A stretch of 64,000 nucleotides of DNA, from positions 115,662 to 179,661 of the forward strand of contig JAABRR010000003.1 of NCBI GenBank assembly GCA_011390785.1. Direction: 5' to 3'. Below, piece by piece: positions 1 through 64,000 of this stretch. Every line of letters begins with the position of its first letter. The first letter of the stretch is position 1. The DNA is from Sphingobacteriia bacterium. Its GTDB lineage: Bacteria; Bacteroidota; Bacteroidia; Bacteroidales; UBA7960. The position numbers were made by a program, and so were the translations under genes. The notes under the pieces are model-generated. The model saw nothing but the letters and a program-made list of their open reading frames with translations, ran no database searches and was not told the DNA's origin.

Positions 1-1991
1 TGAATAATGACATGCCCCAAAGTAAGGATTGGCAATATTCCAAAGAGGGAGACAATCATGTTTATACCAGTGAGCATGCCCGGCTTGTGATGAGTGAAAA
101 ACCCTGGAAAATTGAAATTTTTGATACTGAGGGAAAGTTATTAACCAGTACCAACCATAAATCAGATAATTCTACAACCTGGACGCCCCTGATGCCTTTT
201 TCCTGGGTACGAAGAGCAGCAGATTACAGCCGGAGTTTTAATGCTGTTTTCAATCTGCAGCCCGATGAACGCATTTTCGGATTTGGTGAACAGTTTACAG
301 AGTTTAACAAACGTGGACAGAAAGTGGTACTGTTTACTGATGACGCTAATGGCACCCAAAATGAAGGGACCTACAAGCCCATTCCCTTTTTTATGAGCAG
401 CAGGGGATACGGTATGTTTATTCACACATCTACCCCCATTACAGCTGATGTGGGCAAATATTTCAGCGGAATCAATTCTCTTATGATTGGCGACGAAGAG
501 CTCGATCTTTTTATATTTACCGGAGATCCCAAAGACATTCTTGACGAATATACCAACGTAACCGGTAAACCAGAAATGCCACCCCTTTGGTCTTTCGGTT
601 TCTGGATGAGTCGCATTACTTACTTCTCTGAAGCGGAAGGCCGCGAAGCTGCCCGTTTGTTGCGCGAGAACAAGATACCTGCTGATGTGATTAACTTTGA
701 TACGGGTTGGTTTGAAGTGGATTGGAGATGTGATTATGAGTTTGCCGAATCGCGGTTCGATGATGCCGAAAAGATGATTGCCGATCTAAAGGCAGATGGT
801 TTTCATACCTGCTTATGGCAGTTGCCCTATTTTACGCCCCGTAACCGGCTCTTTTCCGAAATTATTGAACAAGGTCTTTTTGTGAAAAACAGCAAAGGAA
901 ATATTCCTTATGAAGATGCCGTGCTTGATTTTACCAACCCAGATGCTATTGCCTGGTACGAAAGCAAAATTGAAGGGCTGCTGAAAATGGGAGTGGGTTC
1001 TATAAAGGTAGATTTTGGTGAAGCAGCGCCCTTTTATGGTATCTATCACAATGGGCGTACCGGCTTTTATGAGCATAACCTGTATCCGTTGCGGTACAAT
1101 AAAATTGTGGCCGATCTTACCAAAAAGATCAATGGAGAAAATATTATCTGGGCACGTAGCACCTGGGCCGGCAGTCAGCGGTATCCCTTACATTGGGGTG
1201 GTGATTCAGAGCCAACCAATTCGGGTATGAAAGCTACCCTGCGTGCTGGGTTGAGCATTGGCCTGAGTGGTTTTTCATTCTGGAGTCATGATGTGGGTGG
1301 TTTTATTAAGCAAACCCCTGAAAATCTTTACCGCCGTTGGCTGGGCTTTGGTGTTTTGTCATCCCATACACGCGCACATGGGCAGCCACCCAAAGAACCC
1401 TGGGAGTACAGTCCTGAGTTTCTCAACCTTTTCAGAGATGCCATGAATATGCGTTATGAAATGATGCCTTATATCTACGCTCAGTCGAAAGTTGCTACCG
1501 AAAACGGACTCCCCATAATGAGGGCTTTGTTTGTCGAGTATCCTGACGATCCGGGCGCATGGCTGGTTGATGATCAGTACATGTTTGGATCCGATATGCT
1601 GGTTGCTCCCCTTCTTGAAGAAGTGAATGTGCGGAATGTTTACCTGCCCGGTAACCACAAATGGATTGATTACCAAACCCTAAAGGTTTACAATCCTGGT
1701 TGGAACTCCATTGAAGCGGGAAGCATTCCTACGATAATTCTGGTTAGAGATGGTGCCGCCATACCCCACATAGCATTGGCTCAAAATACCAATGAAATGA
1801 ATTGGAATGAATTGGAAATTAAGGTGTTTGCTGACCAGGAATCACAGACATCAAGTTTCATCTGTTTGCCTGATGATAATATGCTAAAGCAAATGAACCT
1901 GACAAAAAGAGGAAGCAGGTTTGTAACTACTGACAATACAAATGATCTGAATACTCAAATAAAGGTTACCACCGTAAGAACACGAAGGTAA
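1..1991 (+). CDS. GH31 family glycosidase (alpha-xylosidase/alpha-glucosidase-like), 5' end outside window
   Basis: Retaining alpha-glycoside hydrolase of family 31. The frame is open from the left edge, and the first in-window ATG (base 12) lies beyond where the N-terminal beta-domain should begin, so the true start is probably upstream. Counting from that ATG, the nucleophile motif KVDFGE places the catalytic Asp at residue 334, and HWGGD places the acid/base Asp at 398. SGFSFWSHDVGGF and ARSTWAG are further family blocks. KxDFGE followed by HWGGD resembles the YicI alpha-xylosidase branch, but substrate cannot be assigned from this. No signal peptide can be judged because the start is missing. 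It ends about 150 bp before a convergent gene. Confidence 0.9.
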   Translation, partial: NNDMPQSKDWQYSKEGDNHVYTSEHARLVMSEKPWKIEIFDTEGKLLTSTNHKSDNSTTWTPLMPFSWVRRAADYSRSFNAVFNLQPDERIFGFGEQFTEFNKRGQKVVLFTDDANGTQNEGTYKPIPFFMSSRGYGMFIHTSTPITADVGKYFSGINSLMIGDEELDLFIFTGDPKDILDEYTNVTGKPEMPPLWSFGFWMSRITYFSEAEGREAARLLRENKIPADVINFDTGWFEVDWRCDYEFAESRFDDAEKMIADLKADGFHTCLWQLPYFTPRNRLFSEIIEQGLFVKNSKGNIPYEDAVLDFTNPDAIAWYESKIEGLLKMGVGSIKVDFGEAAPFYGIYHNGRTGFYEHNLYPLRYNKIVADLTKKINGENIIWARSTWAGSQRYPLHWGGDSEPTNSGMKATLRAGLSIGLSGFSFWSHDVGGFIKQTPENLYRRWLGFGVLSSHTRAHGQPPKEPWEYSPEFLNLFRDAMNMRYEMMPYIYAQSKVATENGLPIMRALFVEYPDDPGAWLVDDQYMFGSDMLVAPLLEEVNVRNVYLPGNHKWIDYQTLKVYNPGWNSIEAGSIPTIILVRDGAAIPHIALAQNTNEMNWNELEIKVFADQESQTSSFICLPDDNMLKQMNLTKRGSRFVTTDNTNDLNTQIKVTTVRTRR

Positions 1992-2138
1992 TATAAAGGC
2001 TAACTCAAAGAAGGTTTGGTGCATCAAATGCAAAGAATCAGTCCCTTGTTAATTTTCATTTTTCGCAACAGATTCAAAAAGGCAGATGATGCACTAAAAC
2101 TTCTTCAGAAGGCATAGCTTGTCTAAGTTCTCATGCTG

Positions 2139-4184
2139 TTATTTTACTACCCGCAAAGCTTTCTCAACAGCTGCAAAGATAGGCTCGTTGCTGATTTGTG
2201 AACCTACAGCGCGTTTCATCCAATGGCGGGGGGTGAGTTGGCCAAGGGAATAAATCCGCATGATTTCCTCTGCAAAGTCTTTATCCTCCATGTAATCTTC
2301 CAGCTGAAACATGATTAATCTTCCATACGGATAGTTCATAAGGTATAATGGAGATTGTATCATATGGGAATAGATGGCCAGGATGGGCGTATCTTCTATT
2401 CCAAAGACATCAGCATAATATTCATTCCATATTTCTTTGGCAATACTGGTAACGGCTTCTTTTAGTTGTTGTGCTGTGGCGTCAGGATTGTCATAGAGCC
2501 ACTTCCAAACCTCCATATCTACCAGAGAAACCCCCATCATTTCGTAGTTATCCCAGAAAATATCAAGTACATCCAGATGTTCCATCATTGGGTCGGTTTG
2601 GTCGATGCCGAGTAATTGCAGGTCGCGTTTTTGAAACATAAAGGCAATGGCTTCTGTAAAGGCGGTGTTAGGTATTCCATTGATAAAGTAATTGTCAACA
2701 AAATGGTTGCTGATGGTTTGCTCTACGTTGTGGCCAAATTCATGCACCGCAATGTTGTAACCTTTGTAGTCCATTCCATCAGCAGCAATACGTGTGCGCA
2801 GATGCGATGGCATTGAGCGCATAGAAGCCCGCATGGCGTGACCTGATCCGCGTGCAGCATCCACATCAATTTTAGAAGCCAGAAAATCTGCCATTTGGTC
2901 ATCAAAACCCAATTCTCTCAACTGACGGTCGAGGTCATCATCTAATGCTGCGGCGTCAGGATAGCGTGTTTTGGTTATTTGATCGAGTTGCGATTCAGAT
3001 ATGCCGCCACGACCAATAAATCCGTTGTACCAAAGGTCGAACGGGCGCAAGTCGCGGCCCAAACGTTCACTGATTAGTTTGCCCACATCGCGCAGAAGGG
3101 GAGAAGAGGCGTATTCTTTGAACAGGCCTGATACTTCTTCGTAGGGTATTTCCATGCTGTTTTCAAAACGTCTTTTTATATAAGTATCAAGATTGCTGTA
3201 GTAAGGGTCAACCTTTCTGTTTGCATTAAAATTGTCGAGAAGTACCTGGTAACGACGAATATCTTCGGGCTCAACATTAATTTTCTCGTCATCCTTAAAA
3301 ACTTCGTTTGAGAAAGGGTTCCACCTTAGCTCAGGATTGTTAATCACATCTACAGGTATATCCTGGTTAATAATGCGCAGCATTACCTGGTAAAGCATTT
3401 CCTGTTTTGGCAGTCCATTGGCTTCGGCATAATTAGATTTTATCTCATCGCGAATGTTCCAATGAGCCAACAGGCGCATGTTTTCGGGGAAAAGCGTTTC
3501 TGCGTTATCATTTAAAAGGTTGCCAGCAAAAATATTGTATTCAGAAATATAAAGGCGCCCGGCACTGTAAACACTACTGTTTTCCTGAATGATATTTGCC
3601 GGGATTCTGGCACTGTAGGCATCTCCCAAACGGGCAAAACCCCATTGGCGGCCATCCCAGTCATCACCAAACTCATTTTTTTCGTCAAGAGAAAAATTGG
3701 GAAAGTTAAGCACTATGATAAAAGCAACTTTATTGTTGAAGAAGTCATCCTGAAGGTGGGCTCCGGGGTTGTATGCTCCAAAAAGTTGATCGATTGGTAA
3801 AATGGGTCCTCGATCTTCGTGTATCTGGCGGTTGAGCTCCACACCAATACGGCCCATATGCCCGTATAGATACTCAAAATTATTGGCCAGACGATCGAAA
3901 ACCTGATCTAATTGATCCTGATCAGCAATAAAATTGCTGGTGCAAAATTCTTCAAAATCTTTTTCAGAGCCATCAGAATCTCTCCATAATTCAGCTGCGC
4001 GGGTTACTCCCCGTTCAATGCGGAAGGTATGCGCCATTCCGTGGGTTTCCTTTAACTGGTCTATTACTTTGTTTACGGTTACTTCGCTAACCGGTGTTCC
4101 GGTAGTTTCATCCTGGGTGGGTTGATTGTTCTGGCAGGAAGTGATCATTAAGATAAAAAATAGCAGGTACAAAATACTTTTCAT
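2139..4184 (-). CDS. Lipoprotein zinc metallopeptidase (gluzincin-like, HEFGH)
   Basis: 681-aa predicted lipoprotein. The start is set at the ATG at 4184 because it gives a proper lipoprotein signal (MKSILYLLFFILMITSC, Cys 17), whereas a start further upstream would fall inside a TAnnTTTG promoter box at 4218-4225. A zinc site HEFGH lies at about residues 481-485 and is followed 26 residues after the second His by Glu in FTEAIAF, the arrangement of gluzincins such as the M3 oligopeptidases. The remaining sequence is not one I can place in a named family. The cell location should be periplasmic or outer-membrane anchored. It stands alone on the minus strand, downstream of the outer-membrane pair at 4248-5781 but with its own promoter. 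Peptidase activity is an inference from the motif. Confidence 0.75.
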   Translation of the reverse strand: MKSILYLLFFILMITSCQNNQPTQDETTGTPVSEVTVNKVIDQLKETHGMAHTFRIERGVTRAAELWRDSDGSEKDFEEFCTSNFIADQDQLDQVFDRLANNFEYLYGHMGRIGVELNRQIHEDRGPILPIDQLFGAYNPGAHLQDDFFNNKVAFIIVLNFPNFSLDEKNEFGDDWDGRQWGFARLGDAYSARIPANIIQENSSVYSAGRLYISEYNIFAGNLLNDNAETLFPENMRLLAHWNIRDEIKSNYAEANGLPKQEMLYQVMLRIINQDIPVDVINNPELRWNPFSNEVFKDDEKINVEPEDIRRYQVLLDNFNANRKVDPYYSNLDTYIKRRFENSMEIPYEEVSGLFKEYASSPLLRDVGKLISERLGRDLRPFDLWYNGFIGRGGISESQLDQITKTRYPDAAALDDDLDRQLRELGFDDQMADFLASKIDVDAARGSGHAMRASMRSMPSHLRTRIAADGMDYKGYNIAVHEFGHNVEQTISNHFVDNYFINGIPNTAFTEAIAFMFQKRDLQLLGIDQTDPMMEHLDVLDIFWDNYEMMGVSLVDMEVWKWLYDNPDATAQQLKEAVTSIAKEIWNEYYADVFGIEDTPILAIYSHMIQSPLYLMNYPYGRLIMFQLEDYMEDKDFAEEIMRIYSLGQLTPRHWMKRAVGSQISNEPIFAAVEKALRVVK

Positions 4185-4217
4185 AATCTGTAGAGTTAGA
4201 GTGATTGTTTTTGTTGA

Positions 4218-4225
4218 CAAACCTA
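4218..4225 (-). promoter_or_regulatory. Bacteroidota -7 promoter box TAGGTTTG
   Basis: On the minus strand the sequence reads TAGGTTTG, an exact TAnnTTTG match, about 33 bp before the ATG at 4184. No convincing -33 TTTG is seen at 19-21 bp. It supports the 4184 start. Confidence 0.5.
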
Positions 4226-4247
4226 CGGAAATTTTCTGATATCTTTC

Positions 4248-5150
4248 TTAAAAATGCCAGTAAATACCCATTGAAATATCTGTTTGGCGAAACAAATGAT
4301 CAGGGCTGGCAATATCTTCAGAAGACTCATTGCTTTCTGTCCAGGCACGCAGAAAGCGGGTGTAATTGATCTGTCTTTTACCCGAGTAGAAACTCATCTG
4401 CATTTGCAATCCCATTTTCATATTATTGTATTTCAAAATGTTAATTCCAGCGGCTACATCAGGGAAGAAAAAGAAGTTGGATGAAGGGGTGGTCTTATAG
4501 ACTACCTGTTGTCTCAGATTGCCATTTATGAGCTTTTGATTAAAGGTTTCAACCTTCGGCAAAAGGCTATTGTATGCCAGGTGAAAACGGACAGATAGAA
4601 AACCCAAATTACTTTTTAGGTTTAATACTGGTCCGGCTGACAAAACAAAATCGTTGAAAGTGGTTTGCCTTAGATTTGCATAGGGTCCACCATCTGTATA
4701 AAAATCAGGATGGTTTTGTTTGTAGAACTCTTCGTAACCGGTGATGAGAAATGGATATTGCATTAAACCGCCACTTATGCCCAACCATGATAAAACGGGA
4801 TACTGAAGGTCTATACGAAAACTTGTTGGGATAATATCATCAGAAGTAAAAACATCAAGGGAAACTTTTAGAGAATTTCTTATAACCCCACTCCAGCTTA
4901 TGCCTGCCAGATAATACTCTCCTATATTATAATTATCAGCATAATTAAGAAAGTCGAGCGATTCTGTGAACAAGTTTTGATTAACAATTTCCAAAGACCG
5001 GGTACCAAACCATACCGATGCTTTCTCCGTTTTTAGAAAAGGTTCTTCTGCATGAATACTATGGTTTGTAATGCTGACAAAGAAAAGCGAAACCAGCAAC
5101 CGGAAAAAGATACGTTTTTTTTTACAGAGACTACCTAACGCCAGATTCAT
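4248..5150 (-). CDS. Probable outer-membrane beta-barrel protein
   Basis: 300 aa with a hydrophobic N-terminal signal (basic KKKR then LLVSLFFVSI, cleavage near HAEE) and a body of alternating aromatic/polar stretches that ends in YWHF, the terminal-Phe pattern of outer-membrane barrels. No named domain recognised. Its first 20 bp overlap the end of the upstream gene at 5131-5781, so the two are very likely co-transcribed and translationally coupled from the promoter at 5819-5851. Function unknown. Confidence 0.65.
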   Translation of the reverse strand: MNLALGSLCKKKRIFFRLLVSLFFVSITNHSIHAEEPFLKTEKASVWFGTRSLEIVNQNLFTESLDFLNYADNYNIGEYYLAGISWSGVIRNSLKVSLDVFTSDDIIPTSFRIDLQYPVLSWLGISGGLMQYPFLITGYEEFYKQNHPDFYTDGGPYANLRQTTFNDFVLSAGPVLNLKSNLGFLSVRFHLAYNSLLPKVETFNQKLINGNLRQQVVYKTTPSSNFFFFPDVAAGINILKYNNMKMGLQMQMSFYSGKRQINYTRFLRAWTESNESSEDIASPDHLFRQTDISMGIYWHF

Positions 5151-5781
5151 CTTTTATATGTATTAATGGCGATTCAACATTGATGATTTTTCCATTTTCC
5201 AACTCGAAGATAATACGAAACTGAGCCATAGGAGCATGCACTTTCGGCTCAAGAAAAAGGTAGAAATTATAGCCAGGCTCATTAAAGACTTCTAAATTCT
5301 GGTGTATGGATAAAGTTTGTTGCGGTGTAAAATAAAGATCTTCATTATTAGGTTGCCATGATCCCTGCATATAAAATTGATCAGCTATGCTGCTGTCCGC
5401 CGGTAATTGCTCATTGATATCGAACAACGTAATTACATCGATTCGTTTTACATAAGATTGTGGACTGTATAACGGCTCACACTGATCTGCGAAGGTTTTT
5501 TGAATTAAACCCAATGAGTATAATGATTTTTGATTGAGTGCATAATCGTAATACTGAACCGTTGAATCGCCAAGCCAAACAGAGAAAGCAACGGCTTCTG
5601 CTGCAAGAGTGTCTGTGATAGTTTCTTGAATCCAGATACCTGAATTGTTAAGCAAAGAAACTTCAGCGTTATTAAAACTTATGGGCAATGGTGACAGGTT
5701 GCAACGGTTGCATTGGGCAGAACCCAAAATCAATGCACCCATTAACAGTAACAGAATCTTTAATAATACCCGGAAGGTCAT
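5131..5781 (-). CDS. Exported hypothetical protein (possibly DUF5034-like)
   Basis: 216 aa. The N-terminus MTFRVLLKILLLLMGALILGSAQC is a signal peptide, with a Cys just after it followed by another (QCNRCNLS), so a lipoprotein is possible, though the -1 residue Gln is unusual for a lipobox. The rest is a soluble beta-rich protein, vaguely like the Bacteroidota DUF5034 group; that link is weak. First gene of a two-gene unit with the barrel protein at 4248-5150. A strong promoter match (TTTG, 21 bp, TACCTTTG) lies directly upstream. Confidence 0.6.
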   Translation of the reverse strand: MTFRVLLKILLLLMGALILGSAQCNRCNLSPLPISFNNAEVSLLNNSGIWIQETITDTLAAEAVAFSVWLGDSTVQYYDYALNQKSLYSLGLIQKTFADQCEPLYSPQSYVKRIDVITLFDINEQLPADSSIADQFYMQGSWQPNNEDLYFTPQQTLSIHQNLEVFNEPGYNFYLFLEPKVHAPMAQFRIIFELENGKIINVESPLIHIKDESGVR

Positions 5782-5818
5782 GATTTATTAGTTTTTGTTT
5801 TCCTGTTTTATTCTATTG

Positions 5819-5851
5819 CAAAGGTATCGATATTTGATCTGTATGGGCAAA
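5819..5851 (-). promoter_or_regulatory. Bacteroidota promoter, TTTG-N21-TACCTTTG
   Basis: Read on the minus strand: TTTG at 5851-5848, 21 bp, then TACCTTTG at 5826-5819, a full match to the Bacteroidota sigma-A-type consensus. It serves the 5781/5150 gene pair. Its -33 box is made of the T-tract of the cold-shock gene's terminator. Confidence 0.65.
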
Positions 5852-5852
5852 A

Positions 5853-5878
5853 AAAAGTCTCGCTATTGCGAGACTTTT
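5853..5878 (-). terminator. Intrinsic terminator of the cold-shock gene
   Basis: Perfect 11-bp stem (AAAAGTCTCGC / GCGAGACTTTT) with a 4-nt loop, followed on the minus strand by a run of about eight T (5858-5849 region). It sits 33 bp after the cold-shock stop codon. Confidence 0.8.
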
Positions 5879-5910
5879 CCAGTACTAAATGTTATGAATG
5901 TATATCGGTA

Positions 5911-6102
5911 TTACGACAATTTCACGTTCACTGCATTTAAACCTTTTTTGCCATCCTGAAGGTCAAAAGTAACCTCGTCATTTTCCCTGATCTCATCGAT
6001 AAGGCCAGTTGCGTGTACGAAGTATTCTTTGTCACTTCCTGTTTCTTTAATAAAACCAAATCCTTTGGTTTCGTTGAAAAATTTTACTGTTCCGGTATTC
6101 AT
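5911..6102 (-). CDS. Cold-shock domain protein (CspA family)
   Basis: 63-aa single cold-shock domain, a nucleic-acid chaperone that binds single-stranded RNA/DNA. RNP1 appears as KGFGFI (about residues 13-18) and RNP2 as YFVHA (about 27-31). Length is normal for CspA paralogues. It is monocistronic: its own -7 box lies upstream at 6141-6148 and an intrinsic terminator follows at 5853-5878. The AT-rich leader of about 35 nt is typical for these genes, but I see no obvious cold-box element. Confidence 0.93.
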   Translation of the reverse strand: MNTGTVKFFNETKGFGFIKETGSDKEYFVHATGLIDEIRENDEVTFDLQDGKKGLNAVNVKLS

Positions 6103-6140
6103 AATAATGTAATAAAAATAAAAAATAATTTAATTCGTGG

Positions 6141-6148
6141 CAAAGATA
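6141..6148 (-). promoter_or_regulatory. -7 promoter box TATCTTTG for the cold-shock gene
   Basis: Exact TAnnTTTG on the minus strand, 39 bp upstream of the ATG at 6102. No clear -33 TTTG at the usual distance. Confidence 0.5.
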
Positions 6149-6262
6149 CTATTAAAACAATATAAATCTCATTTATTTTCAGGAAATTATAAAAAAAAAT
6201 CACTTTTTTATCTCGATTTATCCAGATTATAAGCTTCTTTAGGTGCTGCTATTATCTGGATT

Positions 6263-6955
6263 TTATCCTTTTCTGGCAATCTCTTCCAAATTATTACGAT
6301 TGATTATTTCGAGTTTATTTCCCTCGATATTGATGATGTTATCATCCTTAAATTTTTTTAGCACACGGATGAGACTTTCTTTGGTCATACCTGATAAATC
6401 GGCCAAATCCTGCCTTGTTAGGCTAAGTAAGAAAGGATTGGTGTTGTAAATACCTGGATAAAGGTAAAGAAGGGTGTCTGCTACCCGTCCATAAACATGC
6501 TTTTGGGTACAGCTCGAAATCCGGTTGAATAAACTAACTGATTGGAGACTGATTTTTTTTATAAATTCATTCGCAAATTCGGTATTGGTTTTTATCAATT
6601 GTTTCATCACCTTCTCATCTATAAGACAGGCAGATGTTTCTTCGCAGGCAACTGCAGTTACATGATGATGGTGATCAACAAATGGGCCGGGCTCAAAAAT
6701 ATAATTGATAGGGCGTGTAAGACCAACAATTAAATTACGGCTGTTAACATGCTCTATATATAGTTTTACCAAGCCACTTGTTACGCAAACAAAATAATTT
6801 GCCGGTGCCCCCTGTTTAAAAATAATCTCTCCTGGTTTATAAATGATGCTGGCTTTATTGCAATCTATCTTTTCAAGCTCACTTTCCTTTAAAACGTTGA
6901 AAATATCTGATGATTTTTTGCAAACCAAACATTTGGTGTCAAGTAAAACTGCCAT
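6263..6955 (-). CDS. Crp/Fnr family transcriptional regulator
   Basis: 230 aa. N-terminal cyclic-nucleotide-binding-type beta-roll (about 25-120), long dimer helix, and a C-terminal winged helix (about 155-225) with recognition region LTRQDLADLSGMTKESLIRV, close to the E. coli FNR/CRP type that reads TTGAT or TGTGA half-sites. Cysteines at 9 and 12 (CLVC) sit where FNR proteins carry iron-sulfur ligands, with further Cys at 32, 57 and beyond; whether a cluster is bound is unknown. A histidine run DHHHH occurs mid-domain. It is transcribed divergently from the cytochrome operon starting at 7436, and two FNR-type palindromes lie between them. Likely role (inferred): oxygen or redox control of that operon and of itself. 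Confidence 0.9.
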   Translation of the reverse strand: MAVLLDTKCLVCKKSSDIFNVLKESELEKIDCNKASIIYKPGEIIFKQGAPANYFVCVTSGLVKLYIEHVNSRNLIVGLTRPINYIFEPGPFVDHHHHVTAVACEETSACLIDEKVMKQLIKTNTEFANEFIKKISLQSVSLFNRISSCTQKHVYGRVADTLLYLYPGIYNTNPFLLSLTRQDLADLSGMTKESLIRVLKKFKDDNIINIEGNKLEIINRNNLEEIARKG

Positions 6956-6984
6956 GTAAAATAATTATTAAGATATTGTAGTAA

Positions 6985-6992
6985 CAAATGTA
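6985..6992 (-). promoter_or_regulatory. -7 box TACATTTG for the Crp/Fnr gene
   Basis: Exact TAnnTTTG on the minus strand, about 30 bp before the ATG at 6955. The -33 position carries only TTTTC. Confidence 0.45.
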
Positions 6993-7155
6993 GCCAAAAA
7001 TTAAATCGGATGAAAAGATTTAGGCATTTTGTTACTTAATTGCCTTTCCTGATTTGAATCTGATTTTTTAAATAATTCAAGGTGTAAATTATACGATTAA
7101 TTCAAATCGAAATAATTGTTGTGGTTTCAATGTTTTCTGTTTTCTTTTTTCTGCG

Positions 7156-7169
7156 TTGATATATATCAA
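7156..7169. promoter_or_regulatory. FNR box, perfect TTGAT-N4-ATCAA
   Basis: TTGATATATATCAA is a perfect palindrome matching the FNR/HcpR-type consensus TTGAT-N4-ATCAA. It lies in the 480-bp gap between a Crp/Fnr regulator and a cytochrome operon. Neither a downstream TAnnTTTG at +29.5 nor one on the other strand was found, so which promoter it acts on is open. Confidence 0.7.
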
Positions 7170-7198
7170 TCAAAAGGCAGCTTAGAAACAACCAATGG

Positions 7199-7212
7199 TT
7201 GATTCATGTCAA
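7199..7212. promoter_or_regulatory. Second FNR-like box, TTGAT-N4-GTCAA
   Basis: TTGATTCATGTCAA differs from consensus at one position. Its centre is 43 bp from the first box, about four helical turns, so both would face the same side of the helix. The rest of 6956-7435 is AT-rich with no other gene. Confidence 0.5.
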
Positions 7213-7435
7213 TAAAAACATGATTAGAATCATTCATCATCAGGGTGAATATCAGTCTCTGAAGCAGTGCTATTAAAGAATTTTTTCTTTGTTTTGTATA
7301 TGTCTTATAAAGCTTGATTTATTACTTCTTAGTTTGAAAATTTTCCTGAAAGATGAAGAGTATTTTTAAAAATGCTTATTAAAAAAGACCTAAATAAATT
7401 ACAGAAAATCAAGAACCCAACAAATACTGATTATA

Positions 7436-7831
7436 ATGAAAATAACACAATATCGAAATAAATTAATTGGTAAACTTATCTCTGCTTTTATGGTAGCCTT
7501 TATTTTTATAGGGTGTGAATATGAAACCATAGAGTTTGATTTACCCGATGAAAATGAGCCCGTAAGTTTTGCGGCAGATATTCTACCTATATTTAATAAC
7601 GGGAATAATTGTACGGCATGTCATACTGCCGGATCAACTTCGCCAGATTTAACAACAGACCGTGCATATAATTCCATTGTACCAGCGCTTATAAATACCG
7701 ATGAACCTGAGATGAGCAGGATTTATGAATTTCCCCATCCCTCATCAACAACACACGGTTTTAAAAAGTATACACAAGCTCAGGCCGCTCTGGTGCTTAA
7801 CTGGATTAAACAAGGTGCTGAAAATAATTAA
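7436..7831 (+). CDS. Monohaem cytochrome c-like lipoprotein
   Basis: 131 aa. A signal with lipobox FIFIGC (Cys 27) precedes a small domain with a single haem site CTACH (59-63), a Met-containing segment (EPEMSRIY) and a C-terminal helix (LVLNWIKQGAENN) resembling the PSCyt1/planctomycete-type cytochrome c fold. It would be membrane-anchored in the periplasm. First gene of a co-directional run (7436-12267) that ends in a terminator. The 21-bp gap to the next gene supports co-transcription. FNR boxes upstream suggest induction under low oxygen. Confidence 0.8.
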   Translation: MKITQYRNKLIGKLISAFMVAFIFIGCEYETIEFDLPDENEPVSFAADILPIFNNGNNCTACHTAGSTSPDLTTDRAYNSIVPALINTDEPEMSRIYEFPHPSSTTHGFKKYTQAQAALVLNWIKQGAENN

Positions 7832-7852
7832 CGAAAAAAATATTAATTCGAT

Positions 7853-8722
7853 ATGAAACGAGCTTTCCTAATCTGGAGTATTTTATTACCCATTAGTTTT
7901 ATGATTTACGGGCAGGACGAAGAACAGCCAAAAGATCTTCCCGTAAGAAGTCCTTTTGCCAGTGGCATTTTAATAGATAACCAAACCACAGTTATTTCCA
8001 CTCCGGGTACCATGGAGTATTTTATTCAACATAAGTTTGGTAAGATGAATAATGGTATTTCTGATGTTTTTGGCATTTATGCTCCCGGAGCCAATATTCG
8101 CATGGCGCTTACCTATGTGCCGGTAAAAAACCTGCAGGTGGGTTATGGTCTCAGCCGCATCAATATGTATAGCGATTTTTCAGTAAAATATACTTTACTT
8201 GAACAAACACGCAAAAACACAATTCCTGTTGCCGTAGCATTATATGGCAATATGGCTATTGACAGCCGTGAAGATGAAGCTTTTGGAAAAAATTACCAAT
8301 TTACTAACCGTCTGTCTTATTTCTCTCAAATTATAATAGGCCGCAAATTTAACTATTGGCTATCCTTGCAGGCCAATGCAAGTTTTACCCATTACAACAT
8401 TACCGAAGACCTTATAGATCATGATAAAATTTCGGTAGGTTTGAATGGCAGGGTAAATCTTTCACCCCGCTCGTCAATTATCTTTCAGTATGATATGCCT
8501 TTAAAAATAAAACAGATTACCGAATATCGTGAGTTTACCAACCCCGCAAAACCCAATATAGGATTGGGTTGGGAAATACGAACCAGCACACATGCTTTTA
8601 ATATTTATATGTCGTCAACTGACGCCATGTTACCGCAACATACAGCAATGTTTAACCAAAATGATTTTACCAATGGCGATTTAATGTTTGGCTTTACCAT
8701 TACCCGATTATGGAGCTTATAA
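7853..8722 (+). CDS. DUF5777 family outer-membrane beta-barrel protein
   Basis: 289 aa: signal peptide (MKRAFLIWSILLPISFMIYG), then a barrel-like chain. The segment around residues 48-75 (PGTMEYFIQHKFGKM...SDVFGIYAPGANIRM) matches what I know of the DUF5777 beta-barrels, which commonly neighbour c-type cytochromes in Bacteroidota. It may form the outer-membrane pore or sheath of an electron conduit; that role is inferred from neighbours only. It lies between two monohaem cytochrome genes. Confidence 0.75.
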   Translation: MKRAFLIWSILLPISFMIYGQDEEQPKDLPVRSPFASGILIDNQTTVISTPGTMEYFIQHKFGKMNNGISDVFGIYAPGANIRMALTYVPVKNLQVGYGLSRINMYSDFSVKYTLLEQTRKNTIPVAVALYGNMAIDSREDEAFGKNYQFTNRLSYFSQIIIGRKFNYWLSLQANASFTHYNITEDLIDHDKISVGLNGRVNLSPRSSIIFQYDMPLKIKQITEYREFTNPAKPNIGLGWEIRTSTHAFNIYMSSTDAMLPQHTAMFNQNDFTNGDLMFGFTITRLWSL

Positions 8723-8785
8723 AACATCTAATTATAACTCAATTAACTTAGAAATAACCGATTGTTTCATTAAATATTTACTACT

Positions 8786-9202
8786 ATGAAAAATTCAATA
8801 ATTATAACTCTGATGATGGCTTTCCTGGCAATTGTATTGATTTCTTTTACACCTCTACAGGAAAAGAAAAAAGGAGGCCCCTGGCAAATACCTGCAGAAT
8901 ATAAGGCAAAGAAAAACCCACATGCTGATGATGAAGCCCTTGTAAGACTTGGACGAGCAGGTTATGGTCGTCATTGCAGATCATGCCACGGTAGAACCGG
9001 CCTGGGAGATGGGCCTATGGCCGCTCAACTGGAAACGGATGCTGGTGATTTATCAGATGCAACCTGGCAGGCAAAATTCAACGATGGCGAACTATATTAC
9101 ATGTCATTTATAGGCCGAGATGAGATGCCCAATTTTGAAGATAAAATTACCGACGAGGAAGAAAGATGGGCTATTATCAACTTTATAAGAAGTTTAAAAT
9201 AA
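8786..9202 (+). CDS. Exported monohaem cytochrome c
   Basis: 138 aa with an N-terminal hydrophobic signal or anchor (residues 4-22), haem motif CRSCH (64-68), and the typical class I ending with a Met ligand in DEMPNF followed by the helix EERWAIINFIRSLK. The fold is that of small electron-carrier cytochromes. Third gene of the cytochrome operon; probably shuttles electrons in the periplasm between the membrane heptahaem protein and the outer-surface components. Confidence 0.85.
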   Translation: MKNSIIITLMMAFLAIVLISFTPLQEKKKGGPWQIPAEYKAKKNPHADDEALVRLGRAGYGRHCRSCHGRTGLGDGPMAAQLETDAGDLSDATWQAKFNDGELYYMSFIGRDEMPNFEDKITDEEERWAIINFIRSLK

Positions 9203-9286
9203 AAGGGATCGATCATTATCATGTTTTAAATACAGGTAACCAGCCTGAAGAAAAGATTCCTTTAATAATTGTCAAAAATTGTTGTT

Positions 9287-10357
9287 ATGACAAAGTCTCA
9301 GATAAAAAAAACATCCAACCTAGTAAGATGGGGCATTCCTCTATTGCCTCTCTTTATAGCCTGGATGATTTCGGGTGCGGCAGCTGATAATATTGATACC
9401 AATGCCGATCTGGATGCTGAACGTGCAGCTGAGCTGGTTCCCGATGATGATGCTCTGGCTTGTCTCGAGTGCCATAGCAACCTGAGATACGATCTGGAAG
9501 ACCCGTTTACCGGTGACATGGTTTCCATGAAAATGTATGAAGAACTGCGCATTGATCCTCATACTTATGCCAGTTCAACCCATGGGCATTTTACCTGCAT
9601 TGATTGCCATTCAATGGATTATGAAATGCATCCACACCCTATTGAAGCCAAATTTGACTTTCAATATACCTGCCTGGATTGCCATGGTGCCGGCGAACAG
9701 TTTGCTGAATTTAATTTTGAAACCATCGAAAATGAATTTCAGGCAAGTGTACATGGAGATCATCTAATACCCAATTTTAGCTGCTGGAGCTGCCATAACC
9801 CACATACCTACAAATTGACCACCCGTGAGGGAGGTAGTATTGTTGATATTGTAGCACATAACAATGCAATGTGTCTTGAATGTCATGGAGATATCAGTCA
9901 CTATGAAGTGTTGATAGAGCGACAGCTTACCAATATGCTGTCAAAGCACAACTGGCTACCCAACCAAAGCCTTCACTTCAGAAAAGTAAGATGTATTGAC
10001 TGCCATGCGCAGGTAAATGACGACATTCTCGTTGCCCACCACGTGCTCCCGGCAGAAGGAGCTGTTAAAAACTGTGTTGATTGCCATTCTACCAATTCCA
10101 TTCTTATGGCATCATTATATAAGCACCAGGTGCAGGAAAGAAGAAGCAGGTTTGGCTTCTTTAATCCATCGATCACCACTGATGCCTATATTATCGGGGC
10201 CAATCGCAACTACTATTTCAATGTAATAAGCATAGTGATTTTTGGCCTGGTTTTGTTGGGTATTGCTATTCATGCCACATTAAGGTTTTTAAATAATAGA
10301 AAGAAGCGAAATGAACCGAGCCATGATAAAAATTTTAACACACACACTGATGATTGA
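9287..10357 (+). CDS. Membrane-anchored heptahaem cytochrome c
   Basis: 356 aa. The ATG at 9287 is chosen over a TTG at 9269 because it begins directly before the basic/hydrophobic signal anchor (WGIPLLPLFIAWMI). Seven CxxCH motifs follow in order: CLECH, CIDCH, CLDCH, CWSCH, CLECH, CIDCH, CVDCH. A C-terminal helix (VISIVIFGLVLLGIAIHATLRFL, shortened here) anchors the other end. With the cytochrome b gene that follows, the arrangement resembles quinol-oxidising tetrahaem/octahaem plus cytb561 modules. Oddity: the last 47 bp of the gene belong to a dispersed 127-bp repeat (10311-10437), so its C-terminal residues NEPSHDKNFNTHTDD are repeat-encoded. Confidence 0.88.
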   Translation: MTKSQIKKTSNLVRWGIPLLPLFIAWMISGAAADNIDTNADLDAERAAELVPDDDALACLECHSNLRYDLEDPFTGDMVSMKMYEELRIDPHTYASSTHGHFTCIDCHSMDYEMHPHPIEAKFDFQYTCLDCHGAGEQFAEFNFETIENEFQASVHGDHLIPNFSCWSCHNPHTYKLTTREGGSIVDIVAHNNAMCLECHGDISHYEVLIERQLTNMLSKHNWLPNQSLHFRKVRCIDCHAQVNDDILVAHHVLPAEGAVKNCVDCHSTNSILMASLYKHQVQERRSRFGFFNPSITTDAYIIGANRNYYFNVISIVIFGLVLLGIAIHATLRFLNNRKKRNEPSHDKNFNTHTDD

Positions 10358-10437
10358 TATTCGCAGTATGGTAAAGCATTTAGTTAGAGAATTGTTGGCG
10401 AGCTCCAACTGACAATTAAAAAACAAATTATAAACAG
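10311..10437 (+). repeat. 127-bp dispersed repeat, copy 1
   Basis: Begins ATGAACCGAGCCATGA and ends AAATTATAAACAG. It covers the 3' end of the heptahaem gene and the following gap. It is followed without a break by copy 2; a third full-length copy lies 34 kb away at 44698-44824. A GTTGG/CCAAC stem with loop CGAGCT lies near its 3' part. Confidence 0.8.
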
Positions 10438-10525
10438 ATGAACCGAGCCATGAAAAAATTTTGACACACACGCAGATGATTATATGGCGAGCTCCATCTG
10501 ACCGACTTAATCTAATTGTAAACAG
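10438..10525 (+). repeat. 127-bp dispersed repeat, copy 2 (internally deleted, 88 bp)
   Basis: Same ends as copy 1 but about 39 bp missing from the middle. The last base abuts the ATG of the cytochrome b gene at 10526. The stem here is ATGG/CCAT around the same CGAGCT loop, a covarying change relative to copy 1. Confidence 0.8.
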
Positions 10526-11215
10526 ATGAAATCAAAAACTAAAAAACTTTACTTATACCCTCTTTGGCTTCGTATCTGGCACCATGTAAATGCTGTTCTG
10601 ATGATTGTGCTGATTGCAACTGGTCTTAGCATGCAATACTCCAATCCAGATTATCCTTTAATCCGGTTCGATCTGGCAGTTGGCTGGCATAATATTGCAG
10701 GTGTTTTGCTTACAATTTCCTATTTCATTTTTCTTCTTGGCGTTCTCTTTTCTTCCATTGGTCGCTATTACGTGGTAAAAACAGAAGGTTTGCTCACCTC
10801 TTTTGCAAAGCAATTACGCTATTATTTATTTGGCATTTTCAAGGGTGAGAGAAGTCCTTTCCAGGTAACTGAAAAACAGAAATTTAATCCCGTGCAGCTT
10901 ATAACCTATAATGTAATAATGCATGCTATTACACCTATTACATTTATTACCGGTTGGGCACTCATTTATCCGGAAACTATTGTTCTGAATGTGTTCGGAT
11001 ATAGTGGTATTATGCTTACCAGTCTGGCACATTCCATTGCCGGGTTCTTTATTTCCATTTTTTTGATTATTCATATTTATGTAATAACCATTGGCGCCCG
11101 ACCTGCCGATAATTTCAAAACGATTATTTATGGCTATCATGAAGTTCATGATCCACCAAAAGATACCGATGAGAAAAACAATAAGGGTCAAACAGAAAAA
11201 CCAAAAAATTCTTAA
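10526..11215 (+). CDS. Cytochrome b561-type membrane subunit
   Basis: 229 aa with about four transmembrane helices and histidines suited to b-haem ligation: RIWHHVNA in helix 1, VGWHNIAG in helix 2, MHAITP before helix 3, and LAHSI and IIHIYV in helix 4. This matches the bacterial cytochrome b561/hydrogenase-type b subunit family, which takes electrons from the quinone pool. Probably pairs with the heptahaem protein upstream and feeds the hexahaem lipoprotein downstream (20-bp gap). The C-terminal tail is charged and low-complexity. Confidence 0.85.
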   Translation: MKSKTKKLYLYPLWLRIWHHVNAVLMIVLIATGLSMQYSNPDYPLIRFDLAVGWHNIAGVLLTISYFIFLLGVLFSSIGRYYVVKTEGLLTSFAKQLRYYLFGIFKGERSPFQVTEKQKFNPVQLITYNVIMHAITPITFITGWALIYPETIVLNVFGYSGIMLTSLAHSIAGFFISIFLIIHIYVITIGARPADNFKTIIYGYHEVHDPPKDTDEKNNKGQTEKPKNS

Positions 11216-11235
11216 CCATTAAAAACTATTTTATT

Positions 11236-12267
11236 ATGAGAAGTAAATATCGGATTGCATTTTTTTCGACACTCTTCTTTGCAATGCTGGGTTCATTGAT
11301 TATTTCCAGCTGTACCAAAGAAGGCCCTGAAGGCCCTCCAGGTATGGATGGTGCTGATGCCACTGAAACCTGCCAGACGTGCCATAATTTCACAGAAACA
11401 ATTGTTGCCAAAATTGGCCAGTATGAAAACTCTGCACACGCTTTTGGCGCCAACATCAACCGTAATTATGAAGGCTGCTCACAATGCCATACAAGCCAGG
11501 GTTTCAGAACATATATTGAATCTGGTGAAATGTCAAATGTACATGAACCTACAGCCATTAATTGCCGGACATGCCATCCAATCCATACCACTTATACAGT
11601 AGATGATTATTCGCTCAGAACAAGTGATGCTATTGCTCTTATGGTAAGTGGTCAGGATTATGACTATAGCAGTTCTAACCTTTGTGTCAATTGCCACCAG
11701 GCAAGGCCTGTTAATCCCATGCCTTCATTAGGTGGTGGGGATGTTACCATTACCAATGCCCGATGGGGCCCACACTATGCACCACAGGGCAATATCTTTG
11801 GCGGTATTGGCAAGGGTGGATATGAAGTGCCCGGAAGCATGGCCTATAACAACTCTACTCACTCAACTATGATTACCGACGGATGTGTTACCTGCCACAT
11901 GTCAACTCCTGTTGGTTATCAGGCCGGTGGACACCAGATGAATGTTTCTTACGGCACAAGCTCCTATAATTATTCAGCTTGTGGCGATTGCCATAGCGAT
12001 GTATCCGGACTGGCCACAACCATGACCGAGCATAGGGAAGAAATTCAGGGATTGATGGACAACCTGCAAACCTTGATACTCGACCAGGGCCTAATGAATG
12101 CTAACGGAATGTTCTCAGTGCCACTTACCTTAACTGCCAATCAGGCCGGTGCAGTACTTAACTACAAACTCATTTACTACGATCATAGCTATGGAGCGCA
12201 TAATTATCCTTATGTAAAAGCTCTTTTAACAAATAGTATTGAAGCTTTGAATCCAGGTAATAGTTAA
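11236..12267 (+). CDS. Hexahaem cytochrome c lipoprotein with collagen-like linker
   Basis: 343 aa. Lipobox LIISSC (Cys 26) is followed directly by a short collagen-like stretch, EGPEGPPGMDGADA (29-42), then six haem sites: CQTCH (46-50), CSQCH, CRTCH, CVNCH, CVTCH and CGDCH. The Gly-Pro spacer just after the lipid anchor is seen in surface-exposed Bacteroidota lipoproteins and would hold the haem domain off the membrane. Last gene of the cytochrome operon, followed by a terminator at 12285-12324. Likely terminal reductase or extracellular electron-transfer protein; the acceptor is unknown. Confidence 0.82.
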   Translation: MRSKYRIAFFSTLFFAMLGSLIISSCTKEGPEGPPGMDGADATETCQTCHNFTETIVAKIGQYENSAHAFGANINRNYEGCSQCHTSQGFRTYIESGEMSNVHEPTAINCRTCHPIHTTYTVDDYSLRTSDAIALMVSGQDYDYSSSNLCVNCHQARPVNPMPSLGGGDVTITNARWGPHYAPQGNIFGGIGKGGYEVPGSMAYNNSTHSTMITDGCVTCHMSTPVGYQAGGHQMNVSYGTSSYNYSACGDCHSDVSGLATTMTEHREEIQGLMDNLQTLILDQGLMNANGMFSVPLTLTANQAGAVLNYKLIYYDHSYGAHNYPYVKALLTNSIEALNPGNS

Positions 12268-12284
12268 TCGTTTCGTCTAATCAT

Positions 12285-12324
12285 AAAAAAAGGTTGTCTT
12301 TCATAAATTAGGCAACCTTTTTTT
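12285..12324 (+). terminator. Intrinsic terminator of the cytochrome operon
   Basis: A-rich/T-rich stem: AAAAAAAGGTTG pairs with CAACCTTTTTTT, with an extended inner stem (TCT/AGG) and T-run, 18 bp after the last stop codon. The A-tract on the left side makes it usable also for the convergent gene at 12377-14032. Confidence 0.8.
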
Positions 12325-12376
12325 TATACTCTTTCAGGAAATAAATTACTACAACATTTCAGATTTTTGTTGAATA

Positions 12377-14032
12377 TTACCGAATCATAATGCTGTGCCC
12401 CGATGATTTCCTATGAGAAATTATTTTTAAAACATAGGCCCCCTTTGCAAGGTTATTAAGGGGGAATAAGGTTTTTTCCTGCGATGTAAGGTCGGTACTT
12501 ATTACCATTTTCCCAGTTATATCAAACAATTGAATAGTGATATTCATGTTGATATCCAGTCCTTCAATCGTAATTGTTTCAGATGTAGGGTTGGGATAAA
12601 TATGGATATTTCGAAAGGATTCATAATCTACAAATGTAGGTTCTTCAACCAATACTTCCACAGAATCGGATAGATTGGTGCAACTGTTTTCGGGATTGGT
12701 AACTTCCACAGAATAAACGCCAAACTCAGTAACATTTAAAATGTAGGCATTCTCATCAGGCAGTTCTTGCCCATCTTTACTCCATTGGTATTCCAGCAAA
12801 GGATGATAGAATGCAGTTAGGGTCAAGGAATCCCCTTCTACAATGCTTAGCGGGCCCTTCTCCCATATTTTTGCCACAGGCCTACAGTCGGATTTATCAG
12901 TCAGTTTTTGAATGTTTCCGCTGCCCCGCAATGCAAGGTACAACTCACCATACCTGTCCTGCCCAAAGGAGCTGTATTGAAATGGTGAAAAAACGCCCAA
13001 CGATCCGGATTCAAATCCATCATCGGTTTGTTGTACGAAGTAAAACTCACCTTTGCAATAATCTGCAACAATGTATTTACCGAATAGTGCATTGTACAAA
13101 GCACCTCTGTAAACATATCCACCCGTTATAGAGCCAGTACAACTTGTTCCCTGGTGTGCATATTCAAATACCGGAAATGTATAGAAATCAGCATCCCCAC
13201 AATCTGTAAGGTTGAAAGGATCATTTCCTTCATAGCAGCGCCAACCGTAGTTTTCGCCACCTATGCTTGAAGCTGACTGGAAATTTACCTCTTCATAGGC
13301 GCTCTGCCCCACATCGGCAATCCAAAAGTCGCCGGTATAGCGGTCGAAACTGTTGCGCCAGTTGTTTCTTAAACCCATGGCCCAAATTTCATCGAGGGTA
13401 AAATCGGTGAACGCAAAAGGATTGTCTTCCGGGATAGCGTAGGGATCACCATTATCAACATCTATACGCAGGATTTTTCCAAGGTGTGATAAATGGTTTT
13501 GTGCCAAATCCTGCGGGTCTCCCCCACTACCACCATCTCCCACAGCAATGTAAAGGTAACCATCGGGTCCAAAGAGCAGGTTTCCCCCGTTATGGTTGCT
13601 GTAAGGTTGGTCGATGGTAAGCAATATTTTCTCACTTTCGTTATCAGCCAGATCGGGGTTTTCGGTATCGGCAGAAAAACGGGCTACCACTGTGCTACCA
13701 TTATTTGCTCGGGTATAGTTTACAAAGAAATATCCATTCTCTGCGTATTGCGGATGAAACGCAAGTCCGAGCAACCCCCGCTCATTTCCCGACTGGCTTA
13801 CTGCTCCGGTCATATTGAGAAAAGGTGTTGATAAAACAGTACCATCAGGATTAACGATACGAATCAGTCCTTTTTGCTGCACTACAAACAAACGATCATC
13901 GCCGGCACTGGCAATATCGATAGGTTCACTGAATCCGCTTGAAAAAGGCAATAGCTCAATCTGAGGTTGTGTATGACCATGAATATACAATATACCAAGA
14001 ACAAGGAAGAGAAGTATAGGTTTTGTTTTCAT
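12377..14032 (-). CDS. T9SS-exported PQQ-dependent sugar dehydrogenase (GSDH family)
   Basis: 551 aa from the ATG at 14032, chosen because it starts a clear signal peptide (MKTKPILLFLVLGILYIHG) where longer frames do not. Residues about 25-390 form a six-blade glucose/sorbosone dehydrogenase propeller: RGLLGLAFHPQY, NGGNLLFGPDGYLYIAVGDGG and NYGWRCYEG are family signatures of soluble PQQ aldose dehydrogenases. An Ig/PKD-like stretch follows, and then a type A T9SS sorting domain in the last 75-80 residues (HIYPNPTSETITIEG ... LAKGAYVLKI). It would be exported across the outer membrane and either released or attached to the surface. Convergent with the cytochrome operon. Confidence 0.88.
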   Translation of the reverse strand: MKTKPILLFLVLGILYIHGHTQPQIELLPFSSGFSEPIDIASAGDDRLFVVQQKGLIRIVNPDGTVLSTPFLNMTGAVSQSGNERGLLGLAFHPQYAENGYFFVNYTRANNGSTVVARFSADTENPDLADNESEKILLTIDQPYSNHNGGNLLFGPDGYLYIAVGDGGSGGDPQDLAQNHLSHLGKILRIDVDNGDPYAIPEDNPFAFTDFTLDEIWAMGLRNNWRNSFDRYTGDFWIADVGQSAYEEVNFQSASSIGGENYGWRCYEGNDPFNLTDCGDADFYTFPVFEYAHQGTSCTGSITGGYVYRGALYNALFGKYIVADYCKGEFYFVQQTDDGFESGSLGVFSPFQYSSFGQDRYGELYLALRGSGNIQKLTDKSDCRPVAKIWEKGPLSIVEGDSLTLTAFYHPLLEYQWSKDGQELPDENAYILNVTEFGVYSVEVTNPENSCTNLSDSVEVLVEEPTFVDYESFRNIHIYPNPTSETITIEGLDINMNITIQLFDITGKMVISTDLTSQEKTLFPLNNLAKGAYVLKIISHRKSSGHSIMIR

Positions 14033-14089
14033 AATATATAGGTTTAGGTGAAAAATATGACAGATATACTTGTTTGACAACAAATTCAA

Positions 14090-14431
14090 AATAAAAATAT
14101 TAAGTTACCCATTTAATAGGGGAATAAAAAATGCAGTAACATTTTTTGGGGTAATACTATTCTTTCTTTCAATTTCTGTTTAATTACCATTGGTTTGCTG
14201 GCCGGAACCAACCGGGAATAACCAGCCCAGCCAGGAGAAATATATAGCAAAACAGTAACGCACACTGACATATGTTCAATATCGGAAAAAGTGTTCGAAA
14301 ACGAACGAACACTATCTGCCATAACTAAAGCATTTTATTGCAAAAATAATAATGTAAAAAACTGATTGTATGACCATAACAGTGCGTGGTGTATTTATTG
14401 TCTTACACAGAAAAACAATAAACCCTATAGT
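14090..14431. other. Intergenic region with inverted repeat 14290-14313
   Basis: 340-bp gap before the second Crp/Fnr gene. It contains AGTGTTCG (14290-14297) and CGAACACT (14306-14313), an 8-bp inverted repeat with an 8-nt spacer, possibly an operator or hairpin. No exact TAnnTTTG was noticed and no plausible gene; a 69-codon minus frame here looks random. Confidence 0.4.
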
Positions 14432-15103
14432 ATGTATGAATTCCTGATTTCCAGAATTAAGGATTACATTCCACTTACCGATTCAGAGGCCAGAGTCGTG
14501 GAATTGCTTTTCGTAAAAGAGTACTATCCAAAAAATGAAGAACTGGTTAAGGAAGGCAGTATTTGTCAGAAGTTGTTTTTCATTTCAGAAGGTATTGTGC
14601 GTTTTTCTCAGCTTTCAGAAGGAGAAGAGAGAACCTTCACTTTCAGGGCTGAGGGTGATTTTTGCAATGACCTGGAAAGTTTTCTTCAAAAAGCTCCTTC
14701 AAAAAGCTCCATTACCACCATTGAGCCTGCCACTATATTATCCATAACCCACGAAAATTTACAGGTTTTCTACAATGAATTACGTTATGGAGACCGCTTC
14801 GGCCGATTGGCTACAGAACAAGTTTTTATCCAGGTGGTGAATCTTCTTACCACTTTTAATTCAGAAACTCCCGAAGAGCGCTATTTAAGATTTGTAATGA
14901 ATCATAAGCCTTTCATACAGCATATTCCTCAACATTTCATCGCATCACACATCGGGGTGACACCGCAAGCTTTATGCAGGATAAAAAAAAACTTCTGGGT
15001 AAGCATTTATGAACTTTGGTTCATGAATAGCAAACCTTCTTTTGGTATTTTTGCAACAGTTATTTCTATTGCGTTTATGCAGGAATGCATACAGCAAACA
15101 TAA
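14432..15103 (+). CDS. Crp/Fnr family regulator with probable C-terminal frameshift
   Basis: Start at the ATG at 14432 (MYEFLISRIKDYIPL), matching the usual start of small Bacteroidota Crp/Fnr regulators. The cNMP-type domain covers about residues 15-125 (ELVKEGSICQKLFFISEGIVR), and the helix-turn-helix is QHFIASHIGVTPQALCRIKK (about 171-190). In this family the protein stops shortly after that helix. Here a run of nine A (14983-14991) follows, and the frame then continues for about 37 unexpected residues. One extra A would give IKKKLLGKHL and a stop at 15010-15012, for a normal length of about 193 aa. The extension runs over a promoter-like module at 15009-15053, which supports a recent frameshift or a sequencing error. 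It probably controls the ABC operon 11 bp downstream. Confidence 0.82.
   Translation: MYEFLISRIKDYIPLTDSEARVVELLFVKEYYPKNEELVKEGSICQKLFFISEGIVRFSQLSEGEERTFTFRAEGDFCNDLESFLQKAPSKSSITTIEPATILSITHENLQVFYNELRYGDRFGRLATEQVFIQVVNLLTTFNSETPEERYLRFVMNHKPFIQHIPQHFIASHIGVTPQALCRIKKNFWVSIYELWFMNSKPSFGIFATVISIAFMQECIQQT
15009..15053 (+). promoter_or_regulatory. Palindrome + -7 module C (ATGAAC-N4-GTTCAT, then TATTTTTG)
   Basis: ATGAAC-TTTG-GTTCAT at 15009-15024 and TATTTTTG (TAnnTTTG) at 15046-15053. The palindrome centre is 29.5 bp before the -7 box, which places it near -41.5, the class II position of Crp/Fnr activators. It drives the ABC exporter operon at 15115. The same geometry recurs at 18896-18940 and 28223-28267. 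Confidence 0.65.
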
Positions 15104-15114
15104 TTTAAGATGCC

Positions 15115-15969
15115 ATGATAAATGTTGATAATCTAAATTTCACCTACAGAAAAACCAAAAAAAAAGCCATCGAAAATATGAACTTTGATGTTCAGGAAGG
15201 TGAGGTTTTTGGGTTTTTAGGACCCAGTGGCGCCGGGAAAACAACTACGCAAAGACTGATTATTGGCTTGCTGAGAAACTATAACGGGAAAATTGAAGTC
15301 CTCGGTAAAGAGCGCAGTAACTGGGGGAAAGACTTTTATGAGCAGATTGGGGTCGCTTTCGACTTTCCAAACCTATACATAAAACTAACAGCCAGAGAGA
15401 ACCTTCAACTCATTGGTGCCTATTATAAAAACAAGGCAGAGAAACCTGATGAGATGTTGGACCGCGTTGGCCTCCTGCCCGAAAAAAATGTGCGGGTAGA
15501 AAACTTTTCAAAAGGGATGAAAATGCGGCTTAACTTTATACGTTCTATCATGCATAATCCCAGACTCATGTTTTTCGACGAACCCACATCGGGGCTGGAT
15601 CCTGTTAATGCCCATATCATTAAAGAGATTATTCTTGAGCAGAAAAAAGCTGGCAAAACTGTTTTTCTCACCACCCACAACATGACAGTTGCCGAACAAC
15701 TTTGCGACCGCGTGGCATTTATTGTTGACGGGAAAATTGTAACCATCGGCTCACCGAAAGATTTAATGATAGAACACGGCAAACGGGTGGTAAAAGTTGA
15801 ATACCAAAAGAACGGGACCCTGCTTGACCAGGATTTTGAGCTAAAAGACATTGGCAATAATTCCGGATTCCTGAACATCCTTAAAACTTCCGAGATAAAA
15901 ACCATACACAGTGGTGAAGCTACCCTCGAAGATATTTTCATTAAACTAACCGGGAGGAACCTGTTATGA
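15115..15969 (+). CDS. ABC transporter ATP-binding protein
   Basis: 284-aa ATPase subunit. Walker A is GPSGAGKTTT (about 36-45), the ABC signature is NFSKGMKMRL (a variant of LSGGQ common in this subgroup), Walker B is LMFFDEPTSGLDP, and the switch His is in TTHNM. The C-terminal 70 residues form the accessory region seen in CcmA-type exporters. It overlaps the next permease gene by 4 bp (ATGA), showing translational coupling. It energises export of an unknown substrate, possibly under control of the adjacent Crp/Fnr regulator. Confidence 0.92.
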   Translation: MINVDNLNFTYRKTKKKAIENMNFDVQEGEVFGFLGPSGAGKTTTQRLIIGLLRNYNGKIEVLGKERSNWGKDFYEQIGVAFDFPNLYIKLTARENLQLIGAYYKNKAEKPDEMLDRVGLLPEKNVRVENFSKGMKMRLNFIRSIMHNPRLMFFDEPTSGLDPVNAHIIKEIILEQKKAGKTVFLTTHNMTVAEQLCDRVAFIVDGKIVTIGSPKDLMIEHGKRVVKVEYQKNGTLLDQDFELKDIGNNSGFLNILKTSEIKTIHSGEATLEDIFIKLTGRNLL

Positions 15970-16658
15970 GATTGCTTTCTGCCACCTGGGCTGATATGCG
16001 CTTTCAACTAAAGCATGGGTTTTACCTGGTGTATGTTATTATTACGATTACGTATCTTATCGTACTCTCTTTTCTGCCCGAAAATATTTTTTCTGTAACC
16101 TTGCCGCTGGTAGTTTTTTCTGACCCTTCGGTTTTAGGCCTGTTCTTTATCGGTGGTATTATTCTGCTGGAAAAAGGACAGGGAGTATTGATGGTACTGG
16201 TAGTTTCTCCTTTGCGGAGCCAGGAATACATACTGGCAAAAGTGATTTCTCTGACAATAATTTCTGTTTTGGCGGCCCTGGCTATCACATTCTTCGGCCA
16301 ATACCCCACAGTAAACTGGTTGTTGATAATTATCTCAACAATCATAACCTCAGCTATTTTCACCCTGCTGGGAATTATTATCAATGCCGGGTGTAACACA
16401 GTAAACCAGTATATGCTCAAAACCATTCCCTATATGCTGCTTTTCCTGCTGCCCTGTTTATCATTGGTAGGGTTTCCCTACTCATGGCTGTTTACCATAT
16501 TCCCCAGCGTGGCAGCCCTTAAACTTATGTTGGGAGCTTATCACGGCATTTACTGGGTTGAAGCAACAGCATTAACAGCTTATCTTTTGGGCTTTTGCTA
16601 CTTGCTTTTGCGCCTGACCGTAAAGATATTTGAGAAAGAAATTGTTTTTCAGGATTAG
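15966..16658 (+). CDS. ABC-2-type permease subunit
   Basis: 230 aa, about six predicted membrane helices (first near residues 20-40), with a short cytoplasmic segment EKGQGVLMVLVVSPLRSQEYILAK (quoted in part) that is typical of ABC-2 permeases next to the coupling helix. Begins inside the stop codon of the ATPase gene. Six bp separate it from the third gene, which encodes a second permease; the two probably form a heterodimeric pore. Confidence 0.82.
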   Translation: MRLLSATWADMRFQLKHGFYLVYVIITITYLIVLSFLPENIFSVTLPLVVFSDPSVLGLFFIGGIILLEKGQGVLMVLVVSPLRSQEYILAKVISLTIISVLAALAITFFGQYPTVNWLLIIISTIITSAIFTLLGIIINAGCNTVNQYMLKTIPYMLLFLLPCLSLVGFPYSWLFTIFPSVAALKLMLGAYHGIYWVEATALTAYLLGFCYLLLRLTVKIFEKEIVFQD

Positions 16659-16663
16659 GACTT

Positions 16664-17371
16664 ATGATACAAATTATTCTTTTTAAAAACGACATTAAGC
16701 AGATTGTTCGTGATCCCATCATGGCACTATTGCTGGTAGCTCCCGTACTGCTAATCAGTGTGTTTAAAATTCTGGAAGTATTCTTAATACCCTTTTTGGC
16801 TACTAATACCGGATTCGACATTACTCCCTACAACGCCTATATTCTATCGTTTGTTCTTTTAATTAACTCAGGCATGTTGGGAATTGTAACTGGTTTTATG
16901 ATGCTTGATGAGCGCGATGGCAACATTGCCCAATTGCTTGAAATTACCCCGCTGGGTAGAAGTGGATATCTGCTAAACAGGCTGTTGTTTGCTTCATTGC
17001 TTTCTATTATTTACTGCTTTCTGAGCTTTGGTGTTTTTAACCTGGTTGATGTGCCGTTGCTTGCAATAATTTTCATTTCCATACTGGCTTCCAATTATAC
17101 CGGAATAATTGGTCTGCTGATTTATTCCGGGGCAGATGACAAAGTAAAAGGGCTCACCTTTGCCAAAGGATTGAATTCACTTGTTCTGTTTGCCTTTACC
17201 GACCTTTTTTCTCTCACATGGCTCACCATTCTTTCATGGTTCTTCCCACCATACTGGATTACACTGATTATTAAATCACCAAATTCTCCCGTGTTATATG
17301 GTGCTGCTTTGCTGGTGCATATTATATGGCTGGGATTATTAATTTTTCGGTATGGCAGGCGTGAGTCATAA
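16664..17371 (+). CDS. Second ABC-type permease subunit
   Basis: 235 aa with about six hydrophobic helices. The N-terminal IVRDPIMALLLVAPVLL and the loop MLDERDGNIAQLLEITPLGR are the usual coupling region of ABC-2 permeases of this type. Last gene of the three-gene exporter; similar ATPase plus two-permease sets occur widely in Bacteroidota and Firmicutes, mostly uncharacterised. No terminator is obvious; a 3' fossil of a Crp gene follows. Confidence 0.8.
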   Translation: MIQIILFKNDIKQIVRDPIMALLLVAPVLLISVFKILEVFLIPFLATNTGFDITPYNAYILSFVLLINSGMLGIVTGFMMLDERDGNIAQLLEITPLGRSGYLLNRLLFASLLSIIYCFLSFGVFNLVDVPLLAIIFISILASNYTGIIGLLIYSGADDKVKGLTFAKGLNSLVLFAFTDLFSLTWLTILSWFFPPYWITLIIKSPNSPVLYGAALLVHIIWLGLLIFRYGRRES

Positions 17372-17385
17372 AGGGCAACAAGACA

Positions 17386-17476
17386 CAAACGTCAGCATTG
17401 TATCTTGCATTTAAACATCTGCTAGATGTTTTATAATGAAATGTATGATGGAGAGCGTTTTGGCCGGCTTTCTAAT
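17386..17476 (+). pseudogene. Fragment of a Crp/Fnr regulator gene
   Basis: The frame at 17426 reads MFYNEMYDGERFGRLSN, clearly related to FYNELRYGDRFGRLATE of the intact regulator at 14432. The 40 bp before it read SALYLAFKHLLDV in another frame, as expected for the preceding segment of this family, so the remnant is frameshifted as well as cut off on both sides. It ends abruptly at the 3' end of the ATPase gene on the other strand, a likely rearrangement junction. A palindrome AAACATCT-GCT-AGATGTTT at 17413-17431 overlaps the frameshift. Confidence 0.65.
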
Positions 17477-18653
17477 ACAACATTCCAAACAGCCAAAGGG
17501 GTATTCTGTTGTTGTTCCCGCCTTCAATGTCAAGAGCTAAATAAGCATTGGGGATTCCCCTGATTTGATCATTGGTTTTGGCAACGCCACCCACTTCAAC
17601 CGCATAAGTATCGTCTATCATAAAATCGCCAAACTTTGGTGCGGTTACTGAATGCAAGGCACTAACCTGGTTAAGGAAAAAGGTTTCACGGACATTGCCA
17701 ATATTGGCCTTCACCGATGAAAAAAGATAAATAAAGTTGGTGTTGTGCAAATAAATCTTTTCAGGCTTTTGCAGATAACTTACCCCTTTGGTTGTTGTTT
17801 TTAACAACTGGAGTATTTGCGCACTATGCATATAATCAAGAAGCCTTAGTATGGTATTGCGCGGTGTTTCCAGTCTTTCGGATAGCTTATTTATATTGGG
17901 CGTGAATGGAACCGATTCGCTCAAAACAAAAAGCAATTTTTTCATTGTCCTTGTAGTAGAATGCTGCAATTCCTCAAAAGGGGCAATATCAGTATCAATG
18001 ACCAGATTGATGGTTTCCTGCAATTTCTGAAAGTAGGTATTTTTTGCTTCCAGGAAGAATGGGAAATATCCAAACTTAAGATAGTCTTGAAAATCTGTTT
18101 GATAACGAAAGGAATCCAGCAGATCAGGCGCGATTACATGATGATTTGTCAGAATTTCATCCAATGCAAAACCTGGCAAATCGATGTTTTTCTGAAAGTT
18201 GAGGTATTCCCTGAATGACAAACCCTGCAGATTGTAAACGGCTGCCCTGCGCGAAAGATCTGCATTACCCTTTGAAACATCAAGAATTGATGAGCCGGTG
18301 GCAACAAGTTGGATGTCATCATAGTCGTCATAGAGTTGTTTTAAATCCTTCGACCACCACAGGTAGCGATGCACTTCATCCAGAAGAAATAGCCGGTACC
18401 CCATTTCATAAAGAATCTGTACGGTTTCTACCAGTCTGTGGGTTTCGAAATAAAAATCATCAAGGCTTAAATAAACACCTTTCCTGTTGGCAGATGACAG
18501 ATATTGCAGCAGGAGTATTGTTTTACCTGCACCCCGATACCCCAGAATGATAATTAGCCTTTGATCCCAATCAATTTGTGCATACAAATACCTTCTTTTT
18601 TTTCCTTGTACAAGCTTGGTTTTCTTTTCAGATTTTCTAATTAGATTATCCAT
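17472..18653 (-). CDS. AAA ATPase of the DUF4143 group
   Basis: 393 aa from the ATG at 18653 (MDNLIRKSEKK), preferred over an upstream start that would read through AT-rich operator-like repeats. Walker A GYRGAGKT (38-45), Walker B LFLLDEVH, and sensor VATGSSIL, followed by a C-terminal DUF4143-type nuclease-like region (VEVGG...ALDIEGG). Proteins of this type are common, usually solitary, and their role is unclear; some are linked to toxin-antitoxin or mobile loci. Direct repeats immediately upstream suggest autoregulation. Confidence 0.85.
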   Translation of the reverse strand: MDNLIRKSEKKTKLVQGKKRRYLYAQIDWDQRLIIILGYRGAGKTILLLQYLSSANRKGVYLSLDDFYFETHRLVETVQILYEMGYRLFLLDEVHRYLWWSKDLKQLYDDYDDIQLVATGSSILDVSKGNADLSRRAAVYNLQGLSFREYLNFQKNIDLPGFALDEILTNHHVIAPDLLDSFRYQTDFQDYLKFGYFPFFLEAKNTYFQKLQETINLVIDTDIAPFEELQHSTTRTMKKLLFVLSESVPFTPNINKLSERLETPRNTILRLLDYMHSAQILQLLKTTTKGVSYLQKPEKIYLHNTNFIYLFSSVKANIGNVRETFFLNQVSALHSVTAPKFGDFMIDDTYAVEVGGVAKTNDQIRGIPNAYLALDIEGGNNNRIPLWLFGMLY

Positions 18654-18685
18654 GATAATGCTATTTGTGAAAAACAAAATTACCA

Positions 18686-18735
18686 AATAGTTTTTACAAA
18701 AAGCAAATAGTTAAAATAGTTTTTGCAAAAAGCAA
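18686..18735. repeat. Two direct repeats upstream of the ATPase gene
   Basis: Two 21-bp units, at 18686-18706 and 18715-18735, differ at one base; both begin AATAGTTTTT and end AAAAAGCAA, 29 bp apart start to start. Further GCAA-rich elements follow to 18755. They lie 33-82 bp before the start codon of the minus-strand gene, a reasonable operator position. Confidence 0.6.
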
Positions 18736-18895
18736 TATTGCAAAATAACTATTGCAAGGGTTGATTCAAACGCTAAAAAACGTTCTTCTGCCAATGACAG
18801 CTTGATGAAAAACATCATACGTTTGTTGTTCAGTAACCAAACATTGCGACCAAAATTCTGATATGTAGATTACTCTTTTGACATTGCACCCATTT

Positions 18896-18940
18896 CTGAA
18901 CCCAGGTTCATACGCTTCATTTCCTGAAATCGCAGTTTTG
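18896..18940 (+). promoter_or_regulatory. Palindrome + -7 module A (CTGAAC-N4-GTTCAT, then CAGTTTTG)
   Basis: Same layout as modules B and C: palindrome 18896-18911, centre 29.5 bp before an imperfect -7 box CAGTTTTG (18933-18940). The palindrome core GAACCCAGGTTCAT is identical to module B. It stands upstream of a decayed gene starting at 18969, so it is probably a relic promoter. Confidence 0.55.
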
Positions 18941-18968
18941 CAGGTATTTACATAAAACACTTCCCGGG

Positions 18969-19562
18969 ATGAAAATTCAGCCGGTTTTCGACAATCATAA
19001 CCAGCGATACGAAGATTTTGCATATTTTGCTGCAAGACCAGGACATCCAGAACATATATTTGCCAATCTGGAAAATGAAAAAACCATTGGCATATCTACC
19101 AACGAAGGATCCACGTGGACAAGGATGAATAACAACCGGATTACATTTTTCATCCTGATGCTGTTGTCGCACCAGTCGGGCTTGTGCCTTTGGGATGGGA
19201 AACTGTCCGTAAGTCAATTGTCGGATAGAGATATGGTGCTTGAAAAGCTGGAAGCCGCAACACCACTATGGACTCCCGGCGACTATTCCGGCTATTCTGC
19301 CGGGCTGTTGGGTTTTTACATGAGTGAATTGGTGCGCAGGATCGATGATCAGCAGCGCAGCATTGGGCAATATTTCCAGGATGAGATAGCCCAACCCCTG
19401 GGAATGGAATTTTATATCGGATTGCCGGACAGCATTTCTGACTGCCGTATTGCGCACATTACGCTTGCACATCCCATAAAAAGAATTTTCACCATGGGAA
19501 AACTACCCAAAGGGTTGCGAAGAGCCATAAGGAAACCGGGGTCAATGTTTATGAAATCCATA
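18969..19562 (+). pseudogene. Decayed serine beta-lactamase-like gene fused to unrelated 5' sequence
   Basis: The open frame is a composite. Residues 1-55 (with NEGSTWTRMNNN) look like part of a BNR-type repeat protein. From about residue 60 on it reads like a class C beta-lactamase/EstB-type hydrolase (LLSHQSGLC, LWTPGDYSGYSA, IGQYFQDEIAQPLGMEFYIG), but without the catalytic SxxK region. At 19563 it runs into the 3' end of a PfkB kinase gene in the same frame. None of the pieces could work as a whole. It may still be transcribed from module A at 18896-18940. Confidence 0.65.
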
Positions 19563-19775
19563 GGTGCAAAGGGAAGTATTGCATTCTTTCGAAAGAAAGA
19601 ATATTTTCACAAAGCAATTGAAGTTGATGCTATTGTTGATACCACAGGATGTGGAGATGCATTTCAGGCAGCTTTTAGTATGGAATGGATAAAGACAGAA
19701 GACATAGACAAATCATTAAAAGCTGGTTCAGAAGCAGCTAGTAAGGTATTAGGATTTATGGGGGGTGTTGAGTAA
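19563..19775 (+). pseudogene. 3' fragment of a PfkB sugar kinase gene
   Basis: 213 bp, about 97% identical by eye to 23608-23820, the end of the intact kinase gene. It starts at GAKGS and includes the DTTGCGD motif and the GFMGGVE C-terminus. The junction to the beta-lactamase remnant lies at about 19560. With its twin it forms a direct repeat 4045 bp apart. Confidence 0.8.
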
Positions 19776-19780
19776 ATAAG

Positions 19781-19845
19781 GTGGATCTTCCACTATGGCT
19801 GTAATGGTTAGTTTTCCTGCATCTTTGAGAACCACATCCTTAAAA
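19781..19845 (-). pseudogene. Fragment of an FtsX-like permease gene
   Basis: On the minus strand this reads KDVVLKDAGKLTITAIVEDPP, nearly the same as KEVILKDAGKLTITAIVEDPP in the intact permease at 25166-27622. Only this short block survives. The stretch 19846-20062 that follows shows no recognisable gene. Confidence 0.7.
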
Positions 19846-20062
19846 CATCACTTTTACTATGCTCTCTGTCCGTTTTGATTAGGGAAGTGTCCGGATGTGA
19901 ACGTATTAAGTACACCTAAAATCATATCTGCTTTTTTCAAAGCCGTAATTACCTGATATACAACTTCTATCAGACGATGGCATAATGCTTGAAATTAGTC
20001 TTCGCAATCAAAATCCAGACTTTTTATACTCTAATTGCATATTTCCAAAAAACTTTAAAATC

Positions 20063-20902
20063 ATGAACAACAAACGGACAATTCGTAATGTAACACTGTT
20101 CACCATAATTGTGATACTGAGTGGCTGGATTGGAATTCTAATCGACAATGTTATACCCGAACAACCCGAAGGTGAAACCCTGGGGATGGGTATCTGGCTG
20201 GTACTTCCTCTTTTGAGCGTTATTATACTGCGGACTTTCGCCGGTGATGGCTGGAAAGATGCCGGTTTAAAACCCCAGATTAAAAAAGGTGCAGTATGGT
20301 ACCTGGTTTCATTCTTTATATTTCCGGTTGTAACAGTAATTACATTAGCCATTGGAAATGTCTTTGGCTGGATTGACCTTTCGGCTTTTAGCATAACTGC
20401 CTTCACTCCCGTCTTTTTTGGTCTGTTGCTATTTGGGTTTATCAAAAACATTTTTGAAGAATCTGTTTGGCGGGGCTACCTTACAGCCAAACTCATAAAA
20501 CTTAATCTGAGTGATTTTTCTCTTTATCTGATTGTTGGATTGATCTGGTCACTTTGGCACATGCCCTATTTCCTCGAGTTTCTTCCAGAAGAAACCATTA
20601 CAGCTGTATTACCGGTAAGCCCCATGGTTTTCTTTTTTGTGGGTACATTTACAACGCTCGCCTGGACTGTGATGTTTGTTGAAATATACAGGTTAACCGA
20701 TTCCATATGGCCGGTAGTACTGCTTCATGCCGTAGAAGATTCCCTAATCAATCCCCTTGTTATTGATGGCCATATCACAATTGCCAGTGGTATGGAAATT
20801 TTTATTTCTCCTATTTTGGGAATCATTCCTACCGCCTTCTATCTGGGTATTGGCTTGTGGTTGAGGAGAAGAAGAATGCAGAATAGTTTACCTATAATGT
20901 AA
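20063..20902 (+). CDS. CPBP family intramembrane metalloprotease
   Basis: 279 aa, start at the ATG at 20063 directly before the first membrane helix. About seven to eight hydrophobic helices. The three CPBP/Abi (type II CAAX prenyl endopeptidase-like) motifs are present: EESVWRGYL (E132, E133, R137), WSLWHMPYF (His 166) and HAVEDS (His 222). Members process prenylated peptides or bacteriocin-like substrates, but most bacterial copies have unknown targets. It sits alone inside the segment bounded by the two PfkB repeats. Confidence 0.88.
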   Translation: MNNKRTIRNVTLFTIIVILSGWIGILIDNVIPEQPEGETLGMGIWLVLPLLSVIILRTFAGDGWKDAGLKPQIKKGAVWYLVSFFIFPVVTVITLAIGNVFGWIDLSAFSITAFTPVFFGLLLFGFIKNIFEESVWRGYLTAKLIKLNLSDFSLYLIVGLIWSLWHMPYFLEFLPEETITAVLPVSPMVFFFVGTFTTLAWTVMFVEIYRLTDSIWPVVLLHAVEDSLINPLVIDGHITIASGMEIFISPILGIIPTAFYLGIGLWLRRRRMQNSLPIM

Positions 20903-21073
20903 ATCAATTGAAATATTGTTTTTCAATGATTAGCCAGAGATATGACTTCATAGATAAAAGGTATTTGGTTAAGGTTTTGATTATGAACGTTAAATAAATA
21001 TTATAAAAGTATTAAGTATTAATAAAATTCAAACCTGCCTGAAATTTTCACCTGGCAATAATATTATTCAATT

Positions 21074-22864
21074 ATGAGAGAAGTTTTGTTAAGTGTCTTA
21101 TTACTAATTCTTACATGTGCTTTCAACCAAAAATTATTGGCCCGGAATTCCGGTGTGTTTACACCCACGAATTCAGCCATTATTGCAGAGCAAATAGATA
21201 GCCTCATGCAGGGCTATGACTATTACAAACGCTTTTCGGGTTCTGTGCTGGTGGCGCATAAAGACCAGGTGCTGTATGCCAAAAGCTTTGGTTATGCTGA
21301 TGCAGAAAAGGGAGAATTGAACCAAAATTCTTCTGTTTATGGTATTGGGAGCCTCACAAAACAATTTACTGCGGCAGCCATTCTAAAATTGGCAGAGGAG
21401 GACAAACTATCCATCAATGATAATCTCTCCGGCTTTTTCCCCGGGCTTGGTGAAGAAACCGAAAAAATAACCATACACCATCTTCTATCCATGAGTTCGG
21501 GCATAAATGAAGACTTCTCGCGAAGCAAAACCTACGATTTATCAAATGTTATTTTTCCTGAAGAAACCCCCATTGGCATTCAACAGCTTGTGTACTATTT
21601 TAACGAATTATCGTTGGATTTCAATCCGGGAACCAGGTTTGATTACAGCAATATGAATTACATTCTGCTGGCCGCCATAATTGAACAGGTAAGCGGACAA
21701 ACCTACCAGGACTACCTTAATAACACCTTTTGGTTACCATTGCAAATGCACTCCACTGCTTTCGGCCAATTTAATGCCGACAAAAGTCTGCTCTCCCAAC
21801 CCTATCTCGGATTGCCCAATACAAATGAAGCCCCACCTATATGGCACGACAGCTGGCTGGTGGGAGCCGGAGGAGTATTTACTTCGGTTTACGATCTGCA
21901 TCAATGGTTTCAGGCATTAAGAAATCAAAATGTATTAAGAGTAGATATAAATGCAAAACTATTTGAGAAATATACCAATAGCGGAAAAGATCATTATGGG
22001 TATGGGTGGGATATTGCAACGCGCAACGGAAGCAGCTACATTAGCCATCCGGGTGGCACATTGGGTTATGTGTCGGAGGCCGGATTTTATCCTGATCAGG
22101 AATTATACGTGATCGTTCTTTCAAACCACACACACGACCTTTTAGAAATAGGAAGAAGCGTGCGCAATATTTCCCTGCTCTCTGATCAAATTCACCAGAT
22201 TCTTTTCCAAAAACCCTTTGAAATTCTGCCTACACCCACCAAAGACCTGACTGTATTGGAAAGCGGAAAATTCACAGTGGGTGGGTTTCCTTATCATATA
22301 GAGCAAAAGGAAGACAAGATTTCCATCGTTGCTATTGATGGTAGCCCTTCCATTCTTGATCTGTATTATCATCAGGACTTGAAGGAAGATTCCCGACGAT
22401 TTAAAAAGGCCCAACGATTGGCGGTGGCTTTTGGTGAAACAGATTTTAAAACGGTAAGGAGAAAATCTGAGCTGCTGATGAAGATGCTGGTTTCTTCCAA
22501 AAAACTTAAGGGGATATGGGATGAGATTACCGGCGAAAGAGGCGATTTTGTGAGCTACAACTTTTACCGCGTACCCGATGACATATCCACCAATACCTAC
22601 AGGGTTAGGCTGGTTTACGAGAAAACAGAAGTGGGTTTGCGGTTAAATATGAAGAAAAGAGGGCGATTGCGTGGCATGCACATCGATCAGCAATTTTCCT
22701 TTGATGGTCCGGAAACCGTGGATGGAAAAGCCATTGATAGTGATTTGATTTTTATTGACGGTTTTCGATATAAATATCCCGATTTTAAAATAGAAAGAAT
22801 GGATGACCAATGGATGTTTCGTACATTAGCAGGAGATTTTCCGATGGTTGGTTTTAAGCAATAA
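21074..22864 (+). CDS. Exported serine hydrolase, class C beta-lactamase family
   Basis: 596 aa. Signal peptide MREVLLSVLLLILTCAFN. The catalytic domain spans about residues 35-370: SxxK is SLTK (Ser 93, Lys 96), the YxN equivalent is YSN (Tyr 191), and ISHPGGTLGY is the KTG-equivalent region. A C-terminal domain of about 200 residues (DUF3471-like beta region, FYRVPDD...) follows. This family includes D-aminopeptidases, esterases and non-drug-resistance hydrolases, so an antibiotic role should not be assumed. Single gene. Confidence 0.88.
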   Translation: MREVLLSVLLLILTCAFNQKLLARNSGVFTPTNSAIIAEQIDSLMQGYDYYKRFSGSVLVAHKDQVLYAKSFGYADAEKGELNQNSSVYGIGSLTKQFTAAAILKLAEEDKLSINDNLSGFFPGLGEETEKITIHHLLSMSSGINEDFSRSKTYDLSNVIFPEETPIGIQQLVYYFNELSLDFNPGTRFDYSNMNYILLAAIIEQVSGQTYQDYLNNTFWLPLQMHSTAFGQFNADKSLLSQPYLGLPNTNEAPPIWHDSWLVGAGGVFTSVYDLHQWFQALRNQNVLRVDINAKLFEKYTNSGKDHYGYGWDIATRNGSSYISHPGGTLGYVSEAGFYPDQELYVIVLSNHTHDLLEIGRSVRNISLLSDQIHQILFQKPFEILPTPTKDLTVLESGKFTVGGFPYHIEQKEDKISIVAIDGSPSILDLYYHQDLKEDSRRFKKAQRLAVAFGETDFKTVRRKSELLMKMLVSSKKLKGIWDEITGERGDFVSYNFYRVPDDISTNTYRVRLVYEKTEVGLRLNMKKRGRLRGMHIDQQFSFDGPETVDGKAIDSDLIFIDGFRYKYPDFKIERMDDQWMFRTLAGDFPMVGFKQ

Positions 22865-23028
22865 TATAAATACTTGTTCTTAATTTTTATCCCGGGCAGT
22901 ATTAATATTTAAGCCTGAAATAACAAAATAGTCTGGATTGGATTATCAATCAGATATCGAAACAATCCTAAAAATCAATATAAGGCAGAATCACTGGCAT
23001 TTGGGGCCCTTTTAATAATTTCAACAAT

Positions 23029-23820
23029 ATGAAAATTACAGCTTTGACATCCTTTTGTGTAGATTTTTTTCCGGAACAAGATAAAATTTATGTTGGTGGA
23101 AATTCATTAAACTTTGCAACTCAATGTAAACTTACGGGTATAGAAAACGTATCTGTAATTGGAGCTGTGGGGAATGATAGATTCGGACAGCTAATAGAGC
23201 ATCATCTTGATAAATTAAAAATAAATCGTTCTCATTTGTATCGAATAAAAGAATCTACAGCATCAAACAAGATTTTTATAAATAATGATGGTGACAGATA
23301 TTTCAAACCAGATAGCTGGCATGGAGGTGCTTTTGATGTTTTCAGACTTTCTGAAAATGACTGGGATCAATTGAGAGATAGTACAATCGTTGCCATGCCT
23401 GCCGGAGATCCCAACTTAAACGAACTGCTAAAAAGAAGAAATGAAAACCAATTAATTGTTATTGACTTTCTGGATTATCTTGGGATAGATTACATAAAAC
23501 AACATATATCCAATATAGATGTTGTTTTTTTGAGCGGTAAAAAAGAAATGCTTTTTGATTTAAGAGAACTCTCTGCCCAATCAGGAAAAATAATAGTAGC
23601 AACATTAGGTGCAAAGGGAAGTATTGCATTCTTTCGAAAGAAAGAATATTTTCACAAAGCAATTGAAGTTGATGCTATTGTTGATACCACAGGATGTGGA
23701 GATGCATTTCAGGCAGCTTTTAGTATAGAATGGATAAAGACAGAAGACATAGACCAATCATTAAAAGCAGGTTCAGAAGCAGCAAGTATGGTATTAGGAT
23801 TTATGGGAGGTGTTGAGTAA
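23029..23820 (+). CDS. PfkB family sugar kinase (fructoselysine 6-kinase-like)
   Basis: 263 aa ribokinase-fold kinase. Early GGN motif (YVGGNSLNFA, 22-31), AVGNDRFG, and the anion-hole/catalytic-base motif DTTGCGDAF (219-227, base Asp 225; the usual GAGD reads GCGD). Length and pattern fit the short FrlD group better than ribokinase or fructokinase, but the substrate is uncertain. The last 71 codons are duplicated at 19563-19775. It has no obvious metabolic partners nearby apart from the MFS carrier on the opposite strand. Confidence 0.85.
   Translation: MKITALTSFCVDFFPEQDKIYVGGNSLNFATQCKLTGIENVSVIGAVGNDRFGQLIEHHLDKLKINRSHLYRIKESTASNKIFINNDGDRYFKPDSWHGGAFDVFRLSENDWDQLRDSTIVAMPAGDPNLNELLKRRNENQLIVIDFLDYLGIDYIKQHISNIDVVFLSGKKEMLFDLRELSAQSGKIIVATLGAKGSIAFFRKKEYFHKAIEVDAIVDTTGCGDAFQAAFSIEWIKTEDIDQSLKAGSEAASMVLGFMGGVE
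23608..23820 (+). repeat. Direct repeat partner of 19563-19775
   Basis: About six mismatches over 213 bp. Together the two copies flank the CPBP protease and serine hydrolase genes in direct orientation, so recombination between them could delete or duplicate that 4-kb segment. Confidence 0.8.
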
Positions 23821-23925
23821 ACCCATAAACATCACAAAAACAACATTAAGTTAAATATTTCTACGATTTTTTTGCGCTTGGCTAATTGCAAACCAGGCTG
23901 TCTTTTAAACATCTTTATTCCTTTC

Positions 23926-25089
23926 TCAAGGAACTTTCTTGTGTCGTATAAGAAAGTTTAACTTTTCCGTAACCAGGAATAGTCCTAACAGAAGTGTGAT
24001 TAAAGCAGTAGGATATAGAATCAATCCAAAATTCTGATAAAGAACCCCAAGAACCGAAGGTACGATTGCGCTACCAATATAGGCAAATCCCATTTGATAC
24101 CCAATAATTCTTTGAGATACATTCTTCCCAAATCGACCTGGCGTTTCATGAATCATTGATGGAAATATGGGTGCAAGCCCTAATCCGATAATAACAACTC
24201 CTGCACCTACGATAATTTGCGATGTTGATATCCAGATAATTATGAATCCTGAAAGACCCAGTACAATCCCCAATCGAATCAATTGAATGTTGTTAAGCCT
24301 GAATGAGACAAATCCTGAAATAAAGCGACCCGCCGTTATCCCAAAATAATAGAGGGCGATATATTGTGCAGCAGTATCAATATCAAATCCCTTTATCTTA
24401 ATTAAATAGCTACTACCCCATAATCCCGTTCCGATTTCTATTGCACAATAGATGAGCATAGTGCTTAAGGCGTAAGGAATTGCAGGGATGTGAAATATGT
24501 TCTTGTGTACGGAATCGGGAGTTTTTTCGTATTTAATTTCTTTATGTTTTCTCCAAAGAGCAAGAGAAAAAAGGAGCAGCAATGCAAATGAGAGCTGCAC
24601 CATCCCAATTGCCCCAAAACCTGATCGCCAGGAGTTTTGCATAAGGTTAAAAGACATGATAAGCGGCCCTAAAGTAGCCCCAACGCCCCAGAAACTATGC
24701 AGCCAGTTCATATGATGAGCCTTAAAATGATGGGCCACATAATTATTCAGAGCTACATCTACGGTTCCTCCACCTAATCCGAGCAAAAGGGAAAACGACA
24801 GCAACCAAAAAAAGGAGGGAGAAAAAGAGAATCCTAAAAGGGAAACCCCTGTTATCAAGCCACTAATGAAGACTATTTTTACTGTTCCAAATATTTTGAT
24901 AATTCTGTCACTTAGAAAGCTTGAAATAACTGTTCCGCAAATTACAATCATTGACAACAAACCACCGAAAGCCAGAGGTATTTCAAAATCGCGCTGAAGA
25001 TCAGGGATGGCAACGCCAATAATTGTATCGGGGAGCCCAAGGCTTATGAATGCTAAATAAATGATTATCAGAAGTAGGGCTGATACCAT
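23926..25089 (-). CDS. MFS transporter
   Basis: 387 aa with twelve hydrophobic segments and two six-helix halves. The first loop carries a degenerate MFS motif A (SFLSDRIIKIFG). GLPDTIIGVAIPDLQRDF and LLGLGGGTVDVALNNYVAHHF are typical of the sugar-transporter-like group that includes FucP relatives and YbjJ-type carriers. Convergent with the PfkB kinase gene (105-bp gap); a shared sugar route is possible but not shown. Confidence 0.85.
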   Translation of the reverse strand: MVSALLLIIIYLAFISLGLPDTIIGVAIPDLQRDFEIPLAFGGLLSMIVICGTVISSFLSDRIIKIFGTVKIVFISGLITGVSLLGFSFSPSFFWLLSFSLLLGLGGGTVDVALNNYVAHHFKAHHMNWLHSFWGVGATLGPLIMSFNLMQNSWRSGFGAIGMVQLSFALLLLFSLALWRKHKEIKYEKTPDSVHKNIFHIPAIPYALSTMLIYCAIEIGTGLWGSSYLIKIKGFDIDTAAQYIALYYFGITAGRFISGFVSFRLNNIQLIRLGIVLGLSGFIIIWISTSQIIVGAGVVIIGLGLAPIFPSMIHETPGRFGKNVSQRIIGYQMGFAYIGSAIVPSVLGVLYQNFGLILYPTALITLLLGLFLVTEKLNFLIRHKKVP

Positions 25090-25165
25090 CGATGTTTTGC
25101 AATATAAGGTGTTAGTGAATAATTAGTCAATTAGTTATAAATAAGGTGAATTCACTTTGCTGCTT

Positions 25166-27622
25166 TCACTCCTGCCTCAGTGCAATGGCTGGTTCCATTT
25201 TTCTAACTTTAATCATATGCAGGCTAATGGCAAATATAATTGTGGCAGCTACCAGCAAGGCCGGTAACAGCATGTGCCACAAGGATATGGATGTTGCAGT
25301 AGCAAAGGTATTTAACCATTTTTGTAAGATGTAAATGCTCAAAACCGAACCCAGGGTTACACCTGCCAGGAATAAACCAATATAGTAGCGGGCAAAAATC
25401 ATAAATATATTATACATGCTGGCGCCCAACGTTTTCCTTATACTTATTTCAACACTCTTTTGCGATATATTATAGGCTGTAATGCCAAATACACCAAGAA
25501 ATGCAATTAACATTGTAATGATGGCAAAATAGCCAAAAAATTGTGCAAGGACATTCTGATGATCGAAATAGGTTTGTATATTATCCTCCATAAACATGAA
25601 ATCCAAGGGTAGATTTGGAATAAATGCCCTCCAGCTTTCTTCCAAAGCATAAACCTGCTTCTGGCGTCCATTACCCTGAAAATGTACAGCAAGATAATTC
25701 GCTCTTTCCCGGGGCATAGGCAACAATATCAGGGGCTCCAGATGTTTGTTGAAAATGGCATAATGAAAATCATCCATTACACCAGCAAATTCTCTTTCTC
25801 TTCGAAGTTTTCCTCCCAAATATTGATAATGTGTAAAAATCGTTTTATTCTTAACCGAAGGGTATCTTAAAGAATCCAACAATCGTTGGTTTACTATGGC
25901 ATGCCCGGCTTCAAATCTTTCTCTGGAAATTACACCTTTATCAACACCCATTAAATTCAGGTAATCCAACGAGGTCTGAGCTGTAAAAAATGAGCAAACT
26001 GTGCTGTCATTACCCGAGATAAAAAGTGAAGAAATCCGGATGGGAATCGTGCTGAAAACGTAATCTGTGGGGGCCGTTGCTTTTACCAAAGGATGAGCAG
26101 ATAATATGCTGTCTAATTTTACAAATTCTGTCTGGCTTTCACGATCGTAAAGCTCAATTACAGCAATGTTTTCTGAATTGAAGCCCCAGTCCATTTCCTG
26201 CATATATTTATACTGACTGTGAGCTACAAAACCCGTAGAAATCATAAATAAAGCTATGGCAAACTGACAACTTACAAGTATTTTTTTTATTAGTTGCGAA
26301 TTTCCCGAAGGGTCATTTCTCGATTCCAATAGTTTGTTTAGGGGGGCTTTGGCAAAATATAATGCCGGGATGATTCCTGAAATAGTAGCGGTAAACAAAA
26401 ACACGGAAAGCAAAACCCAGAATATCTGATGATTTTCAAAGAAATTTAAATTCAGACTTACCCCAAGATACTCATTAACAAAGGGTAAGAGCCATTCTAA
26501 TAAAAATAGGGCCAATAACAAAGCAACCAGAGATGTTGCAAAAGATTCCACAAAAAAACTGGCAAAAATATCTCTGCTTCCACCTCCTACTATCTTGGTC
26601 ATTCCAAGGCTTCTCTTTCTTTTGTTGAAGTGACTTATGGAAAAATTGGTGTAATTAATGGCCGAAATCAACAGCAAAAAAATGGCAACCAGAAGAAAAG
26701 CTCTGATTATCTGAATATTCATTGCCTGGCTAATTACATTACCCGATATATTCTCGTACAAAAAGTTTGATTGCAGATGAATGTCCCTGAAAGGCTGAAA
26801 CCTGGGGTAAAGAGAATATCCTTCTGGTCCTTTGGTATGATATTTTTGCACATGCCCGGGCCACTCATTTTCAACGAAATTGGCAACATCGAAGTTGTCA
26901 TTTGTTGTAAGGTAAGTCCAGACTAAAAAACTGAAATGTTGACTTTCAAATGTTTGCCAACTTACCCCGGGGCCAAAAGCACTCTCAAAAAAATGATCCA
27001 TTTCAGACAAACTCGCCACAGACAACAAAGCCTGATAGTGAAAATGAGAATGTAATGGTGGGTCTTCCACTATGGCTGTAATGGTCAATTTCCCTGCATC
27101 CTTTAGAATAACCTCCTTTCCCAAAATATCGGTATGCCCAAAATACCTTTCGGCCATACTTCTGCTCAAAACCAGTGAAAATGGATTTATAAGAGCATCT
27201 TCAGGATTCCCATGAATAAAACGGGTAGAAAAAAAATCGAAAAAAGTGGAATCAACAGCATAAATATCGCGATTGTCAATTCTTTGGGTTTGGGTTAGTA
27301 AAACAAAATCTTTGAAAAATATTCTTAAATAGAATATTCTTAAAAAGCTTTCAAAATACTCATAATCCTTGTACAACGTCGGTCCAAGAGCCGCAGAACT
27401 CACTGCGTAGGCTTCACCCTGATCATTAATATGAAAATCATTGGCCACTCTGAAAATATTCTTGTGATTGGGGTGGTAAGTGTCGTATTGGGTTTCTACC
27501 TGAATAAAAAGCAGAATAAGCAAAGCCGCAGCCATACCAGAAGTGAGCCCGAGTATGTTAATTAGAAAATAGGTCTTTTCTCTTAAAATCCGGCGAAAGA
27601 CTATAAGTAGCTGATGTCTCAC
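25166..27622 (-). CDS. FtsX/MacB-like ABC permease (two permease domains)
   Basis: 818 aa from a GTG at 27622, which gives the family's usual N-terminus (MRHQLLIVFRRILREKTYFL). Longer frames start inside a promoter -7 box. A membrane helix (INILGLTSGMAAALLILLF) is followed by a large periplasmic domain, three helices around 275-420 (FtsX domain 1), a second periplasmic domain, and three helices at the C-terminus (FtsX domain 2, ending KMEPAIALRQE). Such permeases are often encoded without a neighbouring ATPase and may act in lipoprotein handling or peptide resistance. A fossil of a close relative lies at 19781-19845. Confidence 0.88.
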   Translation of the reverse strand: MRHQLLIVFRRILREKTYFLINILGLTSGMAAALLILLFIQVETQYDTYHPNHKNIFRVANDFHINDQGEAYAVSSAALGPTLYKDYEYFESFLRIFYLRIFFKDFVLLTQTQRIDNRDIYAVDSTFFDFFSTRFIHGNPEDALINPFSLVLSRSMAERYFGHTDILGKEVILKDAGKLTITAIVEDPPLHSHFHYQALLSVASLSEMDHFFESAFGPGVSWQTFESQHFSFLVWTYLTTNDNFDVANFVENEWPGHVQKYHTKGPEGYSLYPRFQPFRDIHLQSNFLYENISGNVISQAMNIQIIRAFLLVAIFLLLISAINYTNFSISHFNKRKRSLGMTKIVGGGSRDIFASFFVESFATSLVALLLALFLLEWLLPFVNEYLGVSLNLNFFENHQIFWVLLSVFLFTATISGIIPALYFAKAPLNKLLESRNDPSGNSQLIKKILVSCQFAIALFMISTGFVAHSQYKYMQEMDWGFNSENIAVIELYDRESQTEFVKLDSILSAHPLVKATAPTDYVFSTIPIRISSLFISGNDSTVCSFFTAQTSLDYLNLMGVDKGVISRERFEAGHAIVNQRLLDSLRYPSVKNKTIFTHYQYLGGKLRREREFAGVMDDFHYAIFNKHLEPLILLPMPRERANYLAVHFQGNGRQKQVYALEESWRAFIPNLPLDFMFMEDNIQTYFDHQNVLAQFFGYFAIITMLIAFLGVFGITAYNISQKSVEISIRKTLGASMYNIFMIFARYYIGLFLAGVTLGSVLSIYILQKWLNTFATATSISLWHMLLPALLVAATIIFAISLHMIKVRKMEPAIALRQE

Positions 27623-27662
27623 TTCTACATAAATAGTTTTAATGTAATTGACTCTTGGGCGA

Positions 27663-27670
27663 CAAAGATA
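27663..27670 (-). promoter_or_regulatory. -7 box TATCTTTG of the FtsX-like permease gene
   Basis: Exact TAnnTTTG on the minus strand, about 40 bp before the GTG start at 27622. It argues against any start upstream of 27663. Confidence 0.5.
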
Positions 27671-27735
27671 CAACAGCCTGATTTATAGTCGCTGCTTTTT
27701 TTAAAGGAATCTTATTTCAAAGTCGTTAAAATTCA

Positions 27736-28194
27736 TTGCCTGTAATTTCAATGTCAATGAATCCTGCCGATCTGTCTGGTAGTCAAGGCATTTACACCAC
27801 CTATAACCAACGAGGGTTCATTTGGGAAAGAGACCTGTATATTGCCTTTTTTGAACCCGGCGATAGTGTAGGTTTTGCTATCGATGCAGGGGTTCGGTTG
27901 CATGGTGGGGAATTCAGATAAAACAGCCATTTAGCACTGTAACGGGCGAAAATCAGATTATCCTTCATCTCCCCGCTACAGGCTTCAAAGATATTGAACT
28001 TAGCTTTTTAAAGGTATCCCAACCCCACCAAAGGAAACCATATATTTCTTCCCCATACTATGAATATCAACCTTTTTGATTTGCATGGCAGAGCATTACA
28101 TCGCATAGAGAATACCCAACAGAAAAATATTACCAATCTGCCCTCTGGCATATACTTTTTGCAAAACGACCGGGTGAATGAGCAAGGGTGGTAG
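27736..28194 (+). pseudogene. Remnant of a CotH-like, T9SS-sorted secreted protein
   Basis: The first block (27736-27921) reads PVISMSMNPADLSGSQGIY ... FFEPGDSVGFAIDAGVRLHGG, the pattern of the region preceding the CotH kinase domain. After frame changes the next block reads FSTVTGENQIILHLPATGF. The last (28060-28194) reads MNINLFDLHGRALHRIEN ... LPSGIYFLQ, the end of a type A T9SS sorting domain. At least two frameshifts and a large internal deletion separate them. Confidence 0.65.
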
Positions 28195-28222
28195 TTCAAC
28201 GCTAAATCAGAATAAATGATTT

Positions 28223-28267
28223 ATGAACCCAGGTTCATAAATTTCATATCCTTAAGAAATAGCTTTG
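28223..28267 (+). promoter_or_regulatory. Palindrome + -7 module B (ATGAAC-N4-GTTCAT, then TAGCTTTG)
   Basis: TATGAACC-CA-GGTTCATA is an 8-bp-arm palindrome (28222-28239). The TAnnTTTG box TAGCTTTG at 28260-28267 is exact. Centre-to-box distance is 29.5 bp, as in modules A and C. It faces the truncated T9SS gene at 28430. Confidence 0.65.
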
Positions 28268-28429
28268 CAGAAAACATGAAAGGTTTCAATACTCATGTGT
28301 ACAAATTAGAATATCCTATAAACTTACAGTAAGGAATATTTTATTAACGATAACTAATTTTTAAACGATTATGAAACCATTGAGAGTGAATTAATTATTG
28401 ATGAATCGGCCATAAGCGAACATTTTATT

Positions 28430-28936
28430 ATGTACCCATCGGTTGTATTCTCAACAGTTTCGTTTATTGTATTAGCGGAAGGTGTTCCGGTAGAACAGGC
28501 CGAGATTAATATTGACGGTTATGAAGATGCAGTGTTTTCTGACCACCAGGGGAAAGCCCATGCTGTGTTGACTGTCGGTACTCATAATTTTACGGTTTCC
28601 GCTAACGGATACGTGTCTTATCAGGGTCAATTCGAATTGGATGAAAGTGATATAGAGTTGAATATAAATCTTGATGTTGCGACAAGTATTTCTGTAGATA
28701 TTGGATTACCTCTACATATTTTTCCGAATCCTGCCTCCGATGTGTTAAATATATCCCTGACACCCGGGATCAACAACTACCTGGAGGTCTATTCATCTAA
28801 CGGTAAATTGATACACACAGAAACATCAGAGCAAGCAGAAATCAGGTTAGATTTAGCAAACTATTACAAAGGGCTCTATATACTTACTATAAAAGCAGGT
28901 AATGCCATTAGATCTGGCAAGTTTCTAAAGAACTAA
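28430..28936 (+). CDS. T9SS type A sorting-domain protein, probably 5'-truncated
   Basis: 168 aa from the ATG at 28430. The frame is open upstream to 28358 without a signal peptide, and residues 1-70 form a carboxypeptidase-regulatory-like beta domain (EGVPVEQAEINIDGYEDAVFS, quoted in part) that in relatives sits deep inside long secreted proteins. The last 75 residues are a T9SS sorting domain (LHIFPNPASDVLNIS ... YYKGLYILTI). Without a Sec signal it cannot be exported as it stands, so it is likely the tail of a deleted gene, perhaps of the CotH-like remnant just upstream. Confidence 0.6.
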   Translation: MYPSVVFSTVSFIVLAEGVPVEQAEINIDGYEDAVFSDHQGKAHAVLTVGTHNFTVSANGYVSYQGQFELDESDIELNINLDVATSISVDIGLPLHIFPNPASDVLNISLTPGINNYLEVYSSNGKLIHTETSEQAEIRLDLANYYKGLYILTIKAGNAIRSGKFLKN

Positions 28937-29048
28937 TTTTATGATTTGCGAGCTTTTTTATAATCAGGAGCAGACCCATATGTCAGCATCCTGAAAATAG
29001 CAAAAGTGCATTTTTTTGTCGGGTTAGTTGTTTGCCTGAGAATTTACA

Positions 29049-29816
29049 TCATTTCTGCATCACATAATGAAAATACTCATATTTACGGGTAGCAAACCGA
29101 TTGTAGGTTTCACTGCCGACTGTACCGGCAAAATTCAGGGCAATTTTTTGGATGAAAAAAGGGATTAGTTTTTTTACCAATAGTCGCTTACGCTGATCGT
29201 CTGCTTCCAGTGCTTTGACAACATTGGATGTGATGTCCTTCTCTCTCAACACCTTAAGTCCACAGGAACCAACCAGTTGTTTGAGATTCTCCATTTTTTC
29301 ATCATTTCGAAAGTCGGAAAACAGAAAATAGCCACCAGGTCGAAGTAACCGGTGCACTTCTTTCAGAAAAAGATCCATGCGGGGATATCGGTGCGATGAT
29401 TCGTTGTTGAGTATGATATCGAAAGAATGGTCGGGAAGGAAAGAAAGATTCTGTGCATCCCCCTGTACAAAAGATAAACCCTGATGCGGATAATTTTTAT
29501 TGCAGAATTTTATGGCATTTTCATCCAGATCAACTCCCAATGCGGTTTTTGGTTGAAATGTACGCACAATGTAAGACAATCCGCCACCACGTCCAGAGCC
29601 AATTTCAGCTATATCTTTGTCTTTTATATCTGCAGCGGTGCCCAGTAAATGGTAAAGCTGCACTGAGTAGCGGTTGGGTTCATCCTCTGGTTCCAACATG
29701 GGTTGCGAAGCAGGATCAATATAACCGAAATTCATAAAAAGAATCTCGGCATTTCTATCAAGATTGTTAACATAACGATACCATACTCTGAACATCCACT
29801 CACGGAACATTGGCAT
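29049..29816 (-). CDS. Class I SAM-dependent methyltransferase
   Basis: 255 aa Rossmann-fold methyltransferase. SAM-binding motif I is AEIGSGRGGG (70-79), the acidic loop is GVDLDENAI, the motif II region is FDIILNNESSHRYP, and post-II is RLLRPGGYFLFSDF. The N-terminal MNFGYI and the SSHRYP block resemble phthiotriol-type O-methyltransferases of lipid or quinone metabolism, but the substrate is not determined. A -7 box (29874-29881) lies 58 bp upstream. Confidence 0.85.
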   Translation of the reverse strand: MPMFREWMFRVWYRYVNNLDRNAEILFMNFGYIDPASQPMLEPEDEPNRYSVQLYHLLGTAADIKDKDIAEIGSGRGGGLSYIVRTFQPKTALGVDLDENAIKFCNKNYPHQGLSFVQGDAQNLSFLPDHSFDIILNNESSHRYPRMDLFLKEVHRLLRPGGYFLFSDFRNDEKMENLKQLVGSCGLKVLREKDITSNVVKALEADDQRKRLLVKKLIPFFIQKIALNFAGTVGSETYNRFATRKYEYFHYVMQK

Positions 29817-29873
29817 AAAGAATTGATTTTAAGATTGAAAGAATAATGAAAATTGTTATAGCTGTAAAAGTTG

Positions 29874-29881
29874 CAAATGTA
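29874..29881 (-). promoter_or_regulatory. -7 box TACATTTG of the methyltransferase gene
   Basis: Exact TAnnTTTG on the minus strand, between the methyltransferase and DUF1360 genes; no good -33 element. It suggests separate transcription of the methyltransferase. Confidence 0.4.
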
Positions 29882-29913
29882 ATGTGAATTTAATGAATCG
29901 GGAGATGACAATG

Positions 29914-30357
29914 CTATTTACCAGACTTTTCTTCCTGTTTTTCTTCAAGGTGAAGCCCCATAAGGTTTGAAGCCTGTACTATAAAAGAAGCAAGACCGGC
30001 AATGGCAAGGGCGTATATAAGCAGATCGCCATAAGGAATAAGATAGAAGAAAACAATCGCTATCAGCGCCATCCATACTCCCGCGCACCATGGACAGGTA
30101 ATTACAAATTGTATTGTACTGAAAAAATAATATCTGTTGTAATTCCTGATGAAATCCCGGGCAAATTTGAAAATCTTTTCGAAAACAACAATTCTTGTTA
30201 ACCTGTAAGAAGCCAGTATAAGGATAATAAGATCTCTGGTTGTGATCTCTGTGATAGTGAACCCATTTGCATGCATGATAGTGCCAACAAGAATAATTAA
30301 GCCAAAGTAAAAAAATATTGATGTGAAATTCCAGAAATGCTGAATACGGTTTTCCAT
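29914..30357 (-). CDS. DUF1360-like small membrane protein
   Basis: 147 aa, about three hydrophobic helices. The central segment ASYRLTRIVVFEKIF followed by FVITCPWCAGVWMALIA matches the DUF1360 pattern (RLTRL ... CPWCxGxW). Known members include a sporulation-linked Bacillus protein, but no molecular function is established. The charged C-terminal tail EEKQEEKSGK is cytoplasmic. Same strand as the methyltransferase. Confidence 0.75.
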   Translation of the reverse strand: MENRIQHFWNFTSIFFYFGLIILVGTIMHANGFTITEITTRDLIILILASYRLTRIVVFEKIFKFARDFIRNYNRYYFFSTIQFVITCPWCAGVWMALIAIVFFYLIPYGDLLIYALAIAGLASFIVQASNLMGLHLEEKQEEKSGK

Positions 30358-30861
30358 TAAATCGTTTTTTTATATAAAGTAAAGATACAGTATTTAGACT
30401 TTTATACGAAATATAGAAACAGGGGTATTTGTTTATTTTTAGGTGAATATTTCTGAATGGATAATTTTCCCAGTTCAAGCTACACCGAAACAACCTTGAT
30501 GATGAGGGTTGTTTCCAAATATTTGAGTTACTGGGATAAGTTTTTACACCAGCAATCCGGAGAGTTTGCGTTGCTCAGGTTACTTGTTAGGCCAATGGAT
30601 GGCGTTATAATTTTATCATATAAGTAGCGTCCGGTTTTAGCAAGTTTTTTGTACATTACCGAACACTTTGTGCAAACCAAATCAGCCGTTCAATTTCCCT
30701 ATCTGGCTATGATTCACGGCAGTGGTATTGATGGTTCGTGGTTTGTTAATATTGGTAGCAAAACAAAACCATTACAAGACTTCCCTTTCGCAGGCATGGT
30801 CTTCTTAACGGATCATTTCAGTTGTGAGTTTGAATACGTAGAAATTATAAATACGATCATT
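30358..30861. other. Intergenic region with hairpin 30487-30515
   Basis: 500 bp between divergent genes. GAAACAACC/GGTTGTTTC forms a perfect 9-bp stem with an 11-nt loop, without a strong T-run. The sequence 30649-30861 is open in the hydrolase frame but does not resemble its family's N-terminus and may be a fossil of something I could not name. Confidence 0.4.
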
Positions 30862-31956
30862 ATGAGAAAGACAATCACCATGGTAAGCATTTATTTTCTT
30901 GGTAGTATATTAACCATCTGCCTTTTGCTGGTATTTGTAATGTGGATATTAAGCCCGGGAAAAGCGGATCCAATTACTGATGCTGATGGAAACATCATAG
31001 AAAAAAGCATTTCGGTAATAGAGAAAATAATGCTTGGCGGCATTGAGCAACATTTGATCATCAGGGGTGCTGACAGCACAAAACCCGTTATGTTGTTTCT
31101 GCACGGTGGGCCGGGAAGTCCCGAAATGGCCTTTATGAAGTATTACAATAGGTCGATTGAACAGGATTATGTAATGGTATATTGGGAACAACGCGGATCA
31201 GGGAAATCATTTTCAACGGATATTCCGGTTGAAAGCATGACCATAGAGCAGCTTATTTCCGATACAAGGGAGTTGAGTGAATATCTTGCCAAACGCTTTA
31301 ATAAAGATAAAATCTATCTAATGGGGCATTCGTGGGGCTCCCTTTTGGGTATCATGACTGCCCATAAACATCCTGATCTTTTTTTTGCCTATTTTGGCAT
31401 AGGGCAGGTTGCCCATCAATACAAAGCAGAGAAAATATCATTCGATTGGGTAATGGAACAAGCCCGGGAACGAAATGATAAGAAGGCTATACGAAGACTG
31501 GCTGAAATGACTTTCCCTGATTCGCTGGCCACAAGTAAGGTATGGGTTGATTTTATCATAGCCGAACGAAACTATGTGAATCAATATGGCGGTGCGATGC
31601 GCAGCATAACCGGGATGTGGCCGCTCATTAAAAGGATGTTACTTGCCAAAGAATACTCACTGGGTGATAAAATCAAATATGCCAGGGGAAGTCTCTTTTC
31701 ATTGGAACATCTTTGGGCTGATGTGATTAACAGCAATTTATTCCTGGAGATTGACAGCATGCAGGTGCCGGTTTATGTTTTTCAGGGTGTTTATGATTAT
31801 CAAACACCTTATGTGGTTGCCAAAGATTTTTTTGATCAGTTGAAAACGCCCCAAAAAGAGTTTTTTACTTTTCAAAACTCCGCCCACAGTCCATTGATGG
31901 AAGAAGTTGATAGGTTTAATTCCATCGTCAGAAGCCGGGCAAGTTTGACATTATAA
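30862..31956 (+). CDS. Membrane-anchored alpha/beta hydrolase (S33 proline-iminopeptidase-like)
   Basis: 364 aa from the ATG at 30862, which places one N-terminal membrane helix (YFLGSILTICLLLVFVMWIL) at residues 11-30. Catalytic features: oxyanion-hole HGGPG (81-85), nucleophile GHSWGS (Ser 157), acid in FQGVYDYQTP, and His 342 in NSAHSP. This combination is typical of S33 peptidases such as proline iminopeptidase. The anchor suggests a periplasm-facing or membrane-bound enzyme. Single gene. Confidence 0.85.
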   Translation: MRKTITMVSIYFLGSILTICLLLVFVMWILSPGKADPITDADGNIIEKSISVIEKIMLGGIEQHLIIRGADSTKPVMLFLHGGPGSPEMAFMKYYNRSIEQDYVMVYWEQRGSGKSFSTDIPVESMTIEQLISDTRELSEYLAKRFNKDKIYLMGHSWGSLLGIMTAHKHPDLFFAYFGIGQVAHQYKAEKISFDWVMEQARERNDKKAIRRLAEMTFPDSLATSKVWVDFIIAERNYVNQYGGAMRSITGMWPLIKRMLLAKEYSLGDKIKYARGSLFSLEHLWADVINSNLFLEIDSMQVPVYVFQGVYDYQTPYVVAKDFFDQLKTPQKEFFTFQNSAHSPLMEEVDRFNSIVRSRASLTL

Positions 31957-32068
31957 AAACACAGGTAAACTGACCAGCTTTCATCTTTCACTTTTTGAAC
32001 CCGCATACTAAGGTATCAGCAATAAACCCTCTATCCTTTGGAAGCCCTCCCTTCAAAAAGGAATAATG

Positions 32069-32323
32069 CTAATCCTTTTTTTTGAACCAATTCACCGGGT
32101 TTAAGCGTTTTTTATAGCGGGTAAAAAGTTCTTTTCCCACCAGCAGTCCACCTGTCCAAAAAACAACTTCCATCATAATAAAACTTGCTGTAGCTGCTAC
32201 TACTTTGGTTTTGGCGGGCAATTCAAGCAGCGGTATAATTAATGTCAGACCAAAGAATACCCCTGAAAAGACCATCAGAAATATCCCCAGTTTTATTCTC
32301 AGCTGATTTGAATTCCTTTGCAT
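32069..32323 (-). CDS. Small membrane protein (transporter-suffix-like)
   Basis: 84 aa with two hydrophobic helices (about 11-33 and 43-62) and a basic C-terminal tail (YKKRLNPVNWFKKK). The pattern kLGifLMVFSGVFFGL ... VVFWTGGLLVGKELF fits small Bacteroidota/Proteobacteria proteins labelled transporter suffix domain. No function is known. Next gene on this strand starts 68 bp away. Confidence 0.65.
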   Translation of the reverse strand: MQRNSNQLRIKLGIFLMVFSGVFFGLTLIIPLLELPAKTKVVAATASFIMMEVVFWTGGLLVGKELFTRYKKRLNPVNWFKKKD

Positions 32324-32390
32324 ATTGGATTTAAAACCGTGAAATGACTATGTTGGTTCTTGTGCTAGTATTTGAACACTGTTATAAATA

Positions 32391-33179
32391 TTAAAACATT
32401 ACATCTCGTTCAATAATATCTTTAAGGGTTTTTATAAACCGAATCATAGGTGCGCCATCTACCAGGTCGTGGTCCAGAAGAACGGTTACATTCAATATTT
32501 CCCTGATTTGAATGTCGTTTTTTATTACCACCGGTTTTTTGATTACCGACCCTATTCCGAAAGCAAGAGGGTGAATAGATGAATGCAGAAACCATCCATT
32601 CATAACGCCTGTCATTCCTAAAGATGTAACTACCACATTGCCCATTTTCTTGTACGCAAATTCCGGTTTGTTCAGTATTATTCTCCAAATCATGCGTCTT
32701 AAAAATCCGGGCAAATAATAATAAATCTGTTCCGAAATGTTTGTCTTCCTGCCCAAAACAATATTATTATCGGAATCGTCTTGCCTCTTTGCGTTTTCTA
32801 TTTCCATGGTAATATCAGCGGGGCTTTTCTCTTGTGCTTTACAAATAACCATTGGGAGCGGGACTTTCTTGCCCTGAAACTGCTTTTCAACCAGAAAGGA
32901 CACATTGATATCATCAAATATGCTGAGCTTGCTTTTCCCTTTTCTGAAAGCTGCTGTCTCCGGATGGTTTGATACTGCCCTGGCAATGGATGATATTAAC
33001 CATGCATTAAAAGAAATTTTTTGTCCGGAACGTCTTGTTTCTGATAACCTCTTTCTAATTTCAGTTACATCAAATTCAAGAAATGCGGCTACATGATTCT
33101 TCCTCTTTCCTATAGCAAAAACATCGAAAGTGGCAATTCGTGATTTGGGTATTATCTGACAATGCGGCTCTTTCGACAT
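32391..33179 (-). CDS. 2-oxoacid dehydrogenase E2-type acyltransferase domain protein
   Basis: 262 aa with only the CAT-like catalytic domain: no lipoyl or subunit-binding domain, so it is much shorter than true E2 (about 400 aa or more). The active-site motif HxxxDG is present as DHDLVDGAPM (His 237, Asp 241), preceded by the trimer-forming ISFNAWLISSIARAV. Stand-alone E2-like acyltransferases are uncharacterised; a CoA-dependent acyl transfer is plausible. No E1 or E3 genes nearby. Confidence 0.8.
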   Translation of the reverse strand: MSKEPHCQIIPKSRIATFDVFAIGKRKNHVAAFLEFDVTEIRKRLSETRRSGQKISFNAWLISSIARAVSNHPETAAFRKGKSKLSIFDDINVSFLVEKQFQGKKVPLPMVICKAQEKSPADITMEIENAKRQDDSDNNIVLGRKTNISEQIYYYLPGFLRRMIWRIILNKPEFAYKKMGNVVVTSLGMTGVMNGWFLHSSIHPLAFGIGSVIKKPVVIKNDIQIREILNVTVLLDHDLVDGAPMIRFIKTLKDIIERDVMF

Positions 33180-33231
33180 GAGACTGAGTTTTGGCTAAAC
33201 ATGCAAGTACATTATTCGCTTAATAAAAGTA

Positions 33232-33975
33232 TTATTGAATTCTTTCGAGAATTTTCATTTTTTCTCCTACGGATTTGTATTCTCCCCAGCGGATAATTTT
33301 AACAAGAAACGACAGCCATTTCCCAGGGTTGGTAAGGTGATGGGCCAGTTGGGCAATTTTTATGTCGCGATTGGCAATACATTCTTCTTTGTTGGGAGCG
33401 TTGTAATACTCTCCGGCAAATTTCCAGGCACCATCACGTGCCATGCCAATGCTGAAGTTGAGCAGAAGTTCATCCTTGCCACGTACTAAGGATGTAAGCA
33501 GACCAAAAACAGGAGATACCTTCAAAATATTACTTTTCACCCCATCAACCAGCGAAGCCAGTATCTCGTTGATCTTATCGAAGTCGGCTTTTAATCCGGC
33601 CATGGGCATAGTTCCCATTGTTTGGGCTGCAGCAATTCCTAAATCGAGATTGATATGTGCATTGATTCCAAGCAACAAATGTTGCATTACAAGGTAATTA
33701 CTGCTGTTAGATGCTTCGAAAGCCCGCTCCCAGCATAGCGATGCGGGTTTTTCTGCCATCCATGCATCATAAGCATCAAAAAACCGGAGGGCGAAAATGA
33801 CATCCAGTTTTTCCATGCGGACATTGTCTTCAAATTCCTTTTTGTCAATACCTTGTTTTATGCGGATAGTAACATGGCGATAGAGAACAGCGAAAAAACC
33901 CGCACAGTGGTTTTGCTCCCTGCAATGCGCTACAATAGCGTCCATTTTTATGATTGCTTCGTCAATTGTTTGCAT
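33232..33975 (-). CDS. DUF5995 family protein
   Basis: 247 aa, cytoplasmic, largely helical. It contains MDAIVAHCREQNHCAGFFAVLYRHVT at the N-terminus (quoted in part as MDAIVAHC and GFFAVLYRHVT) and the conserved HLLLGINAHINLDLGIA block, the hallmark of DUF5995, whose His-rich helix could bind metal. Function unknown. It lies 52 bp upstream of the E2-like gene on the same strand, so they may share a transcript. Confidence 0.75.
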   Translation of the reverse strand: MQTIDEAIIKMDAIVAHCREQNHCAGFFAVLYRHVTIRIKQGIDKKEFEDNVRMEKLDVIFALRFFDAYDAWMAEKPASLCWERAFEASNSSNYLVMQHLLLGINAHINLDLGIAAAQTMGTMPMAGLKADFDKINEILASLVDGVKSNILKVSPVFGLLTSLVRGKDELLLNFSIGMARDGAWKFAGEYYNAPNKEECIANRDIKIAQLAHHLTNPGKWLSFLVKIIRWGEYKSVGEKMKILERIQ

Positions 33976-34192
33976 AAATTTTTCGCTGTCAATAGTTCAG
34001 GTAAAATTAAAATATGAGTACATTCCGAAAAGTATACATTACGATGTTTATAGCAAAACGCCATTCTCAATGCACTGTATTTCTATTAGTTGCGATCTTC
34101 CCGCTCGTGCGGGACCGGGGGGTTATGAACTTTTTGGAGCAGACTCAAATATTGAATTGATTTTAATGTTGAAGATTTGATGTTTGATTACC

Positions 34193-34711
34193 TTACCTCT
34201 CCGTAGCCTGTTTTTCAGGGTATTTGTCGTAATTGGGTTCAAAGAACCTTACTTCAGGAAGTTGTCTGAGTTGTTTTACTGTTTCCATTTGTGTTATTGC
34301 AAGAACCAGATGGGTAAAATACTCCCCTTCACTCAATAAAATATCTTCTACTTCCAAAGATGCGTTTTCTGCTCTTTCAAGTTCAAGAGCAATAGCGATA
34401 ATTTCTGTTCTGGCATTCATAATCTGCTGGATGGCATCGGATTCCAATTCTTCATCCATGTAAGGATAAGCACTATAGCCTATGGTTGCGGATTCTTCTC
34501 CCTGTATAATTGCGCTCCATGCCATATGATCGGATGCGTCCTTCCAGTTGAAATCGCCGGTTTCACTTATCGATTTGCTTATAATGTTATTGATCTGCTC
34601 TACTGACAGGGGTTTGCTTAGGTCTGTTTCATCCTTCTCACAGGAATTTACGACAATAAGCAGAGCCGACAGTATTAAATATAGAAGGTAATATCTTGAA
34701 AGCCTTTCCAT
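34193..34711 (-). CDS. Lipoprotein, possibly an isolated protease pro-domain-like protein
   Basis: 172 aa with lipobox LLIVVNSC (Cys 24). The remainder is acidic and helical and ends in QLRQLPEVRFFEPNY. The segment resembles the N-terminal pro-regions of secreted subtilases, in which such a block precedes the catalytic domain, but no protease domain follows: the frame stops 16 codons later. It could be an inhibitor or a truncated gene. It begins 24 bp before the symporter gene's end, same strand. Confidence 0.5.
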   Translation of the reverse strand: MERLSRYYLLYLILSALLIVVNSCEKDETDLSKPLSVEQINNIISKSISETGDFNWKDASDHMAWSAIIQGEESATIGYSAYPYMDEELESDAIQQIMNARTEIIAIALELERAENASLEVEDILLSEGEYFTHLVLAITQMETVKQLRQLPEVRFFEPNYDKYPEKQATER

Positions 34712-34734
34712 ATCTTTTGTGTTATTTAATAGGG

Positions 34735-36576
34735 CTAAATAGATTTTAGTTTATTCCACGATCTGTAAAGCAAAATGCCCGATACCAAAGCGATACCTAA
34801 AAACAGAAGAGCTTGCAAAGTATTTCCGTAAAGGGTGTTTCCAATAGCAAACAGCACACTGTAGATGGCTATACTACCCAATATCATGCAAAGGATGCCG
34901 GTTGGAACATCCCATTTAAGGTTTGATTCCTTAACAAGGATAATATTTTCTTCGGCAGCTTCATCCACTACTTTTTTCCAGCCTGGGCCACCGGGACGTA
35001 TTTTGGTGTAAAAGTTTCTGAGGGTTTGCTTATCGATGGGTTCGGTTAAAAAGGTTACGATTATCCAGGTTGTGGAGGTAAGAAACACTACCCCGGTAAA
35101 TTTAATGATGTTCCAGTAGCCAAGGGTAGTGGTAATTCCGAAAACTTCAATCATATTGTTTTCCAGGCGAATCATAACCAGGTTTTCTACCAGGATAAAG
35201 AACAGTGAGAAAACACCGGCACCCACCATGGCTGCCATCTCTGACCAGGCATTGATGCGCCACCAAAACCAACGCAAAATGTAAATCAGTCCGGTGCCGG
35301 CACCAATCATCAGCAGGTACTGGAAGGCTTGCAGTGCATTTTGAAGTACAAGTGCCAGCAGAACAGAAAAAAACATCAGGGTTACAGTGCTCAATCTGCC
35401 AAAACGGACTTTTTGTTTTTCGGTGGCTTTAGGGTTGTAAAAACGACCGTAGAAATCGTTAACGAGGTATGAAGAGCCCCAGTTTAGTTGAGATGCGGTA
35501 GTTGACATGTAAGCAGCAATGAGAGATGCAACAACCAGTCCGAGCAGGCCCGGAGGTAAAAACTCCCGTAACATTGCCGGATAGGCAAAGTCGTTTTTAA
35601 TGTATTGGGTAGAAACTTCCGGAAAACGGTCAACCATTGACTGAATATCGGGAAAAACAATAAGTGATGCCAGGCCAACCACAATCCAGGGCCATGGACG
35701 CAGTGCATAGTGGAAGAAGTTGAACAACAATGTTGCCCCCACGGCATGATCTTCGTTTTTAGCCGACAGCATCCGTTGAGCCACATAGCCGCCACCACCG
35801 GGCTCTGCACCTGGATACCAGGCGGCCCACCATTGCACTGCCAGGGGAATCAGGAATATGCTTAGAAACAATTCGGGTTGCGACATGCTGGGCATGAAAC
35901 TGAGCTTATCTACTACGTTAGGGTGTGAAAAAAGGTTGGATAATCCACCGATTTCGGGTGAACGGGTAACATAAACTGCCGCTATCACAGCACCAAACAT
36001 GGCAAAGCTAAACTGAAAAAGGTCGGTCCATAAAATCGATTTTAAGCCTCCCAAGCCACTGTAAAAAACCACGATAACAGCTGCTATAATTAAGGCAGGT
36101 GCAGGTTGTAGTCCAAGCATTACACCGGCAATTTTTATAAAGGCCAGAGAAACGCTGGCAATAACCATTACATTAAAGAAAAATCCGAGATAGATAGCTC
36201 TGAATCCGCGCAGAAACGCTGCCATTTTGCCACTGTAGCGCAATTCGTAAAATTCGAGATCCGTCATAACCTGTGAGCGGTTCCATAACTTGGCGTACAC
36301 AAACACGGTAAGCATACCCGTAAGCAAAAATGCCCACCACAACCAGTTGCTGGCTACACCCTGTGTGCGTACCATGTCGGTAACCAGGTTGGGCGTATCT
36401 GCAGAAAAGGTGGTGGCAACCATGGAAACCCCCAATAACCACCAGGGCATACTGCGGCCCGAAAGAAAGAAGTTAGCGGTGCTGTTACCTGCCTGTCGCG
36501 AAGCAAGGTATCCGATAGTAAGCAATATCACGAAAAAAATCGACAAAATCGTCCAGTCAATGGTTTGTAGAATCAT
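34735..36576 (-). CDS. Sodium:solute symporter family protein
   Basis: 613 aa, about 13-14 transmembrane helices, LeuT-fold symporter of the SSS family. NFFLSGRSMPWWLLGVSM and the TM1-2 region TTFSADTPNLVTDMVR are characteristic, as is GLKSILWTDLFQF. Na+-driven uptake of a sugar, carboxylate or similar solute is expected; the long C-terminal part (FYTKIRPGGPGWKKV) recurs in Bacteroidota homologues. Transcribed before the small lipoprotein gene. Confidence 0.88.
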   Translation of the reverse strand: MILQTIDWTILSIFFVILLTIGYLASRQAGNSTANFFLSGRSMPWWLLGVSMVATTFSADTPNLVTDMVRTQGVASNWLWWAFLLTGMLTVFVYAKLWNRSQVMTDLEFYELRYSGKMAAFLRGFRAIYLGFFFNVMVIASVSLAFIKIAGVMLGLQPAPALIIAAVIVVFYSGLGGLKSILWTDLFQFSFAMFGAVIAAVYVTRSPEIGGLSNLFSHPNVVDKLSFMPSMSQPELFLSIFLIPLAVQWWAAWYPGAEPGGGGYVAQRMLSAKNEDHAVGATLLFNFFHYALRPWPWIVVGLASLIVFPDIQSMVDRFPEVSTQYIKNDFAYPAMLREFLPPGLLGLVVASLIAAYMSTTASQLNWGSSYLVNDFYGRFYNPKATEKQKVRFGRLSTVTLMFFSVLLALVLQNALQAFQYLLMIGAGTGLIYILRWFWWRINAWSEMAAMVGAGVFSLFFILVENLVMIRLENNMIEVFGITTTLGYWNIIKFTGVVFLTSTTWIIVTFLTEPIDKQTLRNFYTKIRPGGPGWKKVVDEAAEENIILVKESNLKWDVPTGILCMILGSIAIYSVLFAIGNTLYGNTLQALLFLGIALVSGILLYRSWNKLKSI

Positions 36577-37030
36577 AGCGCTTTAGAGTTGTTGAAAGTG
36601 AATGATTTGGGGGACTAATTAATATTTTTTGTTTAGTTTCAAATATTTGAGTTAAAAACTGCTACAGGTAAGTGTTGTTTTGATTTTAATAAAATTTACC
36701 TGACACTCTTGTTTGAAAATTTGCTAAAAGTATAAAAAATTAGGTTGATAGCTGCCCATTTTTTATCTTACTTGAATAATTCTTTTGCGGGCCAATCTTC
36801 AAATATCAATTATTTCCCGGTTTATTGAAATACATATTTATTTTTATTAGTGTACGGTAAACATATTGAGATTTGGCTTCCCTGATACTTCGTGGTCTCC
36901 CTTCTGTCTAATGACGGGGGTTTCTGGAGTTTGCACAGGGATGGGGAAAATTGTAATTCCCAGAGTGGGTTCTGCAATTAATTATAACCGATAAATATAA
37001 CCGGGTACCCAGAACCGGACGTAAGGTAGT
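36577..37030. other. Intergenic region, no gene seen
   Basis: 454 bp of AT-rich sequence upstream of the symporter. The only structure is CAGGTAA (36665-36671) with TTACCTG (36696-36702), a widely spaced 7-bp inverted repeat. No convincing promoter or RNA. Confidence 0.4.
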
Positions 37031-37789
37031 TTATTCCCTATTTTTAAAGAAACCTGCAATATCCAAAGCAATGCCTGTGTGCAAGCGGAATCCGCTCCAG
37101 TTTGATCTTACTGCCTGGTTATTACTATTAATCAAGACCATGTTTTTATTTTCAACCCCTTTGAGTTGGGCATCTCGTTCCAGCTGATACCCTGCAGCAA
37201 AATGTAAAGATAATCCGGGGGTAAGTTCATAAACCAGGCCTGGTCCAAACTCTACGTAAACTGAATTCCCAAGAAACCTGTATTCATCAGATTGATCCAG
37301 AATATTATAAACAGTAATATCTTCTTTTAGCTTTAAATATGACATCAGGAAACCTGCTCTTACCCTTAGGAAACCCTTTAGCCGGCCATTGCCAAACAAC
37401 CCGTTATTATAACTGGTGTATCCTAAGCCTAACATATAGCCTGATGCAAGCATGTCAAGTGCATAATTGCCCGAATAGTCAGCCAGGTGATTTCTTCCAC
37501 CTGTGTACTGGTATGTGAAATCAACTGATATTGAGTGACGCGGGTTTATTAGATATTCCTGCCCTATCATCCAGTTGTAATAATTTGGAAATCTGTCCAT
37601 TGCTCTAATCCCCTGAAAAGGAACGCCATCAGCTATCAGTCCGTCCTGAAATTCTTTCAAACTATATAGTTGATAAAAACCATAGCCCCCGGATGCAAAT
37701 GTGCGGAGTTTTTGGGTATAACTGGTATGACTTCCAAATACCAGGATTAAAATAACTAACATCCTTAAGGGGTAATAACTTATGGTCAT
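37031..37789 (-). CDS. Outer-membrane protein with beta-barrel character
   Basis: 252 aa: signal peptide (LRMLVILILVFGSHTSYTQ) and a barrel-like chain with repeated aromatic girdle patterns (SVDFTYQYTGG, YMLGLGYTSY, KGFLRVRAGFLMSYLKL, SVYVEFGPGLVYEL). No specific family recognised. It lies 14 bp downstream of the large lipoprotein gene and is presumably co-transcribed with it. Confidence 0.65.
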   Translation of the reverse strand: MTISYYPLRMLVILILVFGSHTSYTQKLRTFASGGYGFYQLYSLKEFQDGLIADGVPFQGIRAMDRFPNYYNWMIGQEYLINPRHSISVDFTYQYTGGRNHLADYSGNYALDMLASGYMLGLGYTSYNNGLFGNGRLKGFLRVRAGFLMSYLKLKEDITVYNILDQSDEYRFLGNSVYVEFGPGLVYELTPGLSLHFAAGYQLERDAQLKGVENKNMVLINSNNQAVRSNWSGFRLHTGIALDIAGFFKNRE

Positions 37790-37803
37790 ATCTTATTAAA
37801 TAT

Positions 37804-39636
37804 CTAATTCTTATTCAGGTAATTTGTTATATCCCAGGCGCTTCCATTAAAACCAAATAATACATTATTATAAAGTTTTGGATTGAAATCTGAGCAATTA
37901 GTGCTGAACAAAACATCATTGTTTTCAAGGTTTAATACGTGAGCCTTATTACTTTCTGGTGCATTTAAAAGCATATATCCGGAAACCGGGTCAATATTAC
38001 AAATAACCGAAGGTTCCGGAAGCACCCACGATTGTTCATGCACTATACCAGGTAACCTGTAAGATGATAAAACAGGTTCATCTTTTTGGGAAATGTAAAC
38101 CTTCCCGGAATCAAACGGATCAAACAATACAGATATATTTGACTGGCTATTGTGATGAATTAATTCATATTGGTTGTCAATCTGCTGATATAGCCATAAG
38201 CCATTCTGTGTTGTGATACCAGCGTAATCAGCATCCAATGACATCCCAATACCCTGCCATCTGGAGTGCTCGGGCATTTCAACAATATCAAAGGCTGTGG
38301 TCAGTTGTTGACTATTCACATCATATAGCCTGAATTGACCTTCTAAAACTGTGGCTACCTTATCATTTTGTGCTAAAAACAGGTAGCTTCGTGATGCATC
38401 TGCTCCAAGATCAATAAAAACCGGATTTTCAAGATGCTTATTTTCAAAGACAACAATATTTTGAGAAGTTGATAGGGCAAGTTGATGACTGCCAATCAAA
38501 GAAGAAAAACCGCATTCTGGCTGATAGCCGTCAAAATCATATGGGAAGCTGTTTGCAATTTCAAGGCTTTTGCTATCAACCAATAGTATTTCATTATCCG
38601 AAGTTGCATAAATAAGCTTTTCATCGTTATTAAATGCATAGTTGGTGTAATTGGTAGTTAAAAATTCCCCTGAATGATAATTGTGGTAGGTCCTGACAAT
38701 TCTTGAATTGCAACACTCACAGTCAATAGCCGGAATTGTAATTAGCTCATAACTGCCAACGGTGCCAAAAAAGGGATTTACCGCAATTGCAAAAGATTGA
38801 AATGAAGCATTCATTAAAGTATCGGGTGGGAAAGGAGAGGGTCTTCTTATAATTGTGTTTCTGGAAGAGAATCTATCATCCATCAAAGAAATACGAACAC
38901 TATCTGCCGGGAGTGATTCAAAGTGCAACGATGGCAATGCTGTTTCAATGTTAAGGGTGGTAGTACTTACTTCAACCTGTCCTTTCACTTTGCAAACCAG
39001 TCTGTAACCCGATTCTCCGCCCACATGGCATGAGTCAATTGCTGTAGTTACTCCTGGTTCGGAAATTACTGCCAGGGACCTGGGTGTCCATGGACTGTAT
39101 CTGATAAGCTCATAATACCCGAAGTTGTATTGGGTGCAAGAATCCCATGTAAGGGCTAAAAATCCATCATCATTTTTATGGAAATGAATTGAAAGTTCAG
39201 GAGCTTCACGATGATCTGATACCAAAATCCAATGTTTTTCTGCCTGATAAAGTTCGGCATCCAATTGATCGGCAATACTGCCTGTGCCTGAATTAAACAA
39301 AAGATCAGCTTTCAACACATGGTATCCGGGAGTAAAATCAACTGGGTTCAGATCTATCTCACCGATACTTTCACTTATTTCAAACACCTGCTCCCCAACT
39401 GTAATTTTTCCGGTGTAAAAAGGTCTTCCATCTGACTGAAAATTATACTGAATCTTTGTTGATTCAAATAGTTCTAACGTATCACCCTGGGGGGATAAAT
39501 TAATATCAATCTCCGCAAAAGGCAATGGGGGTTCAATTTCACTTATGAACTCTTTTTCTGAAATATATTCGCAGGCTGAGAGAAAGCAACCTGCAAACAA
39601 AATCAATATAAGGATGCGAAAAGTGTAGTTTGCCAT
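37804..39636 (-). CDS. Large lipoprotein with probable beta-propeller, unknown function
   Basis: 610 aa from the ATG at 39636 (a TTG two codons upstream is less likely). Lipobox FLSAC in residues 17-22. The first half looks like Ig/fibronectin-like beta domains. The second half (about 330-600) has repeated short blocks such as KLIYATSDNEILLVDSKSL and KVATVLEGQFRLYDVNSQ, typical of WD/YVTN-like propellers. A Cys cluster DCECCNSR lies in the middle. Exposed on the cell surface or in the periplasm. With the barrel protein at 37031 it forms a two-gene unit; no pathway can be named. Confidence 0.7.
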   Translation of the reverse strand: MANYTFRILILILFAGCFLSACEYISEKEFISEIEPPLPFAEIDINLSPQGDTLELFESTKIQYNFQSDGRPFYTGKITVGEQVFEISESIGEIDLNPVDFTPGYHVLKADLLFNSGTGSIADQLDAELYQAEKHWILVSDHREAPELSIHFHKNDDGFLALTWDSCTQYNFGYYELIRYSPWTPRSLAVISEPGVTTAIDSCHVGGESGYRLVCKVKGQVEVSTTTLNIETALPSLHFESLPADSVRISLMDDRFSSRNTIIRRPSPFPPDTLMNASFQSFAIAVNPFFGTVGSYELITIPAIDCECCNSRIVRTYHNYHSGEFLTTNYTNYAFNNDEKLIYATSDNEILLVDSKSLEIANSFPYDFDGYQPECGFSSLIGSHQLALSTSQNIVVFENKHLENPVFIDLGADASRSYLFLAQNDKVATVLEGQFRLYDVNSQQLTTAFDIVEMPEHSRWQGIGMSLDADYAGITTQNGLWLYQQIDNQYELIHHNSQSNISVLFDPFDSGKVYISQKDEPVLSSYRLPGIVHEQSWVLPEPSVICNIDPVSGYMLLNAPESNKAHVLNLENNDVLFSTNCSDFNPKLYNNVLFGFNGSAWDITNYLNKN

Positions 39637-39805
39637 TGTCAATTTGAAATATCCGGGTTCAATCTAAATAAATTCAACTCCCTTCTGGTAGAAGATTTCT
39701 TCTTAAACAAAAACAATCCAAAAATAAAACTATTTGCAGTTGCAAAAAGTATTTTAACATATTTGTTGTAATGTATAAAAGAAGCCAACTGTAGTAAGTA
39801 ATCCT

Positions 39806-40035
39806 TAAGCGCCGTTTTGTCTTGTCCTTAATTCCACTATTCTTTCGGGAGGAACAAAGCCCTCACGGGTAACCCGCCCATTCTTGCAAAGAGAAAATAA
39901 GCTCCCAGAAATGCCCCGTCAATAATCCCGTTAAACCAGTATCTAGTAGGAAATTCGGGTGCAAATGCCATAAATCCGTACAATAGTATTACGTAAAATG
40001 CCCGGTCCCTATGGCATAAATGTATAGCAAGCCGG
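39806..40035 (-). pseudogene. Truncated copy of the small membrane protein gene at 51441-51851
   Basis: The sequence 39806-40010 aligns with 51403-51600 at roughly 80% identity, including the bases beyond the stop codon, and then jumps to sequence corresponding to about 51765-51790. An internal deletion and several indels destroy the frame. The flanks 39643-39805 and 40036-40521 hold no gene; ATTACAT (40262-40268) and ATGTAAT (40277-40283) form an inverted repeat upstream of the hybrid sensor gene. Confidence 0.75.
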
Positions 40036-40521
40036 CTATTTAAGTTAAATCAACCACCAATTAAAGTAGCGATTACCAAAACCGGCAGTATATTGGGCAT
40101 TATCAAAAAATTAGTTAATGAAAACTTGATAAAATCAGCAAAACTAACCATAAAATAAGTACTTTCAGGGTGTAATTGAAAATTAAAAAATGCAATTCGT
40201 TTACATCTGGAAATCGCTGGTAAAGTTAATTGAACGCAAAAGATGCGTTTTAAGATAATTGATTACATTAATTTGTATGTAATTGATAATGTGCACTCAG
40301 GTATTTAATGTCTGAATTGATTTGGAGCAAATAAATGAAAGCCTATTTTACAATAAGAGAAGGTATCTTTAAGAAAAGCTTCAAATAATTGCAATTATAA
40401 AGAATACAAAAGTCTCGATTGCGTAATGGAACGATTTGGGATAGCAAATATTAAATGTTCTTCGAGCCTGCTATGTCATTCAGGCAAATCAGTGTTTTGG
40501 AGAATTCGCAACGGGAACAAA

Positions 40522-43500
40522 ATGTTGAAAATCCTGCTTGTGCTGATTTGGATAACGGTTGTTGGAAAAAATGTATTCTCCTCTGATTCTTATTCACTTC
40601 AAGATAATCGATTATATAAAACCCGGCATCTAACCATTACCGACGGACTTCCGTCAAATACAATTACAGCGATTGTAAAAGACAATCAGGGCTATTTATG
40701 GTTTGGAACTACTGATGGCTTATGCAGATGGGATGGTGCCAGCGCTGCGATCTTTAGGAAAGATCCAGCTGATAGTACTTCAATTATTGGAAATAGCATA
40801 CCCCGTAACGGATTAATTTGGGACGAAAAACACAACAACCTGATCATTGGGATGAATGAGGGAATTAGCATATTCAATCCCTTAACAAAGCTTAGCAGGA
40901 ATTACTTTGTTGATCCCACTAACTCAGGTACCTTAACTGCTGCAGTAAATGCTGTGTTGGTTGACAGGCAGGGAATTATCTGGGCTGGCACCGATAATGG
41001 CTTTAGCCGGTTTAATGCACCAACCGAAGTTTTTTTCAATTATTTATACCAGGGAAAAATTCCTGATGATGCTTTTTTAGATCGCATCTCAATAAACATG
41101 ATACATGACATCTGCCAGGATGTGAATAACGATTCCGTTTTATGGATAGCGTCATTGGCCGGATTGTTAAAATTTAACAAGCACACCGAAATAATTAATT
41201 GGTTTTATTACCCTGATAACGATTATCTAAGAGAGATCAATCAGTTCAATTTAATTGTACCGCATTCAAATGGAGAACTTTTTATTGGTACCTGGAACTT
41301 TGATATGGTTGTGTTTGACACAAAAAGTGAAAAATTTACCAGGCGATATGGCCCTTTAGCTCAAAATGAACCTATCATTAGCAGCAGAATTGTACCCTTT
41401 GCGATTCGACCGGATGGTAATATCTGGATATCATCAAAGCAAGGAATAGGAATTTTTGAACCACAAAGCGGCAACATCAACTTTATTCAATCTTTTAAAA
41501 ATGACAAAGGTCATTTTTTTGCACCCGAGCTGTATTTCATCGACAATGAGGGGCATCTGTGGCTTGGTTCATCAACCGGAGTTTTTATACTTAATCCGGT
41601 AAATCAATGGGTAAAAAACTACTTTATTGATCCTTTGGATGAAGAACATTGGTACCTGACCCTTTCTCTTTTTGAAGATACCCTGAATAACGAAATACTC
41701 GTAGGCTACGGAAGGGGTGAAGGATTGCATTATTTCAATCTTGAAACAAACAAGTTTGGCGTGGTGTCTTATGAGCAAAGAATTATATCGGAATACAACC
41801 TTACTGAAATAACCGGATTGCAAAACGGAAAAATCTTGTTTCTAACTTCCGACGAAATTTATCAATATACTCCTGATGGCAAAAGAACCAGAGCCCTTAA
41901 CTATCCCTACAACCATTTCCCATCTTTTACAGATATTAAGCAGGATGCCAGCGGGCGGATATGGGTTGCTTCTTCAACTATGGGTTTACAACAGTACTTT
42001 CCAGAAAATAACACAGTAAGAAATATACGCAACTGGAGCCATATTTTTACTTCCGGTCATCAGCACCCCTTGTTTGCTGAATTGTATATCGATACACAAA
42101 ACAGGATATGGTTTCGCCGAAGGGGCGAATCATATGGTTATTATAACCCTGAAACCGATTCATTGTGTTATTTCAGTGGTGCAGAAAATAGATTTGATCT
42201 CACATGTTTTGGCGAAATCCTTAACGATACACTTTGGGTGGCAACGGCAACTCAGGGAATAGGGTTTATTGATTTAAACAACGCTGATGAGGGTGTTAAG
42301 TTGATTAATTTTAGGAATGCTACCGAAACGGGAGTGATTGGAGATATGATTTTTGATCAACAAGGCAGAATTTGGTGTCTGAAAGAGAATGGTCTTCTGT
42401 GCATCAATACAAATACAGGTGCTTCGGTGTTGTTTGATGAGAATTATGGAATACCCCTTGTCGATGATTGGTCTGATAGAGGCGCCCTCATCCCGGGTCA
42501 GTTAAAACTTTTGTCTAACGGGCAAATAGCGATTGGTTACCGAAGAGGCCTGGGGTTTTTCCATCCCGACAGTCTCCGGGTTTCATGCCATACACCTGAG
42601 CCCTATTTCATGTCAATCCGAATTTTTGATGAAGAAATTTCTCCTGGAAATATCAGGCAGCTAAAATTGCCTTACAGGAAAAACTATTTTACGGTCCGCT
42701 ATTCCGCACTTGAACTATATTGTGAAGGAATTTCGTTTCGGCACCAACTTTCAGGGGTTGATCTTGACTGGCAGGAAAATCAGGAGCTAAATGAGGTAAC
42801 CTACGCAAATCTTCAACCAGGGTCGTATCAATTCTGTGTGCAGGCTGTGTTGGAATCGGGTTTGGGCGAAACCAAAGAATTGGTGTTAAACTTCCGGATT
42901 TTGCCACCATGGTGGAAAACGGTATGGGCCTATATAGCCTTTTTTATTATTGCTTTTTTATCGTTTTATTTATTTTATCGATTTCAGATCAACCGGCATT
43001 TAGCAAAGAGGGAAACATTACGTCTGCTTGAAATGGATGAATTGAAAACCAGGCTATATGCAAATATTACCCACGAATTCCGAACCCCAATTACATTAAT
43101 TATGGGTCTGGCAGAAGAACTAAAACTATCAAATGGATCTATCAAAAAGAAGCAATTCGAGAAAAAACTGGAGACAATTCATCGCAGTGGTGGCAATTTA
43201 CTTCATTTGGTGAATCAGATGCTGGATTTGGCAAAACTCGAACATGGTAATCTTAAAATACAACCCATCTTGTCCGATATCATTCCCTGGCTGCAATATG
43301 TTGTTGAAAGTCATCAGTCTTTGGCTTCATCCAAAGAAATTCAACTCACTTTTTACCCCGAAACACATTCGCTGAAGATGAATTATGATCCTGATCAGTT
43401 ATTGAAAGTAGTTTCTAACCTGTTGGTCAATGCCATTAAGTTTACAGAAATACGGGGTAAGGTAATCTGCCATGCAAAATATGTAACTTCCGACAAAACA

Positions 43501-44592
43501 TTTCATTTAAAAGTGATGGATAATGGTATTGGGATTCCAGAAGAAGAACAATCAAAAATTTTTGACCGCTTTTACCAGGTAGAATCGAAGAGCAGAAATG
43601 TAGAGAGGGGCGCGGGCATTGGCCTTTCGTTAACAAAAGAGATTGTGGAACAATTGGGGGGGATAATCTCTTTGAAAAGCCAGCCTGGCAAAGGGAGTGT
43701 GTTTGAAATAGTATTGCCGGTTTTGATTTCAGCACCTGAAATATTGCCAGATGAACTAACTTCCGAAAAACCATTGATGCTGGAATCCCAGTCTGAAGAT
43801 CAATTTGAAAAAGAACATCCGGAAGATTTCATAAACGGAAGTGAAAAACCCCTGGTGCTGCTGACAGAAGATAACCCCGATGTGGCTGGATATATTTGCG
43901 AAATCATAAGTGCTAAGTATAGAGTAAAATGGGCATCTGATGGTGAAAAAGGATTACAAATGGCATTTGAAATGATACCCGATCTGGTAATCACCGATGT
44001 AATGATGCCCGGTAAGGATGGCTTTGAAGTTTGCAATACCTTGAAGCTGGATGAACGTACCAATCACATACCTGTGGTAATGCTCACAGCCAAAGTTACA
44101 GATGCTGACAGGATATCAGGCTTTGAACGTGGTGCCGATGCCTATCTTACAAAACCTTTCAACAAAAAGGAATTACTGGTAAGACTCGAACAATTGTTAA
44201 AACTAAGGAGAAAACTACAGGATAAGTTTAGAAAACTGGAAATCATTCAGAGTCAAGCCAATACTCCTACTCCGGCGGAACAATTTATCCTGAAGGCGTT
44301 AAAAATCGTTGAATCAAACCTTGACGAATCATCCTTTAACGCAACAGGCCTGGCCAACGAAGTAAACCTGAGCGAAAGCCAGCTTTACCGAAAACTGAAA
44401 GCCATTTCAGGGAAATCAACCGCCATTTTTATCCGTACAGTCAGGCTGAAAAAAGCAAAAGAATTACTTATATCTTCCAATCTGTCAGTTTCTGAAATTG
44501 CTTACGAAGTGGGGTTTAATGACCCGGCCTGGTTCAGCAGGGTGTTTAAAGATGAGTTTGGCATTTCGCCAACGGAAGCAAGGGAGAACTAA
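40522..44592 (+). CDS. Hybrid two-component system sensor/AraC response regulator
   Basis: 1356 aa from the ATG at 40522, chosen because it starts a signal peptide (MLKILLVLIWITVVG). Order: periplasmic two-component-regulator propeller repeats (about 40-700; DGLPSNTITAIVKDNQGYLWFGT, quoted in part), Y_Y_Y domain (about 710-790), one membrane helix (near 800-822), HisKA with phospho-His 851 in ITHEFRTP, HATPase (NAIKF, GIGIPEEEQSKIF, GAGIGLSLTKE), receiver domain with Asp 1159 in ITDVMMPG and KPF, and a C-terminal AraC helix-turn-helix (about 1250-1356). Such one-protein systems usually sense a glycan and activate nearby genes. The direct-repeat promoters at 44629 and 46289 are likely targets. 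Confidence 0.93.
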   Translation: MLKILLVLIWITVVGKNVFSSDSYSLQDNRLYKTRHLTITDGLPSNTITAIVKDNQGYLWFGTTDGLCRWDGASAAIFRKDPADSTSIIGNSIPRNGLIWDEKHNNLIIGMNEGISIFNPLTKLSRNYFVDPTNSGTLTAAVNAVLVDRQGIIWAGTDNGFSRFNAPTEVFFNYLYQGKIPDDAFLDRISINMIHDICQDVNNDSVLWIASLAGLLKFNKHTEIINWFYYPDNDYLREINQFNLIVPHSNGELFIGTWNFDMVVFDTKSEKFTRRYGPLAQNEPIISSRIVPFAIRPDGNIWISSKQGIGIFEPQSGNINFIQSFKNDKGHFFAPELYFIDNEGHLWLGSSTGVFILNPVNQWVKNYFIDPLDEEHWYLTLSLFEDTLNNEILVGYGRGEGLHYFNLETNKFGVVSYEQRIISEYNLTEITGLQNGKILFLTSDEIYQYTPDGKRTRALNYPYNHFPSFTDIKQDASGRIWVASSTMGLQQYFPENNTVRNIRNWSHIFTSGHQHPLFAELYIDTQNRIWFRRRGESYGYYNPETDSLCYFSGAENRFDLTCFGEILNDTLWVATATQGIGFIDLNNADEGVKLINFRNATETGVIGDMIFDQQGRIWCLKENGLLCINTNTGASVLFDENYGIPLVDDWSDRGALIPGQLKLLSNGQIAIGYRRGLGFFHPDSLRVSCHTPEPYFMSIRIFDEEISPGNIRQLKLPYRKNYFTVRYSALELYCEGISFRHQLSGVDLDWQENQELNEVTYANLQPGSYQFCVQAVLESGLGETKELVLNFRILPPWWKTVWAYIAFFIIAFLSFYLFYRFQINRHLAKRETLRLLEMDELKTRLYANITHEFRTPITLIMGLAEELKLSNGSIKKKQFEKKLETIHRSGGNLLHLVNQMLDLAKLEHGNLKIQPILSDIIPWLQYVVESHQSLASSKEIQLTFYPETHSLKMNYDPDQLLKVVSNLLVNAIKFTEIRGKVICHAKYVTSDKTFHLKVMDNGIGIPEEEQSKIFDRFYQVESKSRNVERGAGIGLSLTKEIVEQLGGIISLKSQPGKGSVFEIVLPVLISAPEILPDELTSEKPLMLESQSEDQFEKEHPEDFINGSEKPLVLLTEDNPDVAGYICEIISAKYRVKWASDGEKGLQMAFEMIPDLVITDVMMPGKDGFEVCNTLKLDERTNHIPVVMLTAKVTDADRISGFERGADAYLTKPFNKKELLVRLEQLLKLRRKLQDKFRKLEIIQSQANTPTPAEQFILKALKIVESNLDESSFNATGLANEVNLSESQLYRKLKAISGKSTAIFIRTVRLKKAKELLISSNLSVSEIAYEVGFNDPAWFSRVFKDEFGISPTEAREN

Positions 44593-44628
44593 GAAGATAC
44601 TTTGGCTCAAATGAATTTGCATGAACCT

Positions 44629-44693
44629 GCATAAATACTCCATGTCTTTGCAGAAATACCACAAGCCACTTTCTCCAAATGCAGCTATTTTGG
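44629..44693 (+). promoter_or_regulatory. Direct-repeat promoter 1 (21-bp spacing)
   Basis: GCATAAATACTC (44629-44640) and GCAGAAATACCA (44650-44661) start 21 bp apart. A conserved core, AAATGCRGCTAYTTTGGCT, begins 27 bp after the second repeat start, with a near -7 box TATTTTGG at 44686-44693. The layout matches promoter 2 at 46289 base for base in spacing. Tandem sites two turns apart fit AraC-type dimers. Confidence 0.65.
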
Positions 44694-44697
44694 CTAT

Positions 44698-44824
44698 ATG
44701 AACCGAGCCATGACAAAAATTTTGATACACACACAGATGATTAAAATTCGCAGCATGGTAAAAAAATGCAGTCAGTGTATTGTTGGCGAGCTGCATCTGA
44801 CCTATTTAATCAAATTATAAACAG
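44698..44824 (+). repeat. 127-bp dispersed repeat, copy 3
   Basis: Full-length copy, starting ATGAACCGAGCCATGA and ending just before the ATG at 44825. It fills the 5' leader between promoter 1 and the gene, whereas the sister promoter at 46289 has a leader of only about 20 nt. This suggests insertion of the repeat into the leader. Confidence 0.8.
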
Positions 44825-46267
44825 ATGAAAAATAAAATAATTATACTCATTTTACTTGCACTTATCGGGCCTGGCCCGATGGCAGTAAGCGCGCAAAATA
44901 CCTGGACCAAAACCATCGGTACAACCAATAACGATGAAGGTACTTGTGTTCAGCAAACCTTTGATGGAGGCTACATCATTACCGGGAGCACTTTCCCAAA
45001 TCAGCCCTGGGATTCGGATCTCTACCTGGTTAAAACGGATGACAACGGAGATGTCATCTGGACAAAAACCTTTGGTGGATCAGGCAATGATTCAGGTATT
45101 GATGTTAAGCAAACAACAGACAATGGCTATATCATTGTGGGTATTACTTCGTCTTACGGTGCAGGAAACTATGATGTTTGGTTAATAAAAACAAACAGCC
45201 TTGGCGACACCTTATGGAGCAATACTTTTGGGGGTGGCATGAATGAATTTGGGAACTCAGTTTTTCAAACCGATGATGGGGGCAATGCAATTATGGGTTC
45301 TACAAATTCTTTTGGAGCCGGAGGTTCCGATTTATTGATCATAAAAACAAACGCACTTGGTGATTCATTATGGTCGCAGACCTATGGAGGACCTTATCAC
45401 GACATTGCTTTTGAAGCGCAGGCAACATTCGACGGAGGTTTTATTCTGGCTGGGTATACACAGTTGCAGGGATTTATGGATAATCATCTCTGGTTGCTTA
45501 AACTTTATAGCAACGGTGAAATCGAGTGGTCACAGACTTATGATGGTAATTTGGCCACAAGTGCCGATTCGGTAAAGGAAACGGCTGATGCAGGATATAT
45601 TGTTACTGGTGGAGAACAGGATGTTTTTTTGTTAAAAACGGATATGTACGGTGATACACTCTGGTCCAAATCATTTGGTGGAGCCAGAAATGATGGAGGC
45701 TATTCAGTCATCGAAACAGCAGAAAGCGACTTTTTAGTTTGCGGAACTTCTTCTTCGTTTTCGGCAGATGGAGATTTTGATCTCTTTCTGATCAAAACCG
45801 ATATTGGCGGCCATACTTTATGGACAAATACCTATGGTGGTGTTGGCGCTGAAATAGGCTTTTCCGTAATTGAAGCCTTTGATGGCGGAATAACTGCTTG
45901 TGGTTATACATCATCCTATGGAGCTGGTGGTAAAGATGTATGGTTGCTCCATCTTGATGCAGATGGGCAGGGAGGTATGACAGATATTTCTGCACTGAAC
46001 CCCGGAGGTTACCAATTAGGTCAGAATTTTCCAAACCCGTTTTCTAACACAACAACGATTGATTATTTCATCCCAACTTCAGGCAACGTATCGCTACAAG
46101 TTTATGACTTATACGGTAAGTTATTGATAACATTGGTAGATGATTACCAACCTGCAGGTAGCCATTCGGTGAACTTTGAAAATAATCAACTTCCAATGGG
46201 AATTTATTATTACTATCTGCATTCGGGCAGCTTTGACGGAACCAGGAAGTTCATTATAAGCCGGTAG
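44825..46267 (+). CDS. T9SS type A secreted protein with beta-propeller-like repeats
   Basis: 480 aa. Signal peptide ends near AVSAQ. Residues about 28-390 hold seven or so repeats of roughly 50 aa with the pattern GGYIITGST...DLYLVKTDDNGDxxWTKTFGG, a delta-60-like propeller common in Bacteroidota exoproteins. The last 80 residues are a T9SS sorting domain (QLGQNFPNPFSNTTTIDYF ... GIYYYYL). It is the first gene after the hybrid sensor and carries its own direct-repeat promoter. Ligand unknown. Confidence 0.85.
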   Translation: MKNKIIILILLALIGPGPMAVSAQNTWTKTIGTTNNDEGTCVQQTFDGGYIITGSTFPNQPWDSDLYLVKTDDNGDVIWTKTFGGSGNDSGIDVKQTTDNGYIIVGITSSYGAGNYDVWLIKTNSLGDTLWSNTFGGGMNEFGNSVFQTDDGGNAIMGSTNSFGAGGSDLLIIKTNALGDSLWSQTYGGPYHDIAFEAQATFDGGFILAGYTQLQGFMDNHLWLLKLYSNGEIEWSQTYDGNLATSADSVKETADAGYIVTGGEQDVFLLKTDMYGDTLWSKSFGGARNDGGYSVIETAESDFLVCGTSSSFSADGDFDLFLIKTDIGGHTLWTNTYGGVGAEIGFSVIEAFDGGITACGYTSSYGAGGKDVWLLHLDADGQGGMTDISALNPGGYQLGQNFPNPFSNTTTIDYFIPTSGNVSLQVYDLYGKLLITLVDDYQPAGSHSVNFENNQLPMGIYYYYLHSGSFDGTRKFIISR

Positions 46268-46288
46268 TTCCCGTGTGAATTTGCTTTT

Positions 46289-46353
46289 GCAGAAATACCA
46301 ATAGTCATTGCAGAAATACCACAAGTCCGTTATTATAAATGCGGCTACTTTGG
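46289..46353 (+). promoter_or_regulatory. Direct-repeat promoter 2 (21-bp spacing)
   Basis: Two identical GCAGAAATACCA sites at 46289-46300 and 46310-46321, 21 bp apart, then the conserved core with TACTTTGG (46346-46353) before the ATG at 46375. It controls the adhesin-like gene and probably the following T9SS gene. Confidence 0.7.
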
Positions 46354-46374
46354 CTGTAAACAAAAATATCTGCA

Positions 46375-49300
46375 ATGAAAAAGGTAAAAATTATTTTGAC
46401 GGCAATTATCTTCTTTAGCACCCTTATTACATTTGCACAGGGTGTGGGCATCAACAACGACGGATCTAACCCTGATCCTTCAGCCATGCTCGACATAAAA
46501 TCCACATCGCAGGGCATGCTGGTGCCGCGAATGAGTAGCGCTCAGCGATTGGCCATTACAACACCAGCAAACAGTCTGCTTATTTACGATACCGACACCG
46601 AAAGTTTTTGGTATTATAAGAACACGATCTGGCAGGAGCTTACATTAAACACCTCAGTAACCCTATCTGAGATATCAGATATTGATGGAGATACCAAAGT
46701 TACCGTTGACGAAGAAAATGACAATATCATCCGGTTTTACTCCGGCCAGGGTCAGGAAAAGTTCAGGATTGTTGCAAACCGGATAGAACCGACTGGCGAC
46801 AATACCCTGATGGGTTTTGAAGCAGGCAAAGATATTTTTACCGGAAGTTTTAATACTGTTTTCGGATACCAGGCCTTATTGGCAAACACAATTGGAAATG
46901 GGAATACCGCTGTTGGTTTGATGTCGTTAAATCAGACTACAAGCGACTACAACACGGCCATGGGTACTCAGTCTCTTTTCCTTAATACATCAGGAAACAG
47001 CAATACCGCCCATGGTGCTGGGGCACTCTATTCCAATACCACAGGTAGCAACAATACCGCAATAGGCAGCGGAGCACTTATTGAAAATATTTCGGGTAAT
47101 TCGAATGTTGCAATCGGTGTAAGTGCTGCATCCCTGGGCCAAGCAGCGAGCAATATTGTTGCCATTGGCGATTCAGCACTTTTTAACAATACCCAGAGTG
47201 ATAATGTGGCCCTGGGTTCAAAAGCACTGTTTACCAACACCACTGGTTCTATGAACACCGCTTCGGGATATCATGCACTATATGCAAATACCGAAGGGAG
47301 CTTCAACACAGCTTCGGGATATCAGGCATTACATGCTAACACCATAGGCAATTACAACACCGCTGATGGTAACTTCGCCCTTGCCTACAACACCATAGGT
47401 TCTTTCAACACCGGTTTGGGAGTTTATGCCCTTTATTCCAACACTACCGGGAATTTCAATACCGCTTCGGGACATCAGGCACTATCCGACAATATCACCG
47501 GGAATTCAAACACCGCTTTGGGGTTTAAGGCTTTGGATTTTAATACCACAGGTAACAATAATACCGCAATAGGCAGCGGTGCACTTATTGAAAATATTTC
47601 GGGTAATTCGAATGTTGCAATCGGTGTAAGAGCTGCTTCCCTGGGCCAAACAGCGAGCAATATTGTTGCCATTGGCGATTCAGCGCTTTATAACAATGGG
47701 TTAGGAGCAAGCATATTCGAAGGCATGCATAACACAGCGGTAGGTTCAAAAGCAATGTTTTCAAGCACTAAAGGAAATCAAAATACAGCAAATGGGTTTT
47801 CTGCTCTTTTTTCCAACACCATCGGTGGTCAAAATTCAGCAATTGGAAATGAAGCCCTCTATTCCAATACAACGGGATATGATAATACAGCAGTTGGATC
47901 TTCTGCTCTTTATAGTAACATTACAGGATTTCGTAATGTAGCGATTGGTAATCAGACTCTTCAGAATAACACAACAGGTAACTATAATACTGCAAATGGT
48001 TATGGTGCTCTTTTTTCAAATACTACTGGCCATAACAATGTGGCGGTAGGCATGAGCGCTGCGGTATTAGGGCAAACGGCAAATTTTGTCGTTGCCATTG
48101 GCGATTCAGCGCTTTATAACAATCAGCAATCCGGCAATGTGGCCCTAGGCTCAAAAGCAATGTTTAACAATACCACTGGTGCTATGAACACCGCTTCAGG
48201 ATATCAGGCCCTTTATTCCAATATATCAGGGGAAGAAAATGTGGCAAATGGATATCAGGCACTTTTTACAAATACGACAGGACGGTATAATACGGCAAAT
48301 GGATACGCTTCCCTTTATTCCAATACTACTGGATTCGAAAATACAGCAAATGGATTTCAGGCACTTTATTCCAACTCAACCGGAGCAGGGAATACTGCAA
48401 ACGGATACCTTTCTCTTTATAACAACACAATAGGATACAACAATTCAGCAAATGGAAACTATGCACTTTTTGCCAACACAACCGGGCATGATAATACCGC
48501 AAATGGAACCACTGCCCTTTATTTCAATTCAACTGGCAGTTACAATACTGCAAGTGGAATAAATGCACTTTCGAGCAATAAAGCCGGTAACAACGCCACC
48601 GCAATAGGTACAAGGGCAATGTATTATGCAAACAGCACAACAACACCCTTCACCAATGCCAATGTGGCCGTGGGTTATGAAGCATTGAAAGGCTCTGCAT
48701 CACCCATTAACAATACTGGAAACAGCAACACAGGTATCGGTTATCAAGCCATTGCCTCTATTACCAGCGGAAGCGACAATACAGCCATTGGCGATAGGGC
48801 TTTGTATTTAACTTCCTCGGGCAACAGCAACACAGCTTTGGGTACAAGGGCATTGTTTTCGGTTACTTTGGGTACAAACAATTCAGCCGTCGGTCACCTG
48901 GCTTTGTCAAACAGTACCGGAAATAATAATACCGCTGTGGGTCGCTTTGCTCTCAATAACCTTACAAGTGGTGATGGAAACACCGCCATTGGCTATAATG
49001 GCTGGCCATTCGGAACAACTACATACTCCAATTACACCGGCATTGGCTATAACGTTGGATCTGGGGTAGCAAACCCATCTAACCGTGTAGAAATAGGCAA
49101 CACCAGTGTTTCCTGGATTGGAGGTCAGGTGGGATGGAGCACTTATAGCGATGAGCGGATCAAGAACAACATAAGGCAGGATGTACCGGGGCTTGATTTT
49201 GTAATGAAACTCAAACCGGTTACTTATAATATCGACATCCACCAACAAAACCGGATGGCAAACAGCGAAAAGGAAACCGAAGACTGGCCAGGGAAATATG

Positions 49301-49548
49301 ATATTGAGCAAAAACGGATGACCGGCTTCCTGGCCCAGGATGTGGCAGAAGCTGCAAAACAATCAGATTACGATTTCAGTGGCGTGGATATCCCCCAAAA
49401 TGGAGACGAGTTGTATTCATTGCGCTATGCCGAGTTTGTTGTACCTCTTGTAAAAGCGGTACAGGAGCTGGCACGAGAAAATCAGGAACAACAAATCGTA
49501 ATTGAAAAATTATTGGAGCGCATCCAAATACTTGAAAGTGATCAATAG
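46375..49548 (+). CDS. Adhesin-like repeat protein with C-terminal S74 intramolecular chaperone
   Basis: 1057 aa. Signal peptide to about residue 22. A short domain common at the start of Bacteroidota surface proteins follows ([21 protein letters not shown], quoted in part). Residues about 150-900 are tandem YadA-head-like units of 16-17 aa around GNxNTAxGYxALxxNTxG, predicted to form a trimeric left-handed parallel beta-roll. The end (from 923) is an S74/endosialidase-type chaperone: Ser 925-Asp 926 ... Lys 930 in [10 protein letters not shown] is the autocleavage dyad, followed by FLAQDVAEA and a coiled coil ([19 protein letters not shown]). There is no T9SS tail. Probably forms a trimeric surface or fibre protein. 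Confidence 0.88.
46840..48620 (+). repeat. Tandem coding repeats of the adhesin-like gene
   Basis: About 1.8 kb of degenerate units of 48-51 bp, many grouped into longer near-identical blocks; for example 47026-47165 and 47546-47675 share almost the same sequence. The period is a multiple of three throughout. Long blocks of identity make unequal recombination and length variation likely. Confidence 0.8.
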
Positions 49549-49587
49549 ATCGTGGCATTTCTTCATTTAATTCTTAATAACAACATT

Positions 49588-51348
49588 ATGAAATACGTAA
49601 TCTTATTAATAATGTCATGCTTCATTTCAGGTACAACACTTGCACAGGTTATAGTGTCTGGGGCCAAAATGATCATTTCTCAGGGAACAACATTGAATAT
49701 TGATGAAGATTTCAACATTAATGGCGGTGAAATAAGGATCAACCAGGGAGTCACCTTCATCATGAATAATAATCGGACGCTTTCGGTAAATAACAATGGA
49801 AGTCTGAACCTTAGCGGCTCTGTTACTTCGCCGGTAATCATCAGCTCACCAGGTTATTTTAATCTCGATGTAAACTCAGGGGGAGTAATTGGGGCGCAGC
49901 ATGCTATATTCGAGCATATGGGTATGACGGGGTTGCACATTAAGGAAGGTGCAACCATTGATCCGTTGTTGCCTTTACAGCAATCAACCTTTAAGAATGG
50001 CATAGCTGGGGGAACTTTATTAACGATAAACAACAATCAGGTTATTACTATACAAGATACTTATTTCCCGTCCAATAGCTGGGGCGGCAACTATAACGTG
50101 TTGAAATCAGCTGATCAGGGTGATGTTACCTTTGAAGACGCTATTGGCGGTTTTGCCGGCACCCTGTTTGAAAATGATCCTTTTGGCCGGGTTTCATGGG
50201 GCGATGAGCTGATGACTCATAGTATCCGGATGCCTGTTGGATGGAACAGCCTTTCGAGCTATATTATGCCAGCCAATAGCAGTATTTCAGATATCTTTTC
50301 ACTGATAAGCAGTAATTTCATTATCGCCCAAACCATGTCAGCAGCTTATTATCCCACCAGTTCAATGAACACCATCGGTACATGGGAATCACAGTCGGCA
50401 TATAAAGTAAAAATGAGTGCGCCGCACATGATTGACATTAGCGGTGAAGAGGAATCAAACAAGGTTTTTGTGATGAATGCCGGTTGGAGCCTTTTTCCCG
50501 TGATTACCAACCGACCGGTAGATGTGGTTTCACTTTTTACAGGTACAAGTGTCAGGGTAGTGAAGGAAGTGGCGCGCGAAGGAGTTTACTGGCCGGCCTA
50601 TGGAATCAACACTTTGGGTAGTCTGCTGCCGGGCAGTGCCTATTACGCTTTCCTCAATAGCCCAGATTCAATCACTTTTCCTGCCAATGCAAAAAGCGGC
50701 TGGACAGTGCAACTTCATCAGATCAATTATACCGACCATCCGTGGGCCGATTTCGACCTGACAGGCTCTTCACATTTGATAGCCATTGAGGGTCAGGGTA
50801 TCAACGGTTTGCAGCCAGATGACATCCTTGGAGTTTTTACACAGCAGGATATCTGTTTTGGTGCTACCGAAATTATGGATCCAAACAATAATGCTTTGCT
50901 TACTGCTTTTGCCAATGATACGATTACCAGTTTGAAAGATGGCTTTGATGAAATGGAATTATTGACTTATAAAGTATACCGCCCATCTACTTACGAAACT
51001 TTCGAAATTGAAGTTGAATACGATCTGGAATTGCCTCAAACCGGATATTTTGCTGCTGAGGGATTATCAGCCATCAAAATGTTGAAAGTTTTGGATACCG
51101 GAATCACAAGTGAGGGTTCATTGAAAATTAATGTTTATCCCAATCCTACCGACGACTGCGTTATGATATCCGGATTTACCGACGTGTCAAGCATAGAACT
51201 GATCAACTCTACAGGGATGAAAATCAACACTTTTGCCACCGAAGGTCAAAACGAATATAAGATTGATTTCTCCAGGCTGCAACCAGGTCTTTATCTTGTT
51301 TTACTTTGCGGAAATAAAACAATGGTGAGAAGAGTAATAAAGAAATAA
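49588..51348 (+). CDS. T9SS type A secreted protein of unknown function
   Basis: 586 aa from the ATG at 49588, the start of a clear signal peptide (MKYVILLIMSCFISGTTLAQ). Residues 25-190 look like a right-handed beta-helix stretch (NNNRTLSVNNNGSLNLSGSV). The centre (about 210-490) contains MPVGWNSLSSYIMP and similar blocks seen in Bacteroidota proteins next to sorting domains. The last 80 residues are the sorting domain (INVYPNPTDDCVMISG ... LQPGLYLVLL). It lies 39 bp after the adhesin gene and is probably co-transcribed from promoter 2. Confidence 0.8.
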   Translation: MKYVILLIMSCFISGTTLAQVIVSGAKMIISQGTTLNIDEDFNINGGEIRINQGVTFIMNNNRTLSVNNNGSLNLSGSVTSPVIISSPGYFNLDVNSGGVIGAQHAIFEHMGMTGLHIKEGATIDPLLPLQQSTFKNGIAGGTLLTINNNQVITIQDTYFPSNSWGGNYNVLKSADQGDVTFEDAIGGFAGTLFENDPFGRVSWGDELMTHSIRMPVGWNSLSSYIMPANSSISDIFSLISSNFIIAQTMSAAYYPTSSMNTIGTWESQSAYKVKMSAPHMIDISGEEESNKVFVMNAGWSLFPVITNRPVDVVSLFTGTSVRVVKEVAREGVYWPAYGINTLGSLLPGSAYYAFLNSPDSITFPANAKSGWTVQLHQINYTDHPWADFDLTGSSHLIAIEGQGINGLQPDDILGVFTQQDICFGATEIMDPNNNALLTAFANDTITSLKDGFDEMELLTYKVYRPSTYETFEIEVEYDLELPQTGYFAAEGLSAIKMLKVLDTGITSEGSLKINVYPNPTDDCVMISGFTDVSSIELINSTGMKINTFATEGQNEYKIDFSRLQPGLYLVLLCGNKTMVRRVIKK

Positions 51349-51440
51349 CCCCATCAGCTCTTTTTTAAGCCAGTATTGAATTTTGAAGTCAGCTGTCGTT
51401 ACTAATCCTTTAGCGCTGCTTTGTCTTATCCTTAATCCCA

Positions 51441-51851
51441 TTATTCTTTCGGGAGAAACAAATCTCTCAAGGGTAACCCACCCCTTCGGGCAAACAGGAA
51501 ATAAGCTGCGAGAAAAGCCCCGTCAATAATCCCGGTAAACCAGAATGTAGTAGGAAATTCGGGCACAAAAACCATAAAGCCGTATAATTGTACTATGTAA
51601 AACGCCCTGCCGAAAATGAGACATCCTACCAGGAAAGAGTAACGCCCAATGTTTTGCGATGCCATAAACTGTATCCAGGCAAAACACAGAAAAAAGGAGC
51701 CCAGGAAAACGGTATAAAATGGATCTGTGGCCGGATTGCTGATCATGCGTCCGTTACCAATAGCAAAAATGTAAAGCAAACCAGCTATGGTATCCCATAT
51801 GCCGCTCATAAAAAAGGCAACGGCCAATGGTTTTAAAGATTTGTTGTTCAT
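51441..51851 (-). CDS. Small four-helix membrane protein
   Basis: 136 aa with about four hydrophobic helices (residues 8-28, 45-63, 72-94, 102-121). No named family. Conserved polar residues within helices (GIWDTIAG, AWIQFMASQ) could suggest a small-molecule role. A deleted second copy lies at 39806-40035, so this gene has been duplicated in the genome. It has its own -7 box at 51907-51914. Confidence 0.65.
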   Translation of the reverse strand: MNNKSLKPLAVAFFMSGIWDTIAGLLYIFAIGNGRMISNPATDPFYTVFLGSFFLCFAWIQFMASQNIGRYSFLVGCLIFGRAFYIVQLYGFMVFVPEFPTTFWFTGIIDGAFLAAYFLFARRGGLPLRDLFLPKE

Positions 51852-51906
51852 GACTTTAAAAGGGTTTATGCCGGGCTACCCGGCCGGTTATTTTCTATTT
51901 TGATGG

Positions 51907-51914
51907 CAAAAGTA
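51907..51914 (-). promoter_or_regulatory. -7 box TACTTTTG of the membrane protein gene
   Basis: Exact TAnnTTTG on the minus strand, 56 bp upstream of the ATG at 51851. Confidence 0.4.
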
Positions 51915-52048
51915 GGATGACGGGTTTGATCCGGCAAGAGAAAGGAGATGAAGGCGAGAAAACTGTAAATGAAGGTGTAGATAGATTTGAGATGGGTTTG
52001 GGTGGTTGTTTTTTATTTCGGCTATTTTTTTCTCAGTCCTGCCAGTTT

Positions 52049-52080
52049 TTTGATTATATTAATTGCAAAGATTAGATTTT
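52049..52080 (+). promoter_or_regulatory. Promoter of the patatin-CHAT-MBL operon
   Basis: TTTG (52049-52052), 20 bp, TAGATTTT (52073-52080): one mismatch from the Bacteroidota consensus, 65 bp before the first start codon. No operator-like repeat nearby, so expression may be constitutive. Confidence 0.55.
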
Positions 52081-52144
52081 AATTGATTAACTTTAAGGTG
52101 GTTATCGATTTCTTACTGAATTGTTAAACCTAAAGCTCTTCACT

Positions 52145-53866
52145 ATGAATGCAAAACTGCCTGAGCAACCCTTCAACACTCTTGCACTTTCATTATCTGG
52201 CGGCGGCTACCGGGCTGCAGCATTTCATCTTGGATCACTCACTTATCTATCATCCTTAACGTGGAAAAGCACCAGCATGCTCGAAAGGGTGCGTGTAATA
52301 TCTACTGTTTCGGGTGGGACTTTTACCGGGGTCTGCTATGCATCAACCCTGGCTGAAAACAAACCACTTATAGATTGCTATCGAAAGCTTTGGCAATTTA
52401 TGACAGATACCGATTTGATAGAAGAAAGTCTTAAAAAATTATCAGATTTTGATCAATGGAACAGCCCTAAAGCCAGAAGTCTTATCAATGCCTTTGCAAT
52501 GGTTTACTTTGAAAAGTTGGAAAACAAAACGTTTTCGCATCTTTTTGATCATCCAACCCATTTGAAAGAACTCATTTTTAATGCAACAGAGTTCAATTAC
52601 GGACTTCCATTCCGTCTTCAAAAGAGCGAGTTGAGCGAACAAGAGTACCGCTATGCCTTTCTGGGCAATCGCCAGGTAAATATGCCGCCACAAGCCATCA
52701 GAGAAATCAGGCTTGCTGATGTTATTGCTGCTTCATCATGCTTCCCAATGGGTTTTGAACCTATCAACTTTCCCACTGATTTCAGACATGAGAACTCTCC
52801 TGTGCTTGATTCACTGAACGAATCATACAAAACCGACCGATGGGGAAACAAATCTACTCTTCCAATCGGACTAATGGATGGTGGAATTGTTGACAACCAG
52901 GGCATTGATAGTGTAATTCAGGCAGAGCAATTGATGAAGAATTATAAGGGAGATAAAAGTAAATTTATTTCTAACGATGAAAAATCCATTGACCTATACA
53001 TCATCAGCGATGTTTCATCTCCCTTCATGAGCGGTTATGTAAAAACGGAAGAAAAGCCATCCAATTTCTGGCGAAGACTAAGCTTCAGAAAGTTTTCTTA
53101 TGTTGGATTGTTGTCATTGCTCATGGCCGTGCTGTTCATTACCCTGGCTATTTACAGCGAAATGAGGGTGCTGATTTTTGTTGCAGGGTTATTCACTGCA
53201 GTATTTCTCCTGACAAGCATCATAAGTTTTTTCCTGTCGCGATTGTTCCGTAAATTCATGAAAATATTTAAAGTGCCTGAATTCTTTGTCAGCCGATTGG
53301 GAGTATTTAGTCGAATGCAGTTCGGAATCTATGAAACCCTGATCAAAAATCGGATAAGCTCTGTCGTATCAATGGTTTCAGAAGTGTTTATGAAGCAGAT
53401 TAGAAGACAACAATATGGCAGGGTTTACAACGAACCAGGCTGGGCCACACGCCTGGTTATGAATGGGATCTACGAATTGTCTCCCCAACACACTGTTTAT
53501 AGAAACAGCAAAAAGGATATTTTGCTGAGCAAAGAACTCAGAAATGTAAGTACACAACTGATGACAACAGCCGAAAAGGCCAGGTCTATGGGTACTACAC
53601 TCTGGTTTACTCCTGACGAGCTTAAAGGTGAAAAGGATAATATGCTCAAAACACTCATTGCCTGTGGGCAGTTTACCGTTTGCTTCAATCTCATTGAATA
53701 CATCGAAAAAACTTTGCTTAACCCTGAAAACAAAACAGAGTATGATGCTTATTCAGATGAACTGAAACTGGAAATCAATACCCTTCATTCCAAAATGCTT
53801 TCTGATTGGAAAGCTTTTAATGCCGACCCCTATTGGCTGGTAAACGAAATTCATCAGGAAAGTTAA
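52145..53866 (+). CDS. Patatin-like phospholipase with transmembrane hairpin (operon gene 1)
   Basis: 573 aa from the ATG at 52145 (a TTG at 52121 is less likely). The N-terminal 290 residues form a patatin domain: oxyanion loop SGGGYRAAAFHLG (18-30), nucleophile Ser 56 in ISTVSGGTF, and the dyad Asp 245 in LMDGGIVDNQG. Two membrane helices follow (about 319-338 and 342-365), then a basic cytoplasmic region of about 200 aa. No signal peptide, so the lipase domain should lie in the cytosol, tethered to the inner membrane. Patatins act as membrane-damaging effectors in several immune systems (for example CapV in CBASS). It is followed after 37 bp by the CHAT gene. Effector role is inferred. Confidence 0.85.
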   Translation: MNAKLPEQPFNTLALSLSGGGYRAAAFHLGSLTYLSSLTWKSTSMLERVRVISTVSGGTFTGVCYASTLAENKPLIDCYRKLWQFMTDTDLIEESLKKLSDFDQWNSPKARSLINAFAMVYFEKLENKTFSHLFDHPTHLKELIFNATEFNYGLPFRLQKSELSEQEYRYAFLGNRQVNMPPQAIREIRLADVIAASSCFPMGFEPINFPTDFRHENSPVLDSLNESYKTDRWGNKSTLPIGLMDGGIVDNQGIDSVIQAEQLMKNYKGDKSKFISNDEKSIDLYIISDVSSPFMSGYVKTEEKPSNFWRRLSFRKFSYVGLLSLLMAVLFITLAIYSEMRVLIFVAGLFTAVFLLTSIISFFLSRLFRKFMKIFKVPEFFVSRLGVFSRMQFGIYETLIKNRISSVVSMVSEVFMKQIRRQQYGRVYNEPGWATRLVMNGIYELSPQHTVYRNSKKDILLSKELRNVSTQLMTTAEKARSMGTTLWFTPDELKGEKDNMLKTLIACGQFTVCFNLIEYIEKTLLNPENKTEYDAYSDELKLEINTLHSKMLSDWKAFNADPYWLVNEIHQES

Positions 53867-53903
53867 GTCACCACCATCAATCCCCAATAAAAAATTGACA
53901 GAC

Positions 53904-56789
53904 ATGGAAGCATTTGAATTCTGGACACAATGGGGCTCCGGACTGAAAGACAGGGAATTTGCCAATGCTCTTACTGCCCTGGGCGTACTTTCTGCAAACT
54001 ACATAAGCAAAGAAATGCAGGGCACTCATATCAGTCCACAAGTTGATAATCAGCAGTTTGAAATACTTGCAAATTCTGCCCTGCAAGCTATTATACAAAA
54101 AGAAGAAAAGTCGGATTTTCCTGTTATCCAATGGGTGTTTCCTGAACCCGATAGTATTATCCAAATTGAACAAAGCCAATTCAGTCTAAAAGAACTACCC
54201 CCCGTGAAATTGGCAAGTATATGGTCTGATATTGCTAATGCAAGACCCACCGAAAGGGAAAAGCCACGCCTGAGAATCAGCGTGCAGGATTTTCCACGAA
54301 CAAATACAATAAGGCCCTGGTTCAGGTTGCTTACAGAAGCAGACCCTGACAATACTTCCATCTATATTAATTTTGACACTGAGCATTCTGAAATCCATGT
54401 AAAATGGCCAATTCGTCTGGGTTACATCCCCAATAACAGTGCGGAGAAGCCGCTGTCAGAAGCCCATGAGCGCTGGCCATCCAATACCAATTCGCGAATG
54501 TTACCAATAGGCCGTGACAATGATAATGCCGATATTCTTGTTTTTGATGGAAGCCTTAAAGCACTCAAAAAGTCACTGAATGAACTTACGGTCCCCATGA
54601 AGTGCAACCTCATAATGATCAGAGGAGCTGAAGACAATCACTCTCCTGATTTTTTCCGGCAATTGAACGACATTACCCTAATGACCCGTGCCAATGGCTG
54701 GGCTTTTATCAGCGAAACCTTCGGTGATGATTCTCTTGCCAACATGCTTAATGATATTGTTGATGAACTGTGTCATAACGTGGCACTGGATTTTGTTGTT
54801 TCTACCATTTTTGCCAATGCAGAATCTGAAAATCCGGATCCGATTATCTTTTTGGGCAAAAAGCTGGCAATGTTTCGCCTGAATCACATGGTGGATAAGG
54901 TAATAAAACGACTCGCTGCGCTGCCGTCCGCGGCAAAAATCAATGTTCTGTCAGATACACGCCATCGACTAAATATTCATGAAAGCGCTGCCTTTGAAGA
55001 TGCTGATGACTTGAAATCGGTTCTGGAAGAAAACAGAGAGAAAATGCTATTCATTGCTGAAAGCACGGGTGCTACAGGTATAACCGAGCTAAACGAATTG
55101 CTGGAAGAAGTTGAAATGACACCTGAAGTTGAACAATCCCGGCAAAACAGGTACATTTCTGTCAAAACATTTATAAAGGAAAAAGGTACCTTTCAACCCA
55201 ACAGACGGGCATTTCTGCTCAATGTACCGGCACGCATCACCATGCGAATTGGGCCGTCTGACGAAAACTGGGCTTACCTTCCTACCCCGGTTGATATGAG
55301 CAGACTCCCTGAACAGGAAGATGCATGGAAGCTGAAAGTGGTAATGAGTGACCCCAACCACATTGTTGAACCCCTGATCAGCAACATTAAATTGCCCAAA
55401 GTTGGCCCAAGTACAGAATGTGTATTCCTATTCTCTCCCGTGAACACCATTCCTTTTGAAGGACGTATTACCGTATTGCATCGTGGCCGGGTTATTCAAA
55501 CAGCTATTTTGAAAATGGCTGTTGCCGAGTCTCCGGATCAAATGCCTGAAACCGATCAGCTGGAGCTCTCTGAGCTTATTCCGGTAAGGAATAGCATCAG
55601 CAATCTTGATGATAGACGACAGTTTGATATGGCAATAGTTACCAACCACACTTCAAGCCAGCGACCTGTTCTAACCGGCATATCAAAAGATCATGCCTGG
55701 CTGGCAAATTTGGAAGCCTGCAAGAGCATCACCGAAGAAATCAATATGGCCTTATCGGAAGTGGCATTTTCGGTAGAGGATTACAAGATGGGGTTTGAAT
55801 CAGAAAAAGGGAAGGAACTTCTGACCCGGCTTGTGTTTAGCGGTTGCGAACTGTACAGCGCCATTGTTGAGTCTGAACTTATGCGCCCCACCAACAGGGC
55901 TGATATGGCCAAAATGGAGTATCTGCAGATTGTAAGCACAAAGAATGACTCCGTGATTCCTTTCGAATTTATTTATGACCGGGAAGTTCCCGATGACGAT
56001 GCCACTCTTTGTTCGCACTGGAAAGAAGCGCTCCAGCAAGGGAAATGCCATCCATCGTGCGACAAGAATCAAAGAAAAACCATTTGCCCGATGGGCTTCT
56101 GGGGGCTGAGCAAAGTAATTGAAAGACATGATGTTACACCCGAACTTGCAGATGGAAACTACGAACATTTGCTGCAATCAGAAGCAGTGGGCAACCGGGC
56201 AACACTAAATCTTGCTGCTCCCGGGCTGTTTGCAACCAGTGCCAAAGTTATTAAGCAAGATGCTCAACAGGTAATTCTCAATTTCGAAAAAGCTTTTGGA
56301 ATGCCACCCATCACTGTGGATACCTGGGAAAACTGGGAAACTGAAGTAACAAATCATAAGCCTCTGCTGATCATTGCCCTTACCCACACCGATGGCAAAG
56401 GTGCCAATGCCACGCTGGAAATAGGCAACAAAACCCTGCGGAGCATCCAGATCAGAACATCACATGTAAGGCCTGGCGATCCAGGAGCCTATCCGCTGGT
56501 TGCTTTGCTCGGTTGCGATACCAGTGGCTCGGCCATCGAATATGGTAAATACATACGGCAGTTTCGTCTCAAGGGAGCAAGTGTGGTTATCGGTACTATT
56601 GCTACCGTATTCGGCGGGCATGCAGCCCGGGTGGCCGAAATGCTTATCGATGGCCTGCAGGCAGAAAAAGGCTCTTCCGAACGCCTGGGCGAGATCATGC
56701 GCAAACTAAAACGAAATGCCATCAAAGACGGGCAACTCATGGCCCTGTGCCTGGTTGCTTTTGGAGATGCCGATTGGAAACTCACGTAA
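53904..56789 (+). CDS. CHAT-domain (caspase-like) peptidase, 961 aa (operon gene 2)
   Basis: Start at the ATG at 53904 (MEAFEFWTQWGSG); a TTG three codons upstream is less likely. The C-terminal 300 residues look like a CHAT caspase fold: catalytic His 828 in LLIIALTHTDG and Cys 871 in VALLGCDTSG, followed by GASVVIGTIATVFGGHAARVAE. Before it lies FIYDREVPDDD and a cysteine group (LCSHW ... KCHPSC ... TICPMGFWGLSKVIER), a likely zinc or disulfide element also recalled from other CHAT proteins. The first 600 or so residues match no family I know and presumably sense or regulate. No signal peptide or membrane helix. It sits between patatin and MBL genes with gaps of 37 and 12 bp. Confidence 0.8.
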   Translation: MEAFEFWTQWGSGLKDREFANALTALGVLSANYISKEMQGTHISPQVDNQQFEILANSALQAIIQKEEKSDFPVIQWVFPEPDSIIQIEQSQFSLKELPPVKLASIWSDIANARPTEREKPRLRISVQDFPRTNTIRPWFRLLTEADPDNTSIYINFDTEHSEIHVKWPIRLGYIPNNSAEKPLSEAHERWPSNTNSRMLPIGRDNDNADILVFDGSLKALKKSLNELTVPMKCNLIMIRGAEDNHSPDFFRQLNDITLMTRANGWAFISETFGDDSLANMLNDIVDELCHNVALDFVVSTIFANAESENPDPIIFLGKKLAMFRLNHMVDKVIKRLAALPSAAKINVLSDTRHRLNIHESAAFEDADDLKSVLEENREKMLFIAESTGATGITELNELLEEVEMTPEVEQSRQNRYISVKTFIKEKGTFQPNRRAFLLNVPARITMRIGPSDENWAYLPTPVDMSRLPEQEDAWKLKVVMSDPNHIVEPLISNIKLPKVGPSTECVFLFSPVNTIPFEGRITVLHRGRVIQTAILKMAVAESPDQMPETDQLELSELIPVRNSISNLDDRRQFDMAIVTNHTSSQRPVLTGISKDHAWLANLEACKSITEEINMALSEVAFSVEDYKMGFESEKGKELLTRLVFSGCELYSAIVESELMRPTNRADMAKMEYLQIVSTKNDSVIPFEFIYDREVPDDDATLCSHWKEALQQGKCHPSCDKNQRKTICPMGFWGLSKVIERHDVTPELADGNYEHLLQSEAVGNRATLNLAAPGLFATSAKVIKQDAQQVILNFEKAFGMPPITVDTWENWETEVTNHKPLLIIALTHTDGKGANATLEIGNKTLRSIQIRTSHVRPGDPGAYPLVALLGCDTSGSAIEYGKYIRQFRLKGASVVIGTIATVFGGHAARVAEMLIDGLQAEKGSSERLGEIMRKLKRNAIKDGQLMALCLVAFGDADWKLT

Positions 56790-56801
56790 AACATTTTAAC
56801 C

Positions 56802-57899
56802 ATGAACCCTTTTTTTCGCATTGAAATGCTGCCGGCACAGCAGGGAGATGCCATTTGGATTGAATATGGCACCACAAGAACACGCAGAATCCTTATTGAT
56901 GCCGGCCCCATTGATGCTTTTGATGATGTAGAAGCGAAGCTGAAAACGTTGCCGGATGGAGATAAAAGGGTTGAATTGGTTGTCATTACCCATGTTGATA
57001 ACGACCATATTGAAGGAATGATCCGGCTGTTTGCTGAAAAACGACAAAAATGGCTGATTGCACCCGAGGATATTTGGTTTAACGGCTACCGGCATATGCA
57101 TGAGGCCGGTTTACTGGGCGGTCGGGAAGGAGATTTTCTGAGTGCCTTATTGCACCGTCGGGCATTGAGCCTGTGGAATAAACATTTTAACAACAAAGCT
57201 GTGAGCACATCGCCCCGGCAAGCCCTTCCTGTTATAGAGCTGGCCGATGGGATGAAAATCACGTTGCTCTCCCCCAGTCCCCCAAAGCTGACGAACATGG
57301 CAAAAAAATGGGTCAGGGATGTTGATAAACACGGGCTCAAACCCGGCGATCTGGATGGAGCATGGGATCAATTACTAAATCATACCAAACTGCACCCCAA
57401 AGATGGCATTCTGGGAGGTCCCGCGGGAATAGATGAGGCACTCAGAAAACAACTCAAAACAGACCAATCGGCCGCCAATGGATCGAGCATTGCCTTTCTG
57501 GCGGAGTTTGAAGGAAAAAGTTGCCTGTTTCTGGGAGATGCCCATGCCGCCATCATTGCTAATGCGATACAGACACTCATCCCTGCCGGCGAGCAAAGAC
57601 TTAAGGTAGATGCCGTAAAAGTGTCGCACCACGGAAGCAGAAACAATATTTCGAAAAAGCTGCTGGACCTTATCAATGCCCGGCATTTCCTGGTAAGCAC
57701 CAGTGGGGCCAAATACAAACATCCCAATAAGCCGGCCATCAAAGCAATCATACAGAGTTCGTTGCAGGATCCGGTACTTTGGTTCAATTACAAATCCGAT
57801 TTTACCCGGCCATGGGAAGAAACCTTAAACCCCAATCTTCGCACCTATCAGGCCAGATACCCGCAAAATCCGTCAGGGGGAATTGGTATTGAGTTATAA
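56802..57899 (+). CDS. MBL-fold hydrolase, ComEC-like (operon gene 3)
   Basis: 365 aa metallo-beta-lactamase-fold protein. The metal motif is THVDNDHIEG (His 64, Asp 66, Asp 68, His 69), with the second His of the usual HxHxDH replaced by Asp, as in several ComEC-related proteins. Later ligands are in LFLGDAH and VKVSHHGSRNN, the SHHGS block being typical of the ComEC/RNase-like branch. No signal peptide, unlike ComEC it has no membrane domain. Possible nuclease or phosphodiesterase. Starts 12 bp after the CHAT gene; last gene of the operon. Confidence 0.85.
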   Translation: MNPFFRIEMLPAQQGDAIWIEYGTTRTRRILIDAGPIDAFDDVEAKLKTLPDGDKRVELVVITHVDNDHIEGMIRLFAEKRQKWLIAPEDIWFNGYRHMHEAGLLGGREGDFLSALLHRRALSLWNKHFNNKAVSTSPRQALPVIELADGMKITLLSPSPPKLTNMAKKWVRDVDKHGLKPGDLDGAWDQLLNHTKLHPKDGILGGPAGIDEALRKQLKTDQSAANGSSIAFLAEFEGKSCLFLGDAHAAIIANAIQTLIPAGEQRLKVDAVKVSHHGSRNNISKKLLDLINARHFLVSTSGAKYKHPNKPAIKAIIQSSLQDPVLWFNYKSDFTRPWEETLNPNLRTYQARYPQNPSGGIGIEL

Positions 57900-58009
57900 G
57901 ATCGAACCTTAGGGCCATGAATGGATATACTTATCTGCTTTCCTTTGTCAATGAATTGTTCTAAAATTGTATGGGGAAACTATCCGGTCGATCTTACATT
58001 TTCAATTCT

Positions 58010-59179
58010 TTAATCAAAATCTTTCTGGAGAATTTCATCCAAAACCTTAACGAAGTTATCAATTTGTTCTTTTGCAATGGTCAGGGCCGGGTCCAGGCGC
58101 AAGACTTCGGCATTGGCCCTTTTAGCCAAAATAAAGCCTTTGGACAAAAGTGCCTCATAAACCTGCATGGATTGCCCGGTAAATTCAATAACCATCATCA
58201 TACCCCTTCCTCGTGCGGCTTTGATTAATGGATGTTTCTGCCTGAGCAAATTCAGTTCGGAAATCAGGTAAGATCCCATTTCATTGGCCCGTTCCACAAG
58301 ATTGTCTTCCTTGATTGCATCAATCACTTCCAGAGCTACACGTGCGCCTAGTGGGTCATTCTGATGTGACTGTGCGTAAAGGAATTGGGTCGGTTCCAGT
58401 TGGGAAATGATCTGCTCCGAAATTGCCGCCACACTCACCGGATAGCCATTGCCAATCCCCTTGCCAATGACTACTATGTCGGGTTGCAGGTTGTAGTGCT
58501 GATAGCCAAACCATTTTCCCGTGCGCCCAATGCCCGTTGTTATTTCGTTGGCCATCACAATTCCACCCGACTCCTTTACCCTGGATGCAATAGCAGCTAT
58601 CAACCCGTTGGATGGAAAGCGAACCAGTCCGGATGAGCTGCCGGGTTCAAAAAGAAATATCCCGATCTGATCGAAGGGAATATTATTAAAATCAGCGCAG
58701 GTTCCCTGGCAACCATCCTCCGATTGGCAACCACAATTCAACCTGTCAAACAAATACCATGATGAAGCGGATTTGGCTGCAGCATCGCCATAGGCGCCAA
58801 AATACGATTCGGCAAGGGTGAGAGCCAGGGGTTTGGTTGAAAGCTTACGGGCAATGCGCATCCCATATTCAACGGCTTCACTGCCTGCAGAAAGGAATTC
58901 GCATTTACCATGAGCCAAACCCGTAATTTCCAATACCCTTACTGCTGCTTCGCTGATCAAAGGGTTGCACCAACAAAACCCCGAATGTGTTATTTTGCTG
59001 ATCTGATCCGCAATGGCACTGTTGATTCTTTTGTTGCTGTGCCCCAGGCAGGTGCACCACACACCCGATTCCAGATCAACATATTCCTTTCCATTCGAAT
59101 CCCATATGCGGCAGTTATCCGCTTTTACAATGTTGTTGATTTTCAGCGTATGGCCTGATGACCAGATGATGCTATTCAT
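58010..59179 (-). CDS. Class III PLP-dependent aminotransferase
   Basis: 389 aa fold-type I aminotransferase of the acetylornithine/ornithine/GABA group. SGSEAVEYGMRIAR-like SAGSEAVEYGMRIAR marks the cofactor phosphate site, ANEITTGIGRTGKWFG the metal-free PLP Asp region (Asn replaces the common Asp in DEV), and VVIGKGIGNGYPV carries the Schiff-base Lys. A Cys-rich insertion (LNCGCQSEDGCQGTCADF) is unusual for the family and might bind metal. Substrate unknown. Convergent with the immune-like operon; the downstream gap holds no terminator that I could see. Confidence 0.85.
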   Translation of the reverse strand: MNSIIWSSGHTLKINNIVKADNCRIWDSNGKEYVDLESGVWCTCLGHSNKRINSAIADQISKITHSGFCWCNPLISEAAVRVLEITGLAHGKCEFLSAGSEAVEYGMRIARKLSTKPLALTLAESYFGAYGDAAAKSASSWYLFDRLNCGCQSEDGCQGTCADFNNIPFDQIGIFLFEPGSSSGLVRFPSNGLIAAIASRVKESGGIVMANEITTGIGRTGKWFGYQHYNLQPDIVVIGKGIGNGYPVSVAAISEQIISQLEPTQFLYAQSHQNDPLGARVALEVIDAIKEDNLVERANEMGSYLISELNLLRQKHPLIKAARGRGMMMVIEFTGQSMQVYEALLSKGFILAKRANAEVLRLDPALTIAKEQIDNFVKVLDEILQKDFD

Positions 59180-59200
59180 TTCAATACTTTATAAAATTGT

Positions 59201-59743
59201 TTAGATGCCCCGCTTTTTCCGCCATTTTTTAATGGCATCCTGAATCGTTTTTCCAGGGTTTTCTTTAAAATAATCTCTGATAAACTGATTGTATTCAAAT
59301 TGTGGAGCTATTTCTGATGGATGATTTTTATCTCTTTTTACTACCGATAACCTTTCCCATTCTTTAACAGCATCCTGCAGGGTAAGACCGGCATTTTCCT
59401 TCATCCAGGACATAAACGCAGTATTGAAACGAAAATGTTCTCCGATTTGCTTTTTGAAAAAGTTCCTGACCTGTTCGGTATTTTTGTAGTTGTCGGTAAT
59501 AAGGGTACCGGGAGTTAACGGTGAACGATTCCAATCAAATCCTGATAGTTTTTTGCGGCTCTTTTCAGTTGGCTTTTTAATTATTTCGTCGTTTTGCAGA
59601 AAGGCAAGAATGCGTTCGGTGATTTCAATTTTTCCACCCGAAGTATTGATCCTTTTTTCGCGACAAAAAGCAATCAGCTCTTTTTTGAGCCAGTACCTGC
59701 TTTTAAATTCGGCAGGTGATAATTTATCTGGAAGTCGGTTCAT
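59201..59743 (-). CDS. DUF6434 domain protein with SAP-like N-terminus
   Basis: 180 aa, basic. The N-terminal 55 residues (FKSRYWLKKELIAFCREKRI ... ITERILAFLQ, quoted in part) resemble a SAP-type helix-loop-helix DNA-binding motif. The C-terminal half has two copies of a helical unit around MKENAGLTLQDAVKEWERL and FKENPGKTIQDAIKKWRKK, characteristic of DUF6434. Its ATG overlaps the stop of the nitroreductase gene by 4 bp, so the two are translationally coupled. Function unknown. Confidence 0.75.
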   Translation of the reverse strand: MNRLPDKLSPAEFKSRYWLKKELIAFCREKRINTSGGKIEITERILAFLQNDEIIKKPTEKSRKKLSGFDWNRSPLTPGTLITDNYKNTEQVRNFFKKQIGEHFRFNTAFMSWMKENAGLTLQDAVKEWERLSVVKRDKNHPSEIAPQFEYNQFIRDYFKENPGKTIQDAIKKWRKKRGI

Positions 59744-60657
59744 AAAAATTCCTCCCCGGCAAAAGTTCTTCGTATTCCTTTTTTGAATTGAACAGCCGGA
59801 TATCCGAATATTACAAAAAGTCCTTCGCGTGATTTGTGTTTAATCCCTTGCTGTTTTCTGAATTTCTCTGCCTTTTTGCCATTCTGAATCAGAGGGTGTA
59901 CCGCACCCAGCATGCAGGTGCCCAGTCCCAGCGATTCGCCGGTAATCATTGCATAAGTTGCTGCAATAATAGGATCAGCCGGATCACTGTAAGGGGTGCC
60001 GTAAAAATAGATTGCCAGGGGAGCATCGTAATTAACGAGATTTTCGCCCTGCTGCATTCCCTCAATATAAACCTTGAAAAGTGGTTTGATAAATCCCCTG
60101 AACATTTCATCATTTGCCTTGCCCCAAAAAGGACGCATGAGTGCCAGAAACCAGTTCGAAACAAACCATTTCATTTCGCCTAAATAATTGCAAAAGTCGG
60201 AGGCAAAGGCTCGTGTCTTCTCCTTGCTGTCGAGCACCAGCACATGTACATCGGATGGGGGTAAGCCCATGGGGGCTGTGCGGGTAGCATCCAATATTTT
60301 TTCAATTGTTTCATTATCTACCGCTTTATCCTTAAACCGTCTCACACTCCGTCGTCGTTGCAATAGTGCTAAAACCCGGGCATAATTTGCAGTATCTTCA
60401 ACGGGTGGTAATTCAAATAAATCATTGGGTGAAATGGTTCGGCCATGGATACTAATGGCATCGGTAGGGCAAACCGCCATGCACTGCCCGCAACCAATGC
60501 AGCCGAAAATTGGATTCGTTGCCTGGGTTGCCTTTTTGTTTGCAAGTGTCAAGCTATAGTCGCTGCAAACAACAACACAGCGGCCACAGCCGATGCACAA
60601 CTCATCATTTATGATTATCTGTGCTTTTTCTTTGGTTCTGCTGGTAGGGATAGCCAT
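59740..60657 (-). CDS. Nitroreductase with N-terminal 2x[4Fe-4S] ferredoxin domain
   Basis: 305 aa. Two ferredoxin clusters at the N-terminus: CIGCGRCVVVC (about 18-28) and CIGCGQCMAVCP (about 52-63). The nitroreductase FMN domain follows from about residue 100 (RRRSVRRFKDKAVDNETIEKIL, quoted in part) and LGLGTCMLGAVHP near the end. Fused ferredoxin-nitroreductases of this type occur in anaerobic Bacteria and Archaea and use low-potential electrons; the substrate is open. Upstream partner of the DUF6434 gene. Confidence 0.88.
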   Translation of the reverse strand: MAIPTSRTKEKAQIIINDELCIGCGRCVVVCSDYSLTLANKKATQATNPIFGCIGCGQCMAVCPTDAISIHGRTISPNDLFELPPVEDTANYARVLALLQRRRSVRRFKDKAVDNETIEKILDATRTAPMGLPPSDVHVLVLDSKEKTRAFASDFCNYLGEMKWFVSNWFLALMRPFWGKANDEMFRGFIKPLFKVYIEGMQQGENLVNYDAPLAIYFYGTPYSDPADPIIAATYAMITGESLGLGTCMLGAVHPLIQNGKKAEKFRKQQGIKHKSREGLFVIFGYPAVQFKKGIRRTFAGEEFL

Positions 60658-61076
60658 TTTATAATTGAGTTGGAAAGCGTTTATTATTGGTGTTAAATAT
60701 TATTGTAAATATACTTCTGTTTCAGATAATTGCGGGTGTCATTTATAAAATTGACACTATTATCGCCTGTGTTAGTCGTTCCTTTTTAAACCAATAGAAA
60801 CAGTCCTTAAGAGCAATGCTACTATACATGACTTATCGGACAAAATGCCACGATCAAACCAAGAGCAAAAGTAATTAGGGAAAAATTCAGCCAAAAATCC
60901 AAAGAGATGAAGGTGCGTAATAAGGTAATGAAAGTCAGTAGATTTATTGGAAAGTGATGAGGCGTCAATAAGTATTTGGCAACTAAATCTACACAGATTA
61001 ATATGTGCAACTGTTAAATGGATTCCAAAACTTTGATTTAATCCTTAAATTTGTGAGAGATAATACAATGTTTATT
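60658..61076. other. Intergenic region without a convincing gene
   Basis: About 420 bp, AT-rich. A hydrophobic 62-codon minus frame (60822-61010) is present but has no start context or family. Nothing else recognised. Confidence 0.4.
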
Positions 61077-61333
61077 ATGGATTTGCAAACCACAAAAATA
61101 ATGGTGATGCAAAATAATGAATGTTTCAAAAGCATCATTATTGGATAAAATCAGCACTATTCTCGATGAAGAAATGATAGTCGGTTATACTACCGGTGGT
61201 AGGTTCTTTGACCGCACAACAGTATAATGAACGGTTGCTGGTTGCCGAAAAACAGATAGAATCAGGAGATTACAGCACACAGGAAAATCTTGAAAAGGAA
61301 ACAGAGAACTGGTTATGGGCAACTATAATTTTT
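61077..61333 (+). pseudogene. Frameshifted antitoxin-like gene
   Basis: Three frames together read MDLQTTKIMVMQ, then MNVSKASLLDKISTILDEE (from 61117), then SLTAQQYNERLLVAEKQIES and TQENLEKETENW. This resembles small Bacteroidota antitoxin-type proteins of about 80 aa usually encoded before a RelE/ParE toxin. Two frame changes (near 61115 and 61195) break it, and the normal stop after ENW is lost so that the frame runs on. Confidence 0.55.
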
Positions 61334-61339
61334 TCTGGA

Positions 61340-61561
61340 CAACCCAGGCGTGAGCTTATCGGAAATTACGAACGCAATGAGAACCTACCGTCCATTGAAA
61401 TGGCTGCCAGGATGGCAAAAGCTTTCGGGGTTACTGTGGATTTTTTAATCGGGGAAGGGGAAAATGCGTCCTACGACAAGCAACCCGTAGAACGCATTAA
61501 CGATATACAAAAAATGGATGCAGATACCAAGAGTATCCTTTTCAATGTTAGTGATGCCTAG
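61340..61561 (+). pseudogene. 3' part of an XRE-family regulator gene
   Basis: Reads RRELIGNYERNENLPSIEMA, AKAFGVTVDFLIGEGENAS and DIQKMDADTKSILFNVSDA, the second half of an XRE helix-turn-helix and the C-terminal helix found in stand-alone Bacteroidota XRE regulators. The first helices are missing, replaced by the antitoxin remnant in frame; the stop comes early compared with relatives. Confidence 0.65.
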
Positions 61562-61567
61562 GTAGTC

Positions 61568-61660
61568 GCGCCGCAAGGCGCTTCTCTACTGGCGATTTTC
61601 GGCACGTCTCCTTGTTTACCCCACGATTTATAGGTAGAGACGCGCATAACGGCGCGTCTC
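61568..61660. repeat. GC-rich palindromic repeat pair
   Basis: GCGCC-GCAA-GGCGC (61568-61581) and GAGACGCGC-ATAACG-GCGCGTCTC (61637-61660), strongly GC-rich against the AT-rich surroundings. GTAGAGACGCG...GCGTCTC palindromes are known as dispersed elements in several genomes. It sits exactly at the break between the XRE and Rhs fragments. Confidence 0.6.
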
Positions 61661-61679
61661 AAAATCGTTGATTAACAAA

Positions 61680-61830
61680 TTAGGTAAGAGTAAAAAATAA
61701 AGAATCCGCACTATGCCAGCGAGCAATCTGCGGGTCATAAAATCTCGCCCCGTAATCATACCAATTTACGCCAAAAAAATCGTGTTTCTCATCGGCCTTA
61801 CCTGCTCCAAAACAGGGTACTCAAAGAACG
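61680..61830 (-). pseudogene. Orphan Rhs core fragment
   Basis: The minus strand reads [20 protein letters not shown] and continues WHSADS, matching the Rhs core end [20 protein letters not shown] of the gene at the right edge; a run of about 70 bases (61708-61775) is nearly identical to 63853-63915. After WHS it diverges and stops within a few codons, so it is a displaced old Rhs tip. Confidence 0.75.
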
Positions 61831-61913
61831 TATAATGCCCAATAATACAGCTTTTTTTCTTTTAGTAAATACTTTTGAGTGATTGATATTTTAATAATAA
61901 CCGCTAAATTTTG

Positions 61914-61921
61914 TACTTTTG
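61914..61921 (+). promoter_or_regulatory. -7 box TACTTTTG of the toxin-antitoxin operon
   Basis: Exact TAnnTTTG 46 bp before the antitoxin ATG. An identical box lies at 61870-61877. No good -33. Confidence 0.4.
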
Positions 61922-61967
61922 AAATAGTTTTCTAACCAATACCGAATTCTGCAAAAATTTAAATATC

Positions 61968-62210
61968 ATGAACTTACAATATATATCAGACAATAAGGGG
62001 AAAACCACAGGTGTGTTTATTCCTATTAAAGATTGGGAAGAGTTAAAGAAAGAAATAAAAGGACTTAGTGAAAAGGAAGAGCAGTTGGTTGAGATTCCGG
62101 AAGAATATAAGAACATTGTTAGAGAGCGTATTAAAGCAAGTGATGCTGACCCTTCAAGGTTATTGGACTGGGATAAAGCAAAACACCAATTAAAATTTAA
62201 ACATGCCTAA
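61968..62210 (+). CDS. Type II antitoxin (ParE/RelE-associated)
   Basis: 80 aa, acidic and helical. N-terminal MNLQYISDNKGKTTGVFIPI is Phd/YefM-like: a short beta/alpha DNA-binding part, followed by a charged tail (RIKASDADPSRLLDWDKAKH) that would wrap the toxin. It overlaps the toxin gene by 8 bp, the normal layout for co-translated antitoxin and toxin. Expected to repress its own promoter at 61914-61921. Confidence 0.8.
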   Translation: MNLQYISDNKGKTTGVFIPIKDWEELKKEIKGLSEKEEQLVEIPEEYKNIVRERIKASDADPSRLLDWDKAKHQLKFKHA

Positions 62211-62514
62211 GCGGTTTAATATTGACATTGAACCTGAAGCTCTGGAAGATATTCAGAAAGGAATTGATTATTACGATAGTAAAAGGATTGGCTTAGGCGA
62301 AGAGTTCTATAATGCCATTGATGAATATATTGAATTTCTAAGGACAAACCACTACGCTTTTGCCATAAAATATGACGAGATTCGTTGTCTGCCTCTTAAA
62401 AAGTACCCTTACACTATTCATTACAAGGTTTTAAGCTCTCAAAAAACAGTAAGTATAAAAGCGGTATTTTGCGACTTTGAAGACCCTGACAAATGGGAAG
62501 GAAGGACTGGGTAG
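62203..62514 (+). CDS. ParE/RelE-family toxin
   Basis: 103 aa. Typical ParE pattern: FNIDIEPEALEDIQKGIDYYDSK, then GEEFYNAIDEYIEFLRTN and the beta-hairpin CLPLKKYPYTIHYKV (quoted in parts), ending with VFCDFEDPDKW. Members poison gyrase (ParE) or cleave mRNA on the ribosome (RelE); this sequence does not decide. A decayed copy of the same family follows at 62561-62696. Confidence 0.82.
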   Translation: MPKRFNIDIEPEALEDIQKGIDYYDSKRIGLGEEFYNAIDEYIEFLRTNHYAFAIKYDEIRCLPLKKYPYTIHYKVLSSQKTVSIKAVFCDFEDPDKWEGRTG

Positions 62515-62560
62515 ACAATTTCCCTAAAGGTATCCATCAAAAGCAAGTTGCCAAAAACAT

Positions 62561-62696
62561 TCTTTCAATGCCATTGATACCTACATCCAGAATTTTAAAA
62601 CTAAGCAGGCGTTTGTGAAGTGATTTTAACCACATCCCTTACACCATTGACGGGCTTATCAGGTCAGTGAAGCTGAGGAATATTGCGGCGTTGTGA
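62561..62696 (+). pseudogene. Decayed ParE-type toxin copy
   Basis: Two frames read SFNAIDTYIQNFKTKQAFVK and then NHIPYTIDGLIRSVKLRNI, aligning with FYNAIDEYIEFLRTNHYAF and KYPYTIHYKVLSSQKTVSI of the intact toxin just upstream. The start and the end are missing and a frameshift lies near 62621. Confidence 0.65.
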
Positions 62697-62720
62697 GAAA
62701 TAATACCCAATACTTAAAAT

Positions 62721-62754
62721 TAAAGCCAGCGAATACAATTGATTGCTGGCTTTA
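62721..62754. terminator. Bidirectional hairpin between toxin remnant and immunity-like gene
   Basis: TAAAGCCAGC / GCTGGCTTTA, a perfect 10-bp stem with a 14-nt loop, in the convergent gap. The trailing TTTATTAG gives only a weak T-run. Confidence 0.6.
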
Positions 62755-62820
62755 TTAGTATTAACATCCAATTTACTTTCTGGATAGCTGTAATTTCTTT
62801 AATTTGAAAATTCACTTAAT

Positions 62821-63123
62821 TTAAACCCATTGCTTTTTCAATGCCTTTCTAAAATAGAATGGGCTATAAAAACCGATAAGGAAGAATAAAAGCAAAAATC
62901 TGCCAATGTCTTTGTCTTGTTTTCCCCAAAGCACAAGACAATATATCCATAAAATAAAAACAGGAATTGACATAAGTGTTCTAATCATTATTGCCGTTTC
63001 GTTAAAAAAGACGATATCAAGCAAAAGGCCCATCCGAAGTAATGCAGCCAATATAATCATAGCAAACAATGCAAGCATTAAGATATTCGCATAGTAACAA
63101 AATAAAAGGAATGGTTTTTTCAT
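62821..63123 (-). CDS. Small membrane protein, candidate Rhs immunity protein
   Basis: 100 aa with three hydrophobic helices (about 6-30, 33-52 region, and 51-65/72-88). No family recognised. It starts 14 bp after the stop of the Rhs gene on the same strand, the standard place of a cognate immunity gene. A membrane immunity protein would fit a pore-forming or membrane-targeting tip, but the toxin type is unknown. Confidence 0.55.
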   Translation of the reverse strand: MKKPFLLFCYYANILMLALFAMIILAALLRMGLLLDIVFFNETAIMIRTLMSIPVFILWIYCLVLWGKQDKDIGRFLLLFFLIGFYSPFYFRKALKKQWV

Positions 63124-63137
63124 TTTTAAAAGTTTTT

Positions 63138-64000
63138 TTAATATTGGTTTTTTACTTCTCTATCATTCGGCAAAGGCTGGTTACTTTGTTGCGTAGGCTG
63201 AGTGGTTGAATTACTGTTAGTTGTAGTTGTATATCTAACGTTTACTCCTGCTTCAACCCCTACCATTACAGCATTCACTTCAACTCTACTATTCATGTCT
63301 GTACTAACAGTAGTTGTGCCGTCACGGTTTCCTTCAACTGTAACAGGGCCTATTCCGCCACTTTCTTTTTTTGAATACAAAACTTCTTTATTAGTAGAAC
63401 CCCCATCTCTGGTATTTAAATCCCTTACAGTTGACCTTTCTGTGCTTTCTGAAGCATGTAATGGTCCATACCTTGCAGAAGCACCTTCATCTATTGATGT
63501 CATAGTATGTGATACGCCAGCATTTAATGCTCCTGTCTGTGTATCAATCTCTACGTAAGCTTCTATAGAAATAGAACTGCTTCCTGGAAATGAATAACTG
63601 CCACCTGCACCAAATGCGTCAAAAACTTTAGCTTGACCACCCACTTTTCCAGAAGTAAGTGTAAATTCTCCACCAACTCTTAATGTACCACCACCAGCGG
63701 AACTATTAGAAAATGCGCCATATAAAGCTCTAATCGTTGGAGCCATTCTTGCACCAATCCCTGGCCACCTTCCATCTGGGTCAATAAAAAGTATAGGATT
63801 ATTAAACGCATACACATAAGGGCTCCACCTTCTCCCTTGTTCCGCCAACGGGTCCACACTATGCCACCTGGCAATCTGCGGGTCATAAAATCTCGCCCCG
63901 TAATCATACCAATTCAACCCAAAATCATCGTTAAACTCTTTCCCGTTGTACAAAAACGCATTGTTGCGCTCGGTGCCCAGGTTTACGGGTTGGTTGGATA
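63138..64000 (-). CDS. Rhs-family protein, C-terminal part (continues beyond the window)
   Basis: The frame is open to the right edge and enters with [17 protein letters not shown], so the gene begins outside. The conserved core ends in [20 protein letters not shown], then [20 protein letters not shown] and FIDPDG, the DPDG-type junction of Bacteroidota Rhs proteins. The remaining 210 or so residues are the variable tip: Gly/Ser-rich and beta-prone, with a Thr/Asn/Gln-rich tail; I see no known toxin motif. The small membrane gene at 62821 follows immediately. Similar Rhs debris at 61680-61830 indicates earlier tip replacement. Confidence 0.85.

Follow-up and report, generated by a model that had tools for sequence, protein, structure and literature searches.

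A predicted CHAT-fold protease, a putatively gated MBL protein and an exchangeable phospholipase in a candidate suicide operon of a Sphingobacteriia bacterium

Introduction

What does an operon that encodes a patatin-like phospholipase, a CHAT-fold protein and a ComEC-like MBL protein do for its host, and on which of its two companions does the CHAT-fold protein act? Patatins of the CapV type are effectors in CBASS and related systems. The operon considered here lies in a 64,000-nt window, by which we mean the whole stretch of DNA that was analysed (Sphingobacteriia bacterium GCA_011390785.1, contig JAABRR010000003.1, positions 115,662-179,661, forward strand). An initial annotation of this DNA saw in it a candidate cell-suicide system, a proposal that our analysis upholds at the level of a candidate. 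The explanation that we favor overall, and consider likely, is a protease-gated suicide operon in which the substrate of the protease differs from the one first proposed.

Results

Layout of the operon

The open reading frames and their coordinates bear out three co-directional genes: the patatin gene (52145-53866; 573 amino acids from its ATG), the gene for the CHAT-fold protein (53904-56789; 961 amino acids) and the MBL gene (56802-57899; 365 amino acids). All three, and every feature within them described below, are on the + strand. The stop-to-ATG gaps are 37 bases between patatin and CHAT (53867-53903) and 12 bases between CHAT and MBL (56790-56801), and the open reading frame listing holds no further gene of the operon. 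An alternative TTG start at 52121 would lengthen the patatin to 581 amino acids. The single promoter that had been ascribed to the operon finds no support, since the TTTG...TAnnTTTG pattern occurs four times in the window, compared with 4.7 expected, and is absent at the operon, where sigma-70-type promoter matches are not above chance. Besides the patatin and the CHAT-fold protein, the profile scans covered an aminotransferase, a SAP/DUF6434 protein, a ferredoxin-nitroreductase and other neighbors.

A predicted CHAT fold with an invariant His-Cys dyad

The 961-residue protein has no match in Pfam, NCBIfam or PADLOC, and the Pfam CHAT profile PF12770 fails to detect it in its own genome. We assign it to the CHAT fold because of its predicted, caspase-like structure and because H828 (56385..56387) and C871 (56514..56516), its predicted catalytic dyad, are each conserved in 47 of 47 sequences. 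The model agrees with the earlier description of a CHAT-type protease, with proteolytic activity as a prediction. Four cysteines, C703, C715, C719 and C728 (56010..56087), which are kept in 47, 44, 45 and 47 of the 47 sequences, respectively, may form a metal site. N-terminal to the CHAT part, the secondary structure of the model shows a beta-rich region (residues 417-540; 55152..55523). The N-terminal 415 residues (53904..55148) evolve fast, with a mean pairwise identity of 22-30% as compared with 42-47% for the remainder of the protein. This least conserved part looks as a recognition region would be expected to look, which makes it a candidate sensor. A search with residues 1-420 returned five proteins, all from the CHAT protein's own family, and comparison of the protein with solved chains gave no credible sequence relation. 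Its homologs fall into 212 clusters, the query included.

The protease and the MBL protein form the core of the system

A search profile made from 47 of the 120 CHAT homologs among the matches listed (212 in all) retrieved 50 loci from a one-genome-per-species collection, spanning Bacteroidota, Pseudomonadota, Thermodesulfobacteriota, Myxococcota, Chrysiogenota, Verrucomicrobiota, Actinomycetota and an archaeon. An MBL gene follows the CHAT gene in 47 of the 47 loci in which the contig extends far enough, a count that omits the three loci whose contigs end before the MBL position (L022, L031 and L045). All surveyed loci were found through CHAT. The two proteins are encoded by one open reading frame in L050, and the CHAT open reading frame is split in L032 and L039. 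The pairwise identities of the CHAT and MBL proteins correlate with r = 0.946 (42 loci, 861 pairs; kinship not controlled), and the pair is also present on four plasmid loci (L052, L053, L064 and L128).

The phospholipase is less constant. A patatin gene lies upstream of CHAT, on the same strand and no more than about 550 bases away, in 31 of the 46 loci in which that side is visible, the window included, so that the three genes are commonly neighbors and the co-occurrence looked for on the strength of the initial annotation is found. The other 15 loci lack it. Four of these carry a Tle1-like phospholipase gene, upstream in L011, L045 and L046 and directly downstream of MBL in L033, which brings the loci with a phospholipase of either type to 35 of 46. 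Three more patatin-less loci have other candidate partners: a clostripain-type protease downstream (L007), a caspase-FGE gene downstream together with a DUF4384 gene upstream (L041), and, upstream, a gene for a small protein that has three hydrophobic segments (L042). No partner gene was found in the remaining eight (L002, L029, L031, L035, L038, L048, L049 and L050), of which L031 is counted on its upstream side only. A caspase-like open reading frame is present 3 kb upstream in L029.

On a CHAT tree of 45 rows, from which L041 was left out as too short, patatin presence changes eight times, with at least six changes forced, compared with 12.0 in shuffles. Patatin has been repeatedly gained or lost, yet is partly inherited. 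Given the constancy of the MBL gene, the patchier presence of patatin, the replacement genes and these changes on the tree, the protease and the MBL protein constitute the core of the system and the phospholipase an exchangeable arm.

The MBL protein carries conserved Leu-Gly motifs in two predicted gates

The best PADLOC matches of the MBL protein are LmuA (2.7e-72), Avs1a (1.2e-54) and RTasMBL (4.6e-43). In NCBIfam, a more general library, it matches Avs1a (3.6e-74; 249.8 bits, below the cut-off of 420) and ComEC (1.1e-10), in agreement with its description as ComEC-like. The metal motif of the ComEC-like nuclease domain, H64-x-D66-x-D68-H69 (56991..57008), is intact and is invariant in 40 sequences. 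The three catalytic positions singled out in the initial annotation, S56 of the patatin, C871 of the CHAT protein and H64 of the MBL protein, are all conserved.

Two segments of the MBL model have pLDDT values below 50. The first, residues 102-106 (57105..57119), contains L105-G106, both residues of which are kept in 48 of 48 relatives. The second, residues 202-225 (57405..57476), contains L204-G205, and a Leu-Gly is found here in 47 of 48 relatives, in the same alignment column in 37 of them and shifted by one in 10. We refer to these segments as gates 1 and 2, with predicted cuts after L105 and L204. They lie in a stretch in which the MBL protein is approximately 80 residues longer than ComEC. 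In the gated pro-nucleases described by Tuck et al. (Science 2025; PMC12799240), a partner protease activates the nuclease by cutting two disordered loops, and the MBL protein resembles these enzymes. It was earlier suggested that the MBL protein processes a nucleic acid or a second messenger. Since it is matched best by gated nucleases and by the nuclease domain of ComEC, it is more likely to be a gated DNase than an enzyme acting on second messengers, a prediction that makes it a putative pro-nuclease.

The gate residue follows the type of partner protease

We compared the gate positions across MBL proteins that have different partner proteases, with gate 2 being read by eye. CHAT-linked MBL proteins have Leu in both gates in 51 of 52 cases (48 plus the plasmid loci L052, L053, L064 and L128), and trypsin-linked ones have Ile in both gates in four of four (L054, L096, L097 and L129). 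Among caspase-type loci, Phe or Tyr occupies both gates in seven of nine (L058-L063 and L124), a count that includes L063, beside which we found a CanB-like gene remnant and no caspase gene; the exceptions are L056, with Leu in both gates, and L057, with Met and Leu. The comparison leaves out L125, L126 and L127, which have a caspase gene and no MBL match in the stretch, as well as L055 (ABC-3C) and L098 (no protease seen). Within a single MBL protein, both gates fall into the same residue class in 64 of 65 cases. Permutation gives a probability of 3.9e-5 for full agreement among the 13 non-CHAT rows and of 0.028 for the nine caspase-type rows alone, kinship being uncontrolled in both.

The simplest reading of this pattern is that one partner protease would cut both gates, that the residue before Gly or Ser reflects its P1 choice, and that CHAT would cut after Leu. 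Because the gate residue follows the protease type, CHAT most likely activates the MBL protein and not the patatin. A tree of the MBL proteins (59 rows, quick search) separates three trypsin-linked and two other rows from a group made up of the CHAT- and caspase-linked proteins (SH-aLRT 99), and a single clade (support 99) unites 39 of the 46 CHAT-linked rows. With a gate residue that differs by partner, it could become possible to tell from sequence which protease and nuclease belong together.

The phospholipase as a possible membrane-attacking arm

The patatin of the window matches PF01734 (E = 1.6e-14). G19-G21 of the oxyanion loop, the predicted nucleophile S56 in its VSGG elbow (52310..52312) and D245 are kept in at least 90% of 31 patatin homologs. 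Because these residues are conserved, the patatin is probably an active lipase. Hydropathy predicts a transmembrane hairpin (residues 314-368; 53084..53248) with segments at residues 314-332 and 338-368, in keeping with the initial description of a membrane-tethered patatin. Of the 31 patatins, just those of the window, L001 and L005 have the two-segment hairpin, and five others have a single segment. Hydropathy reveals no hydrophobic segment in the CHAT or MBL proteins.

Apart from the catalytic region of the family, the alignment of the patatins shows no Leu-Gly that is conserved, and cleavage of the patatin by CHAT is therefore not supported. A Leu-Gly at residue 385 with an apparent conservation of 90% proved to be a gap artefact; within the alignment, only the window patatin has it.

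Phospholipase genes also adjoin two of the eight canu-like plasmid loci L056-L063. In L056 (Sinorhizobium americanum), a patatin that is 43% identical to a CHAT-linked patatin and 25% identical to that of the window is encoded in divergent orientation beside a caspase-hypothetical-MBL locus, and a Tle1-like protein accompanies the caspase pair of L058 as others accompany the CHAT pairs of L011, L045, L046 and L033. The presence of phospholipases beside both CHAT and caspase pairs argues for a common need for a membrane-attacking arm. It would also suit a model in which both effectors are substrates, with CHAT opening the MBL gates and freeing the phospholipase, through another motif or through binding, as a dual executioner of DNA and membrane; so would the frequency of phospholipases in CHAT-MBL loci. 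Yet no cut motif common to the patatins was found, and the patatins fall into another Pfam family than the Tle1-like proteins, which is more in keeping with parallel action than with a single cleavage common to both. We regard this dual-substrate model as rather unlikely.

An accessory trait with a possible role in phage defense

The system is present in one of 98 relatives, namely in its own genome, and in none of 11 genus mates, several of which are incomplete drafts. Across the phylum, two of 395 genomes have it, one of them as a weak partial match (G276, locus L065; 98 model positions, E = 2.7e-8), which we dropped. The system is an accessory trait, and fixation in core genomes is not what we observe. 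Three of five plasmid records with relatives are typed as conjugative. No CHAT homolog was found on phages; 17 stretches of viral contigs matched a pattern, and none was confirmed as a CHAT homolog. No empty site was found in the 11 genus-mate genomes. The downstream aminotransferase has only distant paralogs in genus mates (24-32% identity) and nothing in the 11 other genomes of the genus matches the upstream 136-residue gene, so at least these two flanks are genome-specific.

The enrichment near known defense genes that the initial annotation would lead one to look for did not appear, in a test that is weak because the phylum of the control differs from that of most loci and because some high-GC flank open reading frames are probably not genes: the flanks gave 19 PADLOC families and the control 59, 25 of the latter being among the matches listed. 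The flank sample comprised up to two open reading frames of at least 130 residues on each side of the 50 loci minus four near-duplicates (148 in all, 134 of them scanned; those above 900 residues were left out, and a residue limit was applied). The control comprised ten arbitrary 20-kb stretches from genomes of the phylum of the window (130 open reading frames, 123 scanned). A defense-island location, which is not a property of every gated MBL pro-nuclease, is thus not supported.

These flanks, in which the Pfam families are mostly regulators and metabolic genes (among the 25 of 135 families listed), would be in line with a non-defense role, namely a module for programmed cell death or envelope stress that answers to a housekeeping trigger, as would the lack of any copy found on phages. 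We nevertheless consider such a module unlikely, given the very patchy distribution, the copies on conjugative plasmids, the exchange of partners between loci and the fact that the closest named MBL families in PADLOC and NCBIfam are antiphage (PMC12799240). Phage defense is the somewhat more probable purpose of the operon.

Discussion

We propose that a trigger leads the CHAT-fold protease to cut the downstream MBL protein after the Leu in each of its two predicted disordered gates, and that gate cleavage would unleash the MBL protein as a DNase. The upstream patatin would be a second, exchangeable arm that damages the membrane. The trigger would be a phage or phage product, which the CHAT protein would recognize with its fast-evolving N-terminal region, and infected cells would shut themselves down. 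The gene order, the conservation of CHAT with MBL, the predicted folds, the catalytic residues, the Leu-Gly loops and the match between gate and protease come from the present analysis; cleavage, DNA as the target, a phage-related trigger and both the role and the activation of the patatin are what we infer from them. Within this scheme, activation of the MBL protein by gate cleavage is the step in which we have the most confidence, and we think it quite probable.

The patatin or Tle1-like gene might instead be placed like CanB and act as a sensor or regulator of CHAT, for example of membrane state, rather than as an effector. The phospholipase gene does vary between loci, and CanB complexes with CanA in canu (PMC12799240). 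However, conservation of the catalytic Ser and Asp of the patatin suggests that lipid hydrolysis is used, and eight loci have no partner gene that we could find, which makes such a regulator quite improbable; the balance tips slightly toward the patatin as a membrane-damaging effector. Least probable of all, and very doubtful, is the initial proposal that the patatin is what CHAT cleaves or activates and that a nucleic acid or second messenger is processed by the MBL protein, as the MBL gene is there in every checkable CHAT locus while patatin is missing upstream in 15 of 46, the patatins have, their catalytic region aside, no conserved counterpart to the two matched Leu-Gly gates, and the closest matches of the MBL protein are to gated nucleases and to the nuclease domain of ComEC. 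The same observations make the MBL protein the most likely substrate of CHAT.

If gate cleavage by CHAT is correct, then the CHAT fold, which is that of separase and Craspase, would be a third protease class for protease-gated nucleases, joined in this instance to a phospholipase. It would also provide a sequence-level prediction of cut sites for an uncharacterized family of 212 clusters. A broader and more tentative reading, which we put forward at well below even odds, is a dual-executioner pathway in which CHAT opens a Leu-Gly gate with two locks to license the DNase and an exchangeable phospholipase hits the membrane. It is combined with a gate code of general reach, in which Ile would mark trypsin-like, Leu CHAT and aromatic residues caspase partners, and which would insulate the systems from one another. 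The sequence of an orphan nuclease would then reveal its protease, and the code would make cross-firing between mobile protease-nuclease pairs a question that can be tested by mutation.

How does the operon compare with known systems? Searches of the open-access literature showed no account of CHAT, MBL and patatin combined as an anti-phage system, although the supplement or Fig. 4A of PMC12799240 may already mark CHAT; the main text of that paper mentions neither CHAT nor patatin. The initial annotation named no characterized system with exactly these three parts; a near relative has been described in canu (CanABC), whose MBL pro-nuclease is activated by a caspase (Tuck et al., Science 2025; PMC12799240). 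In canu as in the window operon, a ComEC-like MBL gene lies downstream of a gene for a protease of the caspase superfamily, the MBL protein has two gates, disordered or predicted to be so, with a conserved Gly, and the MBL proteins of the two kinds group together on our tree. In contrast to canu, the protease of the window is of the CHAT/separase type without a recognizable caspase (Peptidase_C14) domain, the operon has no CanB gene, its gates carry Leu where those of canu mostly carry Phe or Tyr, and a phospholipase gene is usual in CHAT-MBL loci. In canu an Ig-like fold lies C-terminal to the protease domain, and in the CHAT protein of the window a beta-rich region lies N-terminal to the CHAT part. 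No sequence kinship of the CHAT protein with caspases or CanB-like proteins was detected, hhalign giving probabilities of 0.05% against the caspases of seven canu-like plasmid loci and 0.4% against their CanB-like alignment, the canA and canB labels of these loci being assigned by architecture and not by comparison with the K. aerogenes sequences.

The trypsin-MBL pairs of Avs1 (AVAST type 1), HamMAB Hachiman and Lamassu have a homologous MBL protein with gates in the same places (PMC12799240), and the gates are 99-100 residues apart in both window-type and trypsin-linked proteins. There, however, a trypsin-like protease forms part of one polypeptide with a core defense protein, the MBL gene is upstream and the gates carry Ile. 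Profile scans of the neighbors of the window operon revealed no adjoining partner of these three systems, including the trypsin-STAND Avs1b and Avs1c of AVAST type 1 and, for the SMC-like LmuB of Lamassu, any SMC match. As in CBASS with its CapV-type patatins, a patatin phospholipase is the likely membrane-damaging arm; the scan of ten proteins from the operon and its surroundings showed no CD-NTase or other cyclic-nucleotide synthase. The Csx29/TPR-CHAT protease of type III-E CRISPR (Craspase) has Csx30 as its substrate, whereas the window CHAT protein is predicted to cut an MBL nuclease, and the neighbor scans showed no CRISPR effector adjoining it. Since its protease is not a recognizable caspase and it has no CanB, we place the operon outside canu. 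It would work like canu and the trypsin-gated nucleases, yet without the parts that define canu, as a predicted member of the gated nuclease-protease kind.

Variant gene orders at CHAT-MBL loci

Among the 50 CHAT-MBL loci that we collected, that of Virgisporangium ochraceum has a single 1391-aa ORF which spans both the CHAT and the MBL parts (L050, 9035-13210). In this locus, the protease and its predicted substrate are thus joined in a single chain.

Other loci carry additional genes alongside the CHAT gene. Three of them (L011, L045 and L046) have a longer gene order of Tle1-like phospholipase, trypsin-like protein, SH3 protein, CHAT and MBL, with the contig of L045 ending before the MBL gene. 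Since the trypsin-like protein and CHAT are both present in this arrangement, it has two protease types per locus. Caspase-like ORFs lie a few kb at most from the CHAT operon in L019, L023 and L039 (Accumulibacter), and also in L029. At the locus of a Methanoperedenaceae archaeon (L041, 1411-15227), the CHAT-MBL pair is followed by a caspase-FGE-sulfatase protein and is preceded by genes which, by eye, resemble parts of a contractile tail or injection system. Judging from record titles, Accumulibacter, Thauera and further Rhodocyclales, which are familiar from activated sludge, contribute many of the 50 loci (L013-L029).

The operon in the window is flanked by a 136-aa gene (51441-51851) that has no match among the 11 genus mates. 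A second, partial copy of this gene lies at 39840-40007, with 77% identity over 56 residues.

Patatin and MBL genes in other contexts

In both L040 (13727-14941) and L043 (15104-16306), another patatin gene, which is divergent and encoded on the opposite strand, lies downstream of the patatin-CHAT-MBL operon. A possible further patatin-MBL system is L130 (G237:C44, 4822-8119), in which genes for a patatin of 473 aa, an MBL protein of 329 aa and a protein of 285 aa are co-directional; read by eye, the patatin has a hydrophobic hairpin and the 285-aa protein is TIR-like. No protease gene was seen adjoining this trio.

Caspase-MBL loci resembling the described canu system are found on plasmids. 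Next to those of Bosea and Agrobacterium (L059 and L061) lie genes for TIR proteins, for another caspase, or for CHAT and an S8 protease. A Sinorhizobium americanum plasmid (L056, 3483-8062) carries a canu-like caspase-hypothetical-MBL locus with a divergently oriented patatin, which is 43% identical to a CHAT-linked patatin.
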